Shown: positions 1 through 64,000 of the stretch, piece after piece
Layout: each line of letters begins with the position of its first letter
Numbering within the stretch: position 1 is the first letter of the stretch
Origin: Bacteroidaceae bacterium
GTDB taxonomy: Bacteria > Bacteroidota > Bacteroidia > Bacteroidales > Bacteroidaceae
Reading direction: 5' to 3'
Assembly (NCBI GenBank): GCA_017448965.1
Contig: JAFSKK010000044.1
Coordinates: forward strand, 1 to 64,000
DNA: 64,000 bases
Notes under the pieces: generated by a model
Database searches by the model: none
What the model was told of the DNA's origin: nothing
The model's input: the letters and a program-made list of their open reading frames with translations, nothing else
Program-made: the position numbers and the translations under genes

Positions 1-832
1 CCCAGAACTGGAAGAAGAAATCAAGCTGTTGCTCATTCCTGCCGACCCTGAAGACAGCAAGAACGTGACGCTCGAAATACGTGGTGGAACAGGCGGTGAC
101 GAGGCGGCTCTCTTTGCAGGCGACCTCTTCCGCATGTACTCCAAATATTGCGAAATCAAGGGTTGGCACCTCACCATTTCTTCTTTCTCAGAAGGTGCAG
201 TGGGTGGCTACAAGGAAATCATCGCCAGCGTAACAGGCGAGAATGTGTATGGCACCATGAAATATGAATCAGGTGTCCATCGCGTGCAACGTGTGCCTGT
301 CACTGAGACACAAGGACGTGTACACACTTCAGCAGCCACCGTAGCCGTACTTCCCGAGGCTGAGCCTTTTGATGTTCAAATCAATGAGGGTGAAATCAAG
401 TGGGACACCTTCCGCTCCTCGGGTGCTGGCGGTCAGAACGTGAACAAGGTGGAGTCGGGTGTGCGTGCCCGCTATATGTGGACCAACCCCAACACGGGCG
501 AGAAGGAGGAAATCCTTGTGGAATGTACGGAAACCCGCGACCAGCCGAAGAACAAGGAACGTGCCCTTGCCCGATTGCGCACCTACATCTACGACCGTGA
601 GCATCAAAAGTACATCGACGACATTGCCTCACGCCGCAAGACCCTCGTCTCCACCGGTGACCGCTCTGCCAAGATTCGCACTTACAACTATCCACAGGGT
701 CGCATCACCGACCACCGTATCAACTACACCATCTACAACCTCGCTGCCTTCATGGATGGCGACATTCAGGACTGCATCGACCACCTCATCGTGGCAGAGA
801 ATGCAGAGAGATTGAAGGAAGCTGAGCTTTAA
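1..832 (+). CDS. prfA: Peptide chain release factor 1 (5' end outside window)
   Basis: Release factor 1 recognises UAA and UAG in the ribosomal A site and triggers hydrolysis of peptidyl-tRNA. The reading frame is open from base 2, so about 276 residues are visible and roughly the first 90 are missing compared with the usual length near 365. The catalytic GGQ is encoded at 428-436, inside the conserved SSGAGGQNVNKVESGV context. The stop-codon-reading tripeptide is PVT at 296-304; RF1 carries PxT there, while RF2 carries SPF, so this is RF1. The acidic GTGGDEAALFAGDL segment is also typical. pyrF lies one gene downstream, an arrangement I recall from other Bacteroidales. A heptanucleotide array begins directly after the stop codon. 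Confidence 0.97.
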   Translation, partial: PELEEEIKLLLIPADPEDSKNVTLEIRGGTGGDEAALFAGDLFRMYSKYCEIKGWHLTISSFSEGAVGGYKEIIASVTGENVYGTMKYESGVHRVQRVPVTETQGRVHTSAATVAVLPEAEPFDVQINEGEIKWDTFRSSGAGGQNVNKVESGVRARYMWTNPNTGEKEEILVECTETRDQPKNKERALARLRTYIYDREHQKYIDDIASRRKTLVSTGDRSAKIRTYNYPQGRITDHRINYTIYNLAAFMDGDIQDCIDHLIVAENAERLKEAEL

Positions 833-835
833 TGA

Positions 836-863
836 GTTGAAAGTTGAAAGTTTAGAGTTTAGA
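836..863 (+). repeat. Heptanucleotide tandem array between prfA and the next gene
   Basis: Four consecutive 7-nt units, GTTGAAA twice then GTTTAGA twice, fill almost the whole gap between the prfA stop and the next start codon at 868. On the opposite strand the units read AACTTTC and AACTCTA. This is the same family as the arrays at 53891-53925 and 56122-56149. A gain or loss of units would change the intergenic spacing in steps of seven. Confidence 0.8.
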
Positions 864-867
864 GTAC

Positions 868-2583
868 ATGAAGCTATCCAGTGCCCCAGAAGCCATCATC
901 AATGCTTTGCAGAATTGCATCAAGCGTTTTCCCGTTGCCGTTGCTTTCATCACGGCTTTGACGCTATTCCTCATCTTCCTTATTATTGATGAGGAGAAGA
1001 CGCTCAGCGGACAAGCAAATGGCACGATCGTCTACTATTTGTCGGTGGGGTATCTGCTGTCGCTCACTTTGCGTCTGTGGGCAGAGGACGGGCGGAAACA
1101 ACGGACGGTGCTGATTGTCAACATCGTGGCACACCTCCTGTTGCTGGCTGATGCCTTCTATATTTACCACACCACAGGCGATGAGAGACAAACCAACTGG
1201 GAACTCTACGTGGCGCACGCTGCCACCATTCTCTCCCTATGGCTTTCGCTGTTCTTCCTCTCGTTCTTCAAGGAGAGAGACAACATCGCTTCGTGGAACT
1301 TCACCAAGAGGCTTATCCTCAACTCCATCATTTGCTATTTCATTGGCAACGTGCTGTCTGGCGGCTTCGTGTTGCTGCTCACATCTTTCAACTTCCTTTT
1401 CAACATCGACCTTGGGTATAAATGGATGCTCATTGCAGAGACGCTGATAGGCATGCTTCTGCCTACGCTCCTTTTCCTCGGACGCATTCCTCAGGGAGAG
1501 CAGAAGTTCGACAGGAAACCCCTCGATTCCAACTTCCTCAATGCCGTCATACGCTATCTGTTCCTGGGGTTAGAGGGGTTGTACATCATCGTCCTATACA
1601 TCTATGCCACCCTCATTCTCATTCGTTGGGAACTGCCCAACGGCAAGGTGTCGATGTTGGTCGTGGTGTCAATGGTGGGACTCATCCTCATTGAGTTCGG
1701 ACTTTATCCTGTCCGCAAGTTGCAGAACAAGAACACGGACAACTTCATCGCCCGCTATCTGCCTGTGACAATACTGCCACTGCTGCTGCTCATGACGGTC
1801 GGCATCATCCGCCGTTTCAGCGACTACGGCGTCACCATCAGCCGCCTCTACCTCATCACCCTCAACCTGTGGTTCTACTTCGTCTGCATCACGCTCTTCC
1901 TGACCAAGGCACGACGCATCAACTGGATCACTATTTCCTTTGCCCTCATCTTCCTGCTCACATCAGCTTTCCCTATCAACTATTTCAGCATCACACGCAA
2001 CTGCATGGACAGCAAGATCAGGAAGATGCTGTATAGCACAGACATGATAAGAGTAAGGAAGTTCCCGCTCAACGAACGGCAATACAAACATCTCCTTCAC
2101 ATCCTGACCAAGGAGGAGGCTGTCGAGCTGAACGACAAGATGAGATACATGAGGGAATATTTCGGAAGCCACTACACGGATGCCTACGTGAAGGACACCA
2201 CAGAGGTTTACTTCTACTACGACTTCCTCAGCGAAAATTACGTTCCAGCTGTCAATGAATTTTACAATTCCTGTCCCGACCGCTATGCCTTCGACATTCC
2301 TGAGGGCTACAATCGCATGGTTCACGTTTACACCCCTGTCGCCACCTGCAAGACATGGCAGGAAGGAGTGAAAGTCATACCCACCAATGGAGAGGAGAGA
2401 TTCGACACCGTCTATATCAGCGTCAAGACGCTCAAGGAACACGAGCAAGTGATGGACACCCCCATTCTCCTCCCCTGCTCCTCCGACAGCACCCTCTACT
2501 ACGCCACCCATTTCTATATCTGCGACAATCGGAAAGGGGAATACCGTATAGACGTCACGGGCTTCATCCTACAAAAGAAATAA
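868..2583 (+). CDS. Multi-pass inner-membrane protein, DUF4153-like
   Basis: A 571-residue protein. The first about 370 residues contain ten or eleven hydrophobic stretches (for example near residues 24-41, 56-70, 111-130, 147-172, 223-247, 257-275, 323-344 and 351-370). The last 190 or so residues are polar and probably form a soluble domain. The beginning, with a short amphipathic segment followed by RFPVAVAFITALTLFLI, resembles the Bacteroidetes DUF4153 family, whose function is not known. The start follows the heptad array by four bases, and pyrF begins 18 nt after the stop, so it probably shares a transcript with prfA and pyrF. The family name is from memory of the pattern and is less certain than the topology. 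Confidence 0.75.
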   Translation: MKLSSAPEAIINALQNCIKRFPVAVAFITALTLFLIFLIIDEEKTLSGQANGTIVYYLSVGYLLSLTLRLWAEDGRKQRTVLIVNIVAHLLLLADAFYIYHTTGDERQTNWELYVAHAATILSLWLSLFFLSFFKERDNIASWNFTKRLILNSIICYFIGNVLSGGFVLLLTSFNFLFNIDLGYKWMLIAETLIGMLLPTLLFLGRIPQGEQKFDRKPLDSNFLNAVIRYLFLGLEGLYIIVLYIYATLILIRWELPNGKVSMLVVVSMVGLILIEFGLYPVRKLQNKNTDNFIARYLPVTILPLLLLMTVGIIRRFSDYGVTISRLYLITLNLWFYFVCITLFLTKARRINWITISFALIFLLTSAFPINYFSITRNCMDSKIRKMLYSTDMIRVRKFPLNERQYKHLLHILTKEEAVELNDKMRYMREYFGSHYTDAYVKDTTEVYFYYDFLSENYVPAVNEFYNSCPDRYAFDIPEGYNRMVHVYTPVATCKTWQEGVKVIPTNGEERFDTVYISVKTLKEHEQVMDTPILLPCSSDSTLYYATHFYICDNRKGEYRIDVTGFILQKK

Positions 2584-2601
2584 CTAAAACATCAAGAATA
2601 T

Positions 2602-3414
2602 ATGACTCGTCAAGAACTTATCCATCAGATTTTCACGAAGAAGACCTTCCTGTGTGTGGGTCTTGATACCGACATCAAGAAGATTCCTGAGCACTTGCTG
2701 CAGGAAGAAGACCCCATCTTCGCCTTCAACCAGGCAATCATCGACGCCACCGCCCCCTACTGCGTGGCTTACAAGCCCAACCTCGCCTTCTATGAGAGCA
2801 TGGGCGTGAAGGGCTGGATCTCGTTCGAGAAGACCATTTCCTATCTCAACGAGAACTATCCCGACCACTTCATCATCGCTGATGCCAAGCGTGGCGACAT
2901 CGGCAACACCAGCGCCATGTATGCCCGCACCTTCTTCGAGGAAATCAACCTCGACGCTCTCACCGTCGCTCCCTACATGGGCGAGGACAGCGTCACTCCT
3001 TTCCTCCAGTATCCAGGCAAGTGGGTCATCCTCCTGGCACTCACTTCCAACAAGGGCAGCCACGACTTCCAGCTCACCACCGACCAGAACGGCGAGCGTC
3101 TTTTCGAGAAAGTCCTCAAGAAGAGTCAGGAATGGGGCAACGCCGACAACATGATGTACGTGGTGGGTGCCACACAGGGACAGATGTTTGAGGACATCCG
3201 CAAGGTTGCTCCCGACCACTTCCTGCTCGTGCCCGGCATCGGTGCCCAAGGTGGCAGCCTCGAAGAAGTGTGCAAGTACGGCATGACCAAGGACTGCGGA
3301 CTCATCGTCAACTCCTCCCGTGCCATCATCTATGCCGACAAGACCGAACGCTTCGCCGATGTGGCAGCACAAGAAGCCCAGAAAGTGGCAGAACAGATGG
3401 CAGCTCTCCTCTGA
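2602..3414 (+). CDS. pyrF: Orotidine 5'-phosphate decarboxylase
   Basis: Catalyses the last step of de novo UMP synthesis, decarboxylation of orotidine 5'-phosphate. The protein has 270 residues, the length of the longer type-2 subfamily. The signature [16 protein letters not shown] is present, with catalytic Asp94, Lys96 and Asp99. The N-terminal strand carries LCVGLDTD, and residues around 54-65 read [12 protein letters not shown]. The phosphate-binding end PGIGAQGG followed by NSSRAIIYA is intact. It lies 18 nt after the membrane protein and 1 nt before the HD phosphohydrolase, so the three are probably co-transcribed. Nothing looks unusual. Confidence 0.97.
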
Positions 3415-3415
3415 T

Positions 3416-4633
3416 ATGCAAAGCGCTAAAATCATCAACGACCCTGTCTTCGGCTTCATCCGTGTGCCACGCGGATTGTTGCTCGACATCGTGCGCCACC
3501 CTGCTTTCTACCGTCTCAGCCGTATCAAGCAGCTGGGAGGTGCCAACATTGTCTATCCTGGAGCACAGCACACCCGCTTCCAGCACTCCCTCGGCGCGTT
3601 CCACCTGATGGGAAAGGCCATTCAGTCGCTTCAACTGAAAGGACGCTTCATCTTCGACAGCGAAGCCGAAGCCGTGCAGGCAGCCATCCTGCTGCACGAC
3701 ATCGGACACGGCCCCTTCAGCCACGTATTGGAACATACGCTCATCAGCGGTGTCAGCCATGAGGACATCTCCCTCATGGTGATGGAACAGATGAACGACG
3801 AGTTTCGCGGACAACTCACACTCGCCATCAAGATTTTCAAGGACGAATACCCCAAACGCTTCCTCCATCAACTCATCTCCTCACAGCTCGACATGGACAG
3901 GCTCGACTACCTCAAGCGCGACGCCTTCTTCACCGGAGTGAACGAAGCCAACATCGGCTCTTCACGCATCATCGACATGCTGGATATGGTGGACGACCAG
4001 TTGGTGGTTGACAAGAAGGGCATCTACTCCATCGAGAACTACCTCGTCAGCCGTCGCCTCATGTACTGGCAAGTCTATCTGCACAAGACCTCTGTGGCAG
4101 CTGAGCATGTGATGATCAACGCCCTCCTTCGTGCCAAGCAGTTGGCACGCCAAGGTACAGAACTCTTTGCTTCTCCTGCCCTTCGTTTCTTCCTCTATCA
4201 TGACATCGATCGGAAGGAATTTGTGGGTAATCCCGACTGCCTACATCATTATCTGACCTTGGATGACAATGACATCTGGTCAGCCATGAAGGTATGGTGC
4301 GAACACTCCGACCCTATCCTATCTTTACTCAGTCACGACTTTATCAATCGCAACATCTTCAAGATAGAAATCAGCGACCAACCTGTCAGTGATGAACACA
4401 AACAAGAGAAACTTCAGGAGTTGTCTCAGCGCTACGGTATTTCCATTGATGACGCCAACTATCTCATTGCCAACATCGAAGTGGGTAAAGACATGTACAG
4501 CCTCGATGATGACCAGATAGAAATCCGCTTCAACGACGGCACCACACGCGACATCACAGAAGCAAGTGATATGCTCAGCACATCGCTCGCCTCTAAGAAG
4601 GTGAGGAAACATTACTTCTGTTACCAAAGATAA
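3416..4633 (+). CDS. HD-domain phosphohydrolase, dNTPase-like
   Basis: The start at 3416 is chosen because the conserved sequence begins MQSAKIINDPVFGFI there, one base after the pyrF stop; the frame runs open further upstream inside pyrF but encodes nothing family-like. The 405-residue protein has the HD signature LLHDIGHGPFSHVLEH (His94, Asp95) preceded by the QHTRFQHSLG histidine segment at 51-60, as in the SAMHD1/dGTPase-related COG1078 group. Members hydrolyse dNTPs or related phosphate esters with a bound metal. The true substrate cannot be read from the sequence. Likely translationally coupled to pyrF. Confidence 0.88.
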   Translation: MQSAKIINDPVFGFIRVPRGLLLDIVRHPAFYRLSRIKQLGGANIVYPGAQHTRFQHSLGAFHLMGKAIQSLQLKGRFIFDSEAEAVQAAILLHDIGHGPFSHVLEHTLISGVSHEDISLMVMEQMNDEFRGQLTLAIKIFKDEYPKRFLHQLISSQLDMDRLDYLKRDAFFTGVNEANIGSSRIIDMLDMVDDQLVVDKKGIYSIENYLVSRRLMYWQVYLHKTSVAAEHVMINALLRAKQLARQGTELFASPALRFFLYHDIDRKEFVGNPDCLHHYLTLDDNDIWSAMKVWCEHSDPILSLLSHDFINRNIFKIEISDQPVSDEHKQEKLQELSQRYGISIDDANYLIANIEVGKDMYSLDDDQIEIRFNDGTTRDITEASDMLSTSLASKKVRKHYFCYQR

Positions 4634-4685
4634 AGCAAGAAGCCATTTGCCCATATCCACCTTTTTCTTAACATGGTGGTCAGAT

Positions 4686-7511
4686 ATGAAAAAAATACAA
4701 CCAAGACAAGCAGACCTCAAGGACTACATCAGCGTGCGTGGATGCAGGGTGAACAACCTGAAAAACATCGACGTGAAGATTCCGCACGACCAGTTTGTAG
4801 TGATAACGGGGGTGAGTGGCAGCGGCAAGTCGTCGCTGGCATTCGACACGCTCTATGCTGAAGGGCAGCGGCGATACGTGGAGAGTTTGTCCACGTATGC
4901 AAGGCAGTTTCTGGGGCGAATGAACAAACCTGACTGCGACTTCATCGAAGGCATCTCGCCAGCCATAGCCATCGAACAAAAAGTGAGCAGCCGGAATCCG
5001 CGTTCGACCGTGGGCACCAGCACGGAAATTTACGACTACTTGCGGATGCTCTATGCAAGAATCGGACGAACCTATTCACCTGTCAGCGGCCAAGAGGTGA
5101 AGAAGAACACGACCGATGACATCATCCAGTGCATGCTCACCCACGAAGAAGGCACCAAGTTGATGGTGATGACACCCTTAGTGGTGAGGAACGGGCGGAC
5201 ACTGCACGAACAGTTGGACATAAACTACAAGACAGGATATCAGCGTGTAGAGATAGACGGAGAAGTGGTGAAAATTACCGAGGCGATGCAGAACCTCTCC
5301 CCAACAGCATCCCCGACAGAGAAGAAAATCTTCCTTGTCATTGACCGTTTGAAAGTGGCCAACGAGAAGGCAACCATCAACCGACTAGTAGATTCGGCCA
5401 ACACGGCTCTGTATGAAGGAGACGGGCATTGCATTCTACACTTTGAAAATGGAGAGGAACAGGATTTTTCCCTGAAGTTTGAAGCCGACGGCATCGAGTT
5501 TGAAGAGCCTACCGACCAGATGTTCTCGTTCAATTCTCCCGTAGGTGCCTGCCCCGAATGTGAGGGATACGGCAAGATTATCGGCATTGACGAAAGTTTG
5601 GTGATACCCGATCCTGAATTATCCGTGTATGATGGCGCCGTCGTGTGTTGGAAAGGTGAAAAGATGGGCGAATGGAAGAAAGAGTTTGTGCGACGCGCTG
5701 AAAAGTACGAGGATTTCCCAGTCTTCACTCCGTACAGTCAACTGACTCAACGGCAGAAGGACGTGCTCTGGCATGGTGTGTACGAAGAGAACGAATGGGG
5801 CAATCGCTCCATCTGCATCGACGAGTTCTTCCGCATGTTGCAGGAGAATCAGTACAAGATTCAGTACCGTGTGATGCTGGCACGTTACAGGGGCAAAACC
5901 GTGTGCCCCACTTGTCATGGTCGCCGACTGAAAAAGGAGGCAGAATATGTGAAGATTGGCGGCAAGAGCATCACCGACCTTTGCGAATTGTCCATTGACG
6001 AACTGCACGAGTTCTTCCGTACTTTGAAAGTGACGGAGCATGAAGCCCAAATAGCGAAACGGCTCTTGGTGGAAATCAAAAGCCGTCTGAAATTTCTTGT
6101 GGATGTCGGCTTGAGTTATCTCACCCTTTCACGACTCAGCAACTCCCTCTCAGGCGGAGAGAGCCAACGCATCAATCTGGCCACCAGCCTCGGTTCTTCA
6201 TTGGTGGGCAGCATGTACATCCTCGACGAACCAAGCATCGGCCTTCACTCAAGAGACACACAGCGGCTCATACACGTGCTACGTCAACTGCAGCAACTGG
6301 GAAACACCGTGATTGTTGTAGAGCATGACGAAGAAATCATGCGGGCGGCAGACTATCTCATCGACATTGGCCCCGATGCAGGACGATTGGGAGGAAACAT
6401 CATGTTTGCGGGAAGCCCCCGAACTCCCCAAGGAGGAACGTCCCACACCCTCGACTATCTCACAGGAAAAGAGCAGATAGCCATACCCGACACCCGCCGG
6501 CCGTGGAACAACTACATCCTCGTCAAGAATGCTCGTGCCAACAACTTGAAAGGCGTCGACGTGAAGTTTCCACTGAACGTGATGACCTGCGTGACGGGCG
6601 TGTCGGGCAGTGGCAAGTCGTCGTTGGTGAGAGACATCCTTTATCCTGCCATGAAGCGTTATCTGGGTGAAAGCGCCGAGAAGCCAAGCCTCTTCTCCGG
6701 GCTGGAAGGCGACATGAACATGATCAAGCATGTGGACTTCGTCAATCAGAACCCCATCGGAACCTCTTCACGTTCCAACCCCGTGACCTACATCGGTGCA
6801 TGGGACGAGATTCGCAAACTTCTTGCCTCCCAGCAGTTATCCAAGCAAATGGGTTATACCCCTGCCTACTTCTCATTCAATGCCGAGGGCGGTCGTTGCG
6901 AAGAGTGCAAGGGCGAGGGAACCGTGACTGTGGAGATGCAGTTCATGAACGACCTCGTGCTGGAGTGCGAGACCTGCCACGGCAAACGCTTCAAGAGCGA
7001 CATTCTGGAAGTGAAGTTTCAGGGCAAGAACGCTTATGACATCATGGAGATGACTATCAACCAGGCCATTGAGTTCTTCACAGAACATGGACAGAAGAAG
7101 ATTGTGGAGAAGATGAAGCCCCTCCAAGATGTGGGATTAGGATACATCAAATTGGGGCAGACGTCATCCACCCTCTCTGGCGGTGAGAATCAACGCATCA
7201 AATTGGCCTCCTACCTCAGCCAGGAGCGTTCCGCACCCACCTTGTTCATCTTCGACGAGCCAACCACGGGTCTTCATTTCCACGATATCCGCAAGTTGCT
7301 CAATGCCTTCAACGCCCTTATCGCCCGAGGACACACCATCCTCATCATCGAGCACAACATGGACATCATCAAATGTGCCGACCACATCATCGACTTGGGT
7401 CCCGAAGGAGGACAAGCAGGCGGCAACGTGGTGGTGACAGGCACTCCCGAGGTGGTAGCGAAGTGCGCTTACAGTTATACAGGACAATTTTTACAAGAAA
7501 AAATGTTATAA
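4686..7511 (+). CDS. uvrA: UvrA-family excinuclease ATPase, probably a second paralogue
   Basis: UvrA dimers scan DNA for bulky lesions and load UvrB in nucleotide excision repair. The start at 4686 gives 941 residues, the normal length; the frame is open 13 codons further upstream but with no family match. Two ABC modules are visible, each with Walker A GVSGSGKSSL and signatures LSGGESQRI and LSGGENQRI. The second zinc site is complete (CEECKGEG followed by CETCHGKR). The first is degenerate: CPECEGYG is present after FSFNSPVGA, but the upstream CxxC partner of canonical UvrA is replaced by FEADGIEF. The CPxCG motif after the LYARIG segment is also lost (SPVSG). These features suggest the extra UvrA copy that many Bacteroidetes carry rather than the canonical one. 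A strong hairpin terminator follows. Confidence 0.9.
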   Translation: MKKIQPRQADLKDYISVRGCRVNNLKNIDVKIPHDQFVVITGVSGSGKSSLAFDTLYAEGQRRYVESLSTYARQFLGRMNKPDCDFIEGISPAIAIEQKVSSRNPRSTVGTSTEIYDYLRMLYARIGRTYSPVSGQEVKKNTTDDIIQCMLTHEEGTKLMVMTPLVVRNGRTLHEQLDINYKTGYQRVEIDGEVVKITEAMQNLSPTASPTEKKIFLVIDRLKVANEKATINRLVDSANTALYEGDGHCILHFENGEEQDFSLKFEADGIEFEEPTDQMFSFNSPVGACPECEGYGKIIGIDESLVIPDPELSVYDGAVVCWKGEKMGEWKKEFVRRAEKYEDFPVFTPYSQLTQRQKDVLWHGVYEENEWGNRSICIDEFFRMLQENQYKIQYRVMLARYRGKTVCPTCHGRRLKKEAEYVKIGGKSITDLCELSIDELHEFFRTLKVTEHEAQIAKRLLVEIKSRLKFLVDVGLSYLTLSRLSNSLSGGESQRINLATSLGSSLVGSMYILDEPSIGLHSRDTQRLIHVLRQLQQLGNTVIVVEHDEEIMRAADYLIDIGPDAGRLGGNIMFAGSPRTPQGGTSHTLDYLTGKEQIAIPDTRRPWNNYILVKNARANNLKGVDVKFPLNVMTCVTGVSGSGKSSLVRDILYPAMKRYLGESAEKPSLFSGLEGDMNMIKHVDFVNQNPIGTSSRSNPVTYIGAWDEIRKLLASQQLSKQMGYTPAYFSFNAEGGRCEECKGEGTVTVEMQFMNDLVLECETCHGKRFKSDILEVKFQGKNAYDIMEMTINQAIEFFTEHGQKKIVEKMKPLQDVGLGYIKLGQTSSTLSGGENQRIKLASYLSQERSAPTLFIFDEPTTGLHFHDIRKLLNAFNALIARGHTILIIEHNMDIIKCADHIIDLGPEGGQAGGNVVVTGTPEVVAKCAYSYTGQFLQEKML

Positions 7512-7520
7512 TTTATAATA

Positions 7521-7565
7521 ATGTGGAAGAAAAATGCTCAAGTTTTTCTTCCACATTATTTTTTT
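7521..7565 (+). terminator. Rho-independent terminator after uvrA
   Basis: A perfect 15-bp stem (7521-7535 with 7544-7558), an 8-nt loop and a run of T follow the uvrA stop by 10 bases. It separates uvrA from the secreted-protein operon that begins at 7605. Confidence 0.9.
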
Positions 7566-7568
7566 GCT

Positions 7569-7576
7569 TACCTTTG
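7569..7576 (+). promoter_or_regulatory. Bacteroidetes -7 promoter element TACCTTTG
   Basis: TACCTTTG matches the TAnnTTTG consensus and lies 28 nt upstream of the M64 peptidase start. The region where a -33 element would be expected falls inside the uvrA terminator stem and has only a T-rich match. Confidence 0.6.
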
Positions 7577-7604
7577 CAACCAAACTATACCTGACAACTA
7601 ACTC

Positions 7605-9038
7605 ATGCAAAGAAACCTATTGACACTGCTAACCTTCTGTTGTTTGCTGACAACACAGGCACAGACATTTGATGACTACTTTGAGGATGCCACCTTGCGC
7701 CTCGACTATGTATTTGCTGGCAACGCAAAGGAGCAGCACATCTACCTACAGGAACTGAAGAAGCAAGACAAATGGGCTGGCCGCAAAAGCCGCCTTGCCG
7801 AGAAATTTCTGAAAGGCAACGGCCAACTGACCGTCAGAGACCACGAGACCCAGCAAGTCATCTACGTATGGACATTCTCCACCCTCTTTCAGGAGTGGTT
7901 GCAATACGACGAGGCCAAGAAGGTGGACAAAGCTTTCGAGACATCCTACAACGTGCCTTTCCCCAAGAAGCCCATTGACGTAACCGTCACACTGACCAAC
8001 AACCATCAGGTGGTGACCACCCAGATGACACACACTGTTGACCCGAAAGACATCCTCATCCGCAAGATTGGTGCCAACGGCATCCCCTTTCATTACGTGT
8101 GGAAAGGGCAACAGACCATGGACAACAAACAACGCACCGACAACCGTGAACCCCGTAGCGGCAAAGGCCGCGACTTCGTGCCCAGTGTGTACGACCCCTT
8201 CACCGGAGTGGACATCACCAGTTGCATCGACCTCGCCATCGTGGCCGAAGGCTACACCGAGGCAGAAATGGGCAAGTTCTACCACGACTGCGAAAGAGCC
8301 GTTGACGCTCTCTTCGCTTGGGAACCGTTCAAGTCATTGAAAAACCGCTTCAATGTTGTGGCAGTAGCCGCACCATCCATGCAGTCGGGACCGACAGTGC
8401 CCCACGATGGTGTATGGAACAACAGCCCTGCCGGAAGTCATTATGACACATTCTACACCGACCGCTACCTCATGTCGCAAGATATGCACAAGATATACGA
8501 CCTGCTTTCAGGCGTACCGTTCGAACACATCATGGTGTTGGTCAACAGCGACACCTATGGCGGTGGAGGCATTTACAACCAAGTGACCTTCTCCACCAGC
8601 GATCACCCCACCTTCAAGGAAGTCTTCGTGCATGAGTTTGGCCATAGTTATGCAGGCCTTGCAGACGAGTATGCCTACGATGACATGGACTCAGAGTGGT
8701 ATCCTGCCGACACAGAGCCATGGGAGCCCAACATCACCACCTTGAAAGACTTCAATTCGAAGTGGGCAGACCTGATGCCGAAGAAACAACCCATCCCCAC
8801 TCCACTCGACCCCAAGGTGCCTGACTACAAAGAAATCGACAAGACGGACGCTAAGGCTATGGCGGCACTCAACCGTTGTACACAAGTGGTCGGTGTGTTC
8901 GAAGGAGCAGGTTATCAAAGCAAGGGGTGTTATCGTCCTGCCCAAGAGTGCCGCATGAAAATCAATGAGGTGGAAGACTTCTGTCCAGTGTGCACCCGTG
9001 CCATTCAACGGATCACAGACTTCTACACGGCAAAATAA
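7605..9038 (+). CDS. Secreted M64-family (IgA-peptidase-like) zinc metallopeptidase
   Basis: A 477-residue exported protein with a signal peptide at about residues 1-19 (LLTLLTFCCLLTTQAQ). Residues about 20-170 form the N-terminal domain usual in this family. The catalytic site is HEFGHSYAGLADEY, with zinc ligands His343 and His347 and catalytic Glu344, followed by the Asp-Glu pair characteristic of M64. The family is named after an IgA-cleaving enzyme of Clostridium ramosum; whether this protein cuts immunoglobulin is unknown. The C-terminal part has several cysteines (GCYRPAQEC and FCPVC) that could form disulfides. It has its own promoter and is followed after 48 nt by a secreted glycosidase, with no terminator in between, so the two are probably one operon. 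Confidence 0.9.
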   Translation: MQRNLLTLLTFCCLLTTQAQTFDDYFEDATLRLDYVFAGNAKEQHIYLQELKKQDKWAGRKSRLAEKFLKGNGQLTVRDHETQQVIYVWTFSTLFQEWLQYDEAKKVDKAFETSYNVPFPKKPIDVTVTLTNNHQVVTTQMTHTVDPKDILIRKIGANGIPFHYVWKGQQTMDNKQRTDNREPRSGKGRDFVPSVYDPFTGVDITSCIDLAIVAEGYTEAEMGKFYHDCERAVDALFAWEPFKSLKNRFNVVAVAAPSMQSGPTVPHDGVWNNSPAGSHYDTFYTDRYLMSQDMHKIYDLLSGVPFEHIMVLVNSDTYGGGGIYNQVTFSTSDHPTFKEVFVHEFGHSYAGLADEYAYDDMDSEWYPADTEPWEPNITTLKDFNSKWADLMPKKQPIPTPLDPKVPDYKEIDKTDAKAMAALNRCTQVVGVFEGAGYQSKGCYRPAQECRMKINEVEDFCPVCTRAIQRITDFYTAK

Positions 9039-9086
9039 TCAGAACATTCTATACACCAGATAACAAAAACTAAAAACCTATATATT

Positions 9087-11972
9087 ATGAAACTAAGACA
9101 ACTAACATTCGCACTGCTCGCAGCCTTCGGGCTTGCAGCCAGTGCAGCCAATGAGAAAACAACGGTCTCACAAGTGACAGATGCCGTAGAACTCACCACC
9201 GATGTGGATTACATCGTGACAGGTAACGAGCCTTTCGTCACATCAGGCAGCGTGAACATCGTGAACAAGGAGCATGCCGTGCTCATCATTTCCAGCATCA
9301 AGCCGAGCAAGGTGCTGAGCAACTGGATGAAGTTCATATTCATCGATGGCGAGCCTGCAAAGGACGGAACGAACTGCCAGGTGAAAATGTACGACAGAGG
9401 TACCATCATCTTCCCATACGCCAGCAACATTCAACCTTTGACTTGCTACACCGAGCAGAACTACGAGGGTGAATCGTGCAGCAACTATAGCGAGGGAAGC
9501 AACGGCGGTTATATGAAAACCCTGTCCACCTCTTTGCTCAACAACAAAATTCGTTCCTTCAAGCTGAAGCGTGGTTATATGGTCACCTTCGCCATCGGTA
9601 CTGGCGGTTGGGGATACAGCCGTTGCTTCATTGCCGACCAGGAAGATCTTGAGGTGGCCACTTTGCCCACTATTCTTGACCAACGAATCTCTTCTTATCG
9701 CATCTTTAAGTGGCAAAATGCCCACAAGGCAAGTTTGGCTAACGATACAGGATATAATATCACCCAAGCCCTCAACGTTACCAGTTGCTATTCTTTTGGC
9801 CTTGGAGAAAATCGCTACCCTGACACTGAGTGTGTACCTCACCACATCTATGAGAACTGGCCATCTCCTACCGAGTGCGGCAACGTAACCTACTCGTGTC
9901 ACCTGAAGACCAACAACGAGCCTGGTAACTCAGCCGACCCTTCTCCACAGGATGTGGCCACCGTGCTGGCCAACTGGCAAAACCTGATGCGCACAGGTAT
10001 GCGTCTCTGTTCAGAATCTTCACATGACGGCAGTTGGGCACACCTGCGTGCTTTCATCGACTCTATCGATGCACGTGGTTGGCGATGCGACATCCTCGAC
10101 CTTCACTGCTACTGGGGAGCCGGTTCCTTCGGCGATTTCTCGAACTACTACAATAATTACGGTGGCCGTCCTATCTGGATATCCGAATGGGTTTGGGGTG
10201 CCAGCTGGAACGCAAGCAACTGGAGTAGCGGCGGTATCTTCGCTCAAGCACCAGATGGAGCAGGGAGTTACAGCACAGCCAACCAACAAACCTGCTTAAA
10301 TGGCACTAAGCCCATCCTTGAAAAGCTTAATGCCAGCAAATATGTAGAACGCTACTACTATTGGAACAGCGAAAACCTCGCTTCCAAGATTTACTACAAC
10401 GGCGGGCTTTCCCTCTTAGGTCAATACTATGCCAACATGAACGATGGCATGGGCTACGACGCTTCTATCCAAAAGATTCCTACTGCCACGCGTCTGGAAG
10501 GTCTGTCGGAACTCACCAGCGAATACAAGAGTGCAGCAAAAACAGTGAAACTAACATGGTCAGACCCCAACGGCGATTTGTCGGAGGCCATCACCGTGCA
10601 GCGCGCATTGTTGCCTATCACCAAGGATGGAGACTATAAAGACATTGCCACCATCACTCCTCAAGATAAGAATTCTGCCGCTGGCCCTACCTATACTTAC
10701 ACGGATGAAATCGAGGAGCCTGGAGCATACAGTTACCGCATCAAGGTCGTTACATACAACAAAAAGAAGCTCCTCTCTTCCACCGTCAATGTCAATGTCG
10801 ACCCCGCTCAGGGATTTTCTGGATTCCAGTACGGCAAACTGATGATTAACAACACGAATGAAAACAAAATCAAGTACACAGAACTCTTCCCCGAAGGAAC
10901 GATTTTCCATGCATTCATTGGCCCCATGTCGAACAGCAACTCCAGTTTCTATGCTGGAAACAACGTAACAAGCCCGACTTCGGACAGGGAGAAGCTCACC
11001 TATCAACCACTACAATGGCAGAACAACAGTGCGACAGTCACCGACAACATGGAAGTACCTTTCCTCGTGCTCAACGAAGGCGACTACTTATTTGATGACT
11101 TGTACTGTGAGGTGGACAGTGTGAAAGCGAACAGAAACAGTGGGACAAACACATTCACCGATCCCACCGAAGTGACATTCCACAATCCTTTCCCAGAAGG
11201 TGTCACCCCTATCGTGCTGACAGAAATCTTCAACCCCAGTTTCAAGACCAAGACATCTCTGTGCACCCGAGTGTATGATGTCACCAACACGGGTTTCAAG
11301 TTCATCATCTACTCTGAAGACGGGACAAACCAGAAGGTGACCATGAAGCAGAACGTCAGTTACCTCGCCATCGCCCCAGGCATTGGAACCGTGGACAAAG
11401 ATAATGGCATCATCATTGCAGCCGGACATAGCGACGCCCAAGCCTATGGCAACGGCATCCGTGAAATGAAACTGCTCATCCCGGCTAACAACGGAGGCGA
11501 ATCAGAGACCGAGCAACTGTACCTTTACAACCCGACTATTCTGTGTGGGTTGCAAACCAACAACTACCCCTCGCTCTGCATGCTGCGCCGTGGATCTAAC
11601 ACAGAAGTTGTGGAAGATGGCACAACATGGCTGACAGCCATCAGAGTGAAGCGCATCCTTGACCACGACCTCAGCACAAGCGTCACCAAGACCACTTCGC
11701 TGGAGGAATACCGCGACAACGTGGGATGGGTGGCCATCTCTGTGTACAAAGAGGGCGGCTCTACACCTACAGCCATCAAGCAATTTGCAGGAGAAACTTC
11801 CAAAGACCACTTGAAACCGCGTGTGGTGAACGGACGCATCTACGTCGATGGAGCCTCTTCCTTCGAGGTGTATAGCATCGCTGGTGCAAAGCAAGCTTCC
11901 AACACTTCTTTGAAACCTGGCATCTATGTGGTGAAGGCACATGGAAAATCCGCCAAAGTCCTTGTTAAATAA
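9087..11972 (+). CDS. Secreted glycoside hydrolase, clan GH-A catalytic core (GH128-like), with C-terminal sorting tail
   Basis: A 961-residue exported protein with a signal peptide of about 20 residues (LTFALLAAFGLAASAA). Residues about 190-440 look like the Glyco_hydro_cc (Asl1/GH128-like) barrel: NEPG supplies the probable acid/base Glu278, and the ISEWVWG strand supplies the probable nucleophile Glu367. GH128 enzymes act on beta-1,3-glucans, so a glucan substrate is a reasonable guess but not shown. A fibronectin-III-like segment follows (about 470-570), then a beta-rich region. The last about 60 residues (SSFEVYSIAGAK then LKPGIYVVKA) resemble a type IX secretion sorting domain. It lies downstream of the M64 peptidase and is closed by a perfect hairpin terminator. 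Confidence 0.8.
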   Translation: MKLRQLTFALLAAFGLAASAANEKTTVSQVTDAVELTTDVDYIVTGNEPFVTSGSVNIVNKEHAVLIISSIKPSKVLSNWMKFIFIDGEPAKDGTNCQVKMYDRGTIIFPYASNIQPLTCYTEQNYEGESCSNYSEGSNGGYMKTLSTSLLNNKIRSFKLKRGYMVTFAIGTGGWGYSRCFIADQEDLEVATLPTILDQRISSYRIFKWQNAHKASLANDTGYNITQALNVTSCYSFGLGENRYPDTECVPHHIYENWPSPTECGNVTYSCHLKTNNEPGNSADPSPQDVATVLANWQNLMRTGMRLCSESSHDGSWAHLRAFIDSIDARGWRCDILDLHCYWGAGSFGDFSNYYNNYGGRPIWISEWVWGASWNASNWSSGGIFAQAPDGAGSYSTANQQTCLNGTKPILEKLNASKYVERYYYWNSENLASKIYYNGGLSLLGQYYANMNDGMGYDASIQKIPTATRLEGLSELTSEYKSAAKTVKLTWSDPNGDLSEAITVQRALLPITKDGDYKDIATITPQDKNSAAGPTYTYTDEIEEPGAYSYRIKVVTYNKKKLLSSTVNVNVDPAQGFSGFQYGKLMINNTNENKIKYTELFPEGTIFHAFIGPMSNSNSSFYAGNNVTSPTSDREKLTYQPLQWQNNSATVTDNMEVPFLVLNEGDYLFDDLYCEVDSVKANRNSGTNTFTDPTEVTFHNPFPEGVTPIVLTEIFNPSFKTKTSLCTRVYDVTNTGFKFIIYSEDGTNQKVTMKQNVSYLAIAPGIGTVDKDNGIIIAAGHSDAQAYGNGIREMKLLIPANNGGESETEQLYLYNPTILCGLQTNNYPSLCMLRRGSNTEVVEDGTTWLTAIRVKRILDHDLSTSVTKTTSLEEYRDNVGWVAISVYKEGGSTPTAIKQFAGETSKDHLKPRVVNGRIYVDGASSFEVYSIAGAKQASNTSLKPGIYVVKAHGKSAKVLVK

Positions 11973-12000
11973 ATCGCCAGGGATCAGCAAGAACAAATAA

Positions 12001-12049
12001 AAAAAAGAGTGACCACTCAAGCGTGCTGCTTGAGTGGTCACTCTTTTTT
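12001..12049 (+). terminator. Perfect 22-bp hairpin terminator
   Basis: Arms 12001-12022 and 12028-12049 are exact reverse complements with a 5-nt loop. The stem starts with six A and ends with six T, so it can act as a terminator on either strand. It closes the peptidase-glycosidase operon. Confidence 0.95.
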
Positions 12050-12108
12050 CATTTTCTCCTCAACGGCACATCCTCCATTGTCTCCACGCCGTCACCTCTC
12101 ATGACTTC

Positions 12109-12207
12109 CTTCCACTGCCTCAAAACCGATGTCCCCGACGTCGGTCGACCGACATCGGGGACATCGGCTTGCCGACATCGGGGACGTCGGTTTAGAGGCT
12201 GTGGAAG
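12109..12207 (+). repeat. Palindromic intergenic repeat, copy A (three inner units)
   Basis: The ends are imperfect inverted repeats of about 21 bp (CTTCCACTGCCTCAAAACCGA-like at the left, its complement TCGGTTTAGAGGCTGTGGAAG-like at the right). Between them lie three 19-bp units of the type CCGACATCGGGGAC(A/G)TCGG separated by 4-nt linkers. The first unit is inverted, so units one and two form a 42-bp near-perfect palindrome centred near 12147. A shorter copy with the same ends and a single unit is at 37656-37708. Confidence 0.85.
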
Positions 12208-12398
12208 AGGGTGTGACGAGGCATACGTTTCTTGTCAAAACTGGATATGGAGGAGCCTCCTTTCTGTTTTCACGCTTTTCAGCACTTTATGCTTACAAAA
12301 TGCCCCTTCTAAAGAGAATTTAACTTTTTTAGCGTTAATTTGTGTTAAGAAAAATCACTTTCCTTTTATCCTAACACGGATGTTTTAAGGAGACTTAT

Positions 12399-12406
12399 TA
12401 AATTTG
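12399..12406 (+). promoter_or_regulatory. -7 promoter element TAAATTTG of the FAS1/SusCD operon
   Basis: TAAATTTG matches TAnnTTTG. It is the only good match between the upstream terminator and the first gene of the operon. The expected start of transcription near 12413 gives a leader of about 165 nt. The -33 box is weak, which would fit a promoter that needs an activator. Confidence 0.5.
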
Positions 12407-12578
12407 CAATGCTTTTGTGGCGTGCAAAACGGCACGTATTAGTGTGACCAACCCAAAACCTGACACAACATCTATCACATATTGTGCTCTGGTAGTGCTG
12501 TTGTACACATTATATATAATATAGAGGAAGAGAAGACTGAATTATCTCATTTAAAAACTAAACAATATTCTAACCTTT

Positions 12579-15500
12579 ATGAACAAACGCTTTTGTAAAT
12601 TAGGACAGTATGCCGCTAAAGCATTCTTCCTATTTGCCATGTGCGGAACGACCTATTCATGCAAGGACGACTACATCTTCGACGACGGAGATCCATCGTG
12701 GCTCGGCTCCAGCATTTACGAATATCTCGAAAGCCAAGGCAATTACACCAACTTTGTCAAGCTCATCAACGATTTGGGCTACAAGGAGGTGCTCGCTCGT
12801 ACTGGTTCAAAAACATTGTTCGTTGCTGACGACGATGCTTTTACAACCTTCTACCAGAGTAACGCATGGGGCGTAAGCAATTACGACCAACTGAGCAAGA
12901 GTCAGAAGAAACTGTTGCTCAACAGTGCGATGGTGAACAACGCCTATCTGCTCGAAATGATGTCGAGCACACCAGCAGGTTCTGGTGACAATGACCTTCC
13001 ACAAAAAGGTCAGGCACTTCGTCGTGAGACTGCTGCTGACGTGACAGACTCCGTGCCCCACCTCTTTGCAGAAGACATTCCTTTCAGTTACAACACTGAG
13101 GACAAGGACTATTGGGAACGTTTCCGCAACAACGACAAGGGAATCTACCTGGCCCTCGATGCCAGCAATCCTATGATGACCCACTTCCTCGCCGCACAGA
13201 TGGCCAAGAAGGACATCACAGATGCTGACTTCGAAATCATCACAGGACAGAAGCGCGACAAGAACGACGCATTCATCTATGACAGCAAGGTGCTGAAACA
13301 AGACATCACCTGCCAAAACGGTTACATCAACTGCCTTGACAAGGTGTTGGTCAACCCACAGAACATGGCAGAGGTGCTGCGCACTAATGGCGAGACAAAG
13401 ATCTTCAGCCACATGATTGACCGCTTCTCCGCCCCATTCTACAACGCCACCTTGACAGCCCGTTACCGTCTGCTCTATGGCAACGACGTGGACTCAGTTT
13501 GGCAAAAGCGTTACTTCTCTAACCGCTCACAGGGTAATTCAGCCCTCAAGAGCGACAGGGGCACAGATCCTATCGGCAACCCTACGGGAAATACTGTCAA
13601 ATATTATCTGAACTTCGACCCAGGATGGAATGAATACTCCGCAAATGACCAGAATGCCAAGGAACAAGACATGGGTGTCATCTTCTGTCCAAACGACAGG
13701 AAATTGATTCACTACTTCTTCGATGAGAATGGTGGTGGACACTTCCTCGTGAAGACATACGCCCCTGACCTCGTTGCAGGCATCACTGGCGACACAGAAG
13801 ACTTTGACAAGGTGTTCCAAGCCATCGACCAGATTCCACTCGACGTTATTCAGGAACTCCTCAACAACCTGATGAAGCCATCCTTCAACAGTGCTGTGCC
13901 CAGCAAATTCGAGACCATCAAGAATTCGGCACAAGACCCTATGTTTGACGAAGTTGACGATTACCATCGCGGCAAGATTCAGAAAGTGCTCATGGCCAAC
14001 AACGGTATCATCTACCTGATGGACGAAGTGACCACACCTGCACAATATGCAGCCGTATTGGCACCAACTTACACAGAAACAGACAAGCAGATTTTCCGCT
14101 ATGCCATCAAAGACATGGAAGTGAGCGGTACCAAACTCAACTACAACGCCTACCTGTTGGCCATGAGTTCCCGCTTCTCCTTCTTCGTACCACAAGACGA
14201 GAATTTCTGGTATGTGGATCCGCTTTCGTTCTACTCTCCTGAAGTTGAGGCTGGAACCACCAACCTCACAGGACGTGCCTACAAGTTCACTTGGGATGCC
14301 ACCAAGAAGTCCAATCAGCTGTCCGTGACATCCTACAAATACATCTATGACCCCATCAACAAGACAGGTTCTATTGGAACACTTGTTTCCAACGAGAACG
14401 TGAATGCCACATGCTACTCCAATCGTCTGAAAGACATGCTGGAGACCCACACCATCATCCACGAAGACAGCACTGCTGGTGCCACCATCAAGGAGACACA
14501 AACAGGTGTGGAGTGCGACAAGCACTACTTCTACACCAAGAACAACGCTGTGCTGTATGTGGATAATGCTCGGCAACGTAAGGCTGGCATGACCGTGAAA
14601 GGCGGCTGGCACCTCAACGGAGCCCCAACCATCAGCGGTGCCAATGGTGAGGAGTCCATCGACTACAGCACCGTCATTGGTTTCGATGACAAGTCTGCTC
14701 AAACCAACGGTTACGGTAACGGTTTCGCCTACATGATTGACGAGCCCATCATCCCAACCATTGAATCTGTATTCTCAGTCATGTACAACAACCCGAACTT
14801 CTCCAAGTTCTTCGCATTATGTCAGACAGACAATGCCGTGCTGGAAGAGATCGGCCTCAAGACGACAGCAGAGAAGGAAAAGTACACCATCTTCACCAAC
14901 AACAAGGGTCTTCCATGCTATAGCTACAAGAAAGACGAGGATGGCAACTTCACCACAGACTTCGGTAAGATTGACGGTAGTGACGCATCTAACATCCGTT
15001 TCTTCAACAACTACCGCTACACCATCTACATTCCTACCAACGAAGCCATGGAAGAAGCTGAAAAGGCAGGATTGCCCACTTGGCAAGACCTTCGCGACAT
15101 TCTCGAACTTGACCTCGAACAGGATGAGAGAAAAGATTTGACGAACGATGAACTGAATGAGCGCAATCAAAAGGTGAAAGAAATGATTGAGGTGATGATT
15201 AACTTTGCGAAGTACCACTTCCAGGACAACAGCATCTTCGCTGACACACAACCGCTGAAAGCCGCTTCATACGAAACTGCAACCCTCAACAGCAAGACTG
15301 GCACCTACCGCAAAGTGACCGTTGCTGGCAATGGTGGCGGTAATCTCACCATCACCGATGCAACTGGCGTATCTCGCACTTTGACCGCAGATAAGAACTT
15401 TATTGCACGCGACTACATCACCGCAGGTAAGGCCAATGCCATCCAGAACACCATCACGACCAGTTCGTCAGCTGTCATCCACGGCATCAATGGTGTGCTG

Positions 15501-15596
15501 AACTTCACCACGTATGAAGGAGGCAAATACAGTTCGGTATGGGAATCATCTTCCATGCACGATGCCTATTTCTCCAGATATAGAATCACTGAATAA
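12579..15596 (+). CDS. FAS1 (fasciclin) repeat lipoprotein, first gene of SusCD operon
   Basis: A 1005-residue outer-membrane lipoprotein candidate. The signal peptide ends in TTYSC with the lipidated Cys28. FAS1-like segments can be recognised by the pattern of a hydrophobic helix pair, a TLFVADDDAF strand and a closing GYINCLDKVL strand: one at about residues 45-265, a second from about 270, further related segments about 500-620, and one about 725-920 (IYIPTNEAMEEAEKAGLP). FAS1 domains mediate adhesion to proteins or glycans. The next gene, SusC, starts 9 nt after the stop. The protein is far longer than single-FAS1 proteins; the number and borders of the domains are my estimate. Confidence 0.8.
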   Translation: MNKRFCKLGQYAAKAFFLFAMCGTTYSCKDDYIFDDGDPSWLGSSIYEYLESQGNYTNFVKLINDLGYKEVLARTGSKTLFVADDDAFTTFYQSNAWGVSNYDQLSKSQKKLLLNSAMVNNAYLLEMMSSTPAGSGDNDLPQKGQALRRETAADVTDSVPHLFAEDIPFSYNTEDKDYWERFRNNDKGIYLALDASNPMMTHFLAAQMAKKDITDADFEIITGQKRDKNDAFIYDSKVLKQDITCQNGYINCLDKVLVNPQNMAEVLRTNGETKIFSHMIDRFSAPFYNATLTARYRLLYGNDVDSVWQKRYFSNRSQGNSALKSDRGTDPIGNPTGNTVKYYLNFDPGWNEYSANDQNAKEQDMGVIFCPNDRKLIHYFFDENGGGHFLVKTYAPDLVAGITGDTEDFDKVFQAIDQIPLDVIQELLNNLMKPSFNSAVPSKFETIKNSAQDPMFDEVDDYHRGKIQKVLMANNGIIYLMDEVTTPAQYAAVLAPTYTETDKQIFRYAIKDMEVSGTKLNYNAYLLAMSSRFSFFVPQDENFWYVDPLSFYSPEVEAGTTNLTGRAYKFTWDATKKSNQLSVTSYKYIYDPINKTGSIGTLVSNENVNATCYSNRLKDMLETHTIIHEDSTAGATIKETQTGVECDKHYFYTKNNAVLYVDNARQRKAGMTVKGGWHLNGAPTISGANGEESIDYSTVIGFDDKSAQTNGYGNGFAYMIDEPIIPTIESVFSVMYNNPNFSKFFALCQTDNAVLEEIGLKTTAEKEKYTIFTNNKGLPCYSYKKDEDGNFTTDFGKIDGSDASNIRFFNNYRYTIYIPTNEAMEEAEKAGLPTWQDLRDILELDLEQDERKDLTNDELNERNQKVKEMIEVMINFAKYHFQDNSIFADTQPLKAASYETATLNSKTGTYRKVTVAGNGGGNLTITDATGVSRTLTADKNFIARDYITAGKANAIQNTITTSSSAVIHGINGVLNFTTYEGGKYSSVWESSSMHDAYFSRYRITE

Positions 15597-15605
15597 TCAA
15601 CTTAC

Positions 15606-18600
15606 ATGGAACGCAATATGAACAAGATTAAATTCATCATCTCATCTCTCGTGCTGTTCTTCTGTGTAAGTTCAGCAGTTGCTCAGCAACGACGCATCAC
15701 TGGTTATGTCTACGACGACATGGGCGGTATCATGATGGCAAACGTTGTAGAGCGAGACAACAACAACCGTATTGTGGAAGCAGCCGTGACCGACATCAAC
15801 GGTAACTTCTCAATGGTCATCAAAAATCCAAAAGACAGGCTCGTTGTCAGCTACATCGGTTACAAGACATGGAGCCAGGTCATTGGCAACACCACCAAGT
15901 TCAACATCCGCATGCAGGATAACACAACGTTGACGGAAGTGGTAGTAAAGGCAAAGCCTATGGTGCAGAGCAACGGTATGACCATTCCACTCAAGGAAAT
16001 CTCTGTTGCCACCCAGACCATGAACATGGATGATGTGGAAGGTCTGTCCTTCGCATCGGCTGACGAAGCCCTCCAGGGTAAAATTGCCGGTCTCGACATC
16101 ATCGCCAATTCAGGTAACCTTGGTGCCGGTACTTCCATGCGTATGCGTGGTGTCAGCACCATCAACGGTTCTGCCGAGCCTCTCATCGTTGTGGACGGTA
16201 ACATCTTCGACCTGCCTGACGACGTGTCAGAAGTGAACTTCGAAGACCTCGACAACGAAGAGCAGTTCTCCACCCTCCTTTCGGTTAACCCTGAAGACAT
16301 CAAGGAAATCAAGGTGCTGAAGGATGCTGCCGCAACCGCCATCTGGGGTTCAAAAGGTGCCAATGGTGTTATCGAAATCACAACTCGCCGTGGTGTGACT
16401 GGCAAGACGAAGGTGAACTTCTCTTACCGTTTCTCTGGTGCATGGGCACCCTCGGGACTCAACATGCTCTCGGGTGACGGTTATACCATGATGCTGAAGG
16501 AGGCCTATTTCAATCCTAAGCAAAACCGTGCCACATCGGACATGGTGGAATTGAACTATGACCCCTCCTACCCTGTACAGTATTACAACTTCAACAAGAA
16601 CACCGATTGGGTGGATGCAGTGAACCAGTTCGGCCAAACACACAACTACTACGTGACACTCACAGGTGGTGGTGAAAAGGCTAAGTTCCGCATCTCAGGC
16701 GGTTACGACCACCAGACAGGTACCATCATCAAACAGAAACTCGACCGTTTCTCCACGCGTCTTGTGCTCGACTATGATGTGTCTGACCGCATCCGTTTCT
16801 CCACCAACTTCGCACTCACCTACACCGACAACCACCGTAACTGGGATGGTAGTTCCACTGCATCCATCTTAGGTAAGGCATACAACAGCATGCCAAACAT
16901 GTCCATCTACGAGTATGACCAAAACGGTGTATTGACAGGCGACTACTACAAGATGCTGCCCACCAACCCAACAACCAACGCTGGTGGCAACAACTACTAT
17001 TCTTCTTACTACTTGAGCGACATGAAGGGAATTGGAAACCCTGTAGCCATTGCACACGAGGCTTTCAACAACCAGTCAACTTACCGCATCACGCCGCAGT
17101 TCAACCTTCAATACAAACTGCTCGGTAAAGATGCTGATTCACACCAGTTGAATTTGAATGCCGAGATGTACATGGACATCTACAATGAGTCCTGCAACAC
17201 CTACTACCCTTCCACACTGACAACCGACTCATGGTCTGCTGGCGTCAACAAGACAAGCAACAGCGAGTACAAGTCATTGGCACTCACCAACCGAGAGAAA
17301 CTCGTGTTCATTCCACACTTCAACACGGATAAAATCTCCATGAGTATGTTGGGACAGTTTGAGTTCACCTCTGGAAATGGAACCAGCCAGAACCTGGCTC
17401 ACAACGGTGTGCCAACAGGCATCAATTCATCCATCGCAGAAGCCTATCTGACCTCAGCGTCCTCAGGCACCAGCCAATGGCGCAGAGCCTCCATGTTGGG
17501 AAGTATCCACATTGCTTTCTTCGACGGACGCTACTCTTTCGATGCCACTGTACGTCGTGACGGTTCCACCAAATTCGGTGCAGGTCGCAAATGGGGTACT
17601 TTCCCTGGTCTTTCTGCTCGTTGGAACATCAACCAAGAACCTCTCTTCGAAAAACTCACCCAAGCTATTGGTCTGAAAGAAGGTGTCATCTCCATGCTCT
17701 CCTTCCGCCCATCATGGGGTCGCGTAGGTCGTGAGCCAGGTGGTGAATACCTGATGTATAACACCTACAAGAGTTATGGTCTCTACGGTTCTAATGGAAA
17801 AACCATGGCGGCCATCTCGCCCGACGGTCTCCGTCTGACAGACATCAAGTGGGAAACCACTTCCTCTTGGAACCTTGGTGCCAACTTGAACCTCTTCAAT
17901 GACTTGCTGCAGTTCGACTTCAACTACTACAACAAACAGACTAAAGACCTGCTCATGGGTGGTGTCGGCATTCCTGGTTCTACAGGATTCAGCTCTCTGT
18001 CCTGGAAGAACGTCGGTGGTCTGCGCAACCGTGGTTGGGAGTTGTTCATGAACACAGGCAAGTTCCTGAAGAAGGGTAAGTTCTCTATGTCTGTCAACTT
18101 CAACATCGCTCAGAACATCAACACCATCACAGAAATGGACGCAACGGTGTTGGCATCTATGAACGGTGACTATTCATACAACAATGCCGACTTCTTGAAG
18201 CGTATCCAGATTGGCAATGCCGTCGGTTCCATCTACGGTTTCCACTATCTCGGTGTGTACCGTTATGACTACGAGCACAATGGCTATACTGAACTGTCAC
18301 GCGAAACCTATGGAGACAACACAGCAGCAGCTGCTGAAGAGCGTGGCGAAAATGCCACCTTGCCAGTTGCACGTGACGCCAATGGCGCCATCCTGTACGA
18401 CTCCAAGGGTAACCCACTCCCCATGTACTTCAACTATGGAGGAAAGAACTATGAGTTCAAGGGTGGTGACGTGATGTATGAAGACATCAACCACGATGGT
18501 CAAATCAACGAACTTGACATCATCTACCTGGGTAACTCTAACCCAAAGATGAATGGTGGTTTCGGCTTCAACTTCAACTATGGTCAGTGGACTCTCAAAC

Positions 18601-19040
18601 TCTCGTTCAACTACCGTCTGGGTAACAGGATTGCCAATTTGGCACGTTTGAACAATGAGTCCATGCGCAGCAACATCAACCAATCGCAGGCCGTGGCTTG
18701 GCGTTGGCGCAAGAATGGTGACATCACTGAGATTCCTCGTGCCATGAACGCTAACATCGGTGCATCATACAATGTGCTGGCCAGCGACCGTTTTGTGGAG
18801 AAGGGTGACTACCTCCGTCTGCAGTACATGCAGTTAGGCTACTCCCTTCCGAACAAGGTTTGCAAAGATCTTGGTATCCAAAGCCTGCGCATCAGTGCTT
18901 CAGCCAACAACCTCTTCGTGCTCACCAAATATACAGGTATCGACCCTGAGGTTGGCTATGGTACATGGGGTGTTTGTATCGACAATTCAAAGACACCACG
19001 TGCCAAGTCATTCACAGTCAGCATAAATCTTGGATTCTAA
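15606..19040 (+). CDS. SusC/RagA-family TonB-dependent outer-membrane transporter (first pair)
   Basis: A 1144-residue SusC-type importer. The signal peptide ends in AVAQ at about residue 27. It is followed by a carboxypeptidase-regulatory-like domain (RRITGYVYDDMGG to about residue 100), the plug domain (LQGKIAGLDIIANSGNLGAG, then MRMRGVSTINGSAEPLIVVDG) and a 22-strand-type barrel ending in aromatic FTVSINLGF. A start at 15618 (MNKIKF) is equally plausible and gives a shorter n-region. Such proteins pair with a SusD lid to import glycans or peptides with energy from TonB-ExbBD, which this window also encodes. The substrate is unknown because the operon has no enzyme. Confidence 0.95.
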   Translation: MERNMNKIKFIISSLVLFFCVSSAVAQQRRITGYVYDDMGGIMMANVVERDNNNRIVEAAVTDINGNFSMVIKNPKDRLVVSYIGYKTWSQVIGNTTKFNIRMQDNTTLTEVVVKAKPMVQSNGMTIPLKEISVATQTMNMDDVEGLSFASADEALQGKIAGLDIIANSGNLGAGTSMRMRGVSTINGSAEPLIVVDGNIFDLPDDVSEVNFEDLDNEEQFSTLLSVNPEDIKEIKVLKDAAATAIWGSKGANGVIEITTRRGVTGKTKVNFSYRFSGAWAPSGLNMLSGDGYTMMLKEAYFNPKQNRATSDMVELNYDPSYPVQYYNFNKNTDWVDAVNQFGQTHNYYVTLTGGGEKAKFRISGGYDHQTGTIIKQKLDRFSTRLVLDYDVSDRIRFSTNFALTYTDNHRNWDGSSTASILGKAYNSMPNMSIYEYDQNGVLTGDYYKMLPTNPTTNAGGNNYYSSYYLSDMKGIGNPVAIAHEAFNNQSTYRITPQFNLQYKLLGKDADSHQLNLNAEMYMDIYNESCNTYYPSTLTTDSWSAGVNKTSNSEYKSLALTNREKLVFIPHFNTDKISMSMLGQFEFTSGNGTSQNLAHNGVPTGINSSIAEAYLTSASSGTSQWRRASMLGSIHIAFFDGRYSFDATVRRDGSTKFGAGRKWGTFPGLSARWNINQEPLFEKLTQAIGLKEGVISMLSFRPSWGRVGREPGGEYLMYNTYKSYGLYGSNGKTMAAISPDGLRLTDIKWETTSSWNLGANLNLFNDLLQFDFNYYNKQTKDLLMGGVGIPGSTGFSSLSWKNVGGLRNRGWELFMNTGKFLKKGKFSMSVNFNIAQNINTITEMDATVLASMNGDYSYNNADFLKRIQIGNAVGSIYGFHYLGVYRYDYEHNGYTELSRETYGDNTAAAAEERGENATLPVARDANGAILYDSKGNPLPMYFNYGGKNYEFKGGDVMYEDINHDGQINELDIIYLGNSNPKMNGGFGFNFNYGQWTLKLSFNYRLGNRIANLARLNNESMRSNINQSQAVAWRWRKNGDITEIPRAMNANIGASYNVLASDRFVEKGDYLRLQYMQLGYSLPNKVCKDLGIQSLRISASANNLFVLTKYTGIDPEVGYGTWGVCIDNSKTPRAKSFTVSINLGF

Positions 19041-19063
19041 CAACCGACGTAAAAGAGAAGAAA

Positions 19064-20974
19064 ATGAAAAATATCATCAAACATATAACATTCTGCGGAC
19101 TGGTCTCAATCAGTGCTGGCATGGGGCTTTCTTCCTGCGAAGACTTCCTCACCATCACACCAACAGACCGAATCGTGGAAGAGGACTTCTGGAAGGACAA
19201 AAACGACCTGAACAGTGCTGTCATGGCATGCTACAAGCGCATGGTAACCGATGACCTGCTTCGCAAGTACATCTATTGGGGCGAAGAACGTTCGGATAAC
19301 TTCGACCGTTCCACTTCCACTTCAGCTTCCGGTCCAGAGGCAAACATCATGAATGCCAACCTGCTGCCCACATACGGTCAGTTCGACTGGACGGCCATGT
19401 ACAATGCCATCAACTACTGCAACAAAGTGCTGGCACACGGCAAGGATGTCATCCAGAACGACGAGAGTTTCTCGGAAAATAACTGGAAGCCTATCCAGGC
19501 AGAAGTCATCACCTTGCGTGCTTTGTGCCACTTCTATCTGGTGCGCACATTCGGTGAGGTGCCTTATATCACCACTGACTACAACAACGATGGTCAAATG
19601 CTCCTTGCGCCCCAATCCACACAGTTGACGGTGCTCAACAATATCATCGACGACCTCGAATCCATCAAGGACGACGCGATGGTTGACTACGGCAACACCG
19701 TGGAAAACAAGGGCCGCGTCACCAAGAAGGCCGTCTATGCACTGTTGGCCGATGTGTACTTGTGGCGTGCATCTTATAAGGCAGGTAATAACCAGCCCTT
19801 CCAAAAAGTATCGCTCGCTAAAAACTATATCGGTGAGCAGACAGAGGCAGAACTTTCTTCACGCTATGAAGAGTATGAGACAACCGCAGAATCCGACTAC
19901 CAAAAGTGCATCGAATATTGCGACCTCATCATCGACATGGCCTTCGAAGAAAAACTCGAATACATCGAGAAGAACGGTCTGAACGTAGGCGGTAGCGCCA
20001 TCGAACTTGAGTTGGAAGACCTCCTCGCTATCGAGGCAGAATCCACTTCAAACAGCAGAAAGAGTTACAGCACATCTTTCCGCACGGCTTATGCTCAGAT
20101 TTTCGGCGTAGGCAATTCTGATGAGTCCATCTTCGAACTTCAGGTGGACGGAACTGACTACAACAACTCGATGGTTGGAAGTTTGTTCTACAGCCTGGAT
20201 GGCAAAACCGGTACTTTCACAGGTTCTGAGAGTCTCTTCTCAAGTGTTGAATCTACGCCCAACAACATTGATCCGCTGTATGTCTTCACGAAGACTGACT
20301 ACCGTCGTTGGGAAACCATTGTCTTCAAAGAGATTGGTCAGAACACATACGATATCGGTAAGTTCGTCAACAGCAGCGTGTCGCAGAGAAACACAAACTC
20401 ACGCACATTCTTAACTGACAACCACGCCAACGATTTGACGACAAACTTGATTGCCGCCAGCACAAGAAGTCGACTGGACAACAACTGGATCATCTACCGC
20501 CTCTCTGAGATTTTCCTCATGAAGGCAGAAGCCATGTCGCAGATCTACGAGGACGAGGAACACATGGCAGAGGCGTTTAAATATGTACGTGAAGTTTTCA
20601 AGCGCTCGAATCCTTATGCTTACGAAGCCAGCAACGAAACCCGCAAGACCGATTCGCTCACCTTCAAGAGCAACTTCGACACTGCTGACAAAATGGAGGC
20701 ATTGGTGATGACAGAACGTCACCGCGAGTTCGTGGGTGAAGGCAAGCGTTGGTATGACCTCGTTCGCTATGCACTCCGTCGCGGCAACACCACCGACATG
20801 CTGAAGATTCTTTGCAAGAAATACACTAACAGCAAGTCCATCGAGGCCAAACTCGCAGACATGCAGTCGCTCTATTCACCTGTGTACAACTCTGAGATCA
20901 AGAACAATGGCTTGTTGTATCAGAATGGAGTATGGTTCGTGAATGAGACTTCTTCAAGAACGGATGACCTATAA
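19064..20974 (+). CDS. SusD/RagB-family surface lipoprotein (first pair)
   Basis: A 636-residue lid and substrate-binding lipoprotein for the preceding SusC. The start at 19064 is chosen because it gives a lipoprotein signal ending in GLSSC (Cys25); the frame is open upstream but only inside susC. The N-terminal EDFLTITPTDRIVEEDFWKD is the classical SusD beginning. Tetratricopeptide-like helices follow, and the C-terminal half has the typical RLSEIFLMKAEAM and ERHREFVGEGKRWYDLVRY motifs. It lies 23 nt after susC and 13 nt before the second FAS1 gene. Confidence 0.95.
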   Translation: MKNIIKHITFCGLVSISAGMGLSSCEDFLTITPTDRIVEEDFWKDKNDLNSAVMACYKRMVTDDLLRKYIYWGEERSDNFDRSTSTSASGPEANIMNANLLPTYGQFDWTAMYNAINYCNKVLAHGKDVIQNDESFSENNWKPIQAEVITLRALCHFYLVRTFGEVPYITTDYNNDGQMLLAPQSTQLTVLNNIIDDLESIKDDAMVDYGNTVENKGRVTKKAVYALLADVYLWRASYKAGNNQPFQKVSLAKNYIGEQTEAELSSRYEEYETTAESDYQKCIEYCDLIIDMAFEEKLEYIEKNGLNVGGSAIELELEDLLAIEAESTSNSRKSYSTSFRTAYAQIFGVGNSDESIFELQVDGTDYNNSMVGSLFYSLDGKTGTFTGSESLFSSVESTPNNIDPLYVFTKTDYRRWETIVFKEIGQNTYDIGKFVNSSVSQRNTNSRTFLTDNHANDLTTNLIAASTRSRLDNNWIIYRLSEIFLMKAEAMSQIYEDEEHMAEAFKYVREVFKRSNPYAYEASNETRKTDSLTFKSNFDTADKMEALVMTERHREFVGEGKRWYDLVRYALRRGNTTDMLKILCKKYTNSKSIEAKLADMQSLYSPVYNSEIKNNGLLYQNGVWFVNETSSRTDDL

Positions 20975-20987
20975 AATAGCAAGAACA

Positions 20988-23093
20988 ATGGACATGAACA
21001 ATCATATCAAAAAATATTGCGGAGCCGCATTATTCATTTGTGCGGCATCTGCCGTAACGCTGAACTCCTGTACAGAGAATGTTGACGAAAGTGCTCTCTA
21101 TACCTTCACTGGTGAGATGATGATTGACCACTTCGAGAATAATCCTGAGACATTCAGCAGTTACTACACCGTTTTGGGCATGGTTCACCAGAGCAAGCGT
21201 TCTCCTTCCACCATGAAGGATTTGTTGGATGCCCGTGGCAATTACACCTGCTTTGCTCCCACCAATGAAGCCATCGACCTCTACCTTGACTCCCTCCTTG
21301 AGATTGGCGAGGTGGAATCGAAGAACCTCGATGAACTTCCCGACTCTGTAGCAGAAGACATCGTTTTCAACTCCATCATAGAGAACGGCGACGATGAAGC
21401 CTACCAGACCACGTCGTTCGCCCACGATGTGCCACTCAACTTGACCAACATGAACGGGCGTTACATCACACCTTCATACGGTCTTGACGAAAATAACAAC
21501 ACCATCCTCTACATCAATAAAGACTCTCGCGTAATTGATGCTGACATTGAGGTGGAAAATGGTTACATCCATGCTGTTGACCACGTGCTGTCTCCATCGA
21601 AAGACAACATTGGTGAATTAGTTATGAGTTTGGAAGACGTGAAACAATTTGGAGAAATGCTGTCCCTGACAGGTTGGGACAAGAAAATCAGCAAGTATAG
21701 AGACCTGGAGTGGGAAGACGAGCACTACGACATTCTGGGTACCAAATACACTTGCCGATATAACTCCGGCTATAGCGGCCGAATTCCAGACAAGCGTAAC
21801 TATGGCTACACCGTGTTTGCGGAACCAGACACACTCCTGGAGCGCCTTGGCATCACCGACATTCCATCGCTGAAAGAGTATGTGAGAGCTAACAACAACT
21901 TTGATGATGAGACCAATCTTGGCCATCAGACCAGTTGGGGTGATGACTATGAGAGCCCTTACAACTGGCTGAACCAGTTTGTAGCTTACCACATTCTTCC
22001 CGAGAAACTCAGTGCCAAGAAAGCAGGTGGTCTTGTGACCTTTGCCAACGAATATGGTGTCAGACTGAACGAGCGCAGAAATGAGAGCGATAAATTCAAA
22101 GTCACAGTCAATGTATGGGATTATTGGGAGACTGTAGGCGTTCAACGTCGTTCCCTCAAGATTACAGGCGGAAACATGAATGGATCTCTTCAGCGCCGCA
22201 TCAACCGTAAATCGGTATACAACATGACCAACTACCAAGAGAACACCTCCAGTATCACTATTCCTGGAATCTTGATACTTGAGGAAGGTGCCGTTGAGGC
22301 CAAGAACGGATTCTTCTACCCTATTGATGACATCCTCCTTTGGACCAAGGATATCCCAACCAAGGTTTTGAACGAACGTATGCGATATGACATCACATCT
22401 CTGTTCCCCGAAATGTTGACGAATGAAATCAAACAAAACCGTGTCGACTCATGGTTCTTCCCACATGACTACTTCGACAATGTGTACGAAATCACTGACG
22501 CAACAGAATTTGAGTACATGCCAAACACTGGATGGGAAAGTTGGGACGGCGGTTGGAGTGATTACCAAGGTGACGAATTCAACATTCGTGGCCCTGTGGA
22601 CTTCACCATGAAGTTGCCACCTGTTCCCTACACGGGTACCTACGAACTCCGCTTTGGTGTATGGATTAGTAACCGACGCGGTATGGCACAGATATACTTA
22701 GGTAAAAACCCAAGAAACCTACCTGCCCTCGGTGTACCAATTGACTTGCGTGAATCAGGTGTAGGTCGCGATCTCACGGGCTGGACGGAAGAATCAAAGA
22801 TCAAAGCAACTGTAGCTGACTCAACGGCTCTGTATGAAAACCAGAAAACCATGCGCAACCTGGGCTTCATGAAAGGTCCCAAGTATATCCAACTCAATGA
22901 CAATAAAACACAGCGCGATGGTTACGGTAGTGTTCGTAAGATTATCTTCACAGGTACGCTCGAAGCAGGTGAAACCTACTGGATTCGCTTCAAGTCCGTA
23001 CTTGATGACAACTCGCTTGAATTCTTCTACGATTACATCGAACTCGTTCCAAAGGCCGTTTATGCTGGCGAATACAACGAGGATATTTGGTAA
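20988..23093 (+). CDS. FAS1-domain lipoprotein (second)
   Basis: A 701-residue lipoprotein with a signal ending in TLNSC (Cys28 from the chosen start, 13 nt after susD; a start two codons later is possible). A FAS1 domain spans about residues 35-205 (GNYTCFAPTNEAIDLYLDSL, closing with GYIHAVDHVLSPSK). A second FAS1-like half follows to about residue 470. The last about 170 residues are different: a beta-rich part (GTYELRFGVWISNRRGMAQIY and ETYWIRFKSVL) that looks like a jelly-roll or carbohydrate-binding fold. The combination suggests a surface adhesin or glycan-binding accessory of the neighbouring SusCD pairs; this is inference. Confidence 0.75.
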   Translation: MDMNNHIKKYCGAALFICAASAVTLNSCTENVDESALYTFTGEMMIDHFENNPETFSSYYTVLGMVHQSKRSPSTMKDLLDARGNYTCFAPTNEAIDLYLDSLLEIGEVESKNLDELPDSVAEDIVFNSIIENGDDEAYQTTSFAHDVPLNLTNMNGRYITPSYGLDENNNTILYINKDSRVIDADIEVENGYIHAVDHVLSPSKDNIGELVMSLEDVKQFGEMLSLTGWDKKISKYRDLEWEDEHYDILGTKYTCRYNSGYSGRIPDKRNYGYTVFAEPDTLLERLGITDIPSLKEYVRANNNFDDETNLGHQTSWGDDYESPYNWLNQFVAYHILPEKLSAKKAGGLVTFANEYGVRLNERRNESDKFKVTVNVWDYWETVGVQRRSLKITGGNMNGSLQRRINRKSVYNMTNYQENTSSITIPGILILEEGAVEAKNGFFYPIDDILLWTKDIPTKVLNERMRYDITSLFPEMLTNEIKQNRVDSWFFPHDYFDNVYEITDATEFEYMPNTGWESWDGGWSDYQGDEFNIRGPVDFTMKLPPVPYTGTYELRFGVWISNRRGMAQIYLGKNPRNLPALGVPIDLRESGVGRDLTGWTEESKIKATVADSTALYENQKTMRNLGFMKGPKYIQLNDNKTQRDGYGSVRKIIFTGTLEAGETYWIRFKSVLDDNSLEFFYDYIELVPKAVYAGEYNEDIW

Positions 23094-23110
23094 CAAAAAA
23101 AAGAAAGCAT

Positions 23111-24991
23111 ATGAAAATTAATAATATAAAATGGATTACAGGCTCACTGATGACGGCAGCGCTTGCTGCTGGCATCAGCGCCTGCACGGATGATCATTTC
23201 GACATCTCATCCGCCGCAGCAGGCAAGCAAACGGTCTGGCAAAACATCCAGTTAAATAGTGACAAACTTAGTGAGTTTGCCGACATCCTGCAAAGTGTTT
23301 ACTACTCGCAGACAGAAGAGAAGACCACTCCAGAAACGTATGCCGACCTGCTCAATGGTGACCAAACATTCACGGTGTGGGCACCTGTCAACGGTTCTTT
23401 CGACTACTCTTACTATAAGGGCTTGATTGAAACTGGCATCCGTGATAGTATCTACAAGGTGGAAAAAGAATTGATTCGCAACAACATGAACCGTTACAGC
23501 ACTGCAGTCAACGGTACAGACACGGCTGTTATCAAACTCTACAACAGCAAGGGTGCCACAATCAATTTTGACAAATTCACCATCAAAGGTGTGAACATCC
23601 AGCAAGCCAACATTGGTGCCAAGAATGGTGTGCTCCACATCTTGGAAGGCCCTGTTCCTTATCAACCCAACCTCTATGAGTACCTCGCGACACGACGTGA
23701 CCTTGACTCCATCAATACCTTCATCAAGAGTTTCCAAACGACGGAGTTCAATGAGTATGCATCAACACTGGGTCCTACGGTCAACGGAAGAATTACATGG
23801 GTGGATTCCATCACCTACATTTCCAATGATTATACCACCTACTACATGGGTGCACGTCTCAATGCCGATGACTCTCTCTACGCGATGATCATTCCAACGA
23901 ACACTGCGTGGGAAGAGACGCTGGCAAAAACCAAAAAGTATTTCAAGTTTAAAGAGACTTACGAGCAGGATGTCAACACACAGACTGAAGCTGGAGTTGA
24001 CACGCTCATCAAAGGAAAGAAGACCACTTTCACTCAAGCAGAACTGGACTCTTTGCTTAACTTCTATGCCAAGAATGCCATCTGTGAGAACCTTGCATTC
24101 AACGCTAAATGGCAATATGAGCAGATTCCTATCGCTACCATTGCCGACATTATGGCTGTAGATGAACGTCAGGACTCCCTCATTTCAACAGGAGGCACCA
24201 AGTTCAAGAAAACAGGTACACTCAACTTAACCAATGGAAGCAGCGTTGTTGAGGTTGACAACTACACACAAATGTTTGGTTATGCCGATCCTGTGAAAGT
24301 GAGCAACGGCTATGCATACGTGACAGACCAGTTTAACTATCCATTCCATACGTATGCACCTATCATCGATGAGAACGGTATCATAGCCTATGAGTCAAAA
24401 GATAACGCTTGTGACCCTGCTTCTGGTAACAAAATCTATCAAGAGCCCACAGTCATCATCGACGATGAAACCATAGAGTGCGACTCTACTTTCAGATACT
24501 CATTCTTGAGAATGCAACCTATAGGTAATACGCATCCTGGTGCTTTCTTCAAATTATTCAATGTGCTTTCATGTAAGTATGACATTTACGTAGTCATCAA
24601 TTATAACACTGACTACGATTTGCGCAACAAGTTCTACGTATATATCTCTTACGACAAAGAAGATAAGCGCGAAAACAACATCCGTCTTACGAACCCAGAC
24701 CCAGAGGCGATGGATGCCAGCGGCGAACCCCTTCTCGGAACGAATTACTTTGTCAACAGAGGTATGCACTACAACGAAAAGGGAGAAGTGGACTACACGG
24801 ACACCCTTCTCGTTGCAAAGGACTTCGAGTTCCCTGTATGTTACTACGGAATCTCCAACAACGCCTACCCTGTCATCAACATTAAAAGTTATTTCAAATC
24901 TAACGAACGTTCATTGTACTGCCGAGAGATTTGGGTTAACTCCATCATCTTGAAACCAAAAGAGTGGACTGCATCTAGTGAAGAAGAATAG
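23111..24991 (+). CDS. FAS1-like surface lipoprotein (third)
   Basis: A 626-residue lipoprotein with a signal ending in GISAC (Cys25). The start at 23111 is preferred because it begins the signal peptide; the frame is open eight codons further upstream, overlapping the previous gene. The first about 190 residues show a divergent FAS1 pattern (QTFTVWAPVNGSFDYSYY, then GVLHILEGPVPYQPNLYEYL), and a second FAS1-like part follows to about residue 430. The C-terminal 170 residues (AFFKLFNVLSCKYDIYVVIN, closing with EIWVNSIILKPKE) are beta-rich. They resemble in layout the C-terminal domain of the preceding protein, so the two genes may be old duplicates. It sits 17 nt after the second FAS1 gene and 23 nt before the second susC. 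Confidence 0.7.
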   Translation: MKINNIKWITGSLMTAALAAGISACTDDHFDISSAAAGKQTVWQNIQLNSDKLSEFADILQSVYYSQTEEKTTPETYADLLNGDQTFTVWAPVNGSFDYSYYKGLIETGIRDSIYKVEKELIRNNMNRYSTAVNGTDTAVIKLYNSKGATINFDKFTIKGVNIQQANIGAKNGVLHILEGPVPYQPNLYEYLATRRDLDSINTFIKSFQTTEFNEYASTLGPTVNGRITWVDSITYISNDYTTYYMGARLNADDSLYAMIIPTNTAWEETLAKTKKYFKFKETYEQDVNTQTEAGVDTLIKGKKTTFTQAELDSLLNFYAKNAICENLAFNAKWQYEQIPIATIADIMAVDERQDSLISTGGTKFKKTGTLNLTNGSSVVEVDNYTQMFGYADPVKVSNGYAYVTDQFNYPFHTYAPIIDENGIIAYESKDNACDPASGNKIYQEPTVIIDDETIECDSTFRYSFLRMQPIGNTHPGAFFKLFNVLSCKYDIYVVINYNTDYDLRNKFYVYISYDKEDKRENNIRLTNPDPEAMDASGEPLLGTNYFVNRGMHYNEKGEVDYTDTLLVAKDFEFPVCYYGISNNAYPVINIKSYFKSNERSLYCREIWVNSIILKPKEWTASSEEE

Positions 24992-25014
24992 TATAACTCC
25001 TAAATAACAAGAAC

Positions 25015-28000
25015 ATGAAAAATCAGAATATTCACAAAGGCTTTCTTCGCCTCGGTATGGGTCTCATGATGTTATCAGGAGCGACTACCCTATTTGCGCA
25101 AGAAGCAGAAGAATCAACACCACAGCAGCCAGCCAAGACAAGAACCGTCATCACTGCTCCTCAATATGAGATGAAGGAAGTGAGCGGTTATGTGTACGAC
25201 GCTGCCACCAAGGCTCCTATTGATGGTGCCAGGGTACAGGCATACGGCAACAGCAGATACTCTGTCATGACTGGCGAAGACGGTAAATACACGTTCAAAG
25301 TACCTGTGTTCGTCAACTCACTCTACATAACAGTGCTTGAATACAATGATGTTCAGGTGAGTTTCGATGGTGCCACGGCTCCTTCTGTAGGACTCTACAG
25401 CAGCAAGTTCAACACCGTTTATTCACCCAAGACAAACATCACTGCCAGCGCTGTGGCCAACGTGAACAACACTTCCGCCATCATTGTAGATGAAGAGATT
25501 GACAACAAACTGTCTGGCGACATTCACACCATTAACCGCTCTGGCTTGCGCGGACAAGGTGCAGCCATGTTCATCAGAGGTCTCAACTCACTGAACATCA
25601 ATGCACAGCCGCTTATCGTGCTCGACGGAATGGTGATGGATCCACAACTTGACCGCACCAGCATACACGAAGGTTTCTTCAACAATATCCTTGCTGGTAT
25701 CGATCCTGAAGATATCGAGACCGTAGAAGTATTGAAGAACGCAACTTCACTCTATGGTGCCCGTGGCGGCAACGGTGTGGTCATCATCAACACCAAGCGT
25801 GGTCACTCTATGGCCACCAAGATCAATGTGAGTGTCAACGCAGGCTTTGAACCTAAGCCATCGCTCACACCCATGATGAATGCCAGCCAGTACCGTTCTT
25901 ACCTCAGCGACCTGATGGGTACAACCACTTACGGCTCTGAGTATAACACGGCTAACACTGCGATACCATTCCTGAACAGCAACCCGAACTATTATTGGTA
26001 CCCAATGTACCATAACGAGACCGACTGGTCAAGCGGCCTGTATCGTACAGCAGCCACCCAGAACTACAAGGTGAACGTACAAGGTGGTGATGATGTAGCT
26101 ATGTACAACTTGGCTCTTGGTTACACGAACTCTCAATCCACGGCTAAGAGCAACGGTTTTGATCGTCTGAACATTCGTTTCAACACCGACATCAAACTAA
26201 TCAAGAATCTGTCCACTCAACTTGATCTCGCTTATTCGAAAATAACGAACAAACTCCGAGACAACGGCTGGGCAGAGTCTTACACCACCAACACCATTTC
26301 TTCTCCTAATGTACTGGGCTATACCCAAGCACCATTCCTCTCAAAGTATGGTTACTACACTGGCGACGATGGCAAACTGCATCTGTCTTCTGTGTATGCT
26401 GGTAAGTATATTAGTGATGACAACTATCCTTTCAACTTCGCTTCTGCTTACGGAACAAATGTGGCACAGGCCAACCCCTACTGGATTCTTCAGAATGGTG
26501 AAGGCGAGAACAAAAACCGCCAAGAGGTGACTCAATTCAACCTCAACATCATGCCTAAGTGGGAAATCAACAAGCATTTGAACATCACCAACCGCTTTGC
26601 TTATCAGTTGAACCGTTCCAATGAGAAATACTACCTCCCAGAGGCTGGTATCCCTTCCTTCAACTATGAAGGCTACGGTGATGTCACTTCTGGGGTAAGA
26701 TCTCTCTTCTCGAAAGAGACCTCCGTATTTGAGGACTTCCGCGTCAACTGGACCAACAACTACAAAGGCATCCATGACCTGACGGTGTTCGGTGGTCTCC
26801 GCTTCACCAGCAACAGGTTCTCTGACTCTTACATGCGTTCTTACAATACCGGTAATGACAAAATGCCGAACATGACCCCCACTTTCCGCTCTGTGGAAGG
26901 TAGCCAGGATGCATGGAACAATTTGGCATACTATGCACATGGACGTTGGGCTGTGAAGAACACCTACATTCTGGAAGGAACACTCTCTGCTGAAACTTCT
27001 TCACGTTTTGGTAAGAAAACTGAGGAAGGTGTGAAAGTGTTTGGCGTCAAATGGGGTATCTTCCCAAGCCTCCAAGCAGGTTGGGTGCTTACCAATGAAA
27101 AGTGGTTGGCCAACGTGAAGGGTCTCGACCATCTGAAAATGACTGTAGGTTACGACGAATCAGGTAATGACAACATCGACTATGCTGCTGCCCGCACCTA
27201 CTTCAAATCCTACACGTTCTTGAAGACTGCTACAGCCCTCCAACTGACTAACGTAGAGAACCCCTCCATCCAATGGGAAACCACCCGTCGCTGGAATTTA
27301 GGTCTCAACGGTTCATTCTTCAACAACCGCGTTCAGGCTGGCATTGATCTCTACACGTCAAAGACAAGCAACTTGATCACCTACAAGAGCATCAACTATC
27401 TCTCTGGCCTCTCTGGCTATCTGTGCAACGATGGCTCACTCACCAACAAGGGTATTGATGCAAGAGCTAACATCATCCTTGTCAACTCAAAAGACTTCAA
27501 ATGGCAAATTGGTGCTACACTCGGACACTACAAGAATAAAATCAAGTCGTTGCCAGAAGGTGACTACACTCAGAACGTCTATGGCGCCGAGGTGCTCACT
27601 TCTGTAGGCCATGCGGCAGGAGTTTTCTACGGTTACAAGACAGCAGGTGTCTTCTCTACCGATGCAGAAGCCTCAACAGCCTATACCACCACTGACGGAC
27701 AAGGTCAGTCACGCAGCGACTACCTGAAGTATCCCACTGGCATCACCAAGAATCCATACCGCAACTTCTCGGCTGGTGACATGCATTTCGTAGATCTCTA
27801 CAGCGATGGCATCATCGACGAAAAGGATAAGACCATCATCGGTGACCCGAACCCAGACATCTACGGTACCGTCTACACCAACTTCGCCTACAAGCGTTGG
27901 AGTCTTGACGTCAACTTCAAGTATTCTGTCGGCAACGACATCTACAACTACCAACGCTCACAGCTGGAGTCGCTGAATTCTTTCTACAACCAGACCACTG

Positions 28001-28350
28001 CAGCCGTCAATCGTTGGACTTACGATGGCGATCACGCACTGCTCCCACGCGCCATGTCGCCCGAATCAGAAAGTTGGGTGAACAACGAACGCTTCTCCGA
28101 TCGCTGGATTGAGGATGGCTCATACTTCAAACTGAAGAAGATTCGCCTCTCATACGAGTTGCCAATCAATGCATCCTGGATTCAGGGTCTCACAATCTGG
28201 GGCGAGGCAAACAACCTTGTAACACTGACCAAGTACACAGGAAAAGATCCTGAGTTCTCATGTGGCAACGGTGTCCTTTATCAAGGTATCGACGCAGGTT
28301 TGCTCCCCAGCAACAGAAGTTTCAATCTCGGTGTTAAAATCAACTTGTAG
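25015..28350 (+). CDS. SusC/RagA-family TonB-dependent transporter (second pair)
   Basis: An 1111-residue SusC-like importer. After the signal peptide (cut near LFAQ, residue 29) comes a polar Glu/Gln/Thr-rich stretch, then a carboxypeptidase-regulatory-like domain (VSGYVYDAATKAPIDGARVQ). The plug carries NRSGLRGQGAAMFIRGLNSL and QPLIVLDGMVMDP, with the EVLKNATSLYGARGGNGVV box. The barrel ends in FNLGVKINL. It differs clearly from the first SusC of the operon in length and sequence, so the two pairs are not a recent duplication. This is the second TonB-dependent importer in one transcript, each followed by its own SusD. Confidence 0.94.
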   Translation: MKNQNIHKGFLRLGMGLMMLSGATTLFAQEAEESTPQQPAKTRTVITAPQYEMKEVSGYVYDAATKAPIDGARVQAYGNSRYSVMTGEDGKYTFKVPVFVNSLYITVLEYNDVQVSFDGATAPSVGLYSSKFNTVYSPKTNITASAVANVNNTSAIIVDEEIDNKLSGDIHTINRSGLRGQGAAMFIRGLNSLNINAQPLIVLDGMVMDPQLDRTSIHEGFFNNILAGIDPEDIETVEVLKNATSLYGARGGNGVVIINTKRGHSMATKINVSVNAGFEPKPSLTPMMNASQYRSYLSDLMGTTTYGSEYNTANTAIPFLNSNPNYYWYPMYHNETDWSSGLYRTAATQNYKVNVQGGDDVAMYNLALGYTNSQSTAKSNGFDRLNIRFNTDIKLIKNLSTQLDLAYSKITNKLRDNGWAESYTTNTISSPNVLGYTQAPFLSKYGYYTGDDGKLHLSSVYAGKYISDDNYPFNFASAYGTNVAQANPYWILQNGEGENKNRQEVTQFNLNIMPKWEINKHLNITNRFAYQLNRSNEKYYLPEAGIPSFNYEGYGDVTSGVRSLFSKETSVFEDFRVNWTNNYKGIHDLTVFGGLRFTSNRFSDSYMRSYNTGNDKMPNMTPTFRSVEGSQDAWNNLAYYAHGRWAVKNTYILEGTLSAETSSRFGKKTEEGVKVFGVKWGIFPSLQAGWVLTNEKWLANVKGLDHLKMTVGYDESGNDNIDYAAARTYFKSYTFLKTATALQLTNVENPSIQWETTRRWNLGLNGSFFNNRVQAGIDLYTSKTSNLITYKSINYLSGLSGYLCNDGSLTNKGIDARANIILVNSKDFKWQIGATLGHYKNKIKSLPEGDYTQNVYGAEVLTSVGHAAGVFYGYKTAGVFSTDAEASTAYTTTDGQGQSRSDYLKYPTGITKNPYRNFSAGDMHFVDLYSDGIIDEKDKTIIGDPNPDIYGTVYTNFAYKRWSLDVNFKYSVGNDIYNYQRSQLESLNSFYNQTTAAVNRWTYDGDHALLPRAMSPESESWVNNERFSDRWIEDGSYFKLKKIRLSYELPINASWIQGLTIWGEANNLVTLTKYTGKDPEFSCGNGVLYQGIDAGLLPSNRSFNLGVKINL

Positions 28351-28412
28351 CCCTACCCTCTTATGGGAGAGGCCATTCGGATAAAAACAACTTCTATAAA
28401 CATATTACTATC

Positions 28413-30635
28413 ATGATTACTTATCAAATAAAGAAATATATACTTCGCACGGCAGTGTTAGCCCTTCCGCTCTTGGGACTGGGGGGCTTTAGCTCCTGCG
28501 AGGACATGATGACAGTGGACACGGGTGACAAGGCATACCGCAATGCACAAGACACGCTCTACTCTTATCTCGGCATCATGCGTGCCATGCAGGACGTCGC
28601 AGAACGCCAAGTGATACTCGGTGAAATACGAGGCGACCTGGTGACTTCAACCGACTACACGACTGACACACTCCATGCCATCTCTAACTTCGAAACGGAC
28701 AGTCGTTACTGGAAAGACCGCAGTGAGAATGACAATGAGAGTTGCTCCATGCTGCAAGTGAGTGACTACTACAACATCATCAACAACTGCAACTTCTACA
28801 TCCATAACGCTGACACCAATGCGGTGAGGTCAAACATCAAGTTTATGATACCAGAGTATGCTCAGGTGAAAGCCATTCGTGCATGGGCATACCTGCAACT
28901 TGTCAAGAACTACAAGGAGGTGCCATACATCACTCGGCCTGTTGACAATCTCAGTGTGATCGAGAACTTTGACTATCAAGGGAATCTGGTCAGCAAAGAC
29001 AACCTTGTGGACAAATTCATAGAGGATGGTCTTGCTAACTTCATCAACACGCCTTATCCTCAATATGGCTCGGCAGCTTCTCCCAACGGAAAATGGGAAA
29101 ATGGTTACACTTCCATCGATGCCCGCATGATGATGATACCTATCCGCATTCTGCTTGCTGACAGTTACCTGCTCCGTGGCGCCTCCACTGGCGACTATGA
29201 GAAGGCTGCACAGTATTACTATGACTATCTGAAGAATGAGACTGAAACAACGCCCTTGTACCTGCAATACTGTGAAGCAGACAACATGTTGCGTACCAAC
29301 ACCATCGAATATACAAGAATACGTGGTTGGGGGTCATGGGCTTCTGACTACTCTTATTCAACTTCTCAGAACGAAGTCATCTCGCTCATTCCAAGTTCTG
29401 CCAATGCAGGCTTCGGCAAGATGCTGACACGTGTCGCAGACATCTATGGCTATACCCCATCATCGTCGCAGTCATCGTATGCTATCGACCAAAACGCTGA
29501 AGACAACACCACAGGTTCTGACTCTGAATCTTCTGGTAACATCTCTGTCAGCAGAAACTACAAGCGTCAGTATGCTCCATCAAATGCATTCCAGGAGGTT
29601 GCCAACAACCAAACTTATGTAGAATACACTGGTACGACAAGCACCAATCCTCAGGCTCGTTACATCGAGAACTGTGATGCACGTTACGGAAGTTCTATTG
29701 AAAACCTCACCTACGAAGGTGATGCTTACCCACTCTGTTGCAAGGCTGCACGTGGTGGTGCTTTCTACTACTCTATCCCCATCTACAGAAAGACCCTCAT
29801 CTGGCTCCGCTTAGCTGAGGCCATCAATCGTGCAGGTTATCCAGAGTTTGCCTTTGCAATCCTGAAAGACGGTATCACCCAATACTCGCTCCCCACTTAT
29901 GTCAATCGTTATATTCCAAAATATGACGATGAAGGACGTGTCATCTACTACAACAGAATCGAAGACAATTACCGTTATAAAGATACGGAAACAGGCATCT
30001 TCTATGAGTACGATGAAGAAGGCACATTGGTTGAAGTGGAAGGCATGACTGGTTCCAGTTACATGATGGTAAAGGATACGCTGTACAACGACTCTCTCAG
30101 TTACGGTACTTACGGAGCCATGTACTATGTCACCGACACTGTAAAACTGAACAAGTTCAACACGTTCCTCAATTTCAAGAACGACCATTGGGACAACATG
30201 TACGGACTCCATGCCAGAGGCGCAGGTTTGGGCTCTTGGGCCTCCAGCAACGGAACGATCATCACCAACATTGCCGGATACCACGACTCTATCTACTACG
30301 ACTACTCTAAACTGCTCCTTGCTCAAGGCGTCGATTTGGAAAATGCATCAGAGAACGACGTCATCAATGCCATAGAGAATCTCATCGTGGATGAATTGGC
30401 ACTGGAGACTGCTTTTGAGGGCAACCGTTTCACAGACCTTGTCCGCATTGCCGAGCACAAGAACCTGTCTGGCTACAATGGTACAGAATGGCTCGCCAAC
30501 AAGATTGCAAACCGAGGCACAAAGAGTTCCACTCCTACAAGTGCTGGTGTGGATGGCTTTGACCAATCACTCTTCGACAAATTGAAAGATGTATCTGTAT
30601 GGTACTTCCCACTGCCTAAGTGGAAGACCAAATAA
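28413..30635 (+). CDS. SusD/RagB-family surface lipoprotein (second pair)
   Basis: A 740-residue SusD-like lipoprotein with a signal ending in GFSSC (Cys29). Residues about 120-170 read YYNIINNCNFYIHNADTN and AIRAWAYLQLVKNYKEVPYI, the classical SusD helix pair. The C-terminal part has TLIWLRLAEAINRAGYPEFA and ETAFEGNRFTDLVRIAEH. At 740 residues it is longer than the usual 500-650, with a low-complexity Ser/Asn/Asp stretch near 365-385. It begins 62 nt after susC, the largest gap in the operon. That gap has a small GC-rich hairpin (about 28355-28373) that may tune expression or be a decayed palindromic element. A terminator follows. Confidence 0.93.
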   Translation: MITYQIKKYILRTAVLALPLLGLGGFSSCEDMMTVDTGDKAYRNAQDTLYSYLGIMRAMQDVAERQVILGEIRGDLVTSTDYTTDTLHAISNFETDSRYWKDRSENDNESCSMLQVSDYYNIINNCNFYIHNADTNAVRSNIKFMIPEYAQVKAIRAWAYLQLVKNYKEVPYITRPVDNLSVIENFDYQGNLVSKDNLVDKFIEDGLANFINTPYPQYGSAASPNGKWENGYTSIDARMMMIPIRILLADSYLLRGASTGDYEKAAQYYYDYLKNETETTPLYLQYCEADNMLRTNTIEYTRIRGWGSWASDYSYSTSQNEVISLIPSSANAGFGKMLTRVADIYGYTPSSSQSSYAIDQNAEDNTTGSDSESSGNISVSRNYKRQYAPSNAFQEVANNQTYVEYTGTTSTNPQARYIENCDARYGSSIENLTYEGDAYPLCCKAARGGAFYYSIPIYRKTLIWLRLAEAINRAGYPEFAFAILKDGITQYSLPTYVNRYIPKYDDEGRVIYYNRIEDNYRYKDTETGIFYEYDEEGTLVEVEGMTGSSYMMVKDTLYNDSLSYGTYGAMYYVTDTVKLNKFNTFLNFKNDHWDNMYGLHARGAGLGSWASSNGTIITNIAGYHDSIYYDYSKLLLAQGVDLENASENDVINAIENLIVDELALETAFEGNRFTDLVRIAEHKNLSGYNGTEWLANKIANRGTKSSTPTSAGVDGFDQSLFDKLKDVSVWYFPLPKWKTK

Positions 30636-30661
30636 CAGAACACTACATCAGTATTTTACTC

Positions 30662-30699
30662 AAGCCCTGAAGGCCAAACGCCTTCGGGGCTTTTTTTTC
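30662..30699 (+). terminator. Terminator of the FAS1/SusCD operon
   Basis: A 13-bp stem with one G-U-type mismatch (30662-30674 with 30680-30692), a 5-nt loop and eight T. It lies 27 nt after the susD stop and marks the end of the seven-gene unit. Confidence 0.9.
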
Positions 30700-30771
30700 G
30701 ACATAGCCATCCATTCGGCATGTTTACAGCAACTATCCACGCAGGGCATCACTTTTTATAGCTCTTTTTTG

Positions 30772-30799
30772 TTGTTTATAAAAAAAAGCCTTACCTTTG
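30772..30799 (+). promoter_or_regulatory. Promoter of the purine nucleoside phosphorylase gene
   Basis: TTG at 30772-30774 and TACCTTTG at 30792-30799, 17 nt apart, match the Bacteroidetes two-part promoter. The expected start of transcription is near 30806, which puts the ATG at 30805 at the very 5' end and favours the start codon at 30820. Confidence 0.7.
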
Positions 30800-30819
30800 C
30801 CACGATGAAACAAGAACCT

Positions 30820-31536
30820 ATGGCAACACCCCACATCTCAGCACCAACAGGCGCATTTGCAAAAACACTGCTAATGCCCGGCGACCCTCTTCGGGCAAAA
30901 TTCATTGCAGAAACATTCCTGACCAACCCACAACTGGTCACGTCAGTACGTAATATTCTGGGTTATACTGGCACCTACAAAGGTGTGCCCGTATCTGTAA
31001 TGGCCAGTGGCATGGGTATGCCCAGCATTGGCATCTACTCATGGGAGTTGTTTAGTTTCTATGGCGTAGAAAACATCATCCGCATCGGCTCCGCGGGCAG
31101 CTATCGTGAATGGCTCAAGGTGATGGATGTGACACTGGCTGAGAGTGCCGTGAGCGAATCCTCCTTTGCCCGTGTACAAGGTGGAGAGACCTCTCACAGT
31201 TTGAAACCCAGCGAGACGCTGAACCTTGCCATTCAGAAGAAAGCGAAAGAACTCGACATCGCATTGAAGATGAGTGTGGTACATTCCAGCGACGTATTCT
31301 ATTCCGACCCATCGCAAGGTACATGGCAGGACATTGCTGAACGGACAGGTAGCGACTGCGTGGAGATGGAGAGTTTCGCCTTGTTCCACAATGCGAATGT
31401 GCTGGGCAAACGGGCAGCCTGTCTGCTGACCATCAGCGACTCTTTTGTTGACCACATGGAATTGACCGCAGAGCAACGCCAAAACTCCTTCACAGAGATG
31501 ATGCGACTGGCATTGGAGACGTGTACAGAATTGTAA
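30820..31536 (+). CDS. deoD: Purine nucleoside phosphorylase, DeoD type
   Basis: Cleaves purine (deoxy)ribonucleosides with phosphate to the base and (deoxy)ribose 1-phosphate in nucleoside salvage. From 30820 the protein is 238 residues and begins MATPHISAPTGAFAKTLLMPGDPLRAKFIAE-like, which lines up with the start of E. coli DeoD (MATPHINAEMG). An ATG five codons upstream lies at the predicted start of transcription and is less likely. Phosphate-binding GDP and RIGSAGS are present, the base-site VEMESFALF matches the VEMEAAG region, and the catalytic Asp lies in ISDSF. There is no terminator before the next gene, 52 nt downstream. Confidence 0.93.
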   Translation: MATPHISAPTGAFAKTLLMPGDPLRAKFIAETFLTNPQLVTSVRNILGYTGTYKGVPVSVMASGMGMPSIGIYSWELFSFYGVENIIRIGSAGSYREWLKVMDVTLAESAVSESSFARVQGGETSHSLKPSETLNLAIQKKAKELDIALKMSVVHSSDVFYSDPSQGTWQDIAERTGSDCVEMESFALFHNANVLGKRAACLLTISDSFVDHMELTAEQRQNSFTEMMRLALETCTEL

Positions 31537-31588
31537 AAATCATTGATTGTTTCCGACTGATTACGAATAACCTATAAATATCACCAAT

Positions 31589-33763
31589 ATGAAAAAGATT
31601 TTACTAACTAACTTATTGATGTTGACGGCTCTGTGCATGAACGCGCAGACTGATGTGACCAACAAATACATCAAAAATGCCGACTTTGAAGTGAACTACT
31701 TAACCTATTGGACAGCTTCCAGCATTACGATGCAGAACAATGCCTCCTTTGAGAAGCATGGCGGAGTCTATGTACAAAAATGGGTGGAAAAGGGCAGCAA
31801 GGTTGGTAGCGGATACATCCAACAGGAAATCAAAAATCTTCCCCAAGGCAGTTACACCTTGAAAGTAAAGGCACAGAACATTCAGCAAGGTTCCCCAGAA
31901 ACCGCACAGACAGGAGCCGTCATTTTTGTGGGCGATGCCACAACCGAGGTGACCGCAACAGGTGACTATTCGCTGGATTTCACCCATGTTTACGGCAACG
32001 TCACCATCGGGTTCAGGTTGACTAACGCCACAGGTAATTATGCCTGTGCGGACAATTTCCGTCTCTATCGAAACGGTGATGCCTACGAAGGAGCCGATGA
32101 AGATGAAGCAAGACTTGCTGCAAAAGAGCGTGATTCCCTCCAAAATCTTTACGACAATGGTACAGGCAATGCCCCAACAGTAACAACCCCCGACTACTTT
32201 GCCATTGGCTCCACCTTCGTTCTGGGACGTTCAACCGTCAAATTAAATGGAGCCGTCATCGTAGAGCGCGGTTATTGCTATTCTGAAACAAACCCAGAAC
32301 CAACCATCTGGGACAATGTGTCCACTTACAACTATTCACATGAAGGATACATCTACGTGATTGAGCCACTGAAGCCTCAGACCTTTTATTGGGTGCGCCC
32401 CTATGTCATCACTAAAAAGAACAGAGTGGCGTATGGAGCACCCAAGTACATCGCCACGCTCCCCAAGGGCGCTTGCACATGGACATACGGCTATGAGGGA
32501 GATGATGAACAGGATGCACGCATCGTTCAGGCCATTAGCAATGGTATCATCAACTATAACGACTGCATGGGTCTGAAGAATTTCAACTTATCTGGACACT
32601 ATCAGTATGGTGCAGGTGCTGGTAACGGAACTGCCAATTGTAATTATGGAGGGTACATGAACATCAGCCAAAACTCATCCTATCAACGTACTGGTACTGT
32701 GCAACATGAGTTTGCTCATGGTGTTGGTGTGGGCACACGCAAAATTGATTGGGGATATGCCCAATTAGGCAGTTGGGATGACACCAATGTACACAATTGG
32801 GAATGGTATGGCCGACGTGCCAACGACTTGGTTCGTTTCATGGAGAATTCGAACGAAGTCCAAGTGGTAGGTGACGGTACGCACACATGGGCTCAAAACA
32901 CCAATGGACGCACAAAAACGCTGATTAACTACGGCATCAATGGTGCAGGTGAGGATAACAACACCCAATTGCTCTATCGTGCCAACGCCATGCTGGTGGA
33001 GGCTCTGCATGAAGATGGTCTATGCGCCACCTACGACTACCACTACGGAACGCCATGTTACTCTTACTATATCCAACCAGGCAAGAAATATTACATCAAA
33101 TGCAAGGATGAAACCCTCGGTCTCTACGACGGTCTTCTGAATCAACGCAATTCCAGCGCTATCGGTTGGAAACCATACGACAATACGGAAGCCGTTGACG
33201 ACTCTGCTGCATGGTACATTGAATATATTCCAGAGAATGGAAACTACACCTTCAAGAATGTGAAGACCGGCATGTATCTCACTCATAGTGCCAATGCCAC
33301 AAGAGTCACCGTTAAAAGCATTGCTGCCAACAAAAAGCCTGGTACTACAGAGTATTTCCAACTGATGCCTGACCGCACTGACATCACGTATGGCACAGGA
33401 ACAAATAATTTCAAGACATACGGCTACTGGTTCATTTGGGATGATTCCGGCACCAAAGCCATGCAAGCAAACGCCTTGCTCTCGCTGGGTTATGGCCCTG
33501 TAGCTGTGGCGAACATCAACAACGCCAGCAATACAACCAAACAGCAGTGGATCATCATCAGCGAGGACGAACTGGAAGCCTATCAAGATGCGGCTATTGC
33601 AACAGGCATCCGCACTATCGCTGTAGATGACGAGGCACCCAATGGCAACAAGACAGTTGTGGGTATCTACACCACAGGCGGCGTACAGTTACAGAAGTCA
33701 CAACCAGGCTTCAACATCATTAAGTATAGCGACGGTACAACCAAAAAGATTTTTGTGAAGTAA
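31589..33763 (+). CDS. Secreted multidomain protein with HExxH metallopeptidase motif
   Basis: A 724-residue exported protein that I do not recognise as a named family. The signal peptide ends near MNAQ (residue 20). Residues about 22-165 form a carbohydrate-binding-like jelly roll (NADFEVNYLTYW start). About 195-300 is the Bacteroidetes fibronectin-III-like repeat (VERGYCYSETNPEPT, then FYWVRPY). A central region carries QHEFAHGVGVGT with His373, Glu374 and His377. From about 490 comes a ricin-like or beta-trefoil-like part (GKKYYIKCKDETLGLYDG). The tail (GIYTTGGVQLQ, then GFNIIKYSDGTTKKIFVK) resembles a short type IX sorting signal. It lies five bases before a GH28 gene, so both may act on the same polymer outside the cell. 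Confidence 0.7.
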   Translation: MKKILLTNLLMLTALCMNAQTDVTNKYIKNADFEVNYLTYWTASSITMQNNASFEKHGGVYVQKWVEKGSKVGSGYIQQEIKNLPQGSYTLKVKAQNIQQGSPETAQTGAVIFVGDATTEVTATGDYSLDFTHVYGNVTIGFRLTNATGNYACADNFRLYRNGDAYEGADEDEARLAAKERDSLQNLYDNGTGNAPTVTTPDYFAIGSTFVLGRSTVKLNGAVIVERGYCYSETNPEPTIWDNVSTYNYSHEGYIYVIEPLKPQTFYWVRPYVITKKNRVAYGAPKYIATLPKGACTWTYGYEGDDEQDARIVQAISNGIINYNDCMGLKNFNLSGHYQYGAGAGNGTANCNYGGYMNISQNSSYQRTGTVQHEFAHGVGVGTRKIDWGYAQLGSWDDTNVHNWEWYGRRANDLVRFMENSNEVQVVGDGTHTWAQNTNGRTKTLINYGINGAGEDNNTQLLYRANAMLVEALHEDGLCATYDYHYGTPCYSYYIQPGKKYYIKCKDETLGLYDGLLNQRNSSAIGWKPYDNTEAVDDSAAWYIEYIPENGNYTFKNVKTGMYLTHSANATRVTVKSIAANKKPGTTEYFQLMPDRTDITYGTGTNNFKTYGYWFIWDDSGTKAMQANALLSLGYGPVAVANINNASNTTKQQWIIISEDELEAYQDAAIATGIRTIAVDDEAPNGNKTVVGIYTTGGVQLQKSQPGFNIIKYSDGTTKKIFVK

Positions 33764-33768
33764 ATGAC

Positions 33769-35130
33769 ATGAAATACAAACTCTTATCCTTGATGGCATG
33801 CGCACTTTTGTGCATGCCATCTTTTGCAAAGAATGAAGCTGACTTGTGGCCAGACGGCACACCGATTAGTGAGTGGTTCAGACAGACAGAGCCTGTCGAT
33901 GTGGCAAAACTCGGCAAGCAATACCGGGTAACGGACTATGGTGTGGTGAACGACGGACTGCTCCATACAACTGAGATGCAGGCACTGATTGACAAAGTGG
34001 CTGCTGAAGGTGGCGGTGTCCTTGTCGTGCCCGAAGGGACGTATATGACTGGGGCACTTTTCTTCAAGCAGGGTGTTCACCTGCATCTCTACGACGGAGC
34101 CACCTTGATGGGCAGCAACAATCCGAGTGACTACCCTATCCTGAAGACACGCATCGAGGGAGAGACTTGCCTCTACTACTCTGCCCTGATCAATGCCGAC
34201 GGATTGGATGGCTTCACCATCTCTGGAAAAGGCACCATCGACGGCAACGGCTACACTTATTGGAAACACTTCTGGGAACGCCGTTCGTGGAATCCTCGCT
34301 GTACGAACAAGGATGAGCAACGTCCACGACTGGTCTATGTGAGCAACTGCAAGAACGTGCAGATTGACGGCGTGAAGTTGCAGAACTCTGCCTTCTGGAC
34401 AACCCATATTTATCATAGTGAAAACGTCAAACTGCTGCGTCTCCACATCTACTCGCCAGCCAAGCCCGTGAAGGCTCCAAGCACAGACGCCATCGACCTC
34501 GATGTGGTGAAGAACATCCTGGTGAAAGACTGCTATATGAGTGTCAACGACGACGCTGTGGCTATCAAAGGTGGCAAAGGACCATACGCTGACTACTGGC
34601 GCACAACGTATGAAGGCCTTGACATCAACCAGTTCCCAGAAATGGTGGGTGATGGTGGCAATGAGAACATCATTATTGAAGATTGCGAGTATGGTTTCTG
34701 TCACGGATGCCTCACGTTAGGCAGCGAGTCGGTGTATGACCACAACATCATCTTGCGCCGCATTAAGGTGAACGAAGCCAACAACCTGCTTTGGCTGAAG
34801 ATGCGTCCAGACACCCCACAACAGTATGAGTATGTGACAGTCGAAGACATTGAAGGAAACGGCAAGAACTTCCTTTTAGTGGCTCCTTGGACACAGTTCT
34901 ACGACCTAAAAGGCCGCAAGGAGGTGCCCATGTCGTATTCTGACCACATCACCATGCGCAACATCACCTTCGACTGCAACATGTTCTTCAACGTGATACA
35001 GCAGGAAGATCAATATCATCTTAGCAACTTCACTTTCGAAAATTTGAACGTGAAAGCCAAGAATGCGGATTTCCATCAGGAATATGTGGAAAATTTCACG
35101 GTCAAGAATGTGAAAGCCGAAAAAAAGTAG
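33769..35130 (+). CDS. Glycoside hydrolase family 28 (polygalacturonase-like)
   Basis: A 453-residue exported right-handed beta-helix enzyme with a signal peptide ending near SFAK (residue 20). The N-terminal segment [12 protein letters not shown] and FSGKGTIDG-like motif ([11 protein letters not shown]) are typical of GH28. Catalytic aspartates are Asp261 and Asp262 in VNDDAVAIK. The usual GHG is represented by CHGCLTLGS (His312). The RIK motif is [10 protein letters not shown]. Family members hydrolyse galacturonan or rhamnogalacturonan backbones of pectin. The stop is immediately followed by the promoter of the next transporter. The gene follows the HExxH protein by five bases. Confidence 0.88.
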
Positions 35131-35138
35131 TACCTTTG
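35131..35138 (+). promoter_or_regulatory. -7 promoter element TACCTTTG
   Basis: TACCTTTG starts on the base after the GH28 stop codon and lies 35 nt upstream of the transporter start. The -33 position falls inside the GH28 coding end and has no clear TTTG. Confidence 0.55.
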
Positions 35139-35173
35139 CGCCTCGAAAAAAACAACTCAAGAACGGAAGCAGC

Positions 35174-36883
35174 ATGGATTGGCTTATTGAACTCTTCACC
35201 ACAGGTGGCGGTGTAGCACATACAGTGATTCTGTATGCAGCAGTCATTGCCCTGGGCGTGTTTCTTGGAAACAAAATCAAGTTTGGCAGCGTCTCACTGG
35301 GAGTCACCTGGATTCTCTTCATTGGCATTTTGGCAGGCGACCTATTGATGCGCGGCGGCATCGAAGAGAATCAGGCTGTCATCAACTTCATTCAGGATTT
35401 CGGTCTCATTCTTTTCGTGTTCAGCATTGGTTTGCAGGTGGGTCCTTCGTTCTTCACCTCGCTGAAACAGGGAGGTTTGAAGGCCAACGGTGTGGCTGCT
35501 GGTGTCGTAGGACTGAACATTGTGGTGATGCTGATCATCTACTACAGTTTACGCAACGTCATTCCAGCGGTGAACAACCTGCCGATGCTGGTAGGCACAC
35601 TGTGTGGTGCTGTGACGAACACCCCAGGCCTTGGTGCTGCCAATGCCGCTTTGGAACAGATTAACCAGATCCATCCTTTCGAAGGCGGTGTGCCTGTGAT
35701 TGCCAACGGTTATGCCTGCGCCTACCCTCTTGCTGTGGTGGGCATCATCGGCAGCATCATCCTCATCCGTGTCATTTTCAAGGTGAACTTCCAGAAGGAA
35801 GTGGAACACTTCAACAAGAAGAACAACAAGGAAGCCGTGAAGCCGCACCTGATGACGGTGAAGGTCTTCAACCCCGCCATCGCCGACAAGACCATCCTGC
35901 AAGTGAGAGGTTTTATCGGACGTGACTTTGTGTGCTCCCGTATGCTCCACGAGGGTCATGTGGTGGTGCCTAACAAGGAAACCTTGCTGAATGTGGATGA
36001 CAAACTCTACATCGTGTGTGCAGAAGAGGATGCAGCAGCCATCGTGGCGTTCATCGGCCCTGAGGTGGAAGTGAAATGGGATGACCAGGACGTGCCTATG
36101 GCATCGCGGAAGCACACAGTCACCAAGGAAGACATCAACGGAAAGACGCTGGGCAGTTTACACCCCAGTTCCATGTATGGCGTCAATGTCACCCGTCTTT
36201 ATCGTTCTGGTATTGAGTTGTTTGCAAATCCAAGTCTCATCCTGCAGATGGGCGACATCCTGACTGTGGTGGGACCTGCAGATGCGGTGGAACGATTTGC
36301 CAACAAGATTGGCGACAAGAAGCAGCAACTCGACAAGCCCAACCTGCTCACCCTCTTCTTGGGCATTCTTGTGGGTATCATCTTCGGCATGCTGCCTATC
36401 AGCATACCAGGCATGTCAATGCCAGTGAAACTGGGACTTGCCGGCGGACCTCTCATCATCGCCATTCTGCTGGGTCGCTTTGGCTACAAACTCAAGTTGG
36501 TTGCCTACACCACCAACTCTGCCTCGTTCATGATTCGCGACATTGGTTTGGTGCTCTTCCTTGCCAGCGTGGGCATCAAGGCTGGAGGCAACTTCGTCGA
36601 TACGGTCATCAATGGTGGTATTCACTACGTGTGGATTGGCTTCCTCATCACCGTCATTCCACTGATTATCATGGGTGTGTTTGCCCGCATGAAGTGGCAC
36701 ATCAACTACTTCCTCCTGATGGGCATCATGAGCGGTGCCACCACCGACCCACCAGCATTGGCCTTCAGCACTTCCAACGCTAACAATGGCATCCCATCTG
36801 TCGGCTATTCAACCGTTTACCCACTTTCCATGTTCTTACGCATCATCACAGCGCAAGTCATCATCCTGCTCTTCTGCAGTTAA
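35174..36883 (+). CDS. AspT/YidE-type membrane transporter with two RCK_C domains
   Basis: A 569-residue inner-membrane protein of the aspartate:alanine exchanger (AAEx) superfamily. Each half has five or so membrane segments of the duplicated permease domain (about 10-185 and 390-569) with paired motifs: [17 protein letters not shown] in the first half and [15 protein letters not shown] in the second. Between them, residues about 210-375 hold two TrkA-C/RCK_C domains that often bind regulatory ligands ([18 protein letters not shown] and [17 protein letters not shown]). Substrate unknown. It has its own promoter and lies 8 nt before the next permease, so the two may be co-expressed. Confidence 0.88.
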
Positions 36884-36891
36884 CACATCCT

Positions 36892-37599
36892 ATGCAATTC
36901 AACCTCAACGAGTTATTAAACACGCTCTTGCAGTCAGCAGACCTTCCTCTGTTGGCTGCATTTGTGCTGGGCTTGCTCGTGGCACTCAATCCTTGCCAAC
37001 TGGCCATCAGCGTTTCAGCACTGGCTTATGAGTACCGCAACCGAAAGCGCCTGATAGACGGCATCATCTATGCGTTCGGACGTACAGTCACCTACACGCT
37101 GTTGGGTTGGGTGACGATGTGTCTGATTGGCGGAGGCAGCAACATCGCAGGCCTTCAGCACGTGTTGTCAAAGGCTGAAGTCGTCGTGCCCTACGTGCTC
37201 ATTGTGCTGGGCGCTTACCTCCTGTTCAGAGCATTCCACCGCCACCACCACCACGGAGAGAACTGCCACAACAGCGGTCGAATCATCAAGAGGAACGGCC
37301 CTCTCGGCTCGCTCATCTTGGGCATGACCCTTGCTCTTGCCTTCTGTCCTGAGAGTGCCATTTTCTATTTCGGCATGATGATTCCCCTCAGCATCTCCAG
37401 CAGTATGGGAGCCGCTGTGCCCCTTGTTTTTGGATTGTCGGCCAGCATTCCCGTCGTGGTCATTGCCTGGATCATGCACAAGGCTGTCGATGGTGCCACC
37501 CGACTCAGCCGAGGTTTCGAGCACTTCCAGCAATGGTTGAACGGCATCACAGGATTGCTGTTCATTGCGATTGCCATTCTGCTGCTGTTCGAAGATTGA
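36892..37599 (+). CDS. CcdA/DsbD-like permease, ArsG-type efflux candidate
   Basis: A 235-residue protein with six predicted membrane segments in two repeated halves, each with a conserved Cys-Pro-type kink (ALNPCQLAISVS and ALAFCPESAIFYFG). This is the pattern of the cytochrome-biogenesis CcdA/TauE-SafE group. In Bacteroidetes such short proteins are often named aromatic-arsenical efflux permease ArsG. The cytoplasmic loop between the halves is histidine-rich (HRHHHHGENCH), which suggests metal binding. No arsenic or copper gene is nearby, so the substrate is open. It lies 8 nt after the AspT-type transporter. Confidence 0.75.
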   Translation: MQFNLNELLNTLLQSADLPLLAAFVLGLLVALNPCQLAISVSALAYEYRNRKRLIDGIIYAFGRTVTYTLLGWVTMCLIGGGSNIAGLQHVLSKAEVVVPYVLIVLGAYLLFRAFHRHHHHGENCHNSGRIIKRNGPLGSLILGMTLALAFCPESAIFYFGMMIPLSISSSMGAAVPLVFGLSASIPVVVIAWIMHKAVDGATRLSRGFEHFQQWLNGITGLLFIAIAILLLFED

Positions 37600-37990
37600 G
37601 AAACCACTTCTTCCACTTCCTCCTCTTCCACAACCCGTACACCTCCCCTTCCTCCCTTCCACTGCCTCAAAACCGACATCGGGGACGTCGGTTTAGAGGA
37701 TGTGGAAGTGAGGCAACAGAGGTTATGGAAGCGAGGAAACCGAGCTTGTGGAAGTAAGTCAACTGAGGATGTGACACTGAGGAATCGGAGGTACTTCGTC
37801 GGCGTATCAAGGCATAACGGAAGGGTCTCATTGAGGGCACTGGCTGATTACCGCATGGCATCTGTCCATGAGATTTCATCGAACTTTCGTGAATTAAACA
37901 AATTTAAGGATACAAAATGCGGAAAAGTAGTTTTTTTGTGCTAACTTCGCAACAAAATTCATAACACTACACTTTCCATCACATCCATTT
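37600..37990 (+). other. Intergenic region with palindromic repeat copy B
   Basis: These 391 bases hold no convincing gene. The first 150 bases are built from scattered CTTCCAC blocks on the left and GTGGAAG blocks on the right of the palindromic element at 37656-37708, so the whole of about 37610-37755 can fold back on itself. I see nothing definable from about 37790 to 37935. A weak -7-like box (TAACTTCG at 37942-37949) precedes the next gene by about 40 bases. Confidence 0.5.
37656..37708 (+). repeat. Palindromic intergenic repeat, copy B (one inner unit)
   Basis: Same ends as copy A at 12109-12207 (CTTCCACTGCCTCAAAACCGA-like left, TTTAGAGGATGTGGAAG right) but with one inner unit CCGACATCGGGGACGTCGG instead of three. 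The left 17 bases of both copies are identical. The difference of two units, 46 bp, equals two steps of 23 (19-bp unit plus 4-nt linker), so the copies differ by whole units. Confidence 0.85.
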
Positions 37991-38785
37991 ATGGAAGAGG
38001 AAGAAATATATAACGGAAAAGAAACACATAAGGAACATGAGGAATATACTGGAAGAAGTGCCTCGCAACTCTTCCGCGAATTGCTGCGTCTGCTCCTTGT
38101 GCTGATATGGCGGTTCTTGGTGTGGCTTTTCAAGCGCATCTTGAAAGGCATCCTGTGGTGCATGCAGGCCATTGAGGACGGGTTGATACGTCTGAACGAT
38201 TGGTGGCACGACAACAACACCCAAGAAAAGGTGGCCAAGATGAAGGCGTGGCTGAAGAAAGCCGCCAAAACCTTCGGACACTGGTGTGTGGTGGCAGCAA
38301 AGGCAACGGGAAAGGGAATCGTCATTGCCGCCAAAGCGACAGGACACGGATTGCTGGTGGCTGCGAAGGCGACAGGACGGGGAATCGTCATTGCCGTAAA
38401 GGCCACCATCCAGGGCATCATCCACCTGCGCCCCACCATCAAGAAGATTGGACAACTGATTGTCAAGGGAGCCAAAAACACGGCCGCCGGAATGAAACGT
38501 GCCCGACGAGGCATGAAACTTTCCAGCATCAGACGGCGCAGGCGCCACGAGGCATTTGTCCGCAACGGAGGCATGAAAGGCTGGATGAACCGAACCTCCC
38601 ACAACGTCAGAAGCAACATCGAGCGCTTCATGGAAGAAGACCAGGAGGAAGCCACGCCGGATGCTGTGACTGAAGACGACATCATGGCCGAAGCGCTGGA
38701 AAAAGGTGCCAACGATGGCAAGAAGCCGATGAAGATTGGCAAGACCTTCATCACCCATGCTAAAAACTTCATGGATGTGGAATAA
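37991..38785 (+). CDS. Uncharacterised membrane-associated protein with 11-residue repeats
   Basis: A 264-residue protein with no family I recognise. A polar, acidic start is followed by a strongly hydrophobic, Arg/Trp-containing stretch at about 28-60 (LLRLLLVLIWRFLVWLF) that could be one membrane segment. Residues 99-142 are four exact 11-residue units of the form (I/L)(V/L)(I/V)A(A/V)KAT(G/I)xG, encoded at 38285-38416. They are followed by a basic region (MKRARRGMKLSSIRRRRRH, about 168-186) and an acidic tail. The composition is lysine- and arginine-rich in the middle and suggests membrane or nucleic-acid contact. It lies upstream of the mechanosensitive channel gene. Confidence 0.7.
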   Translation: MEEEEIYNGKETHKEHEEYTGRSASQLFRELLRLLLVLIWRFLVWLFKRILKGILWCMQAIEDGLIRLNDWWHDNNTQEKVAKMKAWLKKAAKTFGHWCVVAAKATGKGIVIAAKATGHGLLVAAKATGRGIVIAVKATIQGIIHLRPTIKKIGQLIVKGAKNTAAGMKRARRGMKLSSIRRRRRHEAFVRNGGMKGWMNRTSHNVRSNIERFMEEDQEEATPDAVTEDDIMAEALEKGANDGKKPMKIGKTFITHAKNFMDVE

Positions 38786-38842
38786 CATGACACAAACAAA
38801 GCACCACACAACACTCACAACCCATTCAAAATCAACGACATT

Positions 38843-41380
38843 GTGAAAAAGACACTGCTCACTCTACTGCTTCTCATGACGGTTGCGCTGTCAAGCCACG
38901 CCGTGCTGAAAGAGAAAGACCTCGGAAAAACCCTGCACGTGCTGCGCCTTGAACTGTACAACAAATGGCTGAAGCAACAGGAACGGATGAAGCAAATGGA
39001 TGAACGACGCACCTTGCAGCACAAGCAACTCGTCAACATCATCAAACGCACGGAAACCACCAGCCTCATCCTCTACTCCCAAGGGCAAGACTTCACCTTC
39101 GATATGGCGTATGCCTGCCAAGAAGCCACGAACCTCTATCAGGAGGTGAACGAGAACAGCATGCCTTATGCCCAAATCAAACTCTACATCGAGACAGAGA
39201 TTGCCAGCTACGACAGCCTGATATACACGCTGAAACAGATACCGCCAGCCATCACCGGCTCCAACGCACAAGCGGCAACGAGCGACACCCTCATCGGCAA
39301 GCAACAGCCATCGGCGGAACCGAAAAACGGCCTCTATCTGCTGGATGCCCAGGGCATTCAAGACCGCGCCATGTGTATCCAATACGCAGAGACACTCCGC
39401 GACAACATGAAAATCATCCTGAGCAAAGTGGAGCAAGACAATGGATACTACAACAACCTCTTCAACCGCGTGGATCGGCTGAACGAATATGCCCAAAACA
39501 AATACACCCGACTCCAGCAAAGCATCTTCATCGACCCAGGCACCAACTACTTCCAGATTCTCACCCGCATCCCTCAGCAATATCAACGGGTGAAGGAAGA
39601 TTTCAACACGAAATACAAACCGCTGGAGGAGAAAGGCAGCAACGGCCGCTCCCACATTTACAAGTCGGAATGGAGAGGCCCCATCGTCATGTTCGCCAGC
39701 ATTTTCATGCTGATTTACATGCTGGGAGGAGCCATCCTCAGCAACGTGCTCATCCGATTCTTGGTGCCCAAACGCTTCCGCACGGAGAAATTCAAGCAAA
39801 AGCGCCCCATCCTCATCACGGCTCTGGCCGTCTTCTTCTTTGCTGTTGCGGTGATGATTGTCCGCACGTTCATCCACCACAACCTGATGCTGATGGCAAC
39901 CAGCCTCATGATAGAAATGGCTTGGCTGATTGAAGCCATCTTCATCTCCCTCATCATCCGTCTGAACGGGCGACAGGTGAAAAGCGGAGCCAAGATCTAC
40001 ACCCCTTTCATCCTGATGTCGCTCATTGTCATCTGTTTCCGAATCATTCTGATTCCCAACACATTGGTCAACATCATCTTCCCGCCCATTCTGTTCATCT
40101 TCACCATCTGGCAGGCGGTCATGCTGCAGAAGAACCGGAAGAACGTGCCCTACAGCGACAGCGTTTACTGCTGCATCTCCCTGTTCGTGATGCTCTCTTC
40201 ATGCATCCTCGCATGGATAGGTTTCACTCTGATGGCGGTGCAGATCATCGTTTGGTGGACCTTCCAATTGGCAGCCATCGCAACCATCACCAGTTGCTAC
40301 GACCTGATGGAGATGTACGAGAACAGCTTCATGTCAAAGCGCATCAAGAAGGCCTACGGTGCAGACATCGCCGACAGCCAAATCCGCATCAGAATGAAGC
40401 GTGGCGATTTCGTGGAACAAACATGGTTCTACGACTTTGTCCATCAGGCGTTCATACCCGTCTGCGGCGTGTCCTCCTTCATGCTGAGCATCTATCTGGC
40501 CGCAGAAATCTTCGACCTTCGCCACCTGTGCATGACTTGGTTCATGCATGAGATTGTCATCGAAAGACTCATGTCGGTGTCCGCCTTCAAATTGTGTCTG
40601 ATTGCCGCGCTGTTCTTCATCTTTAAATATGTGAACTACCTCGTTCGTTCCTCGTGGTTCAACTACCGCAAGAGAACACACAACAAAGACTTCAACGCCA
40701 CTCTGGCCAAGAACATCATCGGCCTGTTCATCTGGGGTATCTACACCATCACCGTCTTCCTGATGCTGGATGTGCCAAGCACAGGCATCGCCATCGTGAC
40801 GGGAGGTCTCTCAACAGGTATGGGTTTCGCATCCAAGAGCCTGCTCGAAAACTTCTTCTACGGCATCTCCCTGATGTCAGGACGTGTGCGCGTGGGCGAC
40901 TACATCGAATACGACGGCACCATCGGAAAGGTGGAGAGCATCACCTATCAGAGCACCCAAATCACCACGTTGGACGGAAGCGTCGTAGCCATTCTCAACT
41001 CCGACCTGTTCGGAAAGAACTTCAAGAACTTGACCCGCAACCACCAATACGAGCGCATCACCATTCCTTTCGGAGTGGCCTACGGAACCAATGTCGAGAC
41101 CGTGCGGAAGATGGTGATCGACGGCATCACGCCGCTCTGCAAGAAGACACCCGACGGACGCTCCATCGTCAATCCAAAGCACCCCATTCTAGTGGCATTC
41201 TCCGACTTCGGAGCCAGCAGCATCGACCTCATGTTGGTGGCATGGGTGCTCGTCGACCATAAGATACCTTTCGCCGCTCAGGCCAAAGAAAAAATCTACC
41301 AGGTGCTCAACGAGAACCACATCGAGATTCCGTTCCCACAACAGGACATTTACATCCGAAGTATTACAAAAACCGAGTAG
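38843..41380 (+). CDS. MscS-family mechanosensitive ion channel, large form
   Basis: An 845-residue channel of the large MscS/MscK type. Translation appears to start at GTG 38843, because this codon begins a good signal peptide (KKTLLTLLLLMTVALSSHA) and no ATG fits. Residues about 20-270 are a periplasmic, helix-rich domain. About eight membrane segments follow from about 280 to 660. The pore-lining helix is GLSTGMGFASKSLLENFFYG, then the beta domain (VRVGDYIEYDGTIGKVESIT) and the C-terminal alpha-beta domain. Such channels release solutes on hypo-osmotic shock. It lies 57 nt after the repeat protein with no terminator between. Confidence 0.9.
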   Translation: MKKTLLTLLLLMTVALSSHAVLKEKDLGKTLHVLRLELYNKWLKQQERMKQMDERRTLQHKQLVNIIKRTETTSLILYSQGQDFTFDMAYACQEATNLYQEVNENSMPYAQIKLYIETEIASYDSLIYTLKQIPPAITGSNAQAATSDTLIGKQQPSAEPKNGLYLLDAQGIQDRAMCIQYAETLRDNMKIILSKVEQDNGYYNNLFNRVDRLNEYAQNKYTRLQQSIFIDPGTNYFQILTRIPQQYQRVKEDFNTKYKPLEEKGSNGRSHIYKSEWRGPIVMFASIFMLIYMLGGAILSNVLIRFLVPKRFRTEKFKQKRPILITALAVFFFAVAVMIVRTFIHHNLMLMATSLMIEMAWLIEAIFISLIIRLNGRQVKSGAKIYTPFILMSLIVICFRIILIPNTLVNIIFPPILFIFTIWQAVMLQKNRKNVPYSDSVYCCISLFVMLSSCILAWIGFTLMAVQIIVWWTFQLAAIATITSCYDLMEMYENSFMSKRIKKAYGADIADSQIRIRMKRGDFVEQTWFYDFVHQAFIPVCGVSSFMLSIYLAAEIFDLRHLCMTWFMHEIVIERLMSVSAFKLCLIAALFFIFKYVNYLVRSSWFNYRKRTHNKDFNATLAKNIIGLFIWGIYTITVFLMLDVPSTGIAIVTGGLSTGMGFASKSLLENFFYGISLMSGRVRVGDYIEYDGTIGKVESITYQSTQITTLDGSVVAILNSDLFGKNFKNLTRNHQYERITIPFGVAYGTNVETVRKMVIDGITPLCKKTPDGRSIVNPKHPILVAFSDFGASSIDLMLVAWVLVDHKIPFAAQAKEKIYQVLNENHIEIPFPQQDIYIRSITKTE

Positions 41381-41460
41381 AACAGGCACAGAAAACAAAA
41401 AAACACGCTCTTTTGATAAAAAAAAGCATCATTTGTAGCGTCCGAACAAAAAAAAAGTAT

Positions 41461-41468
41461 TACTTTTG
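41461..41468 (+). promoter_or_regulatory. -7 promoter element TACTTTTG upstream of tonB
   Basis: TACTTTTG fits TAnnTTTG and gives a leader of about 90 nt to the tonB start at 41564. A TTTG exists at 41432-41435, but the spacing of 25 is too long for a standard promoter. Confidence 0.5.
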
Positions 41469-41563
41469 CCTCGAAACTGGGTTGTGAAGTGTCTTAACAC
41501 CACAAATAAGGCATCATATACAAGGTTTCCACCAACAGCAATAACTAAAAAATAAATAAATCT

Positions 41564-42280
41564 ATGGAAGTAAAAAAATCAAAGAAAGCAGACCTTGAAA
41601 GCACCAAAGGCACTGGACTGCTCATCGGCTACATCGCAGCATTGGCTACCATGTTTGCATGCTTCGAGTACACCACTCGCGAGTATGAGGAGACCGATGT
41701 TGTTTACGCCACCACTTCTTTCGTGTCAGAAGAGGAAGTCATTCCTATCACACAACCCATCTTCACGGCAGCTCCACCTCCACCAGCCGAGACTCCAGCC
41801 GTAGCTGAAATCCTCGACATCGTGGACAACAACACCGACATCGAAGAAGAGAAGATTGAGACTTCTGAGGACACCCACGAAGCAACTTCTGGCCCATCTG
41901 TTCAGCACACTTCTGGCCCCGTCATGGTGGCTCCCGGTCCTGTGCAGGAGGAAAGTGATGAAGGTGAAATCTTCGAAATCGTAGAACACAACCCAGAGTT
42001 CCCTGGTGGTGAGAAGGCGTTGATGGCCTATCTGCAGAAGAACCTGAAATATCCTGCAGCAGCACAGGAGAACGGTATTCAGGGACGTGTGTTCGTTCAG
42101 TTCGTGGTGAACAAGGACGGTTCCATCGTTGACCCCAAGATTCTTCGTGGTGCAGACCCATCACTTGACAAAGAAGCCATGCGCGTAGTTCAGGGCATGC
42201 CGAAGTGGATTCCTGGCAAACAGCGCGGTAAGACTGTACGTGTACGCTTCACGCTCCCAGTCATGTTCCGTCTGCAGTAA
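41564..42280 (+). CDS. tonB: TonB energy-transducing protein
   Basis: A 238-residue protein that couples the proton gradient, through ExbB-ExbD, to TonB-dependent importers such as the two SusC proteins of this window. It has a cytoplasmic start rich in Lys (EVKKSKKADLESTKG), one membrane segment at about 21-35, and a Pro-rich and acidic periplasmic linker (APPPPAETPA, about 65-125). The C-terminal TonB fold is at about 140-238 (NPEFPGGEKALMAYLQKNLK, then IQGRVFVQFVVNKDGSI). The exb operon begins about 2 kb downstream. A terminator follows. Confidence 0.93.
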   Translation: MEVKKSKKADLESTKGTGLLIGYIAALATMFACFEYTTREYEETDVVYATTSFVSEEEVIPITQPIFTAAPPPPAETPAVAEILDIVDNNTDIEEEKIETSEDTHEATSGPSVQHTSGPVMVAPGPVQEESDEGEIFEIVEHNPEFPGGEKALMAYLQKNLKYPAAAQENGIQGRVFVQFVVNKDGSIVDPKILRGADPSLDKEAMRVVQGMPKWIPGKQRGKTVRVRFTLPVMFRLQ

Positions 42281-42329
42281 TCCGCCATCAGGCTCATCGC
42301 TCTGCAACGATGACACAACAACAACCAAC

Positions 42330-42364
42330 ATGCCGCACACACAACAACTGTGCGGCATTTTTTT
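42330..42364 (+). terminator. Terminator after tonB
   Basis: A perfect 10-bp stem (42330-42339 with 42349-42358), a 9-nt loop and seven T. It ends 18 nt before the prenyl synthase start. Confidence 0.9.
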
Positions 42365-42382
42365 ACCACATTATATATAAAT

Positions 42383-43351
42383 ATGTACACACAACAAGAA
42401 CTCACCGAGAAAATCAATGACGCCGTGATGAACATCCAATACCACACGGAGCCAAAGAACCTATACGAACCCATCCGTTATATTCTCTCCATCGGTGGCA
42501 AACGCATCCGCCCCCTGCTCATGCTCATGGGTTACAACCTCTACAAAGAAGATGTGGACACCATCATGAACAACGCGCTGGCGCTGGAGACTTACCACAA
42601 CTTCACCCTACTCCACGACGACCTGATGGATCATAGCGACATGCGTCGCGGACACCTGACCGTACACAAGAAGTGGGACGAGAACACCGCCATCCTTTCA
42701 GGCGACACCATGCTGATTATGGCCTATCAACTCTTCAACAAAGGCATGAAGAGCGACGAGGCTTGGACGGCTTTCATCGATGCCACGCTCGGTGTGGGCG
42801 AAGGACAGCAATACGACATCGACTTCGAAACACGCAACGACGTGACTGAGGAGGAATACATGGAGATGATTCGCATGAAGACCTCCTTACTGTTAGGTTA
42901 TGCTCTGAAAATCGGAGCACAATTGGGAGGTGCTGACCAGGAGGATGTGGAACATCTCTACACCTTCGGAGAGAAGATGGGGCTGGCCTTCCAACTGCAG
43001 GACGACTGGCTCGATGTGTATGGCGACCCCAAGACATTCAAAAAGAAGTTGGGCGGCGACATCGTCGACAACAAAAAGACCTTCATGCTCATCAACGCTT
43101 ACCAGCAAGCCAATGCCGAGCAGAAGCAGGAACTCGACCGCTGGATAGGTGCCCAAACCTTCGATGCAGAAGAAAAAATCGCGGCCGTTACACATATATA
43201 TAATATATTAGGTATCGACAAACTGGCTTTGGCGAAGATTGAGGAGATGTTTGCCCTCTCACTGCAGAGCCTTGACAAGGTGAAAGTGGCAGAAGCGAAA
43301 AAGGCAGAACTCCGTGCCTTTGCCAACAAACTGCTGAACAGGAAATACTGA
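42383..43351 (+). CDS. Polyprenyl (farnesyl/geranylgeranyl-type) diphosphate synthase
   Basis: Condenses isopentenyl diphosphate with an allylic diphosphate in isoprenoid synthesis. The start at 42383 (MYTQQEL) gives 322 residues; the open frame eleven codons upstream would run through the tonB terminator. The first aspartate-rich motif is DDLMD at 79-83 with the following RRG, the second is DDWLD at 207-211, and the GGKRIRP substrate-binding segment is at 38-44. Chain length cannot be fixed from sequence alone; the residues before the first motif (NFTLLH) fit a medium-chain product. It lies 11 nt before tatD. Confidence 0.92.
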   Translation: MYTQQELTEKINDAVMNIQYHTEPKNLYEPIRYILSIGGKRIRPLLMLMGYNLYKEDVDTIMNNALALETYHNFTLLHDDLMDHSDMRRGHLTVHKKWDENTAILSGDTMLIMAYQLFNKGMKSDEAWTAFIDATLGVGEGQQYDIDFETRNDVTEEEYMEMIRMKTSLLLGYALKIGAQLGGADQEDVEHLYTFGEKMGLAFQLQDDWLDVYGDPKTFKKKLGGDIVDNKKTFMLINAYQQANAEQKQELDRWIGAQTFDAEEKIAAVTHIYNILGIDKLALAKIEEMFALSLQSLDKVKVAEAKKAELRAFANKLLNRKY

Positions 43352-43362
43352 TTGGACAAAAG

Positions 43363-44151
43363 ATGATTGACACACATGCACACATCGATGGTCCTGAGTT
43401 TGCAGAAGACGTGGAAGCCGTCATCGAAAGAGCTCAAGCAGCAGGCGTCAGGAAAATCTTCGTGCCAGGCATCTGCCTCAAAGACACACCTCACCTGCTC
43501 AGCATCTGCCAATCGCACCCCAGCTACCTCCACCCCATGATAGGCCTTCATCCCGAAAACATCATGGACGAAGACTATCATCAGGCACTGGATCAACTGG
43601 AACGCATGATTGACGACAGCACCATCGCCATCGGTGAAGTAGGTCTTGACTTCTACTGGGACGACACTCACAAACAGGAGCAGATAGAAGTGTTCGAGCA
43701 TCAGATACGTTGGGCTGAGAAATACGAACTCCCCCTGATGATTCATTCACGCAATGCCCATGCCGAGCTCATGGAAGTGATGGAGAGACATCGGGCCAGC
43801 AACCTCAGCGGTGTGTTCCACTGCTTCACAGGCACTGAGGAAGAAGCCCGCGACCTGCTCACCTTCCCCAACTTCATGCTCGGCATCGGCGGTGTGCTCA
43901 CCTTCAAGAAGTCCACCTTGAGAGAAGTGGTGAAAAACGCCATTCCCCTCTCGCGAATCGTCCTCGAAACCGACTCGCCCTACATGGCGCCCGTCCCCAA
44001 TCGAGGCAAAAGAAACGAAAGTGCATACGTCAAAGCCGTCGCTGAAAAGTTAGCAGAAGTATTTGAACAGGATTTTGACACAATTGTGCTTCAAACTACG
44101 GAAAATGCGCTCAAAGTTTTCAAAAAAGTGACTTTTTTCGATAAAAATTAA
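43363..44151 (+). CDS. tatD: TatD-family metal-dependent deoxyribonuclease
   Basis: A 262-residue amidohydrolase-fold nuclease. Metal-binding motifs are DTHAHID at 3-9, GEVGLDFYW with the ligand Glu, MIHSRNA, FHCFTG and the C-terminal LETDSPYMAP. Family members show 3'-5' exonuclease activity on DNA or RNA and are linked to oxidative-damage repair. The gene starts 11 nt after the prenyl synthase and is probably co-transcribed with it. No terminator is seen after it; about 40 bases further a promoter for the tRNA begins. Confidence 0.93.
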   Translation: MIDTHAHIDGPEFAEDVEAVIERAQAAGVRKIFVPGICLKDTPHLLSICQSHPSYLHPMIGLHPENIMDEDYHQALDQLERMIDDSTIAIGEVGLDFYWDDTHKQEQIEVFEHQIRWAEKYELPLMIHSRNAHAELMEVMERHRASNLSGVFHCFTGTEEEARDLLTFPNFMLGIGGVLTFKKSTLREVVKNAIPLSRIVLETDSPYMAPVPNRGKRNESAYVKAVAEKLAEVFEQDFDTIVLQTTENALKVFKKVTFFDKN

Positions 44152-44193
44152 AAGTTTCCACCTTTTTACTTTATCGGAACGAAAAAAAATCAT

Positions 44194-44201
44194 TATTTTT
44201 G
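44194..44201 (+). promoter_or_regulatory. -7 promoter element TATTTTTG upstream of tRNA-Ser
   Basis: TATTTTTG lies about 80 nt upstream of the tRNA. No terminator is visible between the tRNA and exbB, so this promoter may also read into the exb operon; this is inference. Confidence 0.45.
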
Positions 44202-44281
44202 TCTCGAATTATGGACATGCACCGCAATTTCGGAGGAAAATGCCCTCGGAACATCGTGGAGAAAGACCATAAACAGGCTGA

Positions 44282-44369
44282 GGAGAGATGCTCGAGTGGC
44301 TGAAGAGGCACGCCTGGAAAGCGTGTATACGTCAAAAGCGTATCCGGGGTTCGAATCCCCGTCTCTCCG
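44282..44369 (+). tRNA. tRNA-Ser (anticodon GGA)
   Basis: An 88-nt class II tRNA. The acceptor stem GGAGAGA pairs perfectly with TCTCTCC. The anticodon stem CACGC/GCGTG encloses the loop CTGGAAA, with anticodon GGA that reads UCC and UCU. A long variable arm (TACG and CGTA around TCAAAAG) is typical of serine tRNA. The T arm carries GGTTCGAATCC. The discriminator base is G and CCA is not encoded. Confidence 0.96.
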
Positions 44370-44440
44370 CTTACATTTTTAACATTGTATCAGAGAAAAA
44401 GAAAATAAAATAATTTATTAATCTTAAAATTTTCAAGACA

Positions 44441-45262
44441 ATGAAAAAAATTTTTGCAATCATTGCATTGATGGGTGTGTTTACATTTGGTATGACACAG
44501 TCAGTTTCAGCTCAGGACGAAGCAGCCGACAGCGCAGCAACTGAGCAGGTTGATTCAGCAGCCGTTGACACAGCTGCCGCTCCAGTAGTAGACGAAGAGC
44601 CAGTTGAGTCAGAGCCAGTTGAGACCGGCATGTACAAGGAAATCAAGACAAAGTTCATCGAAGGTTCTGCAGGCTTCATGGCACTCGTAGCCATCGCCCT
44701 CATCCTGGGTCTTGCTTTCTGTATCGAGCGTATCATCTACCTCGCTCTCTCAAAGGTTAACACAGTGAAGTTCATCGAAGATGTTGAGAACGCTCTCATC
44801 AACAAGGGTGACCTCGAAGGCGCAAAGGCTATCGCACGCGACACTCGCGGTCCTATCGCTTCTATCTTCTATCAGGGTCTCACTCGTCTGAACGACGGTG
44901 CTGACGCAGTGGAGAAGTCAGTAGTTGCCTACGGTGCCGTTCAGGCTTCCAAGCTCGAAAGCGGTTGCTCATGGATTACCCTCTTCATCGGTATGGCTCC
45001 ATCTCTCGGATTCTTGGGAACTGTGATCGGTATGGTGCAGGCATTCGACGACATCCAGGCTGCAGGTGACATCTCTCCAACAGTCGTTGCAGGTGGTATG
45101 AAGGTGGCCCTTTTGACAACTATCTTCGGTATCGTCGTTGCCCTTATTCTTCAGGTGTTCTACAACTACATCCTTGCTGAAATCGAAGGTCTTACCGCCA
45201 AGATGGAAGACTCTACCATTTCTCTCCTTGACATCGTTGCTAAGTACAACAACAAGAAGTAA
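44441..45262 (+). CDS. exbB: ExbB/TolQ/MotA-family proton channel protein
   Basis: A 273-residue inner-membrane subunit of the TonB-ExbB-ExbD motor. Unusually for E. coli readers but common in Bacteroidetes, it starts with a signal peptide (IIALMGVFTFGMTQSVSAQ). A 40-residue acidic, Ala/Val/Glu-rich stretch follows before the first membrane segment (FMALVAIALILGLAFCIERI, about 80-100). The conserved core has SWITLFIGMAPSLGFLGTVI and VALLTTIFGIVVALILQV. It heads a four-gene unit with a small membrane protein and two ExbD proteins. Confidence 0.93.
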   Translation: MKKIFAIIALMGVFTFGMTQSVSAQDEAADSAATEQVDSAAVDTAAAPVVDEEPVESEPVETGMYKEIKTKFIEGSAGFMALVAIALILGLAFCIERIIYLALSKVNTVKFIEDVENALINKGDLEGAKAIARDTRGPIASIFYQGLTRLNDGADAVEKSVVAYGAVQASKLESGCSWITLFIGMAPSLGFLGTVIGMVQAFDDIQAAGDISPTVVAGGMKVALLTTIFGIVVALILQVFYNYILAEIEGLTAKMEDSTISLLDIVAKYNNKK

Positions 45263-45323
45263 TTAGGGACTAAATCTTTCAGTCATCAACTAATTATTTA
45301 TCATTAAAAAAGGAGAATTTAAA

Positions 45324-45836
45324 ATGGATAAAGCACAAGTAATAAGCGCACAGGATAAGGTCGAGAAGATCTCCAAGATTACACTGTGGGTGCTCATCGG
45401 CATCTCTCTCGTAGTCATGGCTCTCTTCCTTCTCGTAGGCTACGACACACCATACGAGGAAAATCCTAAGCAGGTGGCTCCACAATTGACGGACCTCCTG
45501 ATTGTCTGGACTTACATCCTCATCGCCGCCACCGCTCTTGCAGCCATTGGTGCTGTCATCTACGGTTTCGTGAGCGGAGGAAACAAGTCGAAGAACGAAG
45601 ATGTTGGCCTTGCCAGCAAGGCAGGTCTCATTGCATGGGGTACATTCATCGTGTCAGTTGTTGTCGGTATCGTTGTTGGTATCGCAGCCAAGGATGAGGT
45701 ACTTCTCATCAATGGTAAAGACTGGAACAACCCCACCGACATCATTTTGACTGACACATCGATGATTGCTATTCTGATTCTCACGATTGTGACAGTTATT
45801 GCAACCGTCTTCAGCATGGTAACCAACAAGAAGTAA
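45324..45836 (+). CDS. Small four-segment membrane protein of the exb operon
   Basis: A 170-residue protein with four hydrophobic segments at about 18-38, 62-85, 104-123 and 145-165. It has no family name that I recognise, although small membrane proteins at this place between exbB and exbD are common in Bacteroidetes. It lies 61 nt after exbB and 26 nt before exbD, so it is probably part of the same transcript and may be an accessory subunit of the motor. There are no catalytic motifs. Confidence 0.8.
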   Translation: MDKAQVISAQDKVEKISKITLWVLIGISLVVMALFLLVGYDTPYEENPKQVAPQLTDLLIVWTYILIAATALAAIGAVIYGFVSGGNKSKNEDVGLASKAGLIAWGTFIVSVVVGIVVGIAAKDEVLLINGKDWNNPTDIILTDTSMIAILILTIVTVIATVFSMVTNKK

Positions 45837-45862
45837 GAACCCTTTAACTCGGAGCAAATAAT

Positions 45863-46453
45863 ATGGGAAAGAAAAGAAAAATGCCAGGACTGAACACCAG
45901 TTCTACAGCCGACATCTCATTCATGTTGCTCATCTTCTTCCTTGTCACGACGTCAATGGACACCGATCAGGGTTTGGCACGTACATTGCCTAAACCACCA
46001 GAGGATGACCAGTTGAACAACGAAATCAAAGTGAAGGAACGTAACATCCTGAACATTCGTATCAACAAGGACAACTACGTGATGATTGGCAACGATTATG
46101 CCACTCTTGCAGACGTAAAGGAGAGAGCTAAAGAGTTTATCAAGAACGCGGACAACAAGCCCAATCTGCCCGAACTCAAGCCCAAGAAAATCCAAGGACT
46201 GGGCAAGACAATGATGGTGACAGAAAACCACGTCATCTCCGTTCAGACAGACCGCGGAACCGACTACGGTGTTTACTTCGCCGTGCAGGATGCGCTTGTG
46301 TCAGCCTACAACGAACTTCGTGATGAACTGGCAAAGGAAGAATTCGGTTTCAAATACGAATTCCTGACTGACGCTCAGCAGAAAGCGATTCGTGAGGTTT
46401 ACCCACAGAAGATTTCAGAGGCAGAACCAAAGAAATATGGAGGACAAAAGTAA
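45863..46453 (+). CDS. exbD: ExbD/TolR-family protein (first)
   Basis: A 196-residue bitopic membrane protein. The single membrane segment near residues 18-38 (STADISFMLLIFFLVTTSM) carries the conserved proton-conducting Asp. A long periplasmic domain follows, with an insertion of about 50 residues (about 85-130) compared with E. coli ExbD. The stop codon shares one base with the start of the second exbD, so translation is coupled. Confidence 0.92.
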   Translation: MGKKRKMPGLNTSSTADISFMLLIFFLVTTSMDTDQGLARTLPKPPEDDQLNNEIKVKERNILNIRINKDNYVMIGNDYATLADVKERAKEFIKNADNKPNLPELKPKKIQGLGKTMMVTENHVISVQTDRGTDYGVYFAVQDALVSAYNELRDELAKEEFGFKYEFLTDAQQKAIREVYPQKISEAEPKKYGGQK

Positions 46454-46920
46454 TGAGCAGATTTAACAAAGGCGCAGGCAGAGAAATGCCTGAGATGAAC
46501 ACCTCATCTCTCCCCGACTTGATCTTCACCATCCTGTTCTTCTTCATGATGGTAACCACCATGCGTGAAGTGACGCTGAAGGTGAAATTCGAGAAGCCCG
46601 TCGGTACGCAGCTTGAGAAACTCGCTCGCAAGTCTTGTACCTCATTCATCTACATTGGTCAGCCCACCGACGCATTGAAAGGCCAGTTCGGTACGGCACA
46701 CCGTATCCAGCTGAACGACAAATATGCTGAGGCACCCGAAATCTACGACTATGTGATGTCAGACCGCGGCGAATTGCCAGAGCAAGACAAGCCCTTCTAC
46801 ACCGTTTCACTCAAGGTCGACCACCACACCCCTATGGGTATCATCACCGACGTGAAGCAGGTGCTCCGAAAGGCATACGCACTCAAGATTGTCTACTCGG
46901 CCAACAAGAAACAAGATTAA
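46453..46920 (+). CDS. exbD: ExbD/TolR-family protein (second)
   Basis: A 155-residue ExbD with the membrane segment SSLPDLIFTILFFFMMVTT, including the conserved Asp, and a periplasmic domain of usual length (residues about 45-155). It overlaps the first exbD by one base. Two different ExbD subunits beside one ExbB imply a mixed ExbD dimer; this is inference from gene order. A strong terminator follows. Confidence 0.92.
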   Translation: MSRFNKGAGREMPEMNTSSLPDLIFTILFFFMMVTTMREVTLKVKFEKPVGTQLEKLARKSCTSFIYIGQPTDALKGQFGTAHRIQLNDKYAEAPEIYDYVMSDRGELPEQDKPFYTVSLKVDHHTPMGIITDVKQVLRKAYALKIVYSANKKQD

Positions 46921-46935
46921 CATACTTAACATCAT

Positions 46936-46975
46936 AAAAAGGGGCGACTCATACATCGTGAGTCGCCCCTTTTTT
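46936..46975 (+). terminator. Terminator of the exb operon
   Basis: A perfect 16-bp stem (46936-46951 with 46959-46974), a 7-nt loop and a T run, 15 nt after the second exbD stop. Confidence 0.95.
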
Positions 46976-47021
46976 GTGTCCCTACACCCATAAGTAGAAA
47001 CAGCAAAAAAGAACCGAAAAA

Positions 47022-47053
47022 TTTGGCGGAGTGTGGAAATAAGTATATCTTTG
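47022..47053 (+). promoter_or_regulatory. Complete promoter of the histidine phosphatase gene
   Basis: TTTG at 47022-47025 and TATCTTTG at 47046-47053 with a 20-nt spacer form a textbook Bacteroidetes promoter. The leader to the start at 47157 is about 97 nt and contains an 8-bp hairpin (47093-47100 pairing with 47108-47115), which could influence translation. Confidence 0.8.
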
Positions 47054-47156
47054 CAAACGTAAACTATAAATATTCGTGGTTTAGGCACGTAACCATTTCC
47101 AAGACAAGGAAATGGCGGGTTTTCAAGCCATAAACAGAAAATTAAAACTTTATCAA

Positions 47157-48563
47157 ATGAGAAAACAAGGAATGTGGATGCTGGCGCTGTTGTTCATCTT
47201 TGGCACAGGCGCTCAGGCACAGATGAAACGCTCTGAAGATTTTCGGGCGAAATATGCACTGAAGGAGGTGGTGGTGATGAGTCGCCACAACATCCGCTCG
47301 CCGCTGTCATCAGGCGGAGCGGCCTATAAGCGTGTGACGCCCCACCAATGGTTTGCATGGTCGTCGCCCAGCAGCCAGTTGTCGTTGCGTGGCGGTATGC
47401 TGGAGACTGCTATGGGGCAGTTCTTCCGTCAATGGGTGGTCAGCGAGGGATTGCTGCCTGACAACTACCGTCCCCAAGAGGAGGAGGTTTTGTTCTATGC
47501 CAATTCGCGGCAACGCACGTTTGCCACTGCAAAGTATTTCTCTGCCGGGTTCCTGCCTTTCGCCAACGTGGAGATTATGCATAAACTCGAGGAGGACAAG
47601 ATGGATCCCGTGTTCACGCCGCAGTTCACAAAGATGAACGACACATACCGCCAGCAGGTGCTCAACGAGATGGCGGCACTGAATGGTGGTCCACAGAAAT
47701 GGATGGAGAGCGTTCAGCCTACGCTGACCCTGATGGAAGAGGTGCTCGACATGTCGGCATCTCCTGCCGCGCTACAGGGAGACACGCTGCACTTCCGTTT
47801 CGACGACACACAATTCAAGATTGAAAAAGGCGACGAGCCCCGCATGACGGGTGGCTACACGTTGGCCAACAGCGTGGCTGATGCACTGGTGCTACAGTGC
47901 TACGAGAGCGAAAGCATGACGGCCTTCGGCCACGAACTGACGACTGAACAATGGCGCAACATCTGCAGCGTGAAGGAGGTCTATGACGGTATTCTTTTCA
48001 CCACCCATGCCGCTGCCGTCAATCTGGCCCACCCTTTGGTCAGCCGTATTCGCGAAGAGTTGCAACGCACCGACCGCAAGTTCATGTTCCTCTGCGGTCA
48101 CGACAGTAACCTTGCCAGCATCAGCGCCGCCCTGCGTTTTGTGCTCCCCGAGACTGAGAATGCACTGGAACGGCATACACCCATCGGTTCCAAGATTGTC
48201 TTTGAGAAGTGGAACGACGGGAAGGAGGATTACGTGGCTGTCAATCTGGTCTATCAATCCCTGAGCCAATTACAGAATCGTACACTGCTCTCGCCCGATG
48301 TACCACCGATGGTGTTGCCCATCACTGTTGAAGACTTGACCGCCAATGACGATGGTCTTTATCGCTGGGCTGACCTTGATGCCCGTATGTCTGAGGCAAT
48401 GGCCGAATACGATGCCATCGAGGATGCACCCACCGGTGTTTCTTCTGCTGCCAGCCCCACTTCCAACGGCAAGGGACACGCCTACACGCTCAGCGGTGTG
48501 TCTGCCACAGACTCCACGCATGGCATCGTGATTATCGACCATCAGAAAGTCCTCAGGAAATAG
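47157..48563 (+). CDS. Secreted histidine-type acid phosphatase
   Basis: A 468-residue periplasmic or secreted phosphatase of histidine-phosphatase clade 2 (glucose-1-phosphatase/phytase-like). The start at 47157 gives a clean signal peptide (MLALLFIFGTGAQAQ); the frame is open 15 codons further upstream, inside the leader hairpin. The nucleophile motif is SRHNIRSP, a variant of RHGxRxP in which Asn replaces Gly. The proton-donor motif is CGHDSN. An arginine in NSRQRT further supports the fold. Probable role: release of phosphate from sugar phosphates or phytate outside the cytoplasm. thyA starts 38 nt downstream. Confidence 0.87.
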   Translation: MRKQGMWMLALLFIFGTGAQAQMKRSEDFRAKYALKEVVVMSRHNIRSPLSSGGAAYKRVTPHQWFAWSSPSSQLSLRGGMLETAMGQFFRQWVVSEGLLPDNYRPQEEEVLFYANSRQRTFATAKYFSAGFLPFANVEIMHKLEEDKMDPVFTPQFTKMNDTYRQQVLNEMAALNGGPQKWMESVQPTLTLMEEVLDMSASPAALQGDTLHFRFDDTQFKIEKGDEPRMTGGYTLANSVADALVLQCYESESMTAFGHELTTEQWRNICSVKEVYDGILFTTHAAAVNLAHPLVSRIREELQRTDRKFMFLCGHDSNLASISAALRFVLPETENALERHTPIGSKIVFEKWNDGKEDYVAVNLVYQSLSQLQNRTLLSPDVPPMVLPITVEDLTANDDGLYRWADLDARMSEAMAEYDAIEDAPTGVSSAASPTSNGKGHAYTLSGVSATDSTHGIVIIDHQKVLRK

Positions 48564-48601
48564 ACCGCGGTACACTAAATGGAGATAAAACCTATTGAAC
48601 A

Positions 48602-49396
48602 ATGAAACAATATCTTAACTTGCTCGACCGCATCCTGAAGGAGGGTGTGCAGAAAGGCGACCGTACAGGAACTGGCACCATCTCGGTGTTTGGCAACCAG
48701 ATGCGGTTCAACTTGGAGGAAGGCTTTCCTCTGCTGACAACCAAGAAGTTACACTTGAAGTCCATCATCTATGAGTTGCTGTGGTTCTTGCAGGGCAACA
48801 CGAACGCGAAGTGGCTGCAGGAGCGCGGTGTGCGCATCTGGAATGAATGGGCGGACGAAGATGGCAACCTGGGGCATATCTATGGTTACCAGTGGCGAAG
48901 TTGGCCCGACTACAACGGAGGACACATCGACCAAATCAGCGAGGTGATTGACCAAATCAAGAACAATCCGAACTCACGAAGGCTAATTGTTTCGGCTTGG
49001 AACGTGGCTGATATCAAGAACATGAATCTCCCACCCTGCCACATCCTGTTCCAGTTCTATGTGGCTGACGGGAAACTGAGTTGCCAACTCTATCAGCGGA
49101 GTGCCGACACCTTCTTAGGTGTGCCGTTCAACATCGCCTCGTATGCGTTGCTGACCATGATGGTGGCGCAGGTGTGTGACTTGCAACCAGGTGATTTTGT
49201 GTACACTACAGGCGACACGCACCTCTATCTCGACCATATCGAACAGGCTAAGCTGCAGCTGACACGTGAGCCTCGACATCTGCCCAAGATGAAGATTAAC
49301 CCGAATGTGAAGAGCATCTTCGACTTCCAGTACGAAGATTTTGAACTGACGGATTACGACCCGCATCCTCACATCAAGGCAACTGTAAGCGTATAA
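48602..49396 (+). CDS. thyA: Thymidylate synthase
   Basis: Methylates dUMP to dTMP with methylenetetrahydrofolate and makes dihydrofolate, which the neighbouring folA product reduces. The protein has 264 residues, as in E. coli. Catalytic Cys146 lies in [11 protein letters not shown], the dUMP-phosphate arginines in RTGTGT and NSRRLIV, and the folate site in [10 protein letters not shown]. All key residues are present. Confidence 0.98.
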
Positions 49397-49436
49397 CAAA
49401 GACATATTTGCTCCTTTGCCTCCCATTGAGGCTTGG

Positions 49437-49517
49437 AAAAACAATAATTACCCAAAATTGGTTCCAATAATAATTATTGGATAAAATTATTGTCAATTAT
49501 TGGTAATTATTGTTTTT
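49437..49517 (+). repeat. AT-rich nested palindrome between thyA and folA
   Basis: Outer arms 49437-49452 and 49502-49517 are exact 16-bp reverse complements. Inside lies a second perfect palindrome (49464-49480, CCAATAAT-A-ATTATTGG). The box AATTATTG or its complement CAATAATT occurs about six times in 81 bp. The outer stem ends in five T, so it may terminate thyA, but the nested structure is larger than needed for that. Confidence 0.75.
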
Positions 49518-49572
49518 CGAGACACCAACGGTGTTGAGAGCAAAACACATCAACTAACTTGTTCATTTACTA

Positions 49573-50067
49573 ATGATTTCAATTATTGTCGCTATAGCTG
49601 AGAACCGTGCCATTGGCTCGGAGAACAAACTGATTTATTGGTTGCCCAACGACCTCAAACGCTTCAAGGCATTGACCACGGGCAACACCATCATCATGGG
49701 CAGACGCACGTTCGAGAGTCTTCCCAAAGGTGCGTTGCCCAACCGACGGAACATCGTGCTGTCGCGAAAGGGTAAACCCGAAGACTTTCCCGGAGCCGAC
49801 CTCTACCCCACTCTCGACGAAGCCCTTGCCTCCTGCGAAGGGGATGTTTATATCATTGGCGGTGCATCCGTGTACAAAGAGGCACTCCCCCTTGCCGACC
49901 GCCTGTGCCTCACCTACATTTACGACACTCCCGAAAAGGCCGACACGTTCTTCCCTGAAATCAACAAGGATGAATGGACAGAGACATTCCGCGAAGAACA
50001 TGAGGTGGATGAGAAACATGCGTATCGCTATGCATTCGTGAATCTGGAGAGGAAGAAGAAAGGGTGA
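49573..50067 (+). CDS. folA: Dihydrofolate reductase
   Basis: Reduces dihydrofolate to tetrahydrofolate with NADPH. The protein has 164 residues, the normal length. The start ISIIVAIAENRAIG, the substrate-site WLPNDLKRFKALT (Asp27 equivalent present), the NADPH-binding IIMGRRTFESLP and VYIIGGASVY are all intact. The pairing with thyA is common and links the two folate reactions. The last 47 codons before the final KKKG are duplicated at 50712-50855, downstream of a toxin-antitoxin pair. Confidence 0.96.
   Translation: MISIIVAIAENRAIGSENKLIYWLPNDLKRFKALTTGNTIIMGRRTFESLPKGALPNRRNIVLSRKGKPEDFPGADLYPTLDEALASCEGDVYIIGGASVYKEALPLADRLCLTYIYDTPEKADTFFPEINKDEWTETFREEHEVDEKHAYRYAFVNLERKKKG
49921..50064 (+). 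repeat. Direct repeat: 3' part of folA (intact copy)
   Basis: This segment, the end of the functional folA, is repeated at 50712-50855. The encoded residues are identical up to NLERK; roughly twenty base differences occur, nearly all at third positions or in Leu/Arg codons. The second copy starts 791 bp after the first. Confidence 0.9.
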
Positions 50068-50093
50068 GAAACATCACAAAAGTATCGCAAATA

Positions 50094-50125
50094 TTTGGAT
50101 GAGTTGGGATTTTGATTTACCTTTG
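50094..50125 (+). promoter_or_regulatory. Promoter of the toxin-antitoxin pair
   Basis: TTTG at 50094-50097 and TACCTTTG at 50118-50125, 20 nt apart, match the consensus fully. A decayed version (TTTG 50908-50911, TACCTATG 50931-50938) stands at the same place after the second folA tail, in both cases preceded by the same GCAAATATTTG context. Confidence 0.8.
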
Positions 50126-50151
50126 CAAGTGAATACTAATTTGACAGCAAT

Positions 50152-50340
50152 ATGACCACCATTGTAGAAAGAACACCCAGAAGGATAACCGTTAGCATGA
50201 GTACGCGACGGTGGAACAGGATGTTGCAGCTTGAAGAGACATATAAACTGGCCCGCATCATCCGACGTAGCATGAAACAGGTGGAGACAGAGCCAAGCAT
50301 GACTCCAGATGAAGCCATAGCAGCATTACGCGCACTATGA
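50152..50340 (+). CDS. Putative antitoxin of a RelE-type module
   Basis: A 62-residue, basic protein (MTTIVERTPRRITVSMSTRR start) with an acidic-hydrophobic end (SMTPDEAIAALRAL). I do not recognise a named family. The position directly before a RelE-like toxin, the ATGA overlap (50337-50340) that couples translation, and the own promoter make the antitoxin role likely. The N-terminal half could be a short ribbon-helix-helix DNA-binding part and the C-terminal helix the toxin-binding part; both are inference. Confidence 0.7.
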   Translation: MTTIVERTPRRITVSMSTRRWNRMLQLEETYKLARIIRRSMKQVETEPSMTPDEAIAALRAL

Positions 50341-50663
50341 GAGTCAGAATCTCCGAAGACTTTCGTGTTGCCTATAAAAAGCTGAAAAAGCGTCACAAGT
50401 CACTTGAGGCAGATTTCGAGCGTCTTCTTTCATCCCTACTTCAAGAGCCCATTCAAGGTGTGGAGTTGGAAGGCGGTGCCCGGAAAGTTCGCCTAGCAGT
50501 ATCTTCTAAAGGTCGAGGCAAAAGCGGTGGTGCACGAGTCATTATTCGTGTACGTCTCATTGCCGATGAGCTACAACTCCTTTATATCTACGACAAGGCA
50601 GATTTCGAGAACGTCAGCGATGCATACCTTCGTGACATCATGAAGCGTATGGAACAATCTTGA
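50337..50663 (+). CDS. RelE/HigB-like ribonuclease toxin
   Basis: A 108-residue protein with the arrangement of RelE/ParE-superfamily toxins: an N-terminal helix pair (SEDFRVAYKKLKKRH), then the strand block RKVRLAVSSKGRGKSGGARV, and a final LLYIYDKADFENVSD. The block SSKGxGKSGGAR is typical of a widespread RelE/HigB-like group that cuts mRNA at the ribosome. Basic residues in that block are the likely RNA-contacting and catalytic ones. It overlaps the antitoxin by 4 nt. The duplicated folA end begins 48 nt after its stop. Confidence 0.82.
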   Translation: MRVRISEDFRVAYKKLKKRHKSLEADFERLLSSLLQEPIQGVELEGGARKVRLAVSSKGRGKSGGARVIIRVRLIADELQLLYIYDKADFENVSDAYLRDIMKRMEQS

Positions 50664-50711
50664 ACACTAAATTTAGGTACCATCAAAAATATACATATAT
50701 AAAAAGGAGCA

Positions 50712-50855
50712 TACGACACTCCCGAAAAAGCAGACACGTTCTTCCCAGAAATCAACAAAGACGAATGGACAGAGACGTTCAGAGAGGAACACGAAGTGGA
50801 TGAGAAGCATGCGTACAGATATGCATTTGTGAATTTGGAAAGGAAAAACAAATGA
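50712..50855 (+). pseudogene. Duplicated, detached 3' end of folA
   Basis: The 47 codons and stop from 50712 encode YDTPEKADTFFPEINKDE and onwards, identical to the end of folA until the last residues (ERKNK here, ERKKKG in folA). It has no start codon in frame and lacks the first two thirds of the enzyme, so it cannot make dihydrofolate reductase. The differences to the intact copy are almost all synonymous, which means both tails came from functional genes. This is the expected scar of a DNA segment that entered at folA and brought its own folA end. Confidence 0.9.
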
Positions 50856-51124
50856 AGAACTAAAAAAACAGAATCACCATGAGTCCATAATAAAAAAACA
50901 GCAAATATTTGCATGTATAAAAAAGACTCATACCTATGTGGTGTTAATTCCTGGTAGTCCCTGACCTCGTCAAACTATCAGGTGTTATTTTTTATTTATC
51001 CCTTCCTCCCATCTTTTCATTCGTTATTATTTTGTGGAGGAATAGCTAAGAGTTTTTTGATGGTATATTACGATGTGAGAGAGCATCTGACCCATGATAT
51101 CATCAAGAGGGTGAAGGACGAACG

Positions 51125-51140
51125 AACTAAAAATATAGTT
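51125..51140 (+). promoter_or_regulatory. Operator dyad 1 for the BlaI-like repressor
   Basis: The 16-bp dyad AACTA-N6-TAGTT lies just upstream of the -33 region of the blaI promoter. An identical pair of half-sites with the same spacing is at 51196-51211. Autoregulation by the encoded BlaI-like repressor is inferred. Confidence 0.65.
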
Positions 51141-51155
51141 AAATAGTGTTATTTC

Positions 51156-51187
51156 CTTGTTCATGTCATCTAAAAGGCATTACTTTG
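51156..51187 (+). promoter_or_regulatory. Probable promoter of the BlaI/M56 operon
   Basis: CTTG at 51156-51159 and TTACTTTG at 51180-51187, 20 nt apart, resemble the Bacteroidetes promoter with one deviation in the -7 box. It lies between the two operator dyads, as expected for a repressible promoter. Confidence 0.55.
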
Positions 51188-51195
51188 CAGCATTG

Positions 51196-51211
51196 AACTA
51201 AATAAATAGTT
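51196..51211 (+). promoter_or_regulatory. Operator dyad 2 for the BlaI-like repressor
   Basis: AACTA-N6-TAGTT, the same as at 51125-51140, covers the expected start of transcription and ends 4 nt before the blaI start codon. Binding here would block transcription directly. The two dyads start 71 bp apart. Confidence 0.65.
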
Positions 51212-51215
51212 AAAA

Positions 51216-51572
51216 ATGGAGAAACTAACAAGGAAAGAAGAAGAGGTGATGGAGATGATCTGGAAGATTGGTCCATGCGCTCCTAAGGATGTGGTTGCGG
51301 AGTATGAAGAGCCCAAACCACACATTAACACGATTGCCACGATGTTTCAGTCGTTGGAAAGAAAAGGTTACCTTGTTCATGAGGCGAAAGGACGTGGTTA
51401 CATCTATGCAGCCGCCATTGCTCAAAAGGACTACGGACGGAGTAAGTTCTCCAGTTTCGTGAACAGATACTTCGACAATTCTTACATGAATGTGGTGTCG
51501 GCATTGGTACAGGAAGAGAAAATCAGCAAGAGTGAACTCCTGGATTTCTTGAAGAAACTGGAAGAAAAATGA
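51216..51572 (+). CDS. BlaI/MecI-family transcriptional repressor
   Basis: A 118-residue winged-helix repressor. The N-terminal LTRKEEEVMEMIWKIGPCAPKDVV and the recognition-helix region HINTIATMFQSLERKGYLVH match BlaI/MecI, as does the C-terminal dimerisation helix pair (SALVQEEKISKSELLDFLKKL). In the classical system the repressor is cleaved when the M56-type sensor detects a signal, originally a beta-lactam. Its stop overlaps the sensor start (51569-51572). No beta-lactamase gene is nearby, so the signal and targets are different or distant. Confidence 0.93.
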   Translation: MEKLTRKEEEVMEMIWKIGPCAPKDVVAEYEEPKPHINTIATMFQSLERKGYLVHEAKGRGYIYAAAIAQKDYGRSKFSSFVNRYFDNSYMNVVSALVQEEKISKSELLDFLKKLEEK

Positions 51573-53905
51573 TGGCATCCCTATTCATTTATATTCTTAA
51601 ATGGGCTATCAGCCTCACGTTGCTGTATTCGCTCTATGGCCTGTTCCTACGGAAAGAGACGTTTCATCGTTTCAACCGCATGGTGCTGTTGGGCATCTTG
51701 CTGACCAGCATGGTGCTACCCTTCTGTACTATCCACACGAAACAGGAAACTATCGTATCGAAGGGGATGAGCGATATCGAGACAAACATTGCTGACGAAA
51801 TCGTGATCCAATATCAACCAGACGAAGATACAGAGGGAACAGAGCCAACCATTCCTATCTCTTTCATCAAAAAGACGCAGTCGGAAAGGGAGGTGCCTGC
51901 TCGCACCCTGCATCTGAGCCTTGTTCGTTGGCTGATCTTGCTCTACCTCTTGGGGGTGGTCTATTTCTGGGCACAATATCTGCTGTCCGTTGGCGCCATC
52001 TATCGGGTGGTCAGACAAAGCCAACGAATCGACAAAGACGGGCTTCCACAGGGCGTTCGTCTGAAGAGCCATCCTTCCATCCGTTCCCCTTTCTGTTGGT
52101 TTGGCATCATCATCATTCGAGAGGACGACCTTGAAGGCAAGTCCAACATAACGGATGCAATCATTGCCCACGAACTGGCACATGTGAAACTTCACCACTC
52201 ATGGGATAACCTGTTGGCTGATTTCACCACAAATATGCTTTGGTGTTTGCCGTTCACGTGGATGCTCAGGCGAGACCTGCGTGATGTGCATGAGTATCAA
52301 GCCGACCAAGCCGTCATGCAGGCAGGATTCGATGCCCACACTTACCAGTTGCTGCTGATAGACAGAGCAACCGAACCCACCCCCTACGAGATAGCCAACA
52401 ATTTTGAACAAAACCCCATTAAAAGACGACTCATTATGATGTTCCGGAACAAATCTGGCAGATACGCTTGGATGAAAGCGCTGTACTTGATTCCTCTTGG
52501 CGCCATCGCTTTGGTGGCATTCGCCAAGCCCGACATGATGGAAACGATTGAGACCAAGGTGTCTGACGAGATGGATTCGTTTTCTTTCACCTATACCACC
52601 TCAAAAGAGAATGCCAGCGCCCAATCCTTTGATGAAAACGACTGGACACAAGACCCACGTGGCATCTATCGATTGACCAAAATCACAGGTCGTAACGGCA
52701 TTGAGATGGATGCACCCTTCGACCAGTACAAGATTTGTGAAGAGGACGCCACTTTCTCCTTTTTTGTCAATGGCAGCAATCCCAAAGATGTTCAATTCCG
52801 CCTGAACATCAACGACGCCAACGTCTTCGACTACACAGGGAGAGTTCCGCAAGAAGAGGATGGGCACGGGGCACAGATATACGATAGTAACGGCAAGGGG
52901 TTCAAACTCAGATGGTGGAGCGTATATAAAGACCACGCCCTATTCCCCGATCATGGATGGGTGGTGGAGCAGTACGAACGCGACAAATTCTCCAAATCAG
53001 CCCAGGAAATTCTGAGTATGCTGAGAGACACGAAGGACTTCGATAGCGATGACCCCTATTCTGGCATTTGGTGGATGAGCGAAAAGAACGAAGCTGAGTT
53101 GCAGGCATGGAAGGACGGAAAAGGAGCTTTTGATTCACCGCACATCATGAATGGAATGGTGGTGCGAGGTCATCGAGTGCTGAGGTTCAGCTTTGTGAAT
53201 GACATCAATATTGCGAGACGTGGCTATACTGGCTCTGTGCAAGACTGTTCCCACGAGGGGAAAGAAAAAATCCGCATCGGCAGTCGCATCTACGAACCCG
53301 AATGGATAGGCGACAACTACTTTTATTATCAAACAGAAAAAGGAAAATTCCAATTTTGGACACGCCAAACCTTAGGCAAGGAATTCCTCTATGAGAATTT
53401 CCTCTCCATACTTCATTATGCTCAACACCAGCCACATCCCCTTGCCACCAGCAAGTTTGACACGAAGCAAACCCATGCGGACATCCCTGTGTCCAGCAGC
53501 GACAGCATCTATTTAGCCCCCAATGTCAGCATCGCCCAATTTGAGGGAGGGAACAATGTCCTCATGCACTGGCTGCAAACGCATCTGCACTACCCTGACC
53601 CCATCTACAGGAAATATGGGTTTGAAGGTCGTTTGATGGTCACTTTCGTGGTGGAGAAAGATGGAAGCCTGCAACATTTCTCTGTGATTCGCAACGACAT
53701 CAACACCAAAGAAACTGCCGCCTCTCTCCATCTGACAGAGGAGGAATACGAAAGCTTTATCTTCAAGAGAAAAGCAGCCTTCGAGAATGTCGTCATCAAC
53801 CTTCTCCAATCTATGCCTCGCTGGCAACCAGCCATCCATGAAACGAATGGCAAGAAAGAATATGTACGTATGAAATATACCCTCCCCTTCACTTTCAAAC
53901 TTTAA
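51569..53905 (+). CDS. BlaR1-like M56 metallopeptidase with TonB C-terminal domain
   Basis: A 778-residue membrane sensor-protease. The N-terminal third has four membrane segments (about 5-25, 37-53, 120-142 and 305-325) around the M56 zinc-peptidase core, with HELAH at 201-205 (His201, Glu202, His205) and a later Glu in EYQADQAV. The middle 330-640 is an extracytoplasmic beta-rich region of unknown type, in place of the penicillin-binding domain of BlaR1. The last about 110 residues are a TonB C-terminal fold (YPDPIYRKYGFEGRLMVTFV, then PRWQPAI). Such M56-TonB fusions are frequent in Bacteroidetes. It overlaps blaI by four bases. Confidence 0.9.
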   Translation: MMASLFIYILKWAISLTLLYSLYGLFLRKETFHRFNRMVLLGILLTSMVLPFCTIHTKQETIVSKGMSDIETNIADEIVIQYQPDEDTEGTEPTIPISFIKKTQSEREVPARTLHLSLVRWLILLYLLGVVYFWAQYLLSVGAIYRVVRQSQRIDKDGLPQGVRLKSHPSIRSPFCWFGIIIIREDDLEGKSNITDAIIAHELAHVKLHHSWDNLLADFTTNMLWCLPFTWMLRRDLRDVHEYQADQAVMQAGFDAHTYQLLLIDRATEPTPYEIANNFEQNPIKRRLIMMFRNKSGRYAWMKALYLIPLGAIALVAFAKPDMMETIETKVSDEMDSFSFTYTTSKENASAQSFDENDWTQDPRGIYRLTKITGRNGIEMDAPFDQYKICEEDATFSFFVNGSNPKDVQFRLNINDANVFDYTGRVPQEEDGHGAQIYDSNGKGFKLRWWSVYKDHALFPDHGWVVEQYERDKFSKSAQEILSMLRDTKDFDSDDPYSGIWWMSEKNEAELQAWKDGKGAFDSPHIMNGMVVRGHRVLRFSFVNDINIARRGYTGSVQDCSHEGKEKIRIGSRIYEPEWIGDNYFYYQTEKGKFQFWTRQTLGKEFLYENFLSILHYAQHQPHPLATSKFDTKQTHADIPVSSSDSIYLAPNVSIAQFEGGNNVLMHWLQTHLHYPDPIYRKYGFEGRLMVTFVVEKDGSLQHFSVIRNDINTKETAASLHLTEEEYESFIFKRKAAFENVVINLLQSMPRWQPAIHETNGKKEYVRMKYTLPFTFKL

Positions 53906-53925
53906 ACTATCAACTGTCAACTATG
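53891..53925 (+). repeat. Heptanucleotide array joining two genes
   Basis: Five 7-nt units (ACTTTCA, AACTTTA, AACTATC, AACTGTC, AACTATG) run from the last codons of the M56 gene into the start codon of the next gene: the ATG at 53923 is the end of the last unit. The units belong to the same AACTNTN family as at 836-863 and 56122-56149. Confidence 0.75.
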
Positions 53926-54738
53926 AATAAAATCCTCTTAATCATCCTCACATGGATAACACTTATTTCGACTGCCTCTGCCACAGGGCAAGAAGGAGAA
54001 CACATCGTTTGGAAAGGGCAAGAGTACCAGATGCTGACCTGTCCCCTTTACGACTGCCACGAGTTTGATAGCTTGGGCAGAAAATTGGAAAAGGAATGGT
54101 CAATGACATCTCTTTGGCGTGGCTATCAGGGGCATTGGTGCATCGAAAATGATATGCTCTATCTCGACTATATCGTGCCTAAAAGTGGGGAAAATCTCTA
54201 CGCCAAGGACATTCCAGAACTCCGCAAATACTGCAAGAATGGACGTGTGGCTGCTACTTGGTTCAGCGACACCCTGCGAGTCGTTTCAGGCAGCACAGTC
54301 TTCTATGAACACATGGGCTTCAACCGCTACTATGAGCATGAGGACTTCATTGCTGTGAAACAAGGCAAGGTTGTGTCTGTCAAACGAGTAGAAAACAAGT
54401 TGATTATCAAGGGGAAGGAGAACGACATGGATGCACAGAGGAAATTCAGTCAGTTCCTCGCTGATCTCGGCAAACAACTGCACAAACGCTATCCAGAAGA
54501 GAGCGGTCGCATCCTTGCCAACGTAAGATATTGCAACTTCGGTCTTATGATGATGCCTTCCGACGTGGAAGTGACCTTCCTCATCGGTCAAGATATCCAA
54601 CACAACAACAAAATGATGGAAAGGGAAATTAAAGAGAAACTCGCTAATTATATTCTCGCCAACAAAATTCTCCCTCTTTACTACCTCAACGGGAAGATAA
54701 AATCGCCCAAATGGCTACTCCCCATCCGATTGGAATAA
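53923..54738 (+). CDS. Uncharacterised exported protein of the BlaI/M56 operon
   Basis: A 271-residue protein with a signal peptide (ILLIILTWITLISTASA, cut near residue 21). I recognise no family. The first half has two cysteines (LTCPLYDCHEF) and several Trp/Tyr. The last 120 residues, with ANVRYCNFGLMMMPSDVEVT and a closing PKWLLPIRLE, faintly recall the end of TonB-like domains in the preceding M56 protein. It starts 17 nt after the M56 gene through a heptad array and is probably the third gene of that operon, so it may be the sensed or regulated partner. Confidence 0.7.
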   Translation: MNKILLIILTWITLISTASATGQEGEHIVWKGQEYQMLTCPLYDCHEFDSLGRKLEKEWSMTSLWRGYQGHWCIENDMLYLDYIVPKSGENLYAKDIPELRKYCKNGRVAATWFSDTLRVVSGSTVFYEHMGFNRYYEHEDFIAVKQGKVVSVKRVENKLIIKGKENDMDAQRKFSQFLADLGKQLHKRYPEESGRILANVRYCNFGLMMMPSDVEVTFLIGQDIQHNNKMMEREIKEKLANYILANKILPLYYLNGKIKSPKWLLPIRLE

Positions 54739-54908
54739 AAAAACTAACAAATAACCAGAATATGAAGATAAAAATAAACAATGATGAACAAGAAAACAAT
54801 AACGGAAAACCATCAGTAAACTAAAACAAAATAAAGAAGACTTTCATGAAATGACTGATGATTAGTGAAATATTCGTTCTTCATTCTTTCCGTAATCAAC
54901 AAGTTTCG

Positions 54909-54916
54909 TATCTTTG
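54909..54916 (+). promoter_or_regulatory. -7 promoter element TATCTTTG upstream of rsmF
   Basis: TATCTTTG lies 77 nt upstream of the methyltransferase start; the -33 position has only TTTC. The predicted transcript would begin near 54923 and contain the short frame at 54936-55010 first. Confidence 0.65.
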
Positions 54917-54935
54917 CAGTATAAACCAAGAAAGC

Positions 54936-55010
54936 ATGAGCAAGGAAGATTGTCTGCATCACTGTTTTTTCTGTCTGCAAACAAAAGGACACAATGACAT
55001 TACCCATTGA
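54936..55010 (+). CDS. Possible 24-codon leader peptide overlapping the rsmF start
   Basis: The first ATG of the predicted rsmF transcript opens a 24-residue frame (MSKEDCLHHCFFCLQTKGHN and four more residues) that ends 17 nt inside rsmF in another reading frame. The cysteine- and histidine-rich CLHHCFFC is unusual for chance sequence. A translated leader could couple to or limit rsmF translation. There is no further evidence that it is made. Confidence 0.25.
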   Translation: MSKEDCLHHCFFCLQTKGHNDITH

Positions 55011-56391
55011 CTTTCAAAATATGATGATGAGTAACCTCGGCAAGGAGGAATATGAAAGACTTGCCGAGGCTTTATCTTTGCCTGCACCCACAAGCATACG
55101 CATCAATAAAAAGAAGACCCTCTCCCCTGCCCTCCCCCATAATGGGGAGGGAGAAGTCCCTTGGTGCCCTGATGGCTTCTACCTTTCAGAGCGTCCTTCG
55201 TTCACGTTTGATCCTCTGTTTCATGCGGGCTGCTATTATGTGCAGGAGGCATCATCGATGTTTTTGTCGCATATACTGCAAGGATATGTGAAGGAGCCAG
55301 TGGTGGCATTGGACTTGTGTGCTGCACCAGGAGGGAAATCCACGCTGGCATTGTCAGAACTGCCTGAAGGATCGTTGCTGATAGCCAATGAGGTGGTGAG
55401 ACAACGGGCAAACATCTTGGCAGAAAACATCATTAAATGGGGCAATCCCAACTGCATCGTCACGAACAACTATGCAGAGGACTTTCAGGCGTTCGGCAAC
55501 ACGTTCGACCTCATCATCTGCGATGCACCCTGTTCGGGAGAAGGAATGTTCCGTAAAGACCCGAACAGCATCGGGGAATGGAGCCTTGCGAACGTGGATG
55601 TATGTTGGAGGCGACAACGAGACATCGTGAGAGACATCTGGCACACGCTGAAGGAGGGAGGACTGTTCATCTACAGCACCTGCACCTACAATCCCTTGGA
55701 AGACGAGGAGAACGTGGAATGGATTGCCAAGACATTGGGGGCTGAAGTGCTGTCGTGCCGTCCCAACCCTGAATGGGAATTGACAGAGAAGAACACGCAT
55801 TTCTATCCGCATCGGACGAAAGGCGAAGGCTTCTTCATCAGCGTGATGAGAAAGACATCGGAAGCGGAAAGCAGGAAAAAAGGAAAGGAAAGCAAGGCGG
55901 GAAAGTCTGCGAACAAAGTGCCTGCAGAACTGAAGGGTTGGTTGTTGGGAAGCCAAGATTTCACCTTCTTAGAGGGAAAAGATAGTTTCTATGCCTTCCC
56001 TACAACTCATCTCGATACTCTTAGACAAGCCCAAAGTACACTGAGAGTGATTCATGCAGGCATCGAACTTGCAACCAGCCCACGCACTGGGCGAATTTCT
56101 CCAGCAAAGTCCTCTTCTCTCAACTCTAAACCCTCAACTCTAAACTCGCTTCGCCCCTGCCACAGCCTCGCCTTGAGCAACAATCTGAACCAAGAGGCTT
56201 TCCCGATGGTAGAAGTAGATGAGCACCAAGCCATTGCCTATCTGCGGACAGAAGCCCTGCAACTGCCAGCCGACACTCCACGCGGCTATGTGCTCATCAC
56301 CTATCAAGGACATCCATTAGGCTTTGCCAAGAACATCGGCAACCGCGCCAACAACCTCTACCCTACGGAGTGGAGAATCAGGAAGAATTGA
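54994..56391 (+). CDS. rsmF: RsmF/RsmB-type rRNA (cytosine-C5) methyltransferase
   Basis: A 465-residue SAM-dependent enzyme that methylates a cytosine of 16S rRNA. The SAM site is LDLCAAPGGKSTLAL. The two catalytic cysteines are Cys180 in DAPCSGEGMFRKD and Cys230 in STCTYNPLEDEENVEW. The C-terminal domain (YVLITYQGHPLGFAKNIGNR) is the RNA-binding end typical of the RsmF group. Two foreign-looking stretches interrupt it. TLSPALPHNGEGE near residues 43-55 is encoded by a palindromic element (55116-55153). SSLNSKPSTLNSL near 376-388 is encoded by a heptad array (56122-56149). Both lie outside conserved motifs and keep the frame. Confidence 0.9.
   Translation: MTLPIDFQNMMMSNLGKEEYERLAEALSLPAPTSIRINKKKTLSPALPHNGEGEVPWCPDGFYLSERPSFTFDPLFHAGCYYVQEASSMFLSHILQGYVKEPVVALDLCAAPGGKSTLALSELPEGSLLIANEVVRQRANILAENIIKWGNPNCIVTNNYAEDFQAFGNTFDLIICDAPCSGEGMFRKDPNSIGEWSLANVDVCWRRQRDIVRDIWHTLKEGGLFIYSTCTYNPLEDEENVEWIAKTLGAEVLSCRPNPEWELTEKNTHFYPHRTKGEGFFISVMRKTSEAESRKKGKESKAGKSANKVPAELKGWLLGSQDFTFLEGKDSFYAFPTTHLDTLRQAQSTLRVIHAGIELATSPRTGRISPAKSSSLNSKPSTLNSLRPCHSLALSNNLNQEAFPMVEVDEHQAIAYLRTEALQLPADTPRGYVLITYQGHPLGFAKNIGNRANNLYPTEWRIRKN
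55116..55153 (+). repeat. 38-bp palindromic element inside rsmF
   Basis: It matches the copy at 61050-61087 at 35 of 38 positions. The core is the palindrome CCCTCCCCCATAATGGGGAGGG-type (about 22 bp, half-sites CCCTCCCC and GGGGAGGG). It is read in frame as TLSPALPHNGEGE in the N-terminal part of the methyltransferase. Confidence 0.9.
56122..56149 (+). repeat. Heptanucleotide array inside rsmF
   Basis: Four 7-nt units (AACTCTA, AACCCTC, AACTCTA, AACTCGC) lie in the linker before the C-terminal domain. Since seven is not a multiple of three, a change by one or two units would shift the frame and cut off that domain. Confidence 0.75.
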
Positions 56392-56396
56392 AGAAT

Positions 56397-56424
56397 TTTT
56401 CACTTTTCACTTTTCACTTTTCAT
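56397..56424 (+). repeat. Heptanucleotide array (TTTTCAC) before a promoter
   Basis: Three units of TTTTCAC and one of TTTTCAT directly precede the -7 box at 56434. The array covers the place of the -33 element, so a change of unit number could alter promoter strength. Confidence 0.8.
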
Positions 56425-56433
56425 TTTTTTACC

Positions 56434-56441
56434 TATCTTTG
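56434..56441 (+). promoter_or_regulatory. -7 promoter element TATCTTTG
   Basis: TATCTTTG lies 28 nt before the start of the unknown gene at 56470. The upstream 30 bases are the T-rich heptad array. Confidence 0.65.
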
Positions 56442-56469
56442 CACACCAAAACAAAGCAAAACAACACAA

Positions 56470-57081
56470 ATGAACTTATACATTCGATATTTTGATCACG
56501 AGTGCTTAGCTAAAAGTATAGATGAAGCACTTGATTTTCTCAGTTCCATAGGCGAAATCAAGATAGAGAGCAATATGCCTTCGCGCATCGCCACGTTCCT
56601 TAGTTCGTCCAACCTCTACCCTTTCCGTCTGAAGGTGAGTTACTCGAACTATGTGCTCTTCCTGAAGACCGAAGCTGAAACACTTGAGCAGTTCAAGGAA
56701 GAACAGGCACAACGCAAAGAGCAGAAGGCTGAACGCGTGGCAACAATGGCAGAGCGCAAGAAGAACATCCTTGATGCCCTCAATGAAAAGAAAGTCGGAT
56801 GGTGGGAAGTGATGTTCACGTTCAAGCGCGTCATCACAATGCCTGATACAGGCAAGTGCAAGTACATCGACACGCCCTTCCGTGTGCGTCTGAAAGCCAA
56901 CAGTGCTATGGATGCCTACAACCGCGTCATCGACCACTTGCTCGACCGTCCAGACATTGATCCTCGTTCTCAGTTCCCTTCACCCAAAAGCGAAAAGTTT
57001 GAATACAGATACTTGGGCGAAGAAGAGGAGGAAAAGAAAGAGGAGGTTGCTATCCCTGAAGAGGCAGAGATAAATTCTTAA
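56470..57081 (+). CDS. Uncharacterised soluble protein with a coiled-coil middle
   Basis: A 203-residue protein without signal peptide or membrane segment, of no family that I can name. Residues about 68-108 form a charged, Gln/Glu/Lys/Arg-rich helix (TLEQFKEEQAQRKEQKAERV) that is probably a coiled coil. The flanking parts are mixed alpha/beta. The end is very acidic (GEEEEEKKEEV). It has its own promoter and terminator, thus a single-gene unit. Codon use does not differ visibly from its neighbours. Confidence 0.85.
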   Translation: MNLYIRYFDHECLAKSIDEALDFLSSIGEIKIESNMPSRIATFLSSSNLYPFRLKVSYSNYVLFLKTEAETLEQFKEEQAQRKEQKAERVATMAERKKNILDALNEKKVGWWEVMFTFKRVITMPDTGKCKYIDTPFRVRLKANSAMDAYNRVIDHLLDRPDIDPRSQFPSPKSEKFEYRYLGEEEEEKKEEVAIPEEAEINS

Positions 57082-57108
57082 AATAAATACACTACTTAAA
57101 AACTAACA

Positions 57109-57153
57109 AGGCGCGGGGTCACACATGATGTGTTTGACCTCGCGCCTCTTTTA
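57109..57153. terminator. Bidirectional terminator between convergent genes
   Basis: Arms 57109-57120 and 57136-57147 pair over 12 bp with one G-U-type mismatch, and an inner ACACA/TGTGT stem extends the hairpin. A T-rich tail follows on the plus strand and a T-rich stretch also follows on the minus strand, which suits the converging gene at 57187. Confidence 0.85.
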
Positions 57154-57186
57154 TATACGATGCTTTTTCTTCCTAAGGCAACATCC

Positions 57187-59274
57187 TCAGAAAATAAAGT
57201 CGTCCTCTTTGGTCGCTTCTTCCTTCCGCTTGGCAGCAGCCTTCTTCTCCTCTTCTTCCGGTTTATATTCGTTGAGAGTGGTACCATAGGTGGTACGCAA
57301 CACACGGAACTCGGTGCGACGGTTGAGGGCATTGAGCACCTCCTGTTCTTCTTTGCCTTTCACGCCAAGAATATAAGCCTCGGTAAGGGTATCATTCACC
57401 TGCACTTCCACTTTCGGGTCGCCTGCAAGGAGAGTTTCTGCTACCTTTTTAGTGATGATCTTAGGACGTGACTCACCATAACCCACAGCCGTAAGACGGT
57501 CTTTTGCAATGCCATGCTGGATGAGATAACGAACAACAGATTCGGCACGACGCTGAGAAAGTCGCTGGTTGTAGTCATCATTGCCTCGGTAGTCGCAATG
57601 GGCAGAGAGTTCGATGGTGATGTTGGCATTCTCGTTCATCATCTCCACCAGTTTGTCGAGGGCTTCCGTTGACTCAGGCGTGAGATCTGCACGGTCGAAC
57701 TCATAGAAGATGTTATCTATCAGCACAGGCACATTGATGGGTGGCAAGGGGAATTGAAGCGTGTATTCGTGGCTCTCCTCCGCATCTTCCACACGGATTT
57801 CATTCTTCACGTTGAGATAACCCTTACAAGTGCCGAGCAACACATACTCCACACCAGGTTTAAGCACCTGCGTGAAAGAGCCGTCGCCTTTGACCGAAAG
57901 TTTCAGGTTAGTGCCATCGTTGCCCACCATATACACAAGTGCCTCTGGCAGTTCGTAGCCATCTTTCTCATACACCCAACCTGTCACCGTCTGGAGAATC
58001 TCTGGACACTCAAAGGAGAAGATGTGCTCCCACCCCTTACCGTCGTTGCGCGATGACGAGAAGTAACCACGATTGTGCACACCTTCGAAGGTCATGCCAA
58101 AGTCGTCAGCAGAGGAATTGAGCGGGAATTGCTGATTCTCCACGATGGTGCCACGAATGGAGTCTTCGTGGGCAATGAAGATGTCAAGGCCACCCATACC
58201 AGGATGCCCATCCGATGAGAAGTAGAGGTCGCCGTTGGGACGGAAGGCAGGGAACATCTCATCGCCAGCCGTATTGATGGGGCGACCCACATTCTCCATT
58301 CCGCCAAATCCGTTGTCCATGATGCGTGTGCGCCAAATGTCCAAACCGCCCTCTCCACCAGGGAAATCGCTGACAAAATAAAGCCACTGTCCATCAGGAC
58401 TCACCGCCGGATGGGCAAAGGAGGTGAGCGTGTCATGAGAGATTTCACACTTAGTCGGCTTGCTCCACGAAGCATCACTACGCTGCGATTTCCATATCTC
58501 AGCATAACGCGGATAGTCAGGGTCGCTGCTGCATCGGGTGAAGTACATCGTCTTACCATCAGGACTGAGACAAGAGGCTCCTTCATCATACTCCGTGTTC
58601 ACCTCACTCTCGATAAGTTCCACCTGCTGCCACTTGCCCTGTTCATTCTTTCGAGAGAAGAAAAGGTCGCCAAACTTCAAGCCTGTGATACCCGAAATAT
58701 CATCTCCCGTAGCCTCCTTACGTGTGGAGGAAAGCACAATCTGGTCGGCATCATCGCCCACCAACATCGGACTGTAATCGGAACGGCGAGAGTTGAAGAT
58801 GCCCTCCTTCTTCACTTTGTATTGATTCGGTTTTGCCTTCCATTGAGGGCCTAACTCACATGACAATAAACCACTGTGTGCCAATTCATTGCCACCATCA
58901 TATTCAAGATATTGTTTAAAGTTCTGTGCAGCCTGTTTATACTGCCCAGCCTTCAACTGCTGTCTTGCCAGATGCAGATAAACGGTGCTGTCCTCCACAT
59001 TGTATCGGATGGCATTCGTATATGCAGCCATCGCCTTCTGTGTGTAACCGATGTGGCGATAGCACTCTCCCATCTTGAATGCCCGCACCGCCCGCTTCGC
59101 CTTCTCTTTGGGAGCACATCGCGAATACGACTTTTTGTAGTTGATGCTTGCCGCATAGTATTCGCCAATGGCATAACTCTGCTCCGCTTTCTTGAAGGCG
59201 ATGCCCTCGTTGCTGCAAGCCACCAAAACCAATACCGTTATATATATGAATATGTGGGGAATCTTCCTTTGCAT
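57187..59274 (-). CDS. porE: PorE-like lipoprotein: TPR, WD40-like propeller, CRD and OmpA domain
   Basis: A 695-residue outer-membrane lipoprotein with a signal ending in LVAC (Cys20). Domain order: tetratricopeptide repeats at about 25-150 (GEYYAASINYKKSYSR, AMAAYTNAIRYN), a PD40/WD40-like propeller at about 165-420 (SPDGKTMYFTR, SPDGQWLYFVSD, RPNGDLYFSSDG), a carboxypeptidase-regulatory-like domain at about 430-520 (TGWVYEKDGYELPEALVYM), and an OmpA peptidoglycan-binding domain from about 535 (YEFDRADLTPESTEALDKL, then LSAHCDYRGND). This is the arrangement of PorE (PG1058) of Porphyromonas gingivalis, a type IX secretion component that anchors the system to peptidoglycan. A C-terminal Glu/Lys-rich tail is extra. 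Assignment by architecture; similar proteins of unrelated role exist. Confidence 0.8.
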   Translation of the reverse strand: MQRKIPHIFIYITVLVLVACSNEGIAFKKAEQSYAIGEYYAASINYKKSYSRCAPKEKAKRAVRAFKMGECYRHIGYTQKAMAAYTNAIRYNVEDSTVYLHLARQQLKAGQYKQAAQNFKQYLEYDGGNELAHSGLLSCELGPQWKAKPNQYKVKKEGIFNSRRSDYSPMLVGDDADQIVLSSTRKEATGDDISGITGLKFGDLFFSRKNEQGKWQQVELIESEVNTEYDEGASCLSPDGKTMYFTRCSSDPDYPRYAEIWKSQRSDASWSKPTKCEISHDTLTSFAHPAVSPDGQWLYFVSDFPGGEGGLDIWRTRIMDNGFGGMENVGRPINTAGDEMFPAFRPNGDLYFSSDGHPGMGGLDIFIAHEDSIRGTIVENQQFPLNSSADDFGMTFEGVHNRGYFSSSRNDGKGWEHIFSFECPEILQTVTGWVYEKDGYELPEALVYMVGNDGTNLKLSVKGDGSFTQVLKPGVEYVLLGTCKGYLNVKNEIRVEDAEESHEYTLQFPLPPINVPVLIDNIFYEFDRADLTPESTEALDKLVEMMNENANITIELSAHCDYRGNDDYNQRLSQRRAESVVRYLIQHGIAKDRLTAVGYGESRPKIITKKVAETLLAGDPKVEVQVNDTLTEAYILGVKGKEEQEVLNALNRRTEFRVLRTTYGTTLNEYKPEEEEKKAAAKRKEEATKEDDFIF

Positions 59275-59296
59275 ATTACAAAAAACGAAATAAAGG

Positions 59297-59324
59297 CTCC
59301 ATTATTGTATGGAACCTTTACAGA
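59297..59324 (-). terminator. Terminator of the MNT/HEPN pair
   Basis: On the minus strand an 11-bp stem with one mismatch (AAAGGTTCCAT pairing with ATGGAGCCTTT) and a loop ACAATA is followed by a T-rich tail. It lies 17 nt after the nucleotidyltransferase stop and upstream of porE. Confidence 0.75.
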
Positions 59325-59340
59325 ATGAGAGAGGCAAGCA

Positions 59341-59646
59341 CTATGCAGCCTCATAAAAAACTTTTCCAACTCTGTCTATATGTTCACCTATTGGTGTCCC
59401 CTTCTTCGTCACATAATCCACCAAATCCACAGAATAGAGCAAATCCAAATCGTCAATTTCACACTGAATGTCAAGCAACTGCCGATAGTCAATGTTGTCA
59501 CCAATCATTGCCAAATCCACATCCGAACCTTCACGATAATTTCCTTTCGACCGAGAGCCGAAAATCAAGACTTTACGGATGTTTGTATGACGACGAAACA
59601 CACCTTGCAATTCTTTGATGACTATGTCACTCAATCCAAACTTCAT
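59341..59646 (-). CDS. MNT-type minimal nucleotidyltransferase
   Basis: A 101-residue protein of the MNT (MNT/MntA) group. The polymerase-beta-like motif is GSRSKGNYREGSDVDLA, with Gly30-Ser31 and metal-binding Asp42 and Asp44. In MNT/HEPN toxin-antitoxin modules the MNT protein neutralises the HEPN ribonuclease, in studied cases by transferring AMP groups to it. The gene follows the HEPN gene by five bases on the same strand. It is intact, unlike its partner. Confidence 0.9.
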   Translation of the reverse strand: MKFGLSDIVIKELQGVFRRHTNIRKVLIFGSRSKGNYREGSDVDLAMIGDNIDYRQLLDIQCEIDDLDLLYSVDLVDYVTKKGTPIGEHIDRVGKVFYEAA

Positions 59647-59651
59647 AACCG

Positions 59652-60083
59652 TCAGTATTCCTCCTTTTGTGATAAAACACCTAATTTCTCATCTAGTTTC
59701 TTCAAAACAGGGGCATACTCATCAAAAATCATCTTTATGATAGCACGAACCTCCTCTTCATCATATACATGTGTCAATTTGTTCCTTGCCTTCATCATTC
59801 TCCTCCATTCATCATGGTCTGCTATAAGCCCATCCTCGAAAGCCATTTTCAGGGTTCCATTGGGACCCGACATAAACTCATAGCCTTTGAAGATCAGCAG
59901 GTCTTGTAACACCTTCCATGCCTATTCAAAAGTATATTCAAACCGCTGCACAAGCCCCTCCTGCTCCAATTCGGACAAGTCTTCCAAAAACCTATCTGAC
60001 TCAGTCACTTCAAGCAGTCTCTGACATGCTCTGTGAAAGTTTGCATAACGCTGAATCCAACGAATATCTTCCTGCTGATCCAT
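59652..60083 (-). pseudogene. HEPN (HepT/HI0074-like) protein gene with internal amber codon
   Basis: The full frame from ATG at 60083 has 143 codons and the family-like sequence QRFEYTFE-stop-AWKVLQDLL. Codon 54 (59924-59922) is TAG, where relatives have a Leu codon, which a single T-to-A change from TTG would explain. The ribonuclease motif R-x4-H (RNKLTH, residues 100-105 of the full frame) lies after the stop. A restart at GTG 59912 would give an 86-residue fragment that lacks the first helices. The partner MNT gene is intact and the promoter is perfect. Either the toxin has been inactivated, or the base is a sequence error, or the codon is read through. Confidence 0.88.
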
Positions 60084-60105
60084 AAACACATGTTTTAGTT
60101 GTTTG

Positions 60106-60137
60106 CAAAGTTAGCGGATATTTTTTTAACATCCAAA
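60106..60137 (-). promoter_or_regulatory. Promoter of the HEPN/MNT operon
   Basis: On the minus strand TTTG (60137-60134) and TAACTTTG (60113-60106) are 20 nt apart, a full match to the Bacteroidetes promoter. It lies 22 nt upstream of the HEPN start codon. Confidence 0.8.
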
Positions 60138-60158
60138 GAAATTCAAAATTTCTCTCCG

Positions 60159-60191
60159 TTTGGTTATATAAAAAGAAACTCTTTATCTTTG
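60159..60191 (+). promoter_or_regulatory. Orphan plus-strand promoter reading against topB
   Basis: TTTG at 60159-60162 and TATCTTTG at 60184-60191, 21 nt apart, match the promoter consensus on the plus strand. No plus-strand gene follows; transcription would run into the end of topB in antisense. It may be a remnant of a lost gene or drive an antisense RNA. The same bases can also fold as an imperfect hairpin that could end topB transcription. Confidence 0.4.
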
Positions 60192-60285
60192 CCCCATGTA
60201 CTTTGAATAAAGTTTTTTTTCATTTATAAACCACAAACAGAAGAAATACTATCCTATTTCAGATGCCATCACCGATTTCATTTCC

Positions 60286-62556
60286 TTACGCTTTATCGAA
60301 GGGCAGACGGTAGGTGCAGCCTTCTTTCCATCGAGAACAGCCGTAAGCAGTTTTGCCTTTGATGATGTGACCCTCGTGGCAGACAGGGCAAGGGAGACCG
60401 ATGATGGCATCGGGGTTGTGGGAAGCCTTCACTTCTTCGGTAGTCTTCTTTGATTTTGAGGAAGACTTCTTGGGGGCAGACTTCTTCGGCTGAAAACCAG
60501 CAGGAACATTGGAAGACGCTGCAACAGCATCGCGTGAGCCCTCCCCCTTTGGGAGGCGGGGGGCTTTCTTTTTCAGGTCCTCTTCCGTCGTGATGGCAAC
60601 GTGACGGTTGGAATTGTCGTTGCGCACCTGATTGATGAGGTCGGTGACCATCTGCTTGAGTTCGGCAATGAAAGTTTGGGCATCGTACTGCTTCTTCTCT
60701 ATTTCGCGAAGTTTCTTCTCCCAAATGCCGGTGAGTTCGGCACTTTTGAGGAGTTCCTCGTGGATGATGCCGATGAGTTCCACACCTGTTGGAGTGGCGA
60801 TGAGGTTCTTGCGTTCCTTGCGGATGTAACGACGCTTGAAGAGAGTTTCGATGATGGCTGCACGGGTGGAAGGACGACCAATGCCGTTCTCCTTCATCGC
60901 ATCACGAAGTTCTTCATTATCAACAAATTTTCCAGCTGTCTCCATCGCACGAAGCAGGGTTGCCTCTGTGTAAGGTTTAGGTGGTTGTGTCCATTTCTCA
61001 GAAAGCATGGGAAGATGAGGACCGCTTTCACCTTTGGCAAAGAGAGGGAGACCCTCTCCCCGACCCTCCCCCGTAATGGGGAGGGAGCCATCCTGCGTGT
61101 TTTCGTCGGTGGTGTCTTTTGTATCTTTGTAGATGACTTTCCAACCTTCATCGAGGATGATGCGTCCGCTAGTACGGAAAAGGACTGAAAGTGTGTCCCC
61201 ATCCGCATGGACTCCCTCCCCATTACGGGGGAGGGTTGGGGAGAGGGTCTCTCCAAACACGGTGGTTGTCTCGAACTTGCAATCGGGATAGAAAACGGCG
61301 ATGAAGGCACGAGTAACGAGGTCGTACACGCGGCGTTCCATATCGGTGAGGCTGATGGCAGGAACACCTGTGGGAATGATGGCGTGGTGGTCGGTCACTT
61401 TCGAGGAATCGAACACTTTCTTCGACTTCGGAAGTGGCTTGCCTTCGAGCGGTTGCGTGAATTGCTCATAGCCCCTCAAACCTCTGAGTGTCTGAGGGCA
61501 TTTGGCATAGATATCGTCGCTGAGGAAGGTCGTATCCACACGAGGATAGGTGGTGAACTTCTTCTCGTAGAGGCTCTGAATCAGTTGCAAGGTTTGTTCG
61601 GCAGAGTAGCCGAATTTGCGGTTGCAATCCACCTGCAAGGAAGTCAGGTCATACAGTCGTGGCGGTGCTTCCGTTCCTTTCTTCTTCTGAATGTCCGTCA
61701 CGGTGAAAGGCTGGCCTTCGATGGCATGAAGGACGGACAGTCCCTCTTCTTCTGTCTGATATTCAATCTGTCTGTAAATCGGTCCTTTGCCTTTGATGGT
61801 CTTTCCCTGCTCGGCAGCCGCTTTCACTTCGGCAGCATCTTCAGCCTCAGCCTCTTCATCGTGAGCGATGGCGGTGAATTTGGTGTCGCGATAGAGAGTG
61901 GAGAGCACCCAACTCTGTTTGGGCACAAAACTCTCGATTTCCTGTTGGCGACGCACGATGAGCGCCAACGTGGGGGTCTGCACGCGCCCGATGGAGAGCA
62001 CCTGTTTCTGCTGTCCGTATTTGAGCGTGTAGAGGCGGGTGGCGTTCATGCCAAGTGTCCAGTCGCCGATGGCGCGACAAAGTCCTGCCTCGTAGAGTGA
62101 CTGATATTCGATTTGATCTTTGAGGCTGTTGAATCCCTCGCGGATAGCCTCTTCCGTCAGCGATGAAATCCAAAGTCGCTTGACTGGGCATTTCGCTCCC
62201 GCTTTCTGCATCACCCACCGCTGAATCAGTTCACCTTCTTGGCCAGCATCGCCGCAGTTGATGATGCTGTCTGCTGCCTGCATCAACTTCTCAATCGTGG
62301 CAAACTGCCGCTTCACCCCGTCATCATCCTTCAGCCGAATGCCGTAACGTGCTGGAATCATGGGCAGATCCCAGAGATCCCAACGCTTCCAACGGGGGGT
62401 GTACTCATCAGGCTCCTTCAGTTCGCACAGGTGTCCGAACGTCCAAGTGACCTGATAGCCGTTGCCCTCGATGTAGCCTTGCTTCATCTCTTTGGCTCCC
62501 AGCACGTTGGCAATATCTCTTGCCACACTCGGTTTCTCCGCTATACAAACAATCAT
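60286..62556 (-). CDS. topB: DNA topoisomerase III with inserted palindromic elements
   Basis: A type IA topoisomerase of 756 residues that relaxes and decatenates DNA. The TOPRIM domain starts at MIVCIAEKPS and has DAGQEGEL at 103-110. The active-site Tyr337 lies in KFTTYPRVDTT. A C-terminal zinc finger (CPVCHEG, then CSRWKEGC) is present. The protein is about 60 residues longer than I would expect; the extra length includes SPTLPRNGEG near 452 and SLPITGEGRGEGL near 500, which are translations of palindromic elements in opposite orientation, and a third GC-rich palindrome read as PRLPKGEG near residue 670. The start overlaps the mlaF stop by four bases (ATGA). Confidence 0.93.
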   Translation of the reverse strand: MIVCIAEKPSVARDIANVLGAKEMKQGYIEGNGYQVTWTFGHLCELKEPDEYTPRWKRWDLWDLPMIPARYGIRLKDDDGVKRQFATIEKLMQAADSIINCGDAGQEGELIQRWVMQKAGAKCPVKRLWISSLTEEAIREGFNSLKDQIEYQSLYEAGLCRAIGDWTLGMNATRLYTLKYGQQKQVLSIGRVQTPTLALIVRRQQEIESFVPKQSWVLSTLYRDTKFTAIAHDEEAEAEDAAEVKAAAEQGKTIKGKGPIYRQIEYQTEEEGLSVLHAIEGQPFTVTDIQKKKGTEAPPRLYDLTSLQVDCNRKFGYSAEQTLQLIQSLYEKKFTTYPRVDTTFLSDDIYAKCPQTLRGLRGYEQFTQPLEGKPLPKSKKVFDSSKVTDHHAIIPTGVPAISLTDMERRVYDLVTRAFIAVFYPDCKFETTTVFGETLSPTLPRNGEGVHADGDTLSVLFRTSGRIILDEGWKVIYKDTKDTTDENTQDGSLPITGEGRGEGLPLFAKGESGPHLPMLSEKWTQPPKPYTEATLLRAMETAGKFVDNEELRDAMKENGIGRPSTRAAIIETLFKRRYIRKERKNLIATPTGVELIGIIHEELLKSAELTGIWEKKLREIEKKQYDAQTFIAELKQMVTDLINQVRNDNSNRHVAITTEEDLKKKAPRLPKGEGSRDAVAASSNVPAGFQPKKSAPKKSSSKSKKTTEEVKASHNPDAIIGLPCPVCHEGHIIKGKTAYGCSRWKEGCTYRLPFDKA
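60537..60566 (-). repeat. GC-rich palindrome inside topB (second type)
   Basis: CCCTCCCCCTTTGGGAGGCGGGG-type sequence, with arms AGCCC and GGGCT at the outer ends. It is read as PRLPKGEG in a linker between the topoisomerase core and the zinc finger. It resembles but does not match the 38-bp element. Confidence 0.6.
61050..61087 (-). repeat. 38-bp palindromic element inside topB (antisense to the element in rsmF)
   Basis: It differs from the copy at 61212-61249 (reverse complement) at one of 38 positions and from the rsmF copy at three. In topB it is read as SLPITGEGRGEGL, the other strand of the element. Confidence 0.92.
61212..61249 (-). repeat. 38-bp palindromic element inside topB (same sense as in rsmF)
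   Basis: Inverted relative to the copy at 61050-61087, with 124 bp between. Relative to the gene it is read as TLSPTLPRNGEG, the same frame and strand as in rsmF. The inverted pair could form a long hairpin in the topB mRNA. Confidence 0.92.
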
Positions 62557-63323
62557 AGTTTTTTCTGTTGGTCGTGCAGCTCCTTCGCCTGACGAAGTAT
62601 ATCGCTGGCAAAGATGAAGTCCTCCAGTTTCTTGTTGGTGGCATCCATAATCTCCTTGTTGTTACCCTGCCACTCAGCCCTTCCTTCGCAGATGAAGGTG
62701 ATGTTCTCGCCGATGCCCATCACGGAGTTCATGTCGTGGGTGTTGACGATGGTGGTGATTTTATCCTCGTGGGTGATGCCCGCGATGAGTTCGTCAATCA
62801 CGATGCTGGTTTTGGGGTCGAGACCTGAGTTGGGCTCATCGCAGAACAGATACTTCGGCTGCAGCACAATGGCACGTGCGATGGCCACACGCTTCTGCAT
62901 ACCGCCCGAAATCTCGCCTGGGAATTTGTTCTCGGCACCTTGCAGATTGACACGGGCGAGGCATTCGAGCGCCCGTTTCTTACGGTCCTCGTAAGCGTCA
63001 CGCGAGAACATGTCGAGCGGGAACATCACGTTGTCGAGCACCGACATCGAGTCGAACAGCGCGGCACTCTGGAAAATCATGCCCATCTCACGACGAAGGA
63101 GAATCTTCTCCCGTTTCGAGAGCGACACGAAATCGCGGTTATCGTAGTAGATGCTGCCCTTGGTCGGTGTGAGCAATCCCACGATGTTCTTCATCAGCAC
63201 CGTCTTGCCGCTACCGCTCTGTCCGATAATGAGGTTGACCTCGCCATCTCGAAACGTGGCGTTGATGTCCTTGAGCACCTCCTTATCATCAAAACTCTTG
63301 TATAAATGTTCTACTTTTATCAT
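62553..63323 (-). CDS. mlaF: MlaF-like ABC transporter ATPase (lipid transport)
   Basis: A 256-residue ATPase of the phospholipid-trafficking Mla-type transporter that keeps outer-membrane lipid asymmetry. The start at 63323 (MIKVEHLYKSF) is preferred; the open frame further upstream only translates the 23-bp repeats. Walker A GQSGSGKT at 34-41, signature ISGGMQKRVAIARA, Walker B YLFCDEPNSGLDP and the switch THD are present. DEPNSGLDP is typical of this subfamily. The stop overlaps the topB start by 4 nt, so topB is co-transcribed and translationally coupled, an unusual partner. Confidence 0.92.
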   Translation of the reverse strand: MIKVEHLYKSFDDKEVLKDINATFRDGEVNLIIGQSGSGKTVLMKNIVGLLTPTKGSIYYDNRDFVSLSKREKILLRREMGMIFQSAALFDSMSVLDNVMFPLDMFSRDAYEDRKKRALECLARVNLQGAENKFPGEISGGMQKRVAIARAIVLQPKYLFCDEPNSGLDPKTSIVIDELIAGITHEDKITTIVNTHDMNSVMGIGENITFICEGRAEWQGNNKEIMDATNKKLEDFIFASDILRQAKELHDQQKKL

Positions 63324-63398
63324 ATCTTTTATCGGTCTTTCGACCCTTTCGTTGTCTTTTTTGCCTTGCTGAAACAGCCTCTTTTTTGTTCCTTTCAG

Positions 63399-63483
63399 TG
63401 TTACACTTGTAACACACCCACTGTTACACTTGTAACACACTCACTGTTACATCTGTAACACTGTAACTGTTACAAATGTTACA
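63399..63483. repeat. Four 23-bp palindromic tandem repeats between mlaE and mlaF
   Basis: Units begin at 63399, 63422, 63445 and 63468, exactly 23 bp apart. Each starts with TGTTACA-NN and continues with TGTAACA in the first three (perfect 7-bp palindromic arms) and TGTTACA in the fourth. The spacers are CACCCAC-like and vary. Location: 76 nt upstream of the mlaF start on the transcribed strand. Confidence 0.9.
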
Positions 63484-63542
63484 AAACGTGCCGTTCGGAC
63501 ACGATGATGGATGCCGTTCGTCTGTCAGAAACGGTGTACGTC

Positions 63543-64000
63543 TCATGTGAGCATGTTGGTCAGGAAGATGTCGGAAAACAGCACCAGAATGCTGCTGGTG
63601 ACGACGGCATCGGTGCTCGACTTGCCCACCTCCACACTACCGCCTTCCACCGTGTAGCCCTTGTAGGCGGAGACGCTGGTGATGATGAACGCATAAACCA
63701 CAGCCTTGATCATTCCACACCAGAAAAACCACTGGTTAAACTGGTAGCGGAAACCCTCGTCCAGTTCAGGCACCGTGGTGGTTCCCATCAATGAGGTGGC
63801 GTATGCACCCAACACGCCCGCCGCCACACTCAGCGTGACGAGAATGGGCATGATGGTCATCAGCCCCACAATCTTCGGCAGGATGAGATAGTTGGCAGAA
63901 TTGACACCCATGATGTCGAGCGCATCAATCTGCTGCGTGATGCGCATCGTGCCAATCTCTGACGCGATGTTCGAGCCGACCTTACCCGCCAGGATAAGGC
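63543..64000 (-). CDS. mlaE: MlaE-like permease (5' end outside window)
   Basis: The permease partner of MlaF. About 151 codons are visible and the frame is open to the window edge. The conserved segment AGKVGSNIASEIGTMRITQQ followed by IDALDIMGVN is the MlaE signature that contacts the ATPase. Three or four hydrophobic segments follow (LPKIVGLMTIMPILVTLSVA, MIKAVVYAFIITSVSAYKGY, SSILVLFSDIFLTNML). The order mlaE then mlaF is standard; here a 219-nt gap with tandem repeats lies between them. Confidence 0.92.
   Translation of the reverse strand, partial: LILAGKVGSNIASEIGTMRITQQIDALDIMGVNSANYLILPKIVGLMTIMPILVTLSVAAGVLGAYATSLMGTTTVPELDEGFRYQFNQWFFWCGMIKAVVYAFIITSVSAYKGYTVEGGSVEVGKSSTDAVVTSSILVLFSDIFLTNMLT

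Follow-up and report, generated by a model that had tools for sequence, protein, structure and literature searches.

Integrative elements such as e14 in icd and SCC in rlmH restore the 3' end of the gene in which they sit and displace the old end. How chromosomal toxin-antitoxin (TA) pairs without a transposase or integrase move is, to our knowledge, not settled. For the Vibrio T6SS and Rhs, passages of one paper (PMC5361080) propose that effector 3' ends together with immunity genes are displaced by homology-facilitated illegitimate recombination, a process of low efficiency in E. coli conjugation according to the title of PMC3240628. For restriction-modification systems an insertion with long target duplication is proposed (Nobusato 2000 and Furuta 2010, as cited in parts of PMC3031569 and PMC3874152), and in Microcystis a ParDE-like TA downstream of MaOC1 lies between two identical 152-bp direct repeats (PMC7935541, relevant section).

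Here we describe a TA pair enclosed by two copies of the folA 3' end, one of which is probably a displaced gene end from recombination between related strains or species. It was found in a 64,000-nt stretch of DNA from a Bacteroidaceae bacterium (assembly GCA_017448965.1, contig JAFSKK010000044.1, positions 1 to 64,000), which we call the window. Unlike e14 in icd and SCC in rlmH, the insert is far smaller, an integrase was not found, and there is no second case at folA. As in the cited passages on Vibrio T6SS and Rhs, the module would be anchored by homology on one side and the old end would be left as a downstream orphan, but the anchor is here a housekeeping folA that must keep working and the cargo is a RelE/HigB-type TA. 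Restriction-modification insertions, in the parts cited, are likewise selfish two-gene units with direct repeats (theirs being about 100 bp of target), whereas the repeats here differ silently and would be two alleles of a gene end. The Microcystis TA is also a module between long direct repeats beside a gene end; in that section, however, there is no difference between the two repeats, the first of which starts 14 bp past the stop codon.

The folA gene, its two tails and the TA cassette

The gene order is thyA, folA, promoter, TA pair, orphan tail, BlaI/BlaR-like pair, one ORF and rsmF. The features are as follows.

49573..50067, + strand: folA (DHFR), intact ORF of 164 aa (PF00186, E 6.8e-53), whose 3' part is tail T1
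49921..50061, + strand: tail T1, codons 117-163 of the intact folA, direct repeat D1
50087..50126, + strand: putative TA promoter region, GCAAATATTTGGATG then TACCTTTG box
50152..50340, + strand: antitoxin, 62 aa, weakly RelB-like (PF18506, E 0.13, under cut-off)
50337..50663, + strand: toxin, 108 aa, RelE/HigB-2-like (PF06296, PDB HigB-2 matches)
50664..50711, + strand: AT-rich stretch of 48 nt between the toxin and folA codon 117
50712..50855, + strand: orphan tail T2 with its own stop codon and no gene head before it, direct repeat (repeat unit 50712-50852)
50901..50915, + strand: second GCAAATATTTGNATG, then TACCTATG box, the only other copy in the assembly
51216-51572, + strand: BlaI-like repressor (PF03965)
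51569-53905, + strand: BlaR1/M56-like protein (PF05569)
53923..54738, + strand: 271-aa ORF, no Pfam match over cut-off
54994..56391, + strand: rsmF, which usually follows folA in the genus (PF01189, PF17125, PF13636)

The last 47 codons of folA are present twice, as direct copies of 141 nt at 49921-50061 and 50712-50852 with a spacing of 791. T1 and T2 share 86% of their bases (121 of 141), including the first 17 nt of the repeat, TACGACACTCCCGAAAA. The 20 base differences fall in 18 codons, of which 17 are synonymous; the sole amino-acid change is K162 to N, and codon positions 1, 2 and 3 carry 3, 0 and 17 differences respectively. For a null expectation, the T1/T2 substitutions were placed at random in 20000 runs on T1 and 20000 on T2. 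It turned out that 13.1 (T1) and 13.5 (T2) amino-acid changes are expected on average against 1 observed, and that none of the 40000 simulations (0 of 20000 on each tail) gave one change or fewer.

In a comparison of 45 codons, the differences between T1 and T2 amount to 19 nt and 17 synonymous codons, with 0 amino-acid changes. Elsewhere in the genus the corresponding counts for the tail are 18, 14 and 2 (G019 and G021), 20, 15 and 2 (T1 and G019), and 7, 3 and 2 for the close pair G022 and G032; generally, tails of different species in the genus show differences similar to, or larger than, those between T1 and T2. The two source lineages would thus be about species-level apart. Since the differences are silent, both tails would have diverged while each ended a working folA, which speaks for two folA alleles whose coding ends, T1 and T2, were joined at one locus by recombination. 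T2 shows neither a stop nor a frameshift, and one replacement at the most, so it would have been headless for a short time only. A decaying tandem duplication of the folA end was rejected, because the T1/T2 differences are silent.

The toxin ORF and the antitoxin ORF overlap by 4 nt. The toxin matches the RelE family PF06296 with E 4.4e-6 (27.4 bits, cut-off 27), and a profile of five such toxins matches the HigB-2 chains 5ja9 and 5ja8 in PDB with E about 1e-7. The closest named records with this toxin are MAGs from rumen and gut that bear the labels Bacteroidales, Bacteroidaceae, Prevotellaceae or Prevotella. An antitoxin-like ORF is also located upstream of the toxin in G032, G026, G030 and G010. 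With a RelE-superfamily toxin and a small adjoining antitoxin ORF, the locus has the gene make-up of the type II RelE/HigB systems, and the RelB/RelE-like pair is presumably a translation-inhibiting system of the ordinary type II kind.

The region 50087..50126 is what we take to be the promoter from the Bacteroidota consensus. Within the 3.03-Mb assembly the motif GCAAATATTTGNATG exists in two copies, both behind a folA tail (50087 and 50901), and the repeat unit reaches beyond the folA stop codon up to this motif. The first copy runs into the TA promoter, and similarity to the TA of G032 begins at about 50090; the left join of the cassette with folA-side DNA may therefore lie inside a short AT-rich similarity near 50087-50126. 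On the other side, no long homology or long shared word is found at the join 50711/50712, and the 48-nt stretch 50664..50711 has no relative among the loci compared. The initial annotation had reported a 47-codon folA end occurring twice, 791 bp apart, with about twenty mostly synonymous differences, a RelE-like toxin with its antitoxin between the copies, and the promoter context again after the second tail. The counts given above, the intact ORF pair with PF06296 just over the cut-off and the restriction of GCAAATATTTGNATG to its two sites in the assembly agree with all of this.

As rsmF, the usual neighbour of folA, starts at 54994, the stretch from folA to rsmF represents an insert of about 4.9 kb. 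No integrase or recombinase was found among the scanned ORFs from 50062 to 54994. The BlaI/BlaR-like pair and the third ORF occur elsewhere in G019, G028, G030, G032, G036 and G040, and none of them was seen in the folA-downstream stretches covered in 40 relatives; an ORF like the 271-aa one adjoins BlaR in several relatives. Besides, there is an AT-rich inverted repeat upstream of folA (window 49423-49531), and the part from 49500 to about 49550 has ten further matches (84-98% identity) in the assembly, forming a dispersed repeat family.

The folA region in related genomes and the origin of the tails

Of 45 genus genomes, 41 including the window's have a FolA match and the other 4 have none. 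All 40 other folA-bearing genomes have a single folA tail, and the second, tail-only match exists in the window's genome alone (1 of 41). Among 399 genomes of the family, 366 have a tail match. At least three besides the window's (G249, G273 and G359, among the matches listed) contain two tail matches, and each of these also has two matches to the whole FolA profile among those listed.

In most relatives (29 of 40) rsmF lies at most 70 nt from folA, mostly overlapping the folA stop, while 7 of 40 carry an insert of 285-2433 nt between the two genes, and in 4 of 40 rsmF is absent from the 3.3-4.0 kb examined 3' of folA (in one of these four, G032, it lies some 15 kb farther). The place just 3' of folA is insertion-prone, with other DNA or no near rsmF in 11 of 40 relatives. 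Among the cargoes, G041 has an ORF6N protein, G030 a RhuM-Fic protein, and three genomes an AsnC/Lrp-like gene, the last assignment coming from a scan of one of the three. Behind rsmF, for comparison, the distance to the following gene has grown to about 825 nt in four genomes, all with one common ORF cluster that is Nudix-like by eye. In two relatives folA has no stop and continues in frame into the neighbouring protein, namely ORF6N in L047 of G041 (462 aa in total) and RhuM-Fic in L052 of G030 (496 aa in total).

A displaced folA tail at this insertion-prone place occurs in the window only. Relatives with other inserts beside folA have a single tail each and no second gene end. The TA is absent from the folA-downstream stretches covered in the 40 other folA-bearing genus genomes, and no donor with a single-tail folA followed by the TA was found among them. 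Close TA copies in G032 and G026, for which both flanks are covered, are located elsewhere and have no flanking gene-tail repeat; for the copies in G030 and G010 the downstream side ends at a contig end.

We compared the window with G010, the nearest relative found at this locus. The identity is 91% over 33.5-37.7 kb and 94% over 37.7-49.4 kb, and individual 200-nt blocks between 46.5 and 48.88 kb have 97-100%. Within thyA, at about 48.88 kb, it falls from 99% to 86%, with 87% followed by 76% in folA and 80% in rsmF. Matching stretches up to about 62.57 kb have 80-87% identity (86-87% past rsmF), after which it returns to 95%. The tract of lowered identity, from about 48.88 to about 62.57 kb, is therefore about 13.7 kb long and gives the region a mosaic ancestry. 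From these switches, the tract was probably replaced from a diverged lineage in one of the two genomes, which supports allele import in general and is silent on which tail arrived.

Similarity to 26 relatives did not decide which tail is native, with mean identities of 0.773 for T1 and 0.775 for T2, nor did codon usage (mean log relative codon frequency -0.859 for T1 and -0.892 for T2). The similarity profile of the folA head over the 26 relatives correlates with that of T1 at Pearson 0.66 and with that of T2 at 0.60; it leans weakly towards T1 and against T1 as the foreign tail. The best relatives reach at most 84% identity over 141 nt versus 86% between T1 and T2, and over the first 132 nt the values are 85.6% and 86.4%. 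T1 and T2 are thus barely closer to each other than to their best relatives and point to no donor.

A phage or plasmid carrier was also considered and rejected on the viral contigs and plasmid records. No toxin relative was found in 20 pattern stretches of viral_contigs, where the FolA search gave 2 loci with a DHFR 36% identical and no close FolA relative, and the 18 plasmid records with toxin relatives all have <60% identity.

The initial annotation had explained the locus by a segment from a related strain that recombined into folA with its own gene end. The two alleles, the single tail in all 40 other folA-bearing genus genomes (the one-tail empty sites that it had asked for), the recombinant tract and the other inserts beside folA in several relatives favour this account. 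Its choice of the upstream tail T1 as the foreign one finds no support, as the tails are about equidistant from other species and the head profile is slightly nearer to T1. Other cassettes between two tails, which it had proposed to look for, were not seen, the relatives with other folA inserts having one tail. The idea that the TA module itself uses gene ends as its landing site finds no support in the close copies in G032 and G026.

Direct repeats around other TA loci

At related TA loci we counted direct repeats with a length of 40 nt or more that had a copy within 700 nt on either side. The first set contained 110 loci, 93 with enough flank, with twins and the window's own locus included. 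Such repeats were present at 22 of 93 loci versus 172 of 10805 random placements; against ORF-bounded controls, with 25 of 205 (p 0.016), the contrast is much weaker. A tight geometry, in which the upstream copy lies before the promoter and the downstream copy just behind the toxin, was defined after the first set had been seen and held for 16 of its 93 loci versus 4 of 205 controls. A second set began with 45 loci, of which 2 were dropped as duplicates and 42 had sufficient flank; tight repeats occurred at 4 of 42 versus 0 of 33 (p 0.13; p 0.03 against the earlier control).

Collapsing twins reduced 135 loci to 123, or 122 without the window's. Any repeat was found at 24 of the 122 versus 22 of 196 controls (p 0.049), and the tight geometry at 18 versus 2 of 196 (p 1e-6), with the criterion set after most of these loci had been seen; for the new loci alone the tight count is 4 of 41 versus 0 of 33 (p 0.12). 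Several flanking repeats are promoter-near sequence and not gene ends. Gene-end repeats at TA loci involve a tail in 8 of 76 and a head in 4 of 76 cases, and at non-TA ORFs of the same loci a tail in 2 of 145 and a head in 3 of 157. These counts are no proof of a 3'-end preference, since 2 of the 8 are L200 counted from both sides and one is its near twin L201. A search with PF05016 in 91 genomes gave 19 loci, which stand outside the repeat counts.

The clearer gene-end cases are folA in the window, trpB in L213 and a glycosyltransferase-like gene in L200 and L201. The best parallel is L213:3637-4375 from Sulfurospirillum sp. SCADC, in which a TA pair is enclosed by two trpB ends. Directly after the toxin, the last 19 trpB codons and the stop recur with 75% identity, and since 9 of 19 amino acids differ, this orphan gives the impression of being older and decayed. 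A TrpB match exists in 23 of 24 Sulfurospirillum genomes, with no second trpB tail up to 1.5 kb downstream in the 22 others; in the empty-site relative G424, trpB is followed after 90 nt by the same next gene as in L213. In L200:1358-2297 and L201:1477-2416, a reversed TA pair lies between two copies (113 nt, 99% identical) of the end of a gene that is glycosyltransferase-like by eye. Besides, repeats over a small ORF lie on both sides of a TA pair in L328 (435 nt, 91%) and L233 (468 nt, 81%).

How the arrangement may have arisen

The best explanation, to which we give a probability of about 60%, is either an import in which one end joined illegitimately or a cassette with target duplication that recombination reassorted. 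Allelic recombination at folA would have brought in or reassorted the TA cassette, and the present structure would be its scar. The incoming DNA would carry the folA 3' end of another species-level lineage with the promoter and the TA pair behind it. One side, which we infer to be the homologous one, would have paired with the resident folA, and the other, at codon 117, would have been linked with little homology, if any, as in homology-facilitated illegitimate recombination. Because one end replaces the other, folA would have been kept intact, and the spare end would remain as a headless remnant downstream. By an equivalent route, the cassette would have acquired a long target duplication when it arose in another strain, and ordinary homologous recombination through its duplicated flanks would have spread it afterwards. 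The order of events, the one-sided join and the native tail are what we infer from the present arrangement.

A rather unlikely alternative places the insertion with long target duplication in the window's own lineage, followed by replacement of the folA allele through ordinary recombination. The 141-nt repeat with its motif, present as one copy at 40 of 40 other folA-bearing loci, fits such a duplication, as do the 18 of 122 related TA loci with tight geometry (window's excluded; 2 of 196 ORF controls), the 113-nt, 99% repeat in L200/L201 and the restriction-modification precedents (parts of PMC3874152 and PMC3031569). Repeats copied from one target, however, would be identical at birth, and those of folA show 14% silent divergence, so that a second event, the later allele exchange, is needed to bring in silent differences at the species level. 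Moreover, the tight criterion was post hoc, with the new loci alone giving p 0.12, and several of the repeats are promoter-near.

It is quite improbable that a gene-end-restoring site-specific element entered here, with an attP carrying the folA 3' end, a core near codon 117 and T1 as element DNA. The tail restored with silent changes, the varied cargo at the folA 3' place and the 17 identical bases at the start of both copies are what such an element would give, but an identical run of this length is unremarkable at 14% divergence, the insert ORFs include no integrase, relatives with other folA inserts have a single tail, and neither a toxin relative nor a close FolA relative was found in the viral contigs. 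Silent differences would be expected too if two full folA paralogues had long diverged under selection and the second had lost its head when the TA arrived; with two full folA matches in no genus genome (one in each of 40 others, none in 4), this is very improbable. An assembly chimera of two populations might be suspected in 74 contigs with 85.6% completeness, but it is hardly credible, as an assembler would meet no long shared word at the join 50711/50712 that could mislead it and the separate trpB case has the same anatomy.

No report of TA cassettes between allelic gene ends was found among the matches listed from the open-licence literature. As the flanking gene ends would be two alleles, the event at folA can be read as recombination between lineages, and the headless tail is a searchable signature that recurs at trpB of one Sulfurospirillum genome, with tight direct repeats around some related TA loci too. 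On a tentative and rather doubtful wider reading, small TA cassettes may spread by carrying their own copy of the neighbour's end, which would serve as both repair patch and homology arm, allow integrase-free moves between species by ordinary recombination and leave headless tails as fossils.

Follow-up and report, generated by a model that had tools for sequence, protein, structure and literature searches.

The 64,000-nucleotide stretch of Bacteroidaceae DNA analysed here, hereafter the window, comes from a genome of 3.03 Mb that is assembled in 74 contigs and 85.6% complete. On its forward strand, an intact folA gene encoding dihydrofolate reductase (49573..50067; PF00186, 6.8e-53) is followed by a promoter, a toxin-antitoxin (TA) pair and a second copy of the folA end. 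A direct-repeat search placed the final 47 codons of folA at 49921-50061 (T1) and again at 50712-50852 (T2), as two copies of 141 nt each that are 86% identical and spaced 791 bp apart. T1 (49921..50067) is continuous with the gene body and, judging from its tree placement, is probably the incoming copy. T2 (50712..50855) has no start codon and an undamaged frame, and the repeat and codon comparison suggest that it is a displaced folA tail. The direct repeat stops before the stop codon, while the coordinate 50855 includes the stop of T2. In the whole window, the only direct repeats of at least 40 nt within 6 kb are T1/T2 and one tandem pair at 38261-38396, and the ORF listing contains no ORF of at least 40 aa with an ATG, GTG or TTG start in the frame of T2. 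The initial annotation of this DNA had described the last 47 codons of folA as occurring twice, 791 bp apart, around a RelB/RelE-type pair and its promoter, and this is what we found.

The folA gene is not broken by the insertion. FolA residues 117-161 are the same in T1 and T2; residue 162 is K in T1 and N in T2, residue 163 is K in both, and residue 164 is G in T1 where T2 has its stop. Over the full tails, 19 codons differ, 17 of them synonymously, and the changes are distributed over the three codon positions as 4/0/18, in agreement with the earlier description of about twenty base differences, nearly all synonymous, between tails alike in residues until the last few. The opening 17 nt are identical in both copies. 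In the 44 codons that could be compared with relatives, there are 16 synonymous and 0 non-synonymous codon differences (18 of 132 bases). If these 18 changes had accumulated by drift of a dead copy, the probability of all 18 being silent would be ~1e-11, or 3e-6 if only nine of them hit the dead copy; therefore, both tails ended working folA genes until recently. Silent codon differences number 12-22 in 704 of the 780 pairs formed by 40 relatives, so the distance between T1 and T2 is like that between two species of the genus. On the other hand, every one of the 780 pairs has at least one changed residue while T1 and T2 share all 44. Identical residues at a between-species silent distance are unusual and speak against the simple reading, as full residue identity would be odd for tails from two separate lineages. 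A FolA protein with exactly this tail was not present among the tails inspected, namely the first 59 of the best 120 of 122 proteins plus any that hold NKDEW or RKNK.

The DNA between the two tails contains a predicted TA promoter (50087..50125), composed of GCAAATATTTG and TACCTTTG, the latter of which we take to be a -7 box; homology to the copy in the relative G032 begins at 50090. The 62-aa RelB-like antitoxin (50152..50340) was assigned from a weak PF18506 match (E 0.13) and from its relatives, and its gene overlaps by 4 nt that of the predicted 108-aa RelE/HigB2-like toxin (50337..50663). The toxin just reaches the gathering cut-off of PF06296 (27.4 bits against 27), has HigB-2 chains as its nearest solved relatives in the PDB sequence search (E 1e-5), and carries the block SKGRGKSGG, which is invariant across the 20 toxin rows chosen for alignment. 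The antitoxin is in place upstream of the toxin in 13 of 13 chosen relatives at 52-95% identity; more distant toxins are often without an antitoxin match. From the toxin profile and the small, conserved, adjacent antitoxin, the pair is predicted to be a type II TA of the RelE superfamily. PADLOC matched neither protein. The remaining spacer (50664..50711) ends at an apparently non-homologous right junction (50711/50712) and has no match to the tails, the regions downstream of folA in relatives or the G032 TA copy.

The promoter context recurs after the second tail, as had been noted before. In the 64 kb, GCAAATATTTG is found only after T1 (50087) and after T2 (50901), against 0.08 occurrences expected; at 50901 it is palindromic and hence counted on both strands. 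After T1, TACCTTTG lies 20 nt from GCAAATATTTG, and after T2, TACCTATG lies at 19 nt. An Rfam search of 49380-51300 gave three miRNA matches, all below threshold and located at an inverted repeat, which we took as chance.

Close homologues of the TA pair are at other sites in G032, G026, G030 and G010, split over two contigs in the last. The nearest relative of the toxin, at 94%, is in G032, and the homology between the window and G032 is limited to 50090-50661, so neither folA tail belongs to the TA unit. The four nearest TA relatives (L046-L049) have no flanking repeats within 1.5 kb, a real test in only two of the four since both flanks are present in only two and the sequences of L048 and L049 end 107 and 2 nt past the toxin match. 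The first two relatives with longer flanks (L123, L124) have short repeats ~2 kb downstream. By name, the nearest TA relatives come from bins of uncultured Bacteroidales, Bacteroidaceae and Prevotella, many of which are labelled as from the rumen or another ruminant gut. No close relative of the toxin was found in phages or viral contigs, the 18 plasmid records with TA relatives are each below 60% identity, and viral contigs contain two folA relatives at 36%.

The empty site is seen in the relatives. We found folA in 41 of 45 genomes of the genus, with a single tail in all 40 loci outside the window. The gene that ancestrally follows folA is rsmF (54994..56391 on the forward strand; PF01189/PF17125/PF13636), which adjoins it in relatives: at most 44 nt away or overlapping in 29 of the 40 loci, 247-2428 nt away in 7, and not within the 3.3-9.8 kb compared in 4. 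G010, the nearest relative by both thyA and rsmF, is among those with folA joined to rsmF. The comparison proposed with the initial annotation, a search for empty sites with one tail, thus found such sites. In the window, 4.93 kb filled by the TA pair, T2 and the BlaI-BlaR1-X unit separate the two genes.

Elsewhere, the cargo between folA and rsmF differs: an ORF6N protein in L013, RhuM and Fic in L211, a sigma factor with two ORFs in L209, and an AsnC-type regulator in L031. Together with L032, L037 and L038, these loci mark the junction as a recurrent insertion point. In L013 and L018, the folA frame is open into the next ORF. The initial annotation had also proposed that the module uses the folA end as its landing site, and this part did not hold. 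In the wider family, 382 of 399 genomes have a folA match (the window genome included), and none of the other 381 has a second tail beside a complete folA; the closest four TA relatives are located elsewhere. A standing role of folA as a landing site for TA pairs is therefore not supported by these sequences. Nine other family genomes have two folA matches, which are paralogues, a single gene matched piecewise, or fragments on separate contigs: G338 has pieces on two contigs, G273 two full genes ~2.9 kb apart, and G064 and G233 divergent second folA-like genes.

Downstream of T2, sequence searches identified a dispersed motif (AGAATCACCATGAGTCCAT) together with another promoter-like site that contains GCAAATATTTG (50866..50938, forward strand). 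The motif AGAATCNNNATGAGTCCAT is low-copy and dispersed, with 11 exact places in 7 of the 45 genus genomes and 0 for the reversed control (the window, L238, L240, L242-L245, L248-L250 and L252, with one mismatch in L237 and L253). It lies mostly between one gene's stop and a promoter, and within it ATGAGTCCATAA reads M-S-P-stop. G032:C16 and G036:C57 share the motif and its left side and have different right sides, and G032:C19 has the right side of G036:C57, as if modules had been exchanged at the motif. Behind the promoter-like site, the segment 50935-51000 contains a hairpin and a T-run (z -3.48) and is possibly a small RNA or a terminator. A short ORF with DVREHLTHDIIK at 50982-51146 resembles the start of a 1021-aa protein in L254 and looks like gene debris.

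The second cargo block between folA and rsmF is the BlaI-BlaR1-X unit (51084..54747, forward strand), a 3.6 kb unit that is also present elsewhere in six genomes, G036, G032, G019, G030, G028 and G040 (L203, L206, L208, L210, L212 and L218). In 6/6 of these, homology to the window begins at 51084-51124 and stops at 54701-54747, and the neighbours differ between genomes except that those of G030 and G028 are the same and a few shorter stretches are common. None of its three proteins is a transposase. Upstream of folA, the thyA-folA spacer (49397-49572) contains MITE-like inverted repeats with 38-nt arms (79%), and is absent in relatives where both genes overlap. A histidine phosphatase gene (PF00328) lies at 46978-48601, in a stretch that blastn leaves unmatched, flanked by two blocks that the compared relatives conserve.

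Which of the two tails is foreign was addressed by comparing placements on the relatives' tree by likelihood and the KH test, using 36 taxa for thyA and folA (taxa without thyA were left out). The flanking genes agree with each other: thyA places the window genome next to G010, with a lead of 6.5 lnL on the next edge and of 41 lnL on the stem of the clade G019/G021/G022/G032, and rsmF places it next to G010 (L015), 34 lnL over the next edge, in a test where G019 was the sole representative of that clade. T1 prefers the stem of the clade by 11.4 lnL over the place next to G010, a discordance that is marginal in the KH test (p=0.063) and is as expected if the end that restored folA came from a related lineage. 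T2 is also best on this stem, by 3.8 lnL (KH p=0.20), so both tails may be foreign. Of the 18 sites at which the tails differ, seven have T1 like the clade and T2 like G010 (48, 70, 72, 75, 84, 117 and 124, of which 70 and 72 fall in one codon) and two the reverse (81 and 129), in a hand count from the table with T1 required to share its state with at least three of the four clade members. The whole folA body is placed next to L020 (G015), with an advantage of 5.7 lnL over G010. Taken separately, its first half is placed next to G010 and its second half has no resolved place. These placements favour T1 as the import, short of proof, and T2 may be either the resident end or an earlier import. 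Placing the tails on the species tree, as had been suggested, thus set T1 apart from thyA and rsmF, marginally, and drew T2 weakly toward the same clade.

From these observations, we consider it slightly better than an even chance that a one-sided homologous import from a sister lineage brought in a segment composed of a folA end, a promoter and the TA pair, restoring folA and displacing its old end. The segment would have entered a relative of G010. Its left side would have been anchored by homology inside folA, giving the gene a complete, silently different end (T1), and its right side would have been joined without homology at 50711/50712, leaving the previous folA end (T2) and its downstream region behind the toxin. 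The direct repeat could let recombination excise the TA pair again, and an addictive pair would select against such excision, which would explain the survival of such repeats. We infer the direction of transfer, the manner of joining, and the addiction with its effect. According to the consulted portion of PMC2654758, two E. coli chromosomal TA systems do not seem able to stop large deletions from occurring, and this argues against taking preservation of the repeat by addiction for granted. A donor locus with folA, T1 and the TA pair in a row was not found among the genomes compared. The initial proposal of an import from a related strain that restored folA is therefore supported by the single tail in 40/40 loci and the discordant T1, and weakened by the KH value of T1 and by the folA body lying next to a third relative. 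Its further claim that the old tail was pushed downstream fits the seven sites against two at which T2 is like G010, and the KH test does not single out T2 as the resident (p=0.20).

The weak preference of T2 bears on a rather unlikely alternative, in which both tails are foreign and two imports from the same donor pool are stacked. T2 with the BlaI-BlaR1-X unit would have come first, parting folA from rsmF and replacing the native tail, and T1 with the TA pair would have come second, pushing T2 downstream. This fits the best placement of T2, the presence in G032 of the nearest relatives of both the toxin and BlaR1 (94% and 88%), and the interruption of folA-rsmF in seven further genomes (rsmF being outside the compared DNA in four); against it are the small margin for T2 and the six other BlaI loci compared, where the unit has no adjoining folA. 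The converse course, in which T1 and its promoter are resident and the DNA from T2 onward is an import joined behind an already resident TA pair, is improbable. It has a parallel in another TA locus, L177, where the gene-proximal tail is native, as is the promoter that drives the TA pair, and the far tail is foreign. However, T1 deviates more strongly than T2 from where thyA and rsmF are placed, and rsmF, which lies beyond the insert, is placed with G010 as thyA is.

The import through homology in folA was further weighed against explanations in which the repeat has another origin. We give a very small chance to a remnant of a site-specific recombinase element that used the folA 3' end and brought a substitute for it. 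The geometry is that of phage 21 and e14 at icd, and the identical opening 17 nt of the tails could be read in its favour, but none of six ORFs of the insert (antitoxin, toxin, BlaI, BlaR1, X and a 54-aa ORF) matches an integrase family, visual inspection of the repeats displayed for other TA loci revealed no shared core, and the toxin has no close relative in viral contigs or phages. A recombinase might nevertheless have acted in trans. That the contig is a chimaera of two strains made in metagenome assembly is scarcely probable: the genome is in 74 contigs and incomplete, and most near relatives are by name metagenome bins, but only 17 identical bases are common to the tails at the junction, where the words usual in assembly are longer, and similar repeats occur in other genomes. 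The initial annotation had named an old tandem duplication of the folA end, with the second copy drifting, as the alternative to its own reading. It would account for two tails with identical residues in one genome, and has next to no chance, as the silent-only differences rule it out unless T2 is translated, and relatives have one tail.

We also examined whether other TA loci of this family are flanked by repeats. In a set of 80 loci from named genomes, from which L157 was left out, repeats were found at 7/73 TA loci and at 12/929 random blocks. The larger set contained 211 loci, 210 with a toxin match and 176 distinct toxins; of the 168 testable loci, L366 was left out with its toxin near the start of its stretch. 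Direct repeats of at least 30 nt (E at most 1e-5) linking the 700 nt before the locus to the 700 nt after it were found at 24 of the remaining 167, a count that includes the window locus, which prompted the test, and loci that are not phylogenetically independent. The same-locus controls gave 12/1160 random blocks and 6/205 ORFs, and isolated ORFs with intergenic flanks from a wider locus set gave 6/188 (Fisher p=0.0002 against the TA loci). A control of gene pairs, too small for its purpose, gave 1/20 (p=0.48). The suggestion that diverged repeats flank the TA loci of this family more often than they flank ordinary genes thus gains support. As far as the available portion of PMC2884548 goes, variable segments in other species have repeats, mostly <30 bp, at 10-18% without any toxin, so the excess may belong to variable DNA and not to TA pairs.

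The repeats are of several kinds. Gene ends are repeated in the window, L151 and L177. Regions ending in a promoter-like -7 box are repeated in L132, L297, L355 and L293, and in L134 of the 80-locus set only, while the one in L058 continues past an ATG; the repeat of L182 is a stretch from a stop codon onward. Larger gene copies are found in L127 and L309, tandem or low-complexity repeats in L063, L202 and L347, and the rest were left without a type. Some TA-flanking repeats are short (30-48 nt). In L151, the TA pair lies in antisense behind a gene that we take from its sequence to be phosphoglycerate-mutase-like, and a decayed, partly deleted copy of the end of this gene is on the far side. 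By its sequence, this is a further clean gene-tail case with the architecture of the window. In L177, both copies are tails of a gene whose C-terminal part is shared, and orthologues indicate that the near copy and promoter are native and the far copy is a stranger. L177 was dropped as a clean second case, its far tail being most like the tail of a paralogue, and it cautions against reading every repeat as an import. In a weaker and wider form, the landing-site idea is thus supported by the repeats at 24/167 loci, with L151 as another duplicated gene tail among them.

As a general statement, we put forward only tentatively, and hold as doubtful, that the type II TA pairs of this family move from species to species as cassettes that lack a transposase and bring along an adjacent host gene's end or promoter, whereby homology would anchor the import, the host gene would regain a working end, the old end would stay and addiction would protect the repeat. 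How chromosomal TA pairs without mobility genes enter new genomes has been poorly explained so far. If the repeats are alleles of the end of an adjacent gene, they would directly record a one-sided homologous import, and the excess of repeats around the TA family can be tested in strain collections. Whether addiction holds repeat-flanked DNA in place becomes testable as well.

Several known systems resemble parts of this locus. Phage 21 and e14 attach in icd and carry a substitute for the 3' end of the gene; as in the folA insert, the incoming DNA supplies a silently different gene end, but these elements need an integrase and a fixed core, neither of which was seen here. The minimal mobile elements of Neisseria place different cargo at one site flanked by conserved genes, carry no mobility genes and are not known to involve a tail duplication; the folA-rsmF junction is like them in its alternative cargo and differs in the duplicated gene tail of the window. 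The TA pair itself is like the type II systems RelBE and HigB2 in its toxin family (by Pfam and PDB sequence match) and overlapping antitoxin gene. Its antitoxin comes first, as is the gene order of relBE, although the nearest solved toxin is HigB-2.

In the titles and abstract openings of the open PMC set, nothing alike was found for TA pairs with flanking direct repeats, target duplication, minimal mobile elements, or Prevotella with folA. Within these limits, the closest systems in print are two, insertion with long target duplication, as known for restriction-modification genes, and homology-facilitated illegitimate recombination. In the excerpts of PMC3874152 and PMC1643837, the former (Nobusato 2000, Furuta 2010) concerns restriction-modification genes with repeats of ~100 bp and was first described in Helicobacter pylori; it is also cited in the consulted part of PMC3031569. 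As in those excerpts, the window has an addiction unit without a transposase, repeats of the order of 100 bp (here 141 nt, 86%) and one copy in a relative. Unlike there, the unit is a type II TA pair in Bacteroidales, and the copies are alleles 14% apart with silent differences only, not a fresh copy of the target: the 18 of 132 bases by which they differ amount to a between-species distance. Homology-facilitated illegitimate recombination was proposed, in the portion seen of PMC5361080, for T6SS effector-immunity modules of Vibrio cholerae, whose displaced immunity genes stay downstream, and one-sided homologous import with a non-homologous far end is discussed for small variable segments in that of PMC2884548. 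As far as these accounts go, the likeness would lie in an upstream homologous anchor, a non-homologous right end and a displaced piece of the recipient downstream. In the V. cholerae case, the effector module is anchored by its upstream region and an old effector is replaced, whereas in the window an unrelated housekeeping gene would provide the anchor with its end and would be restored.
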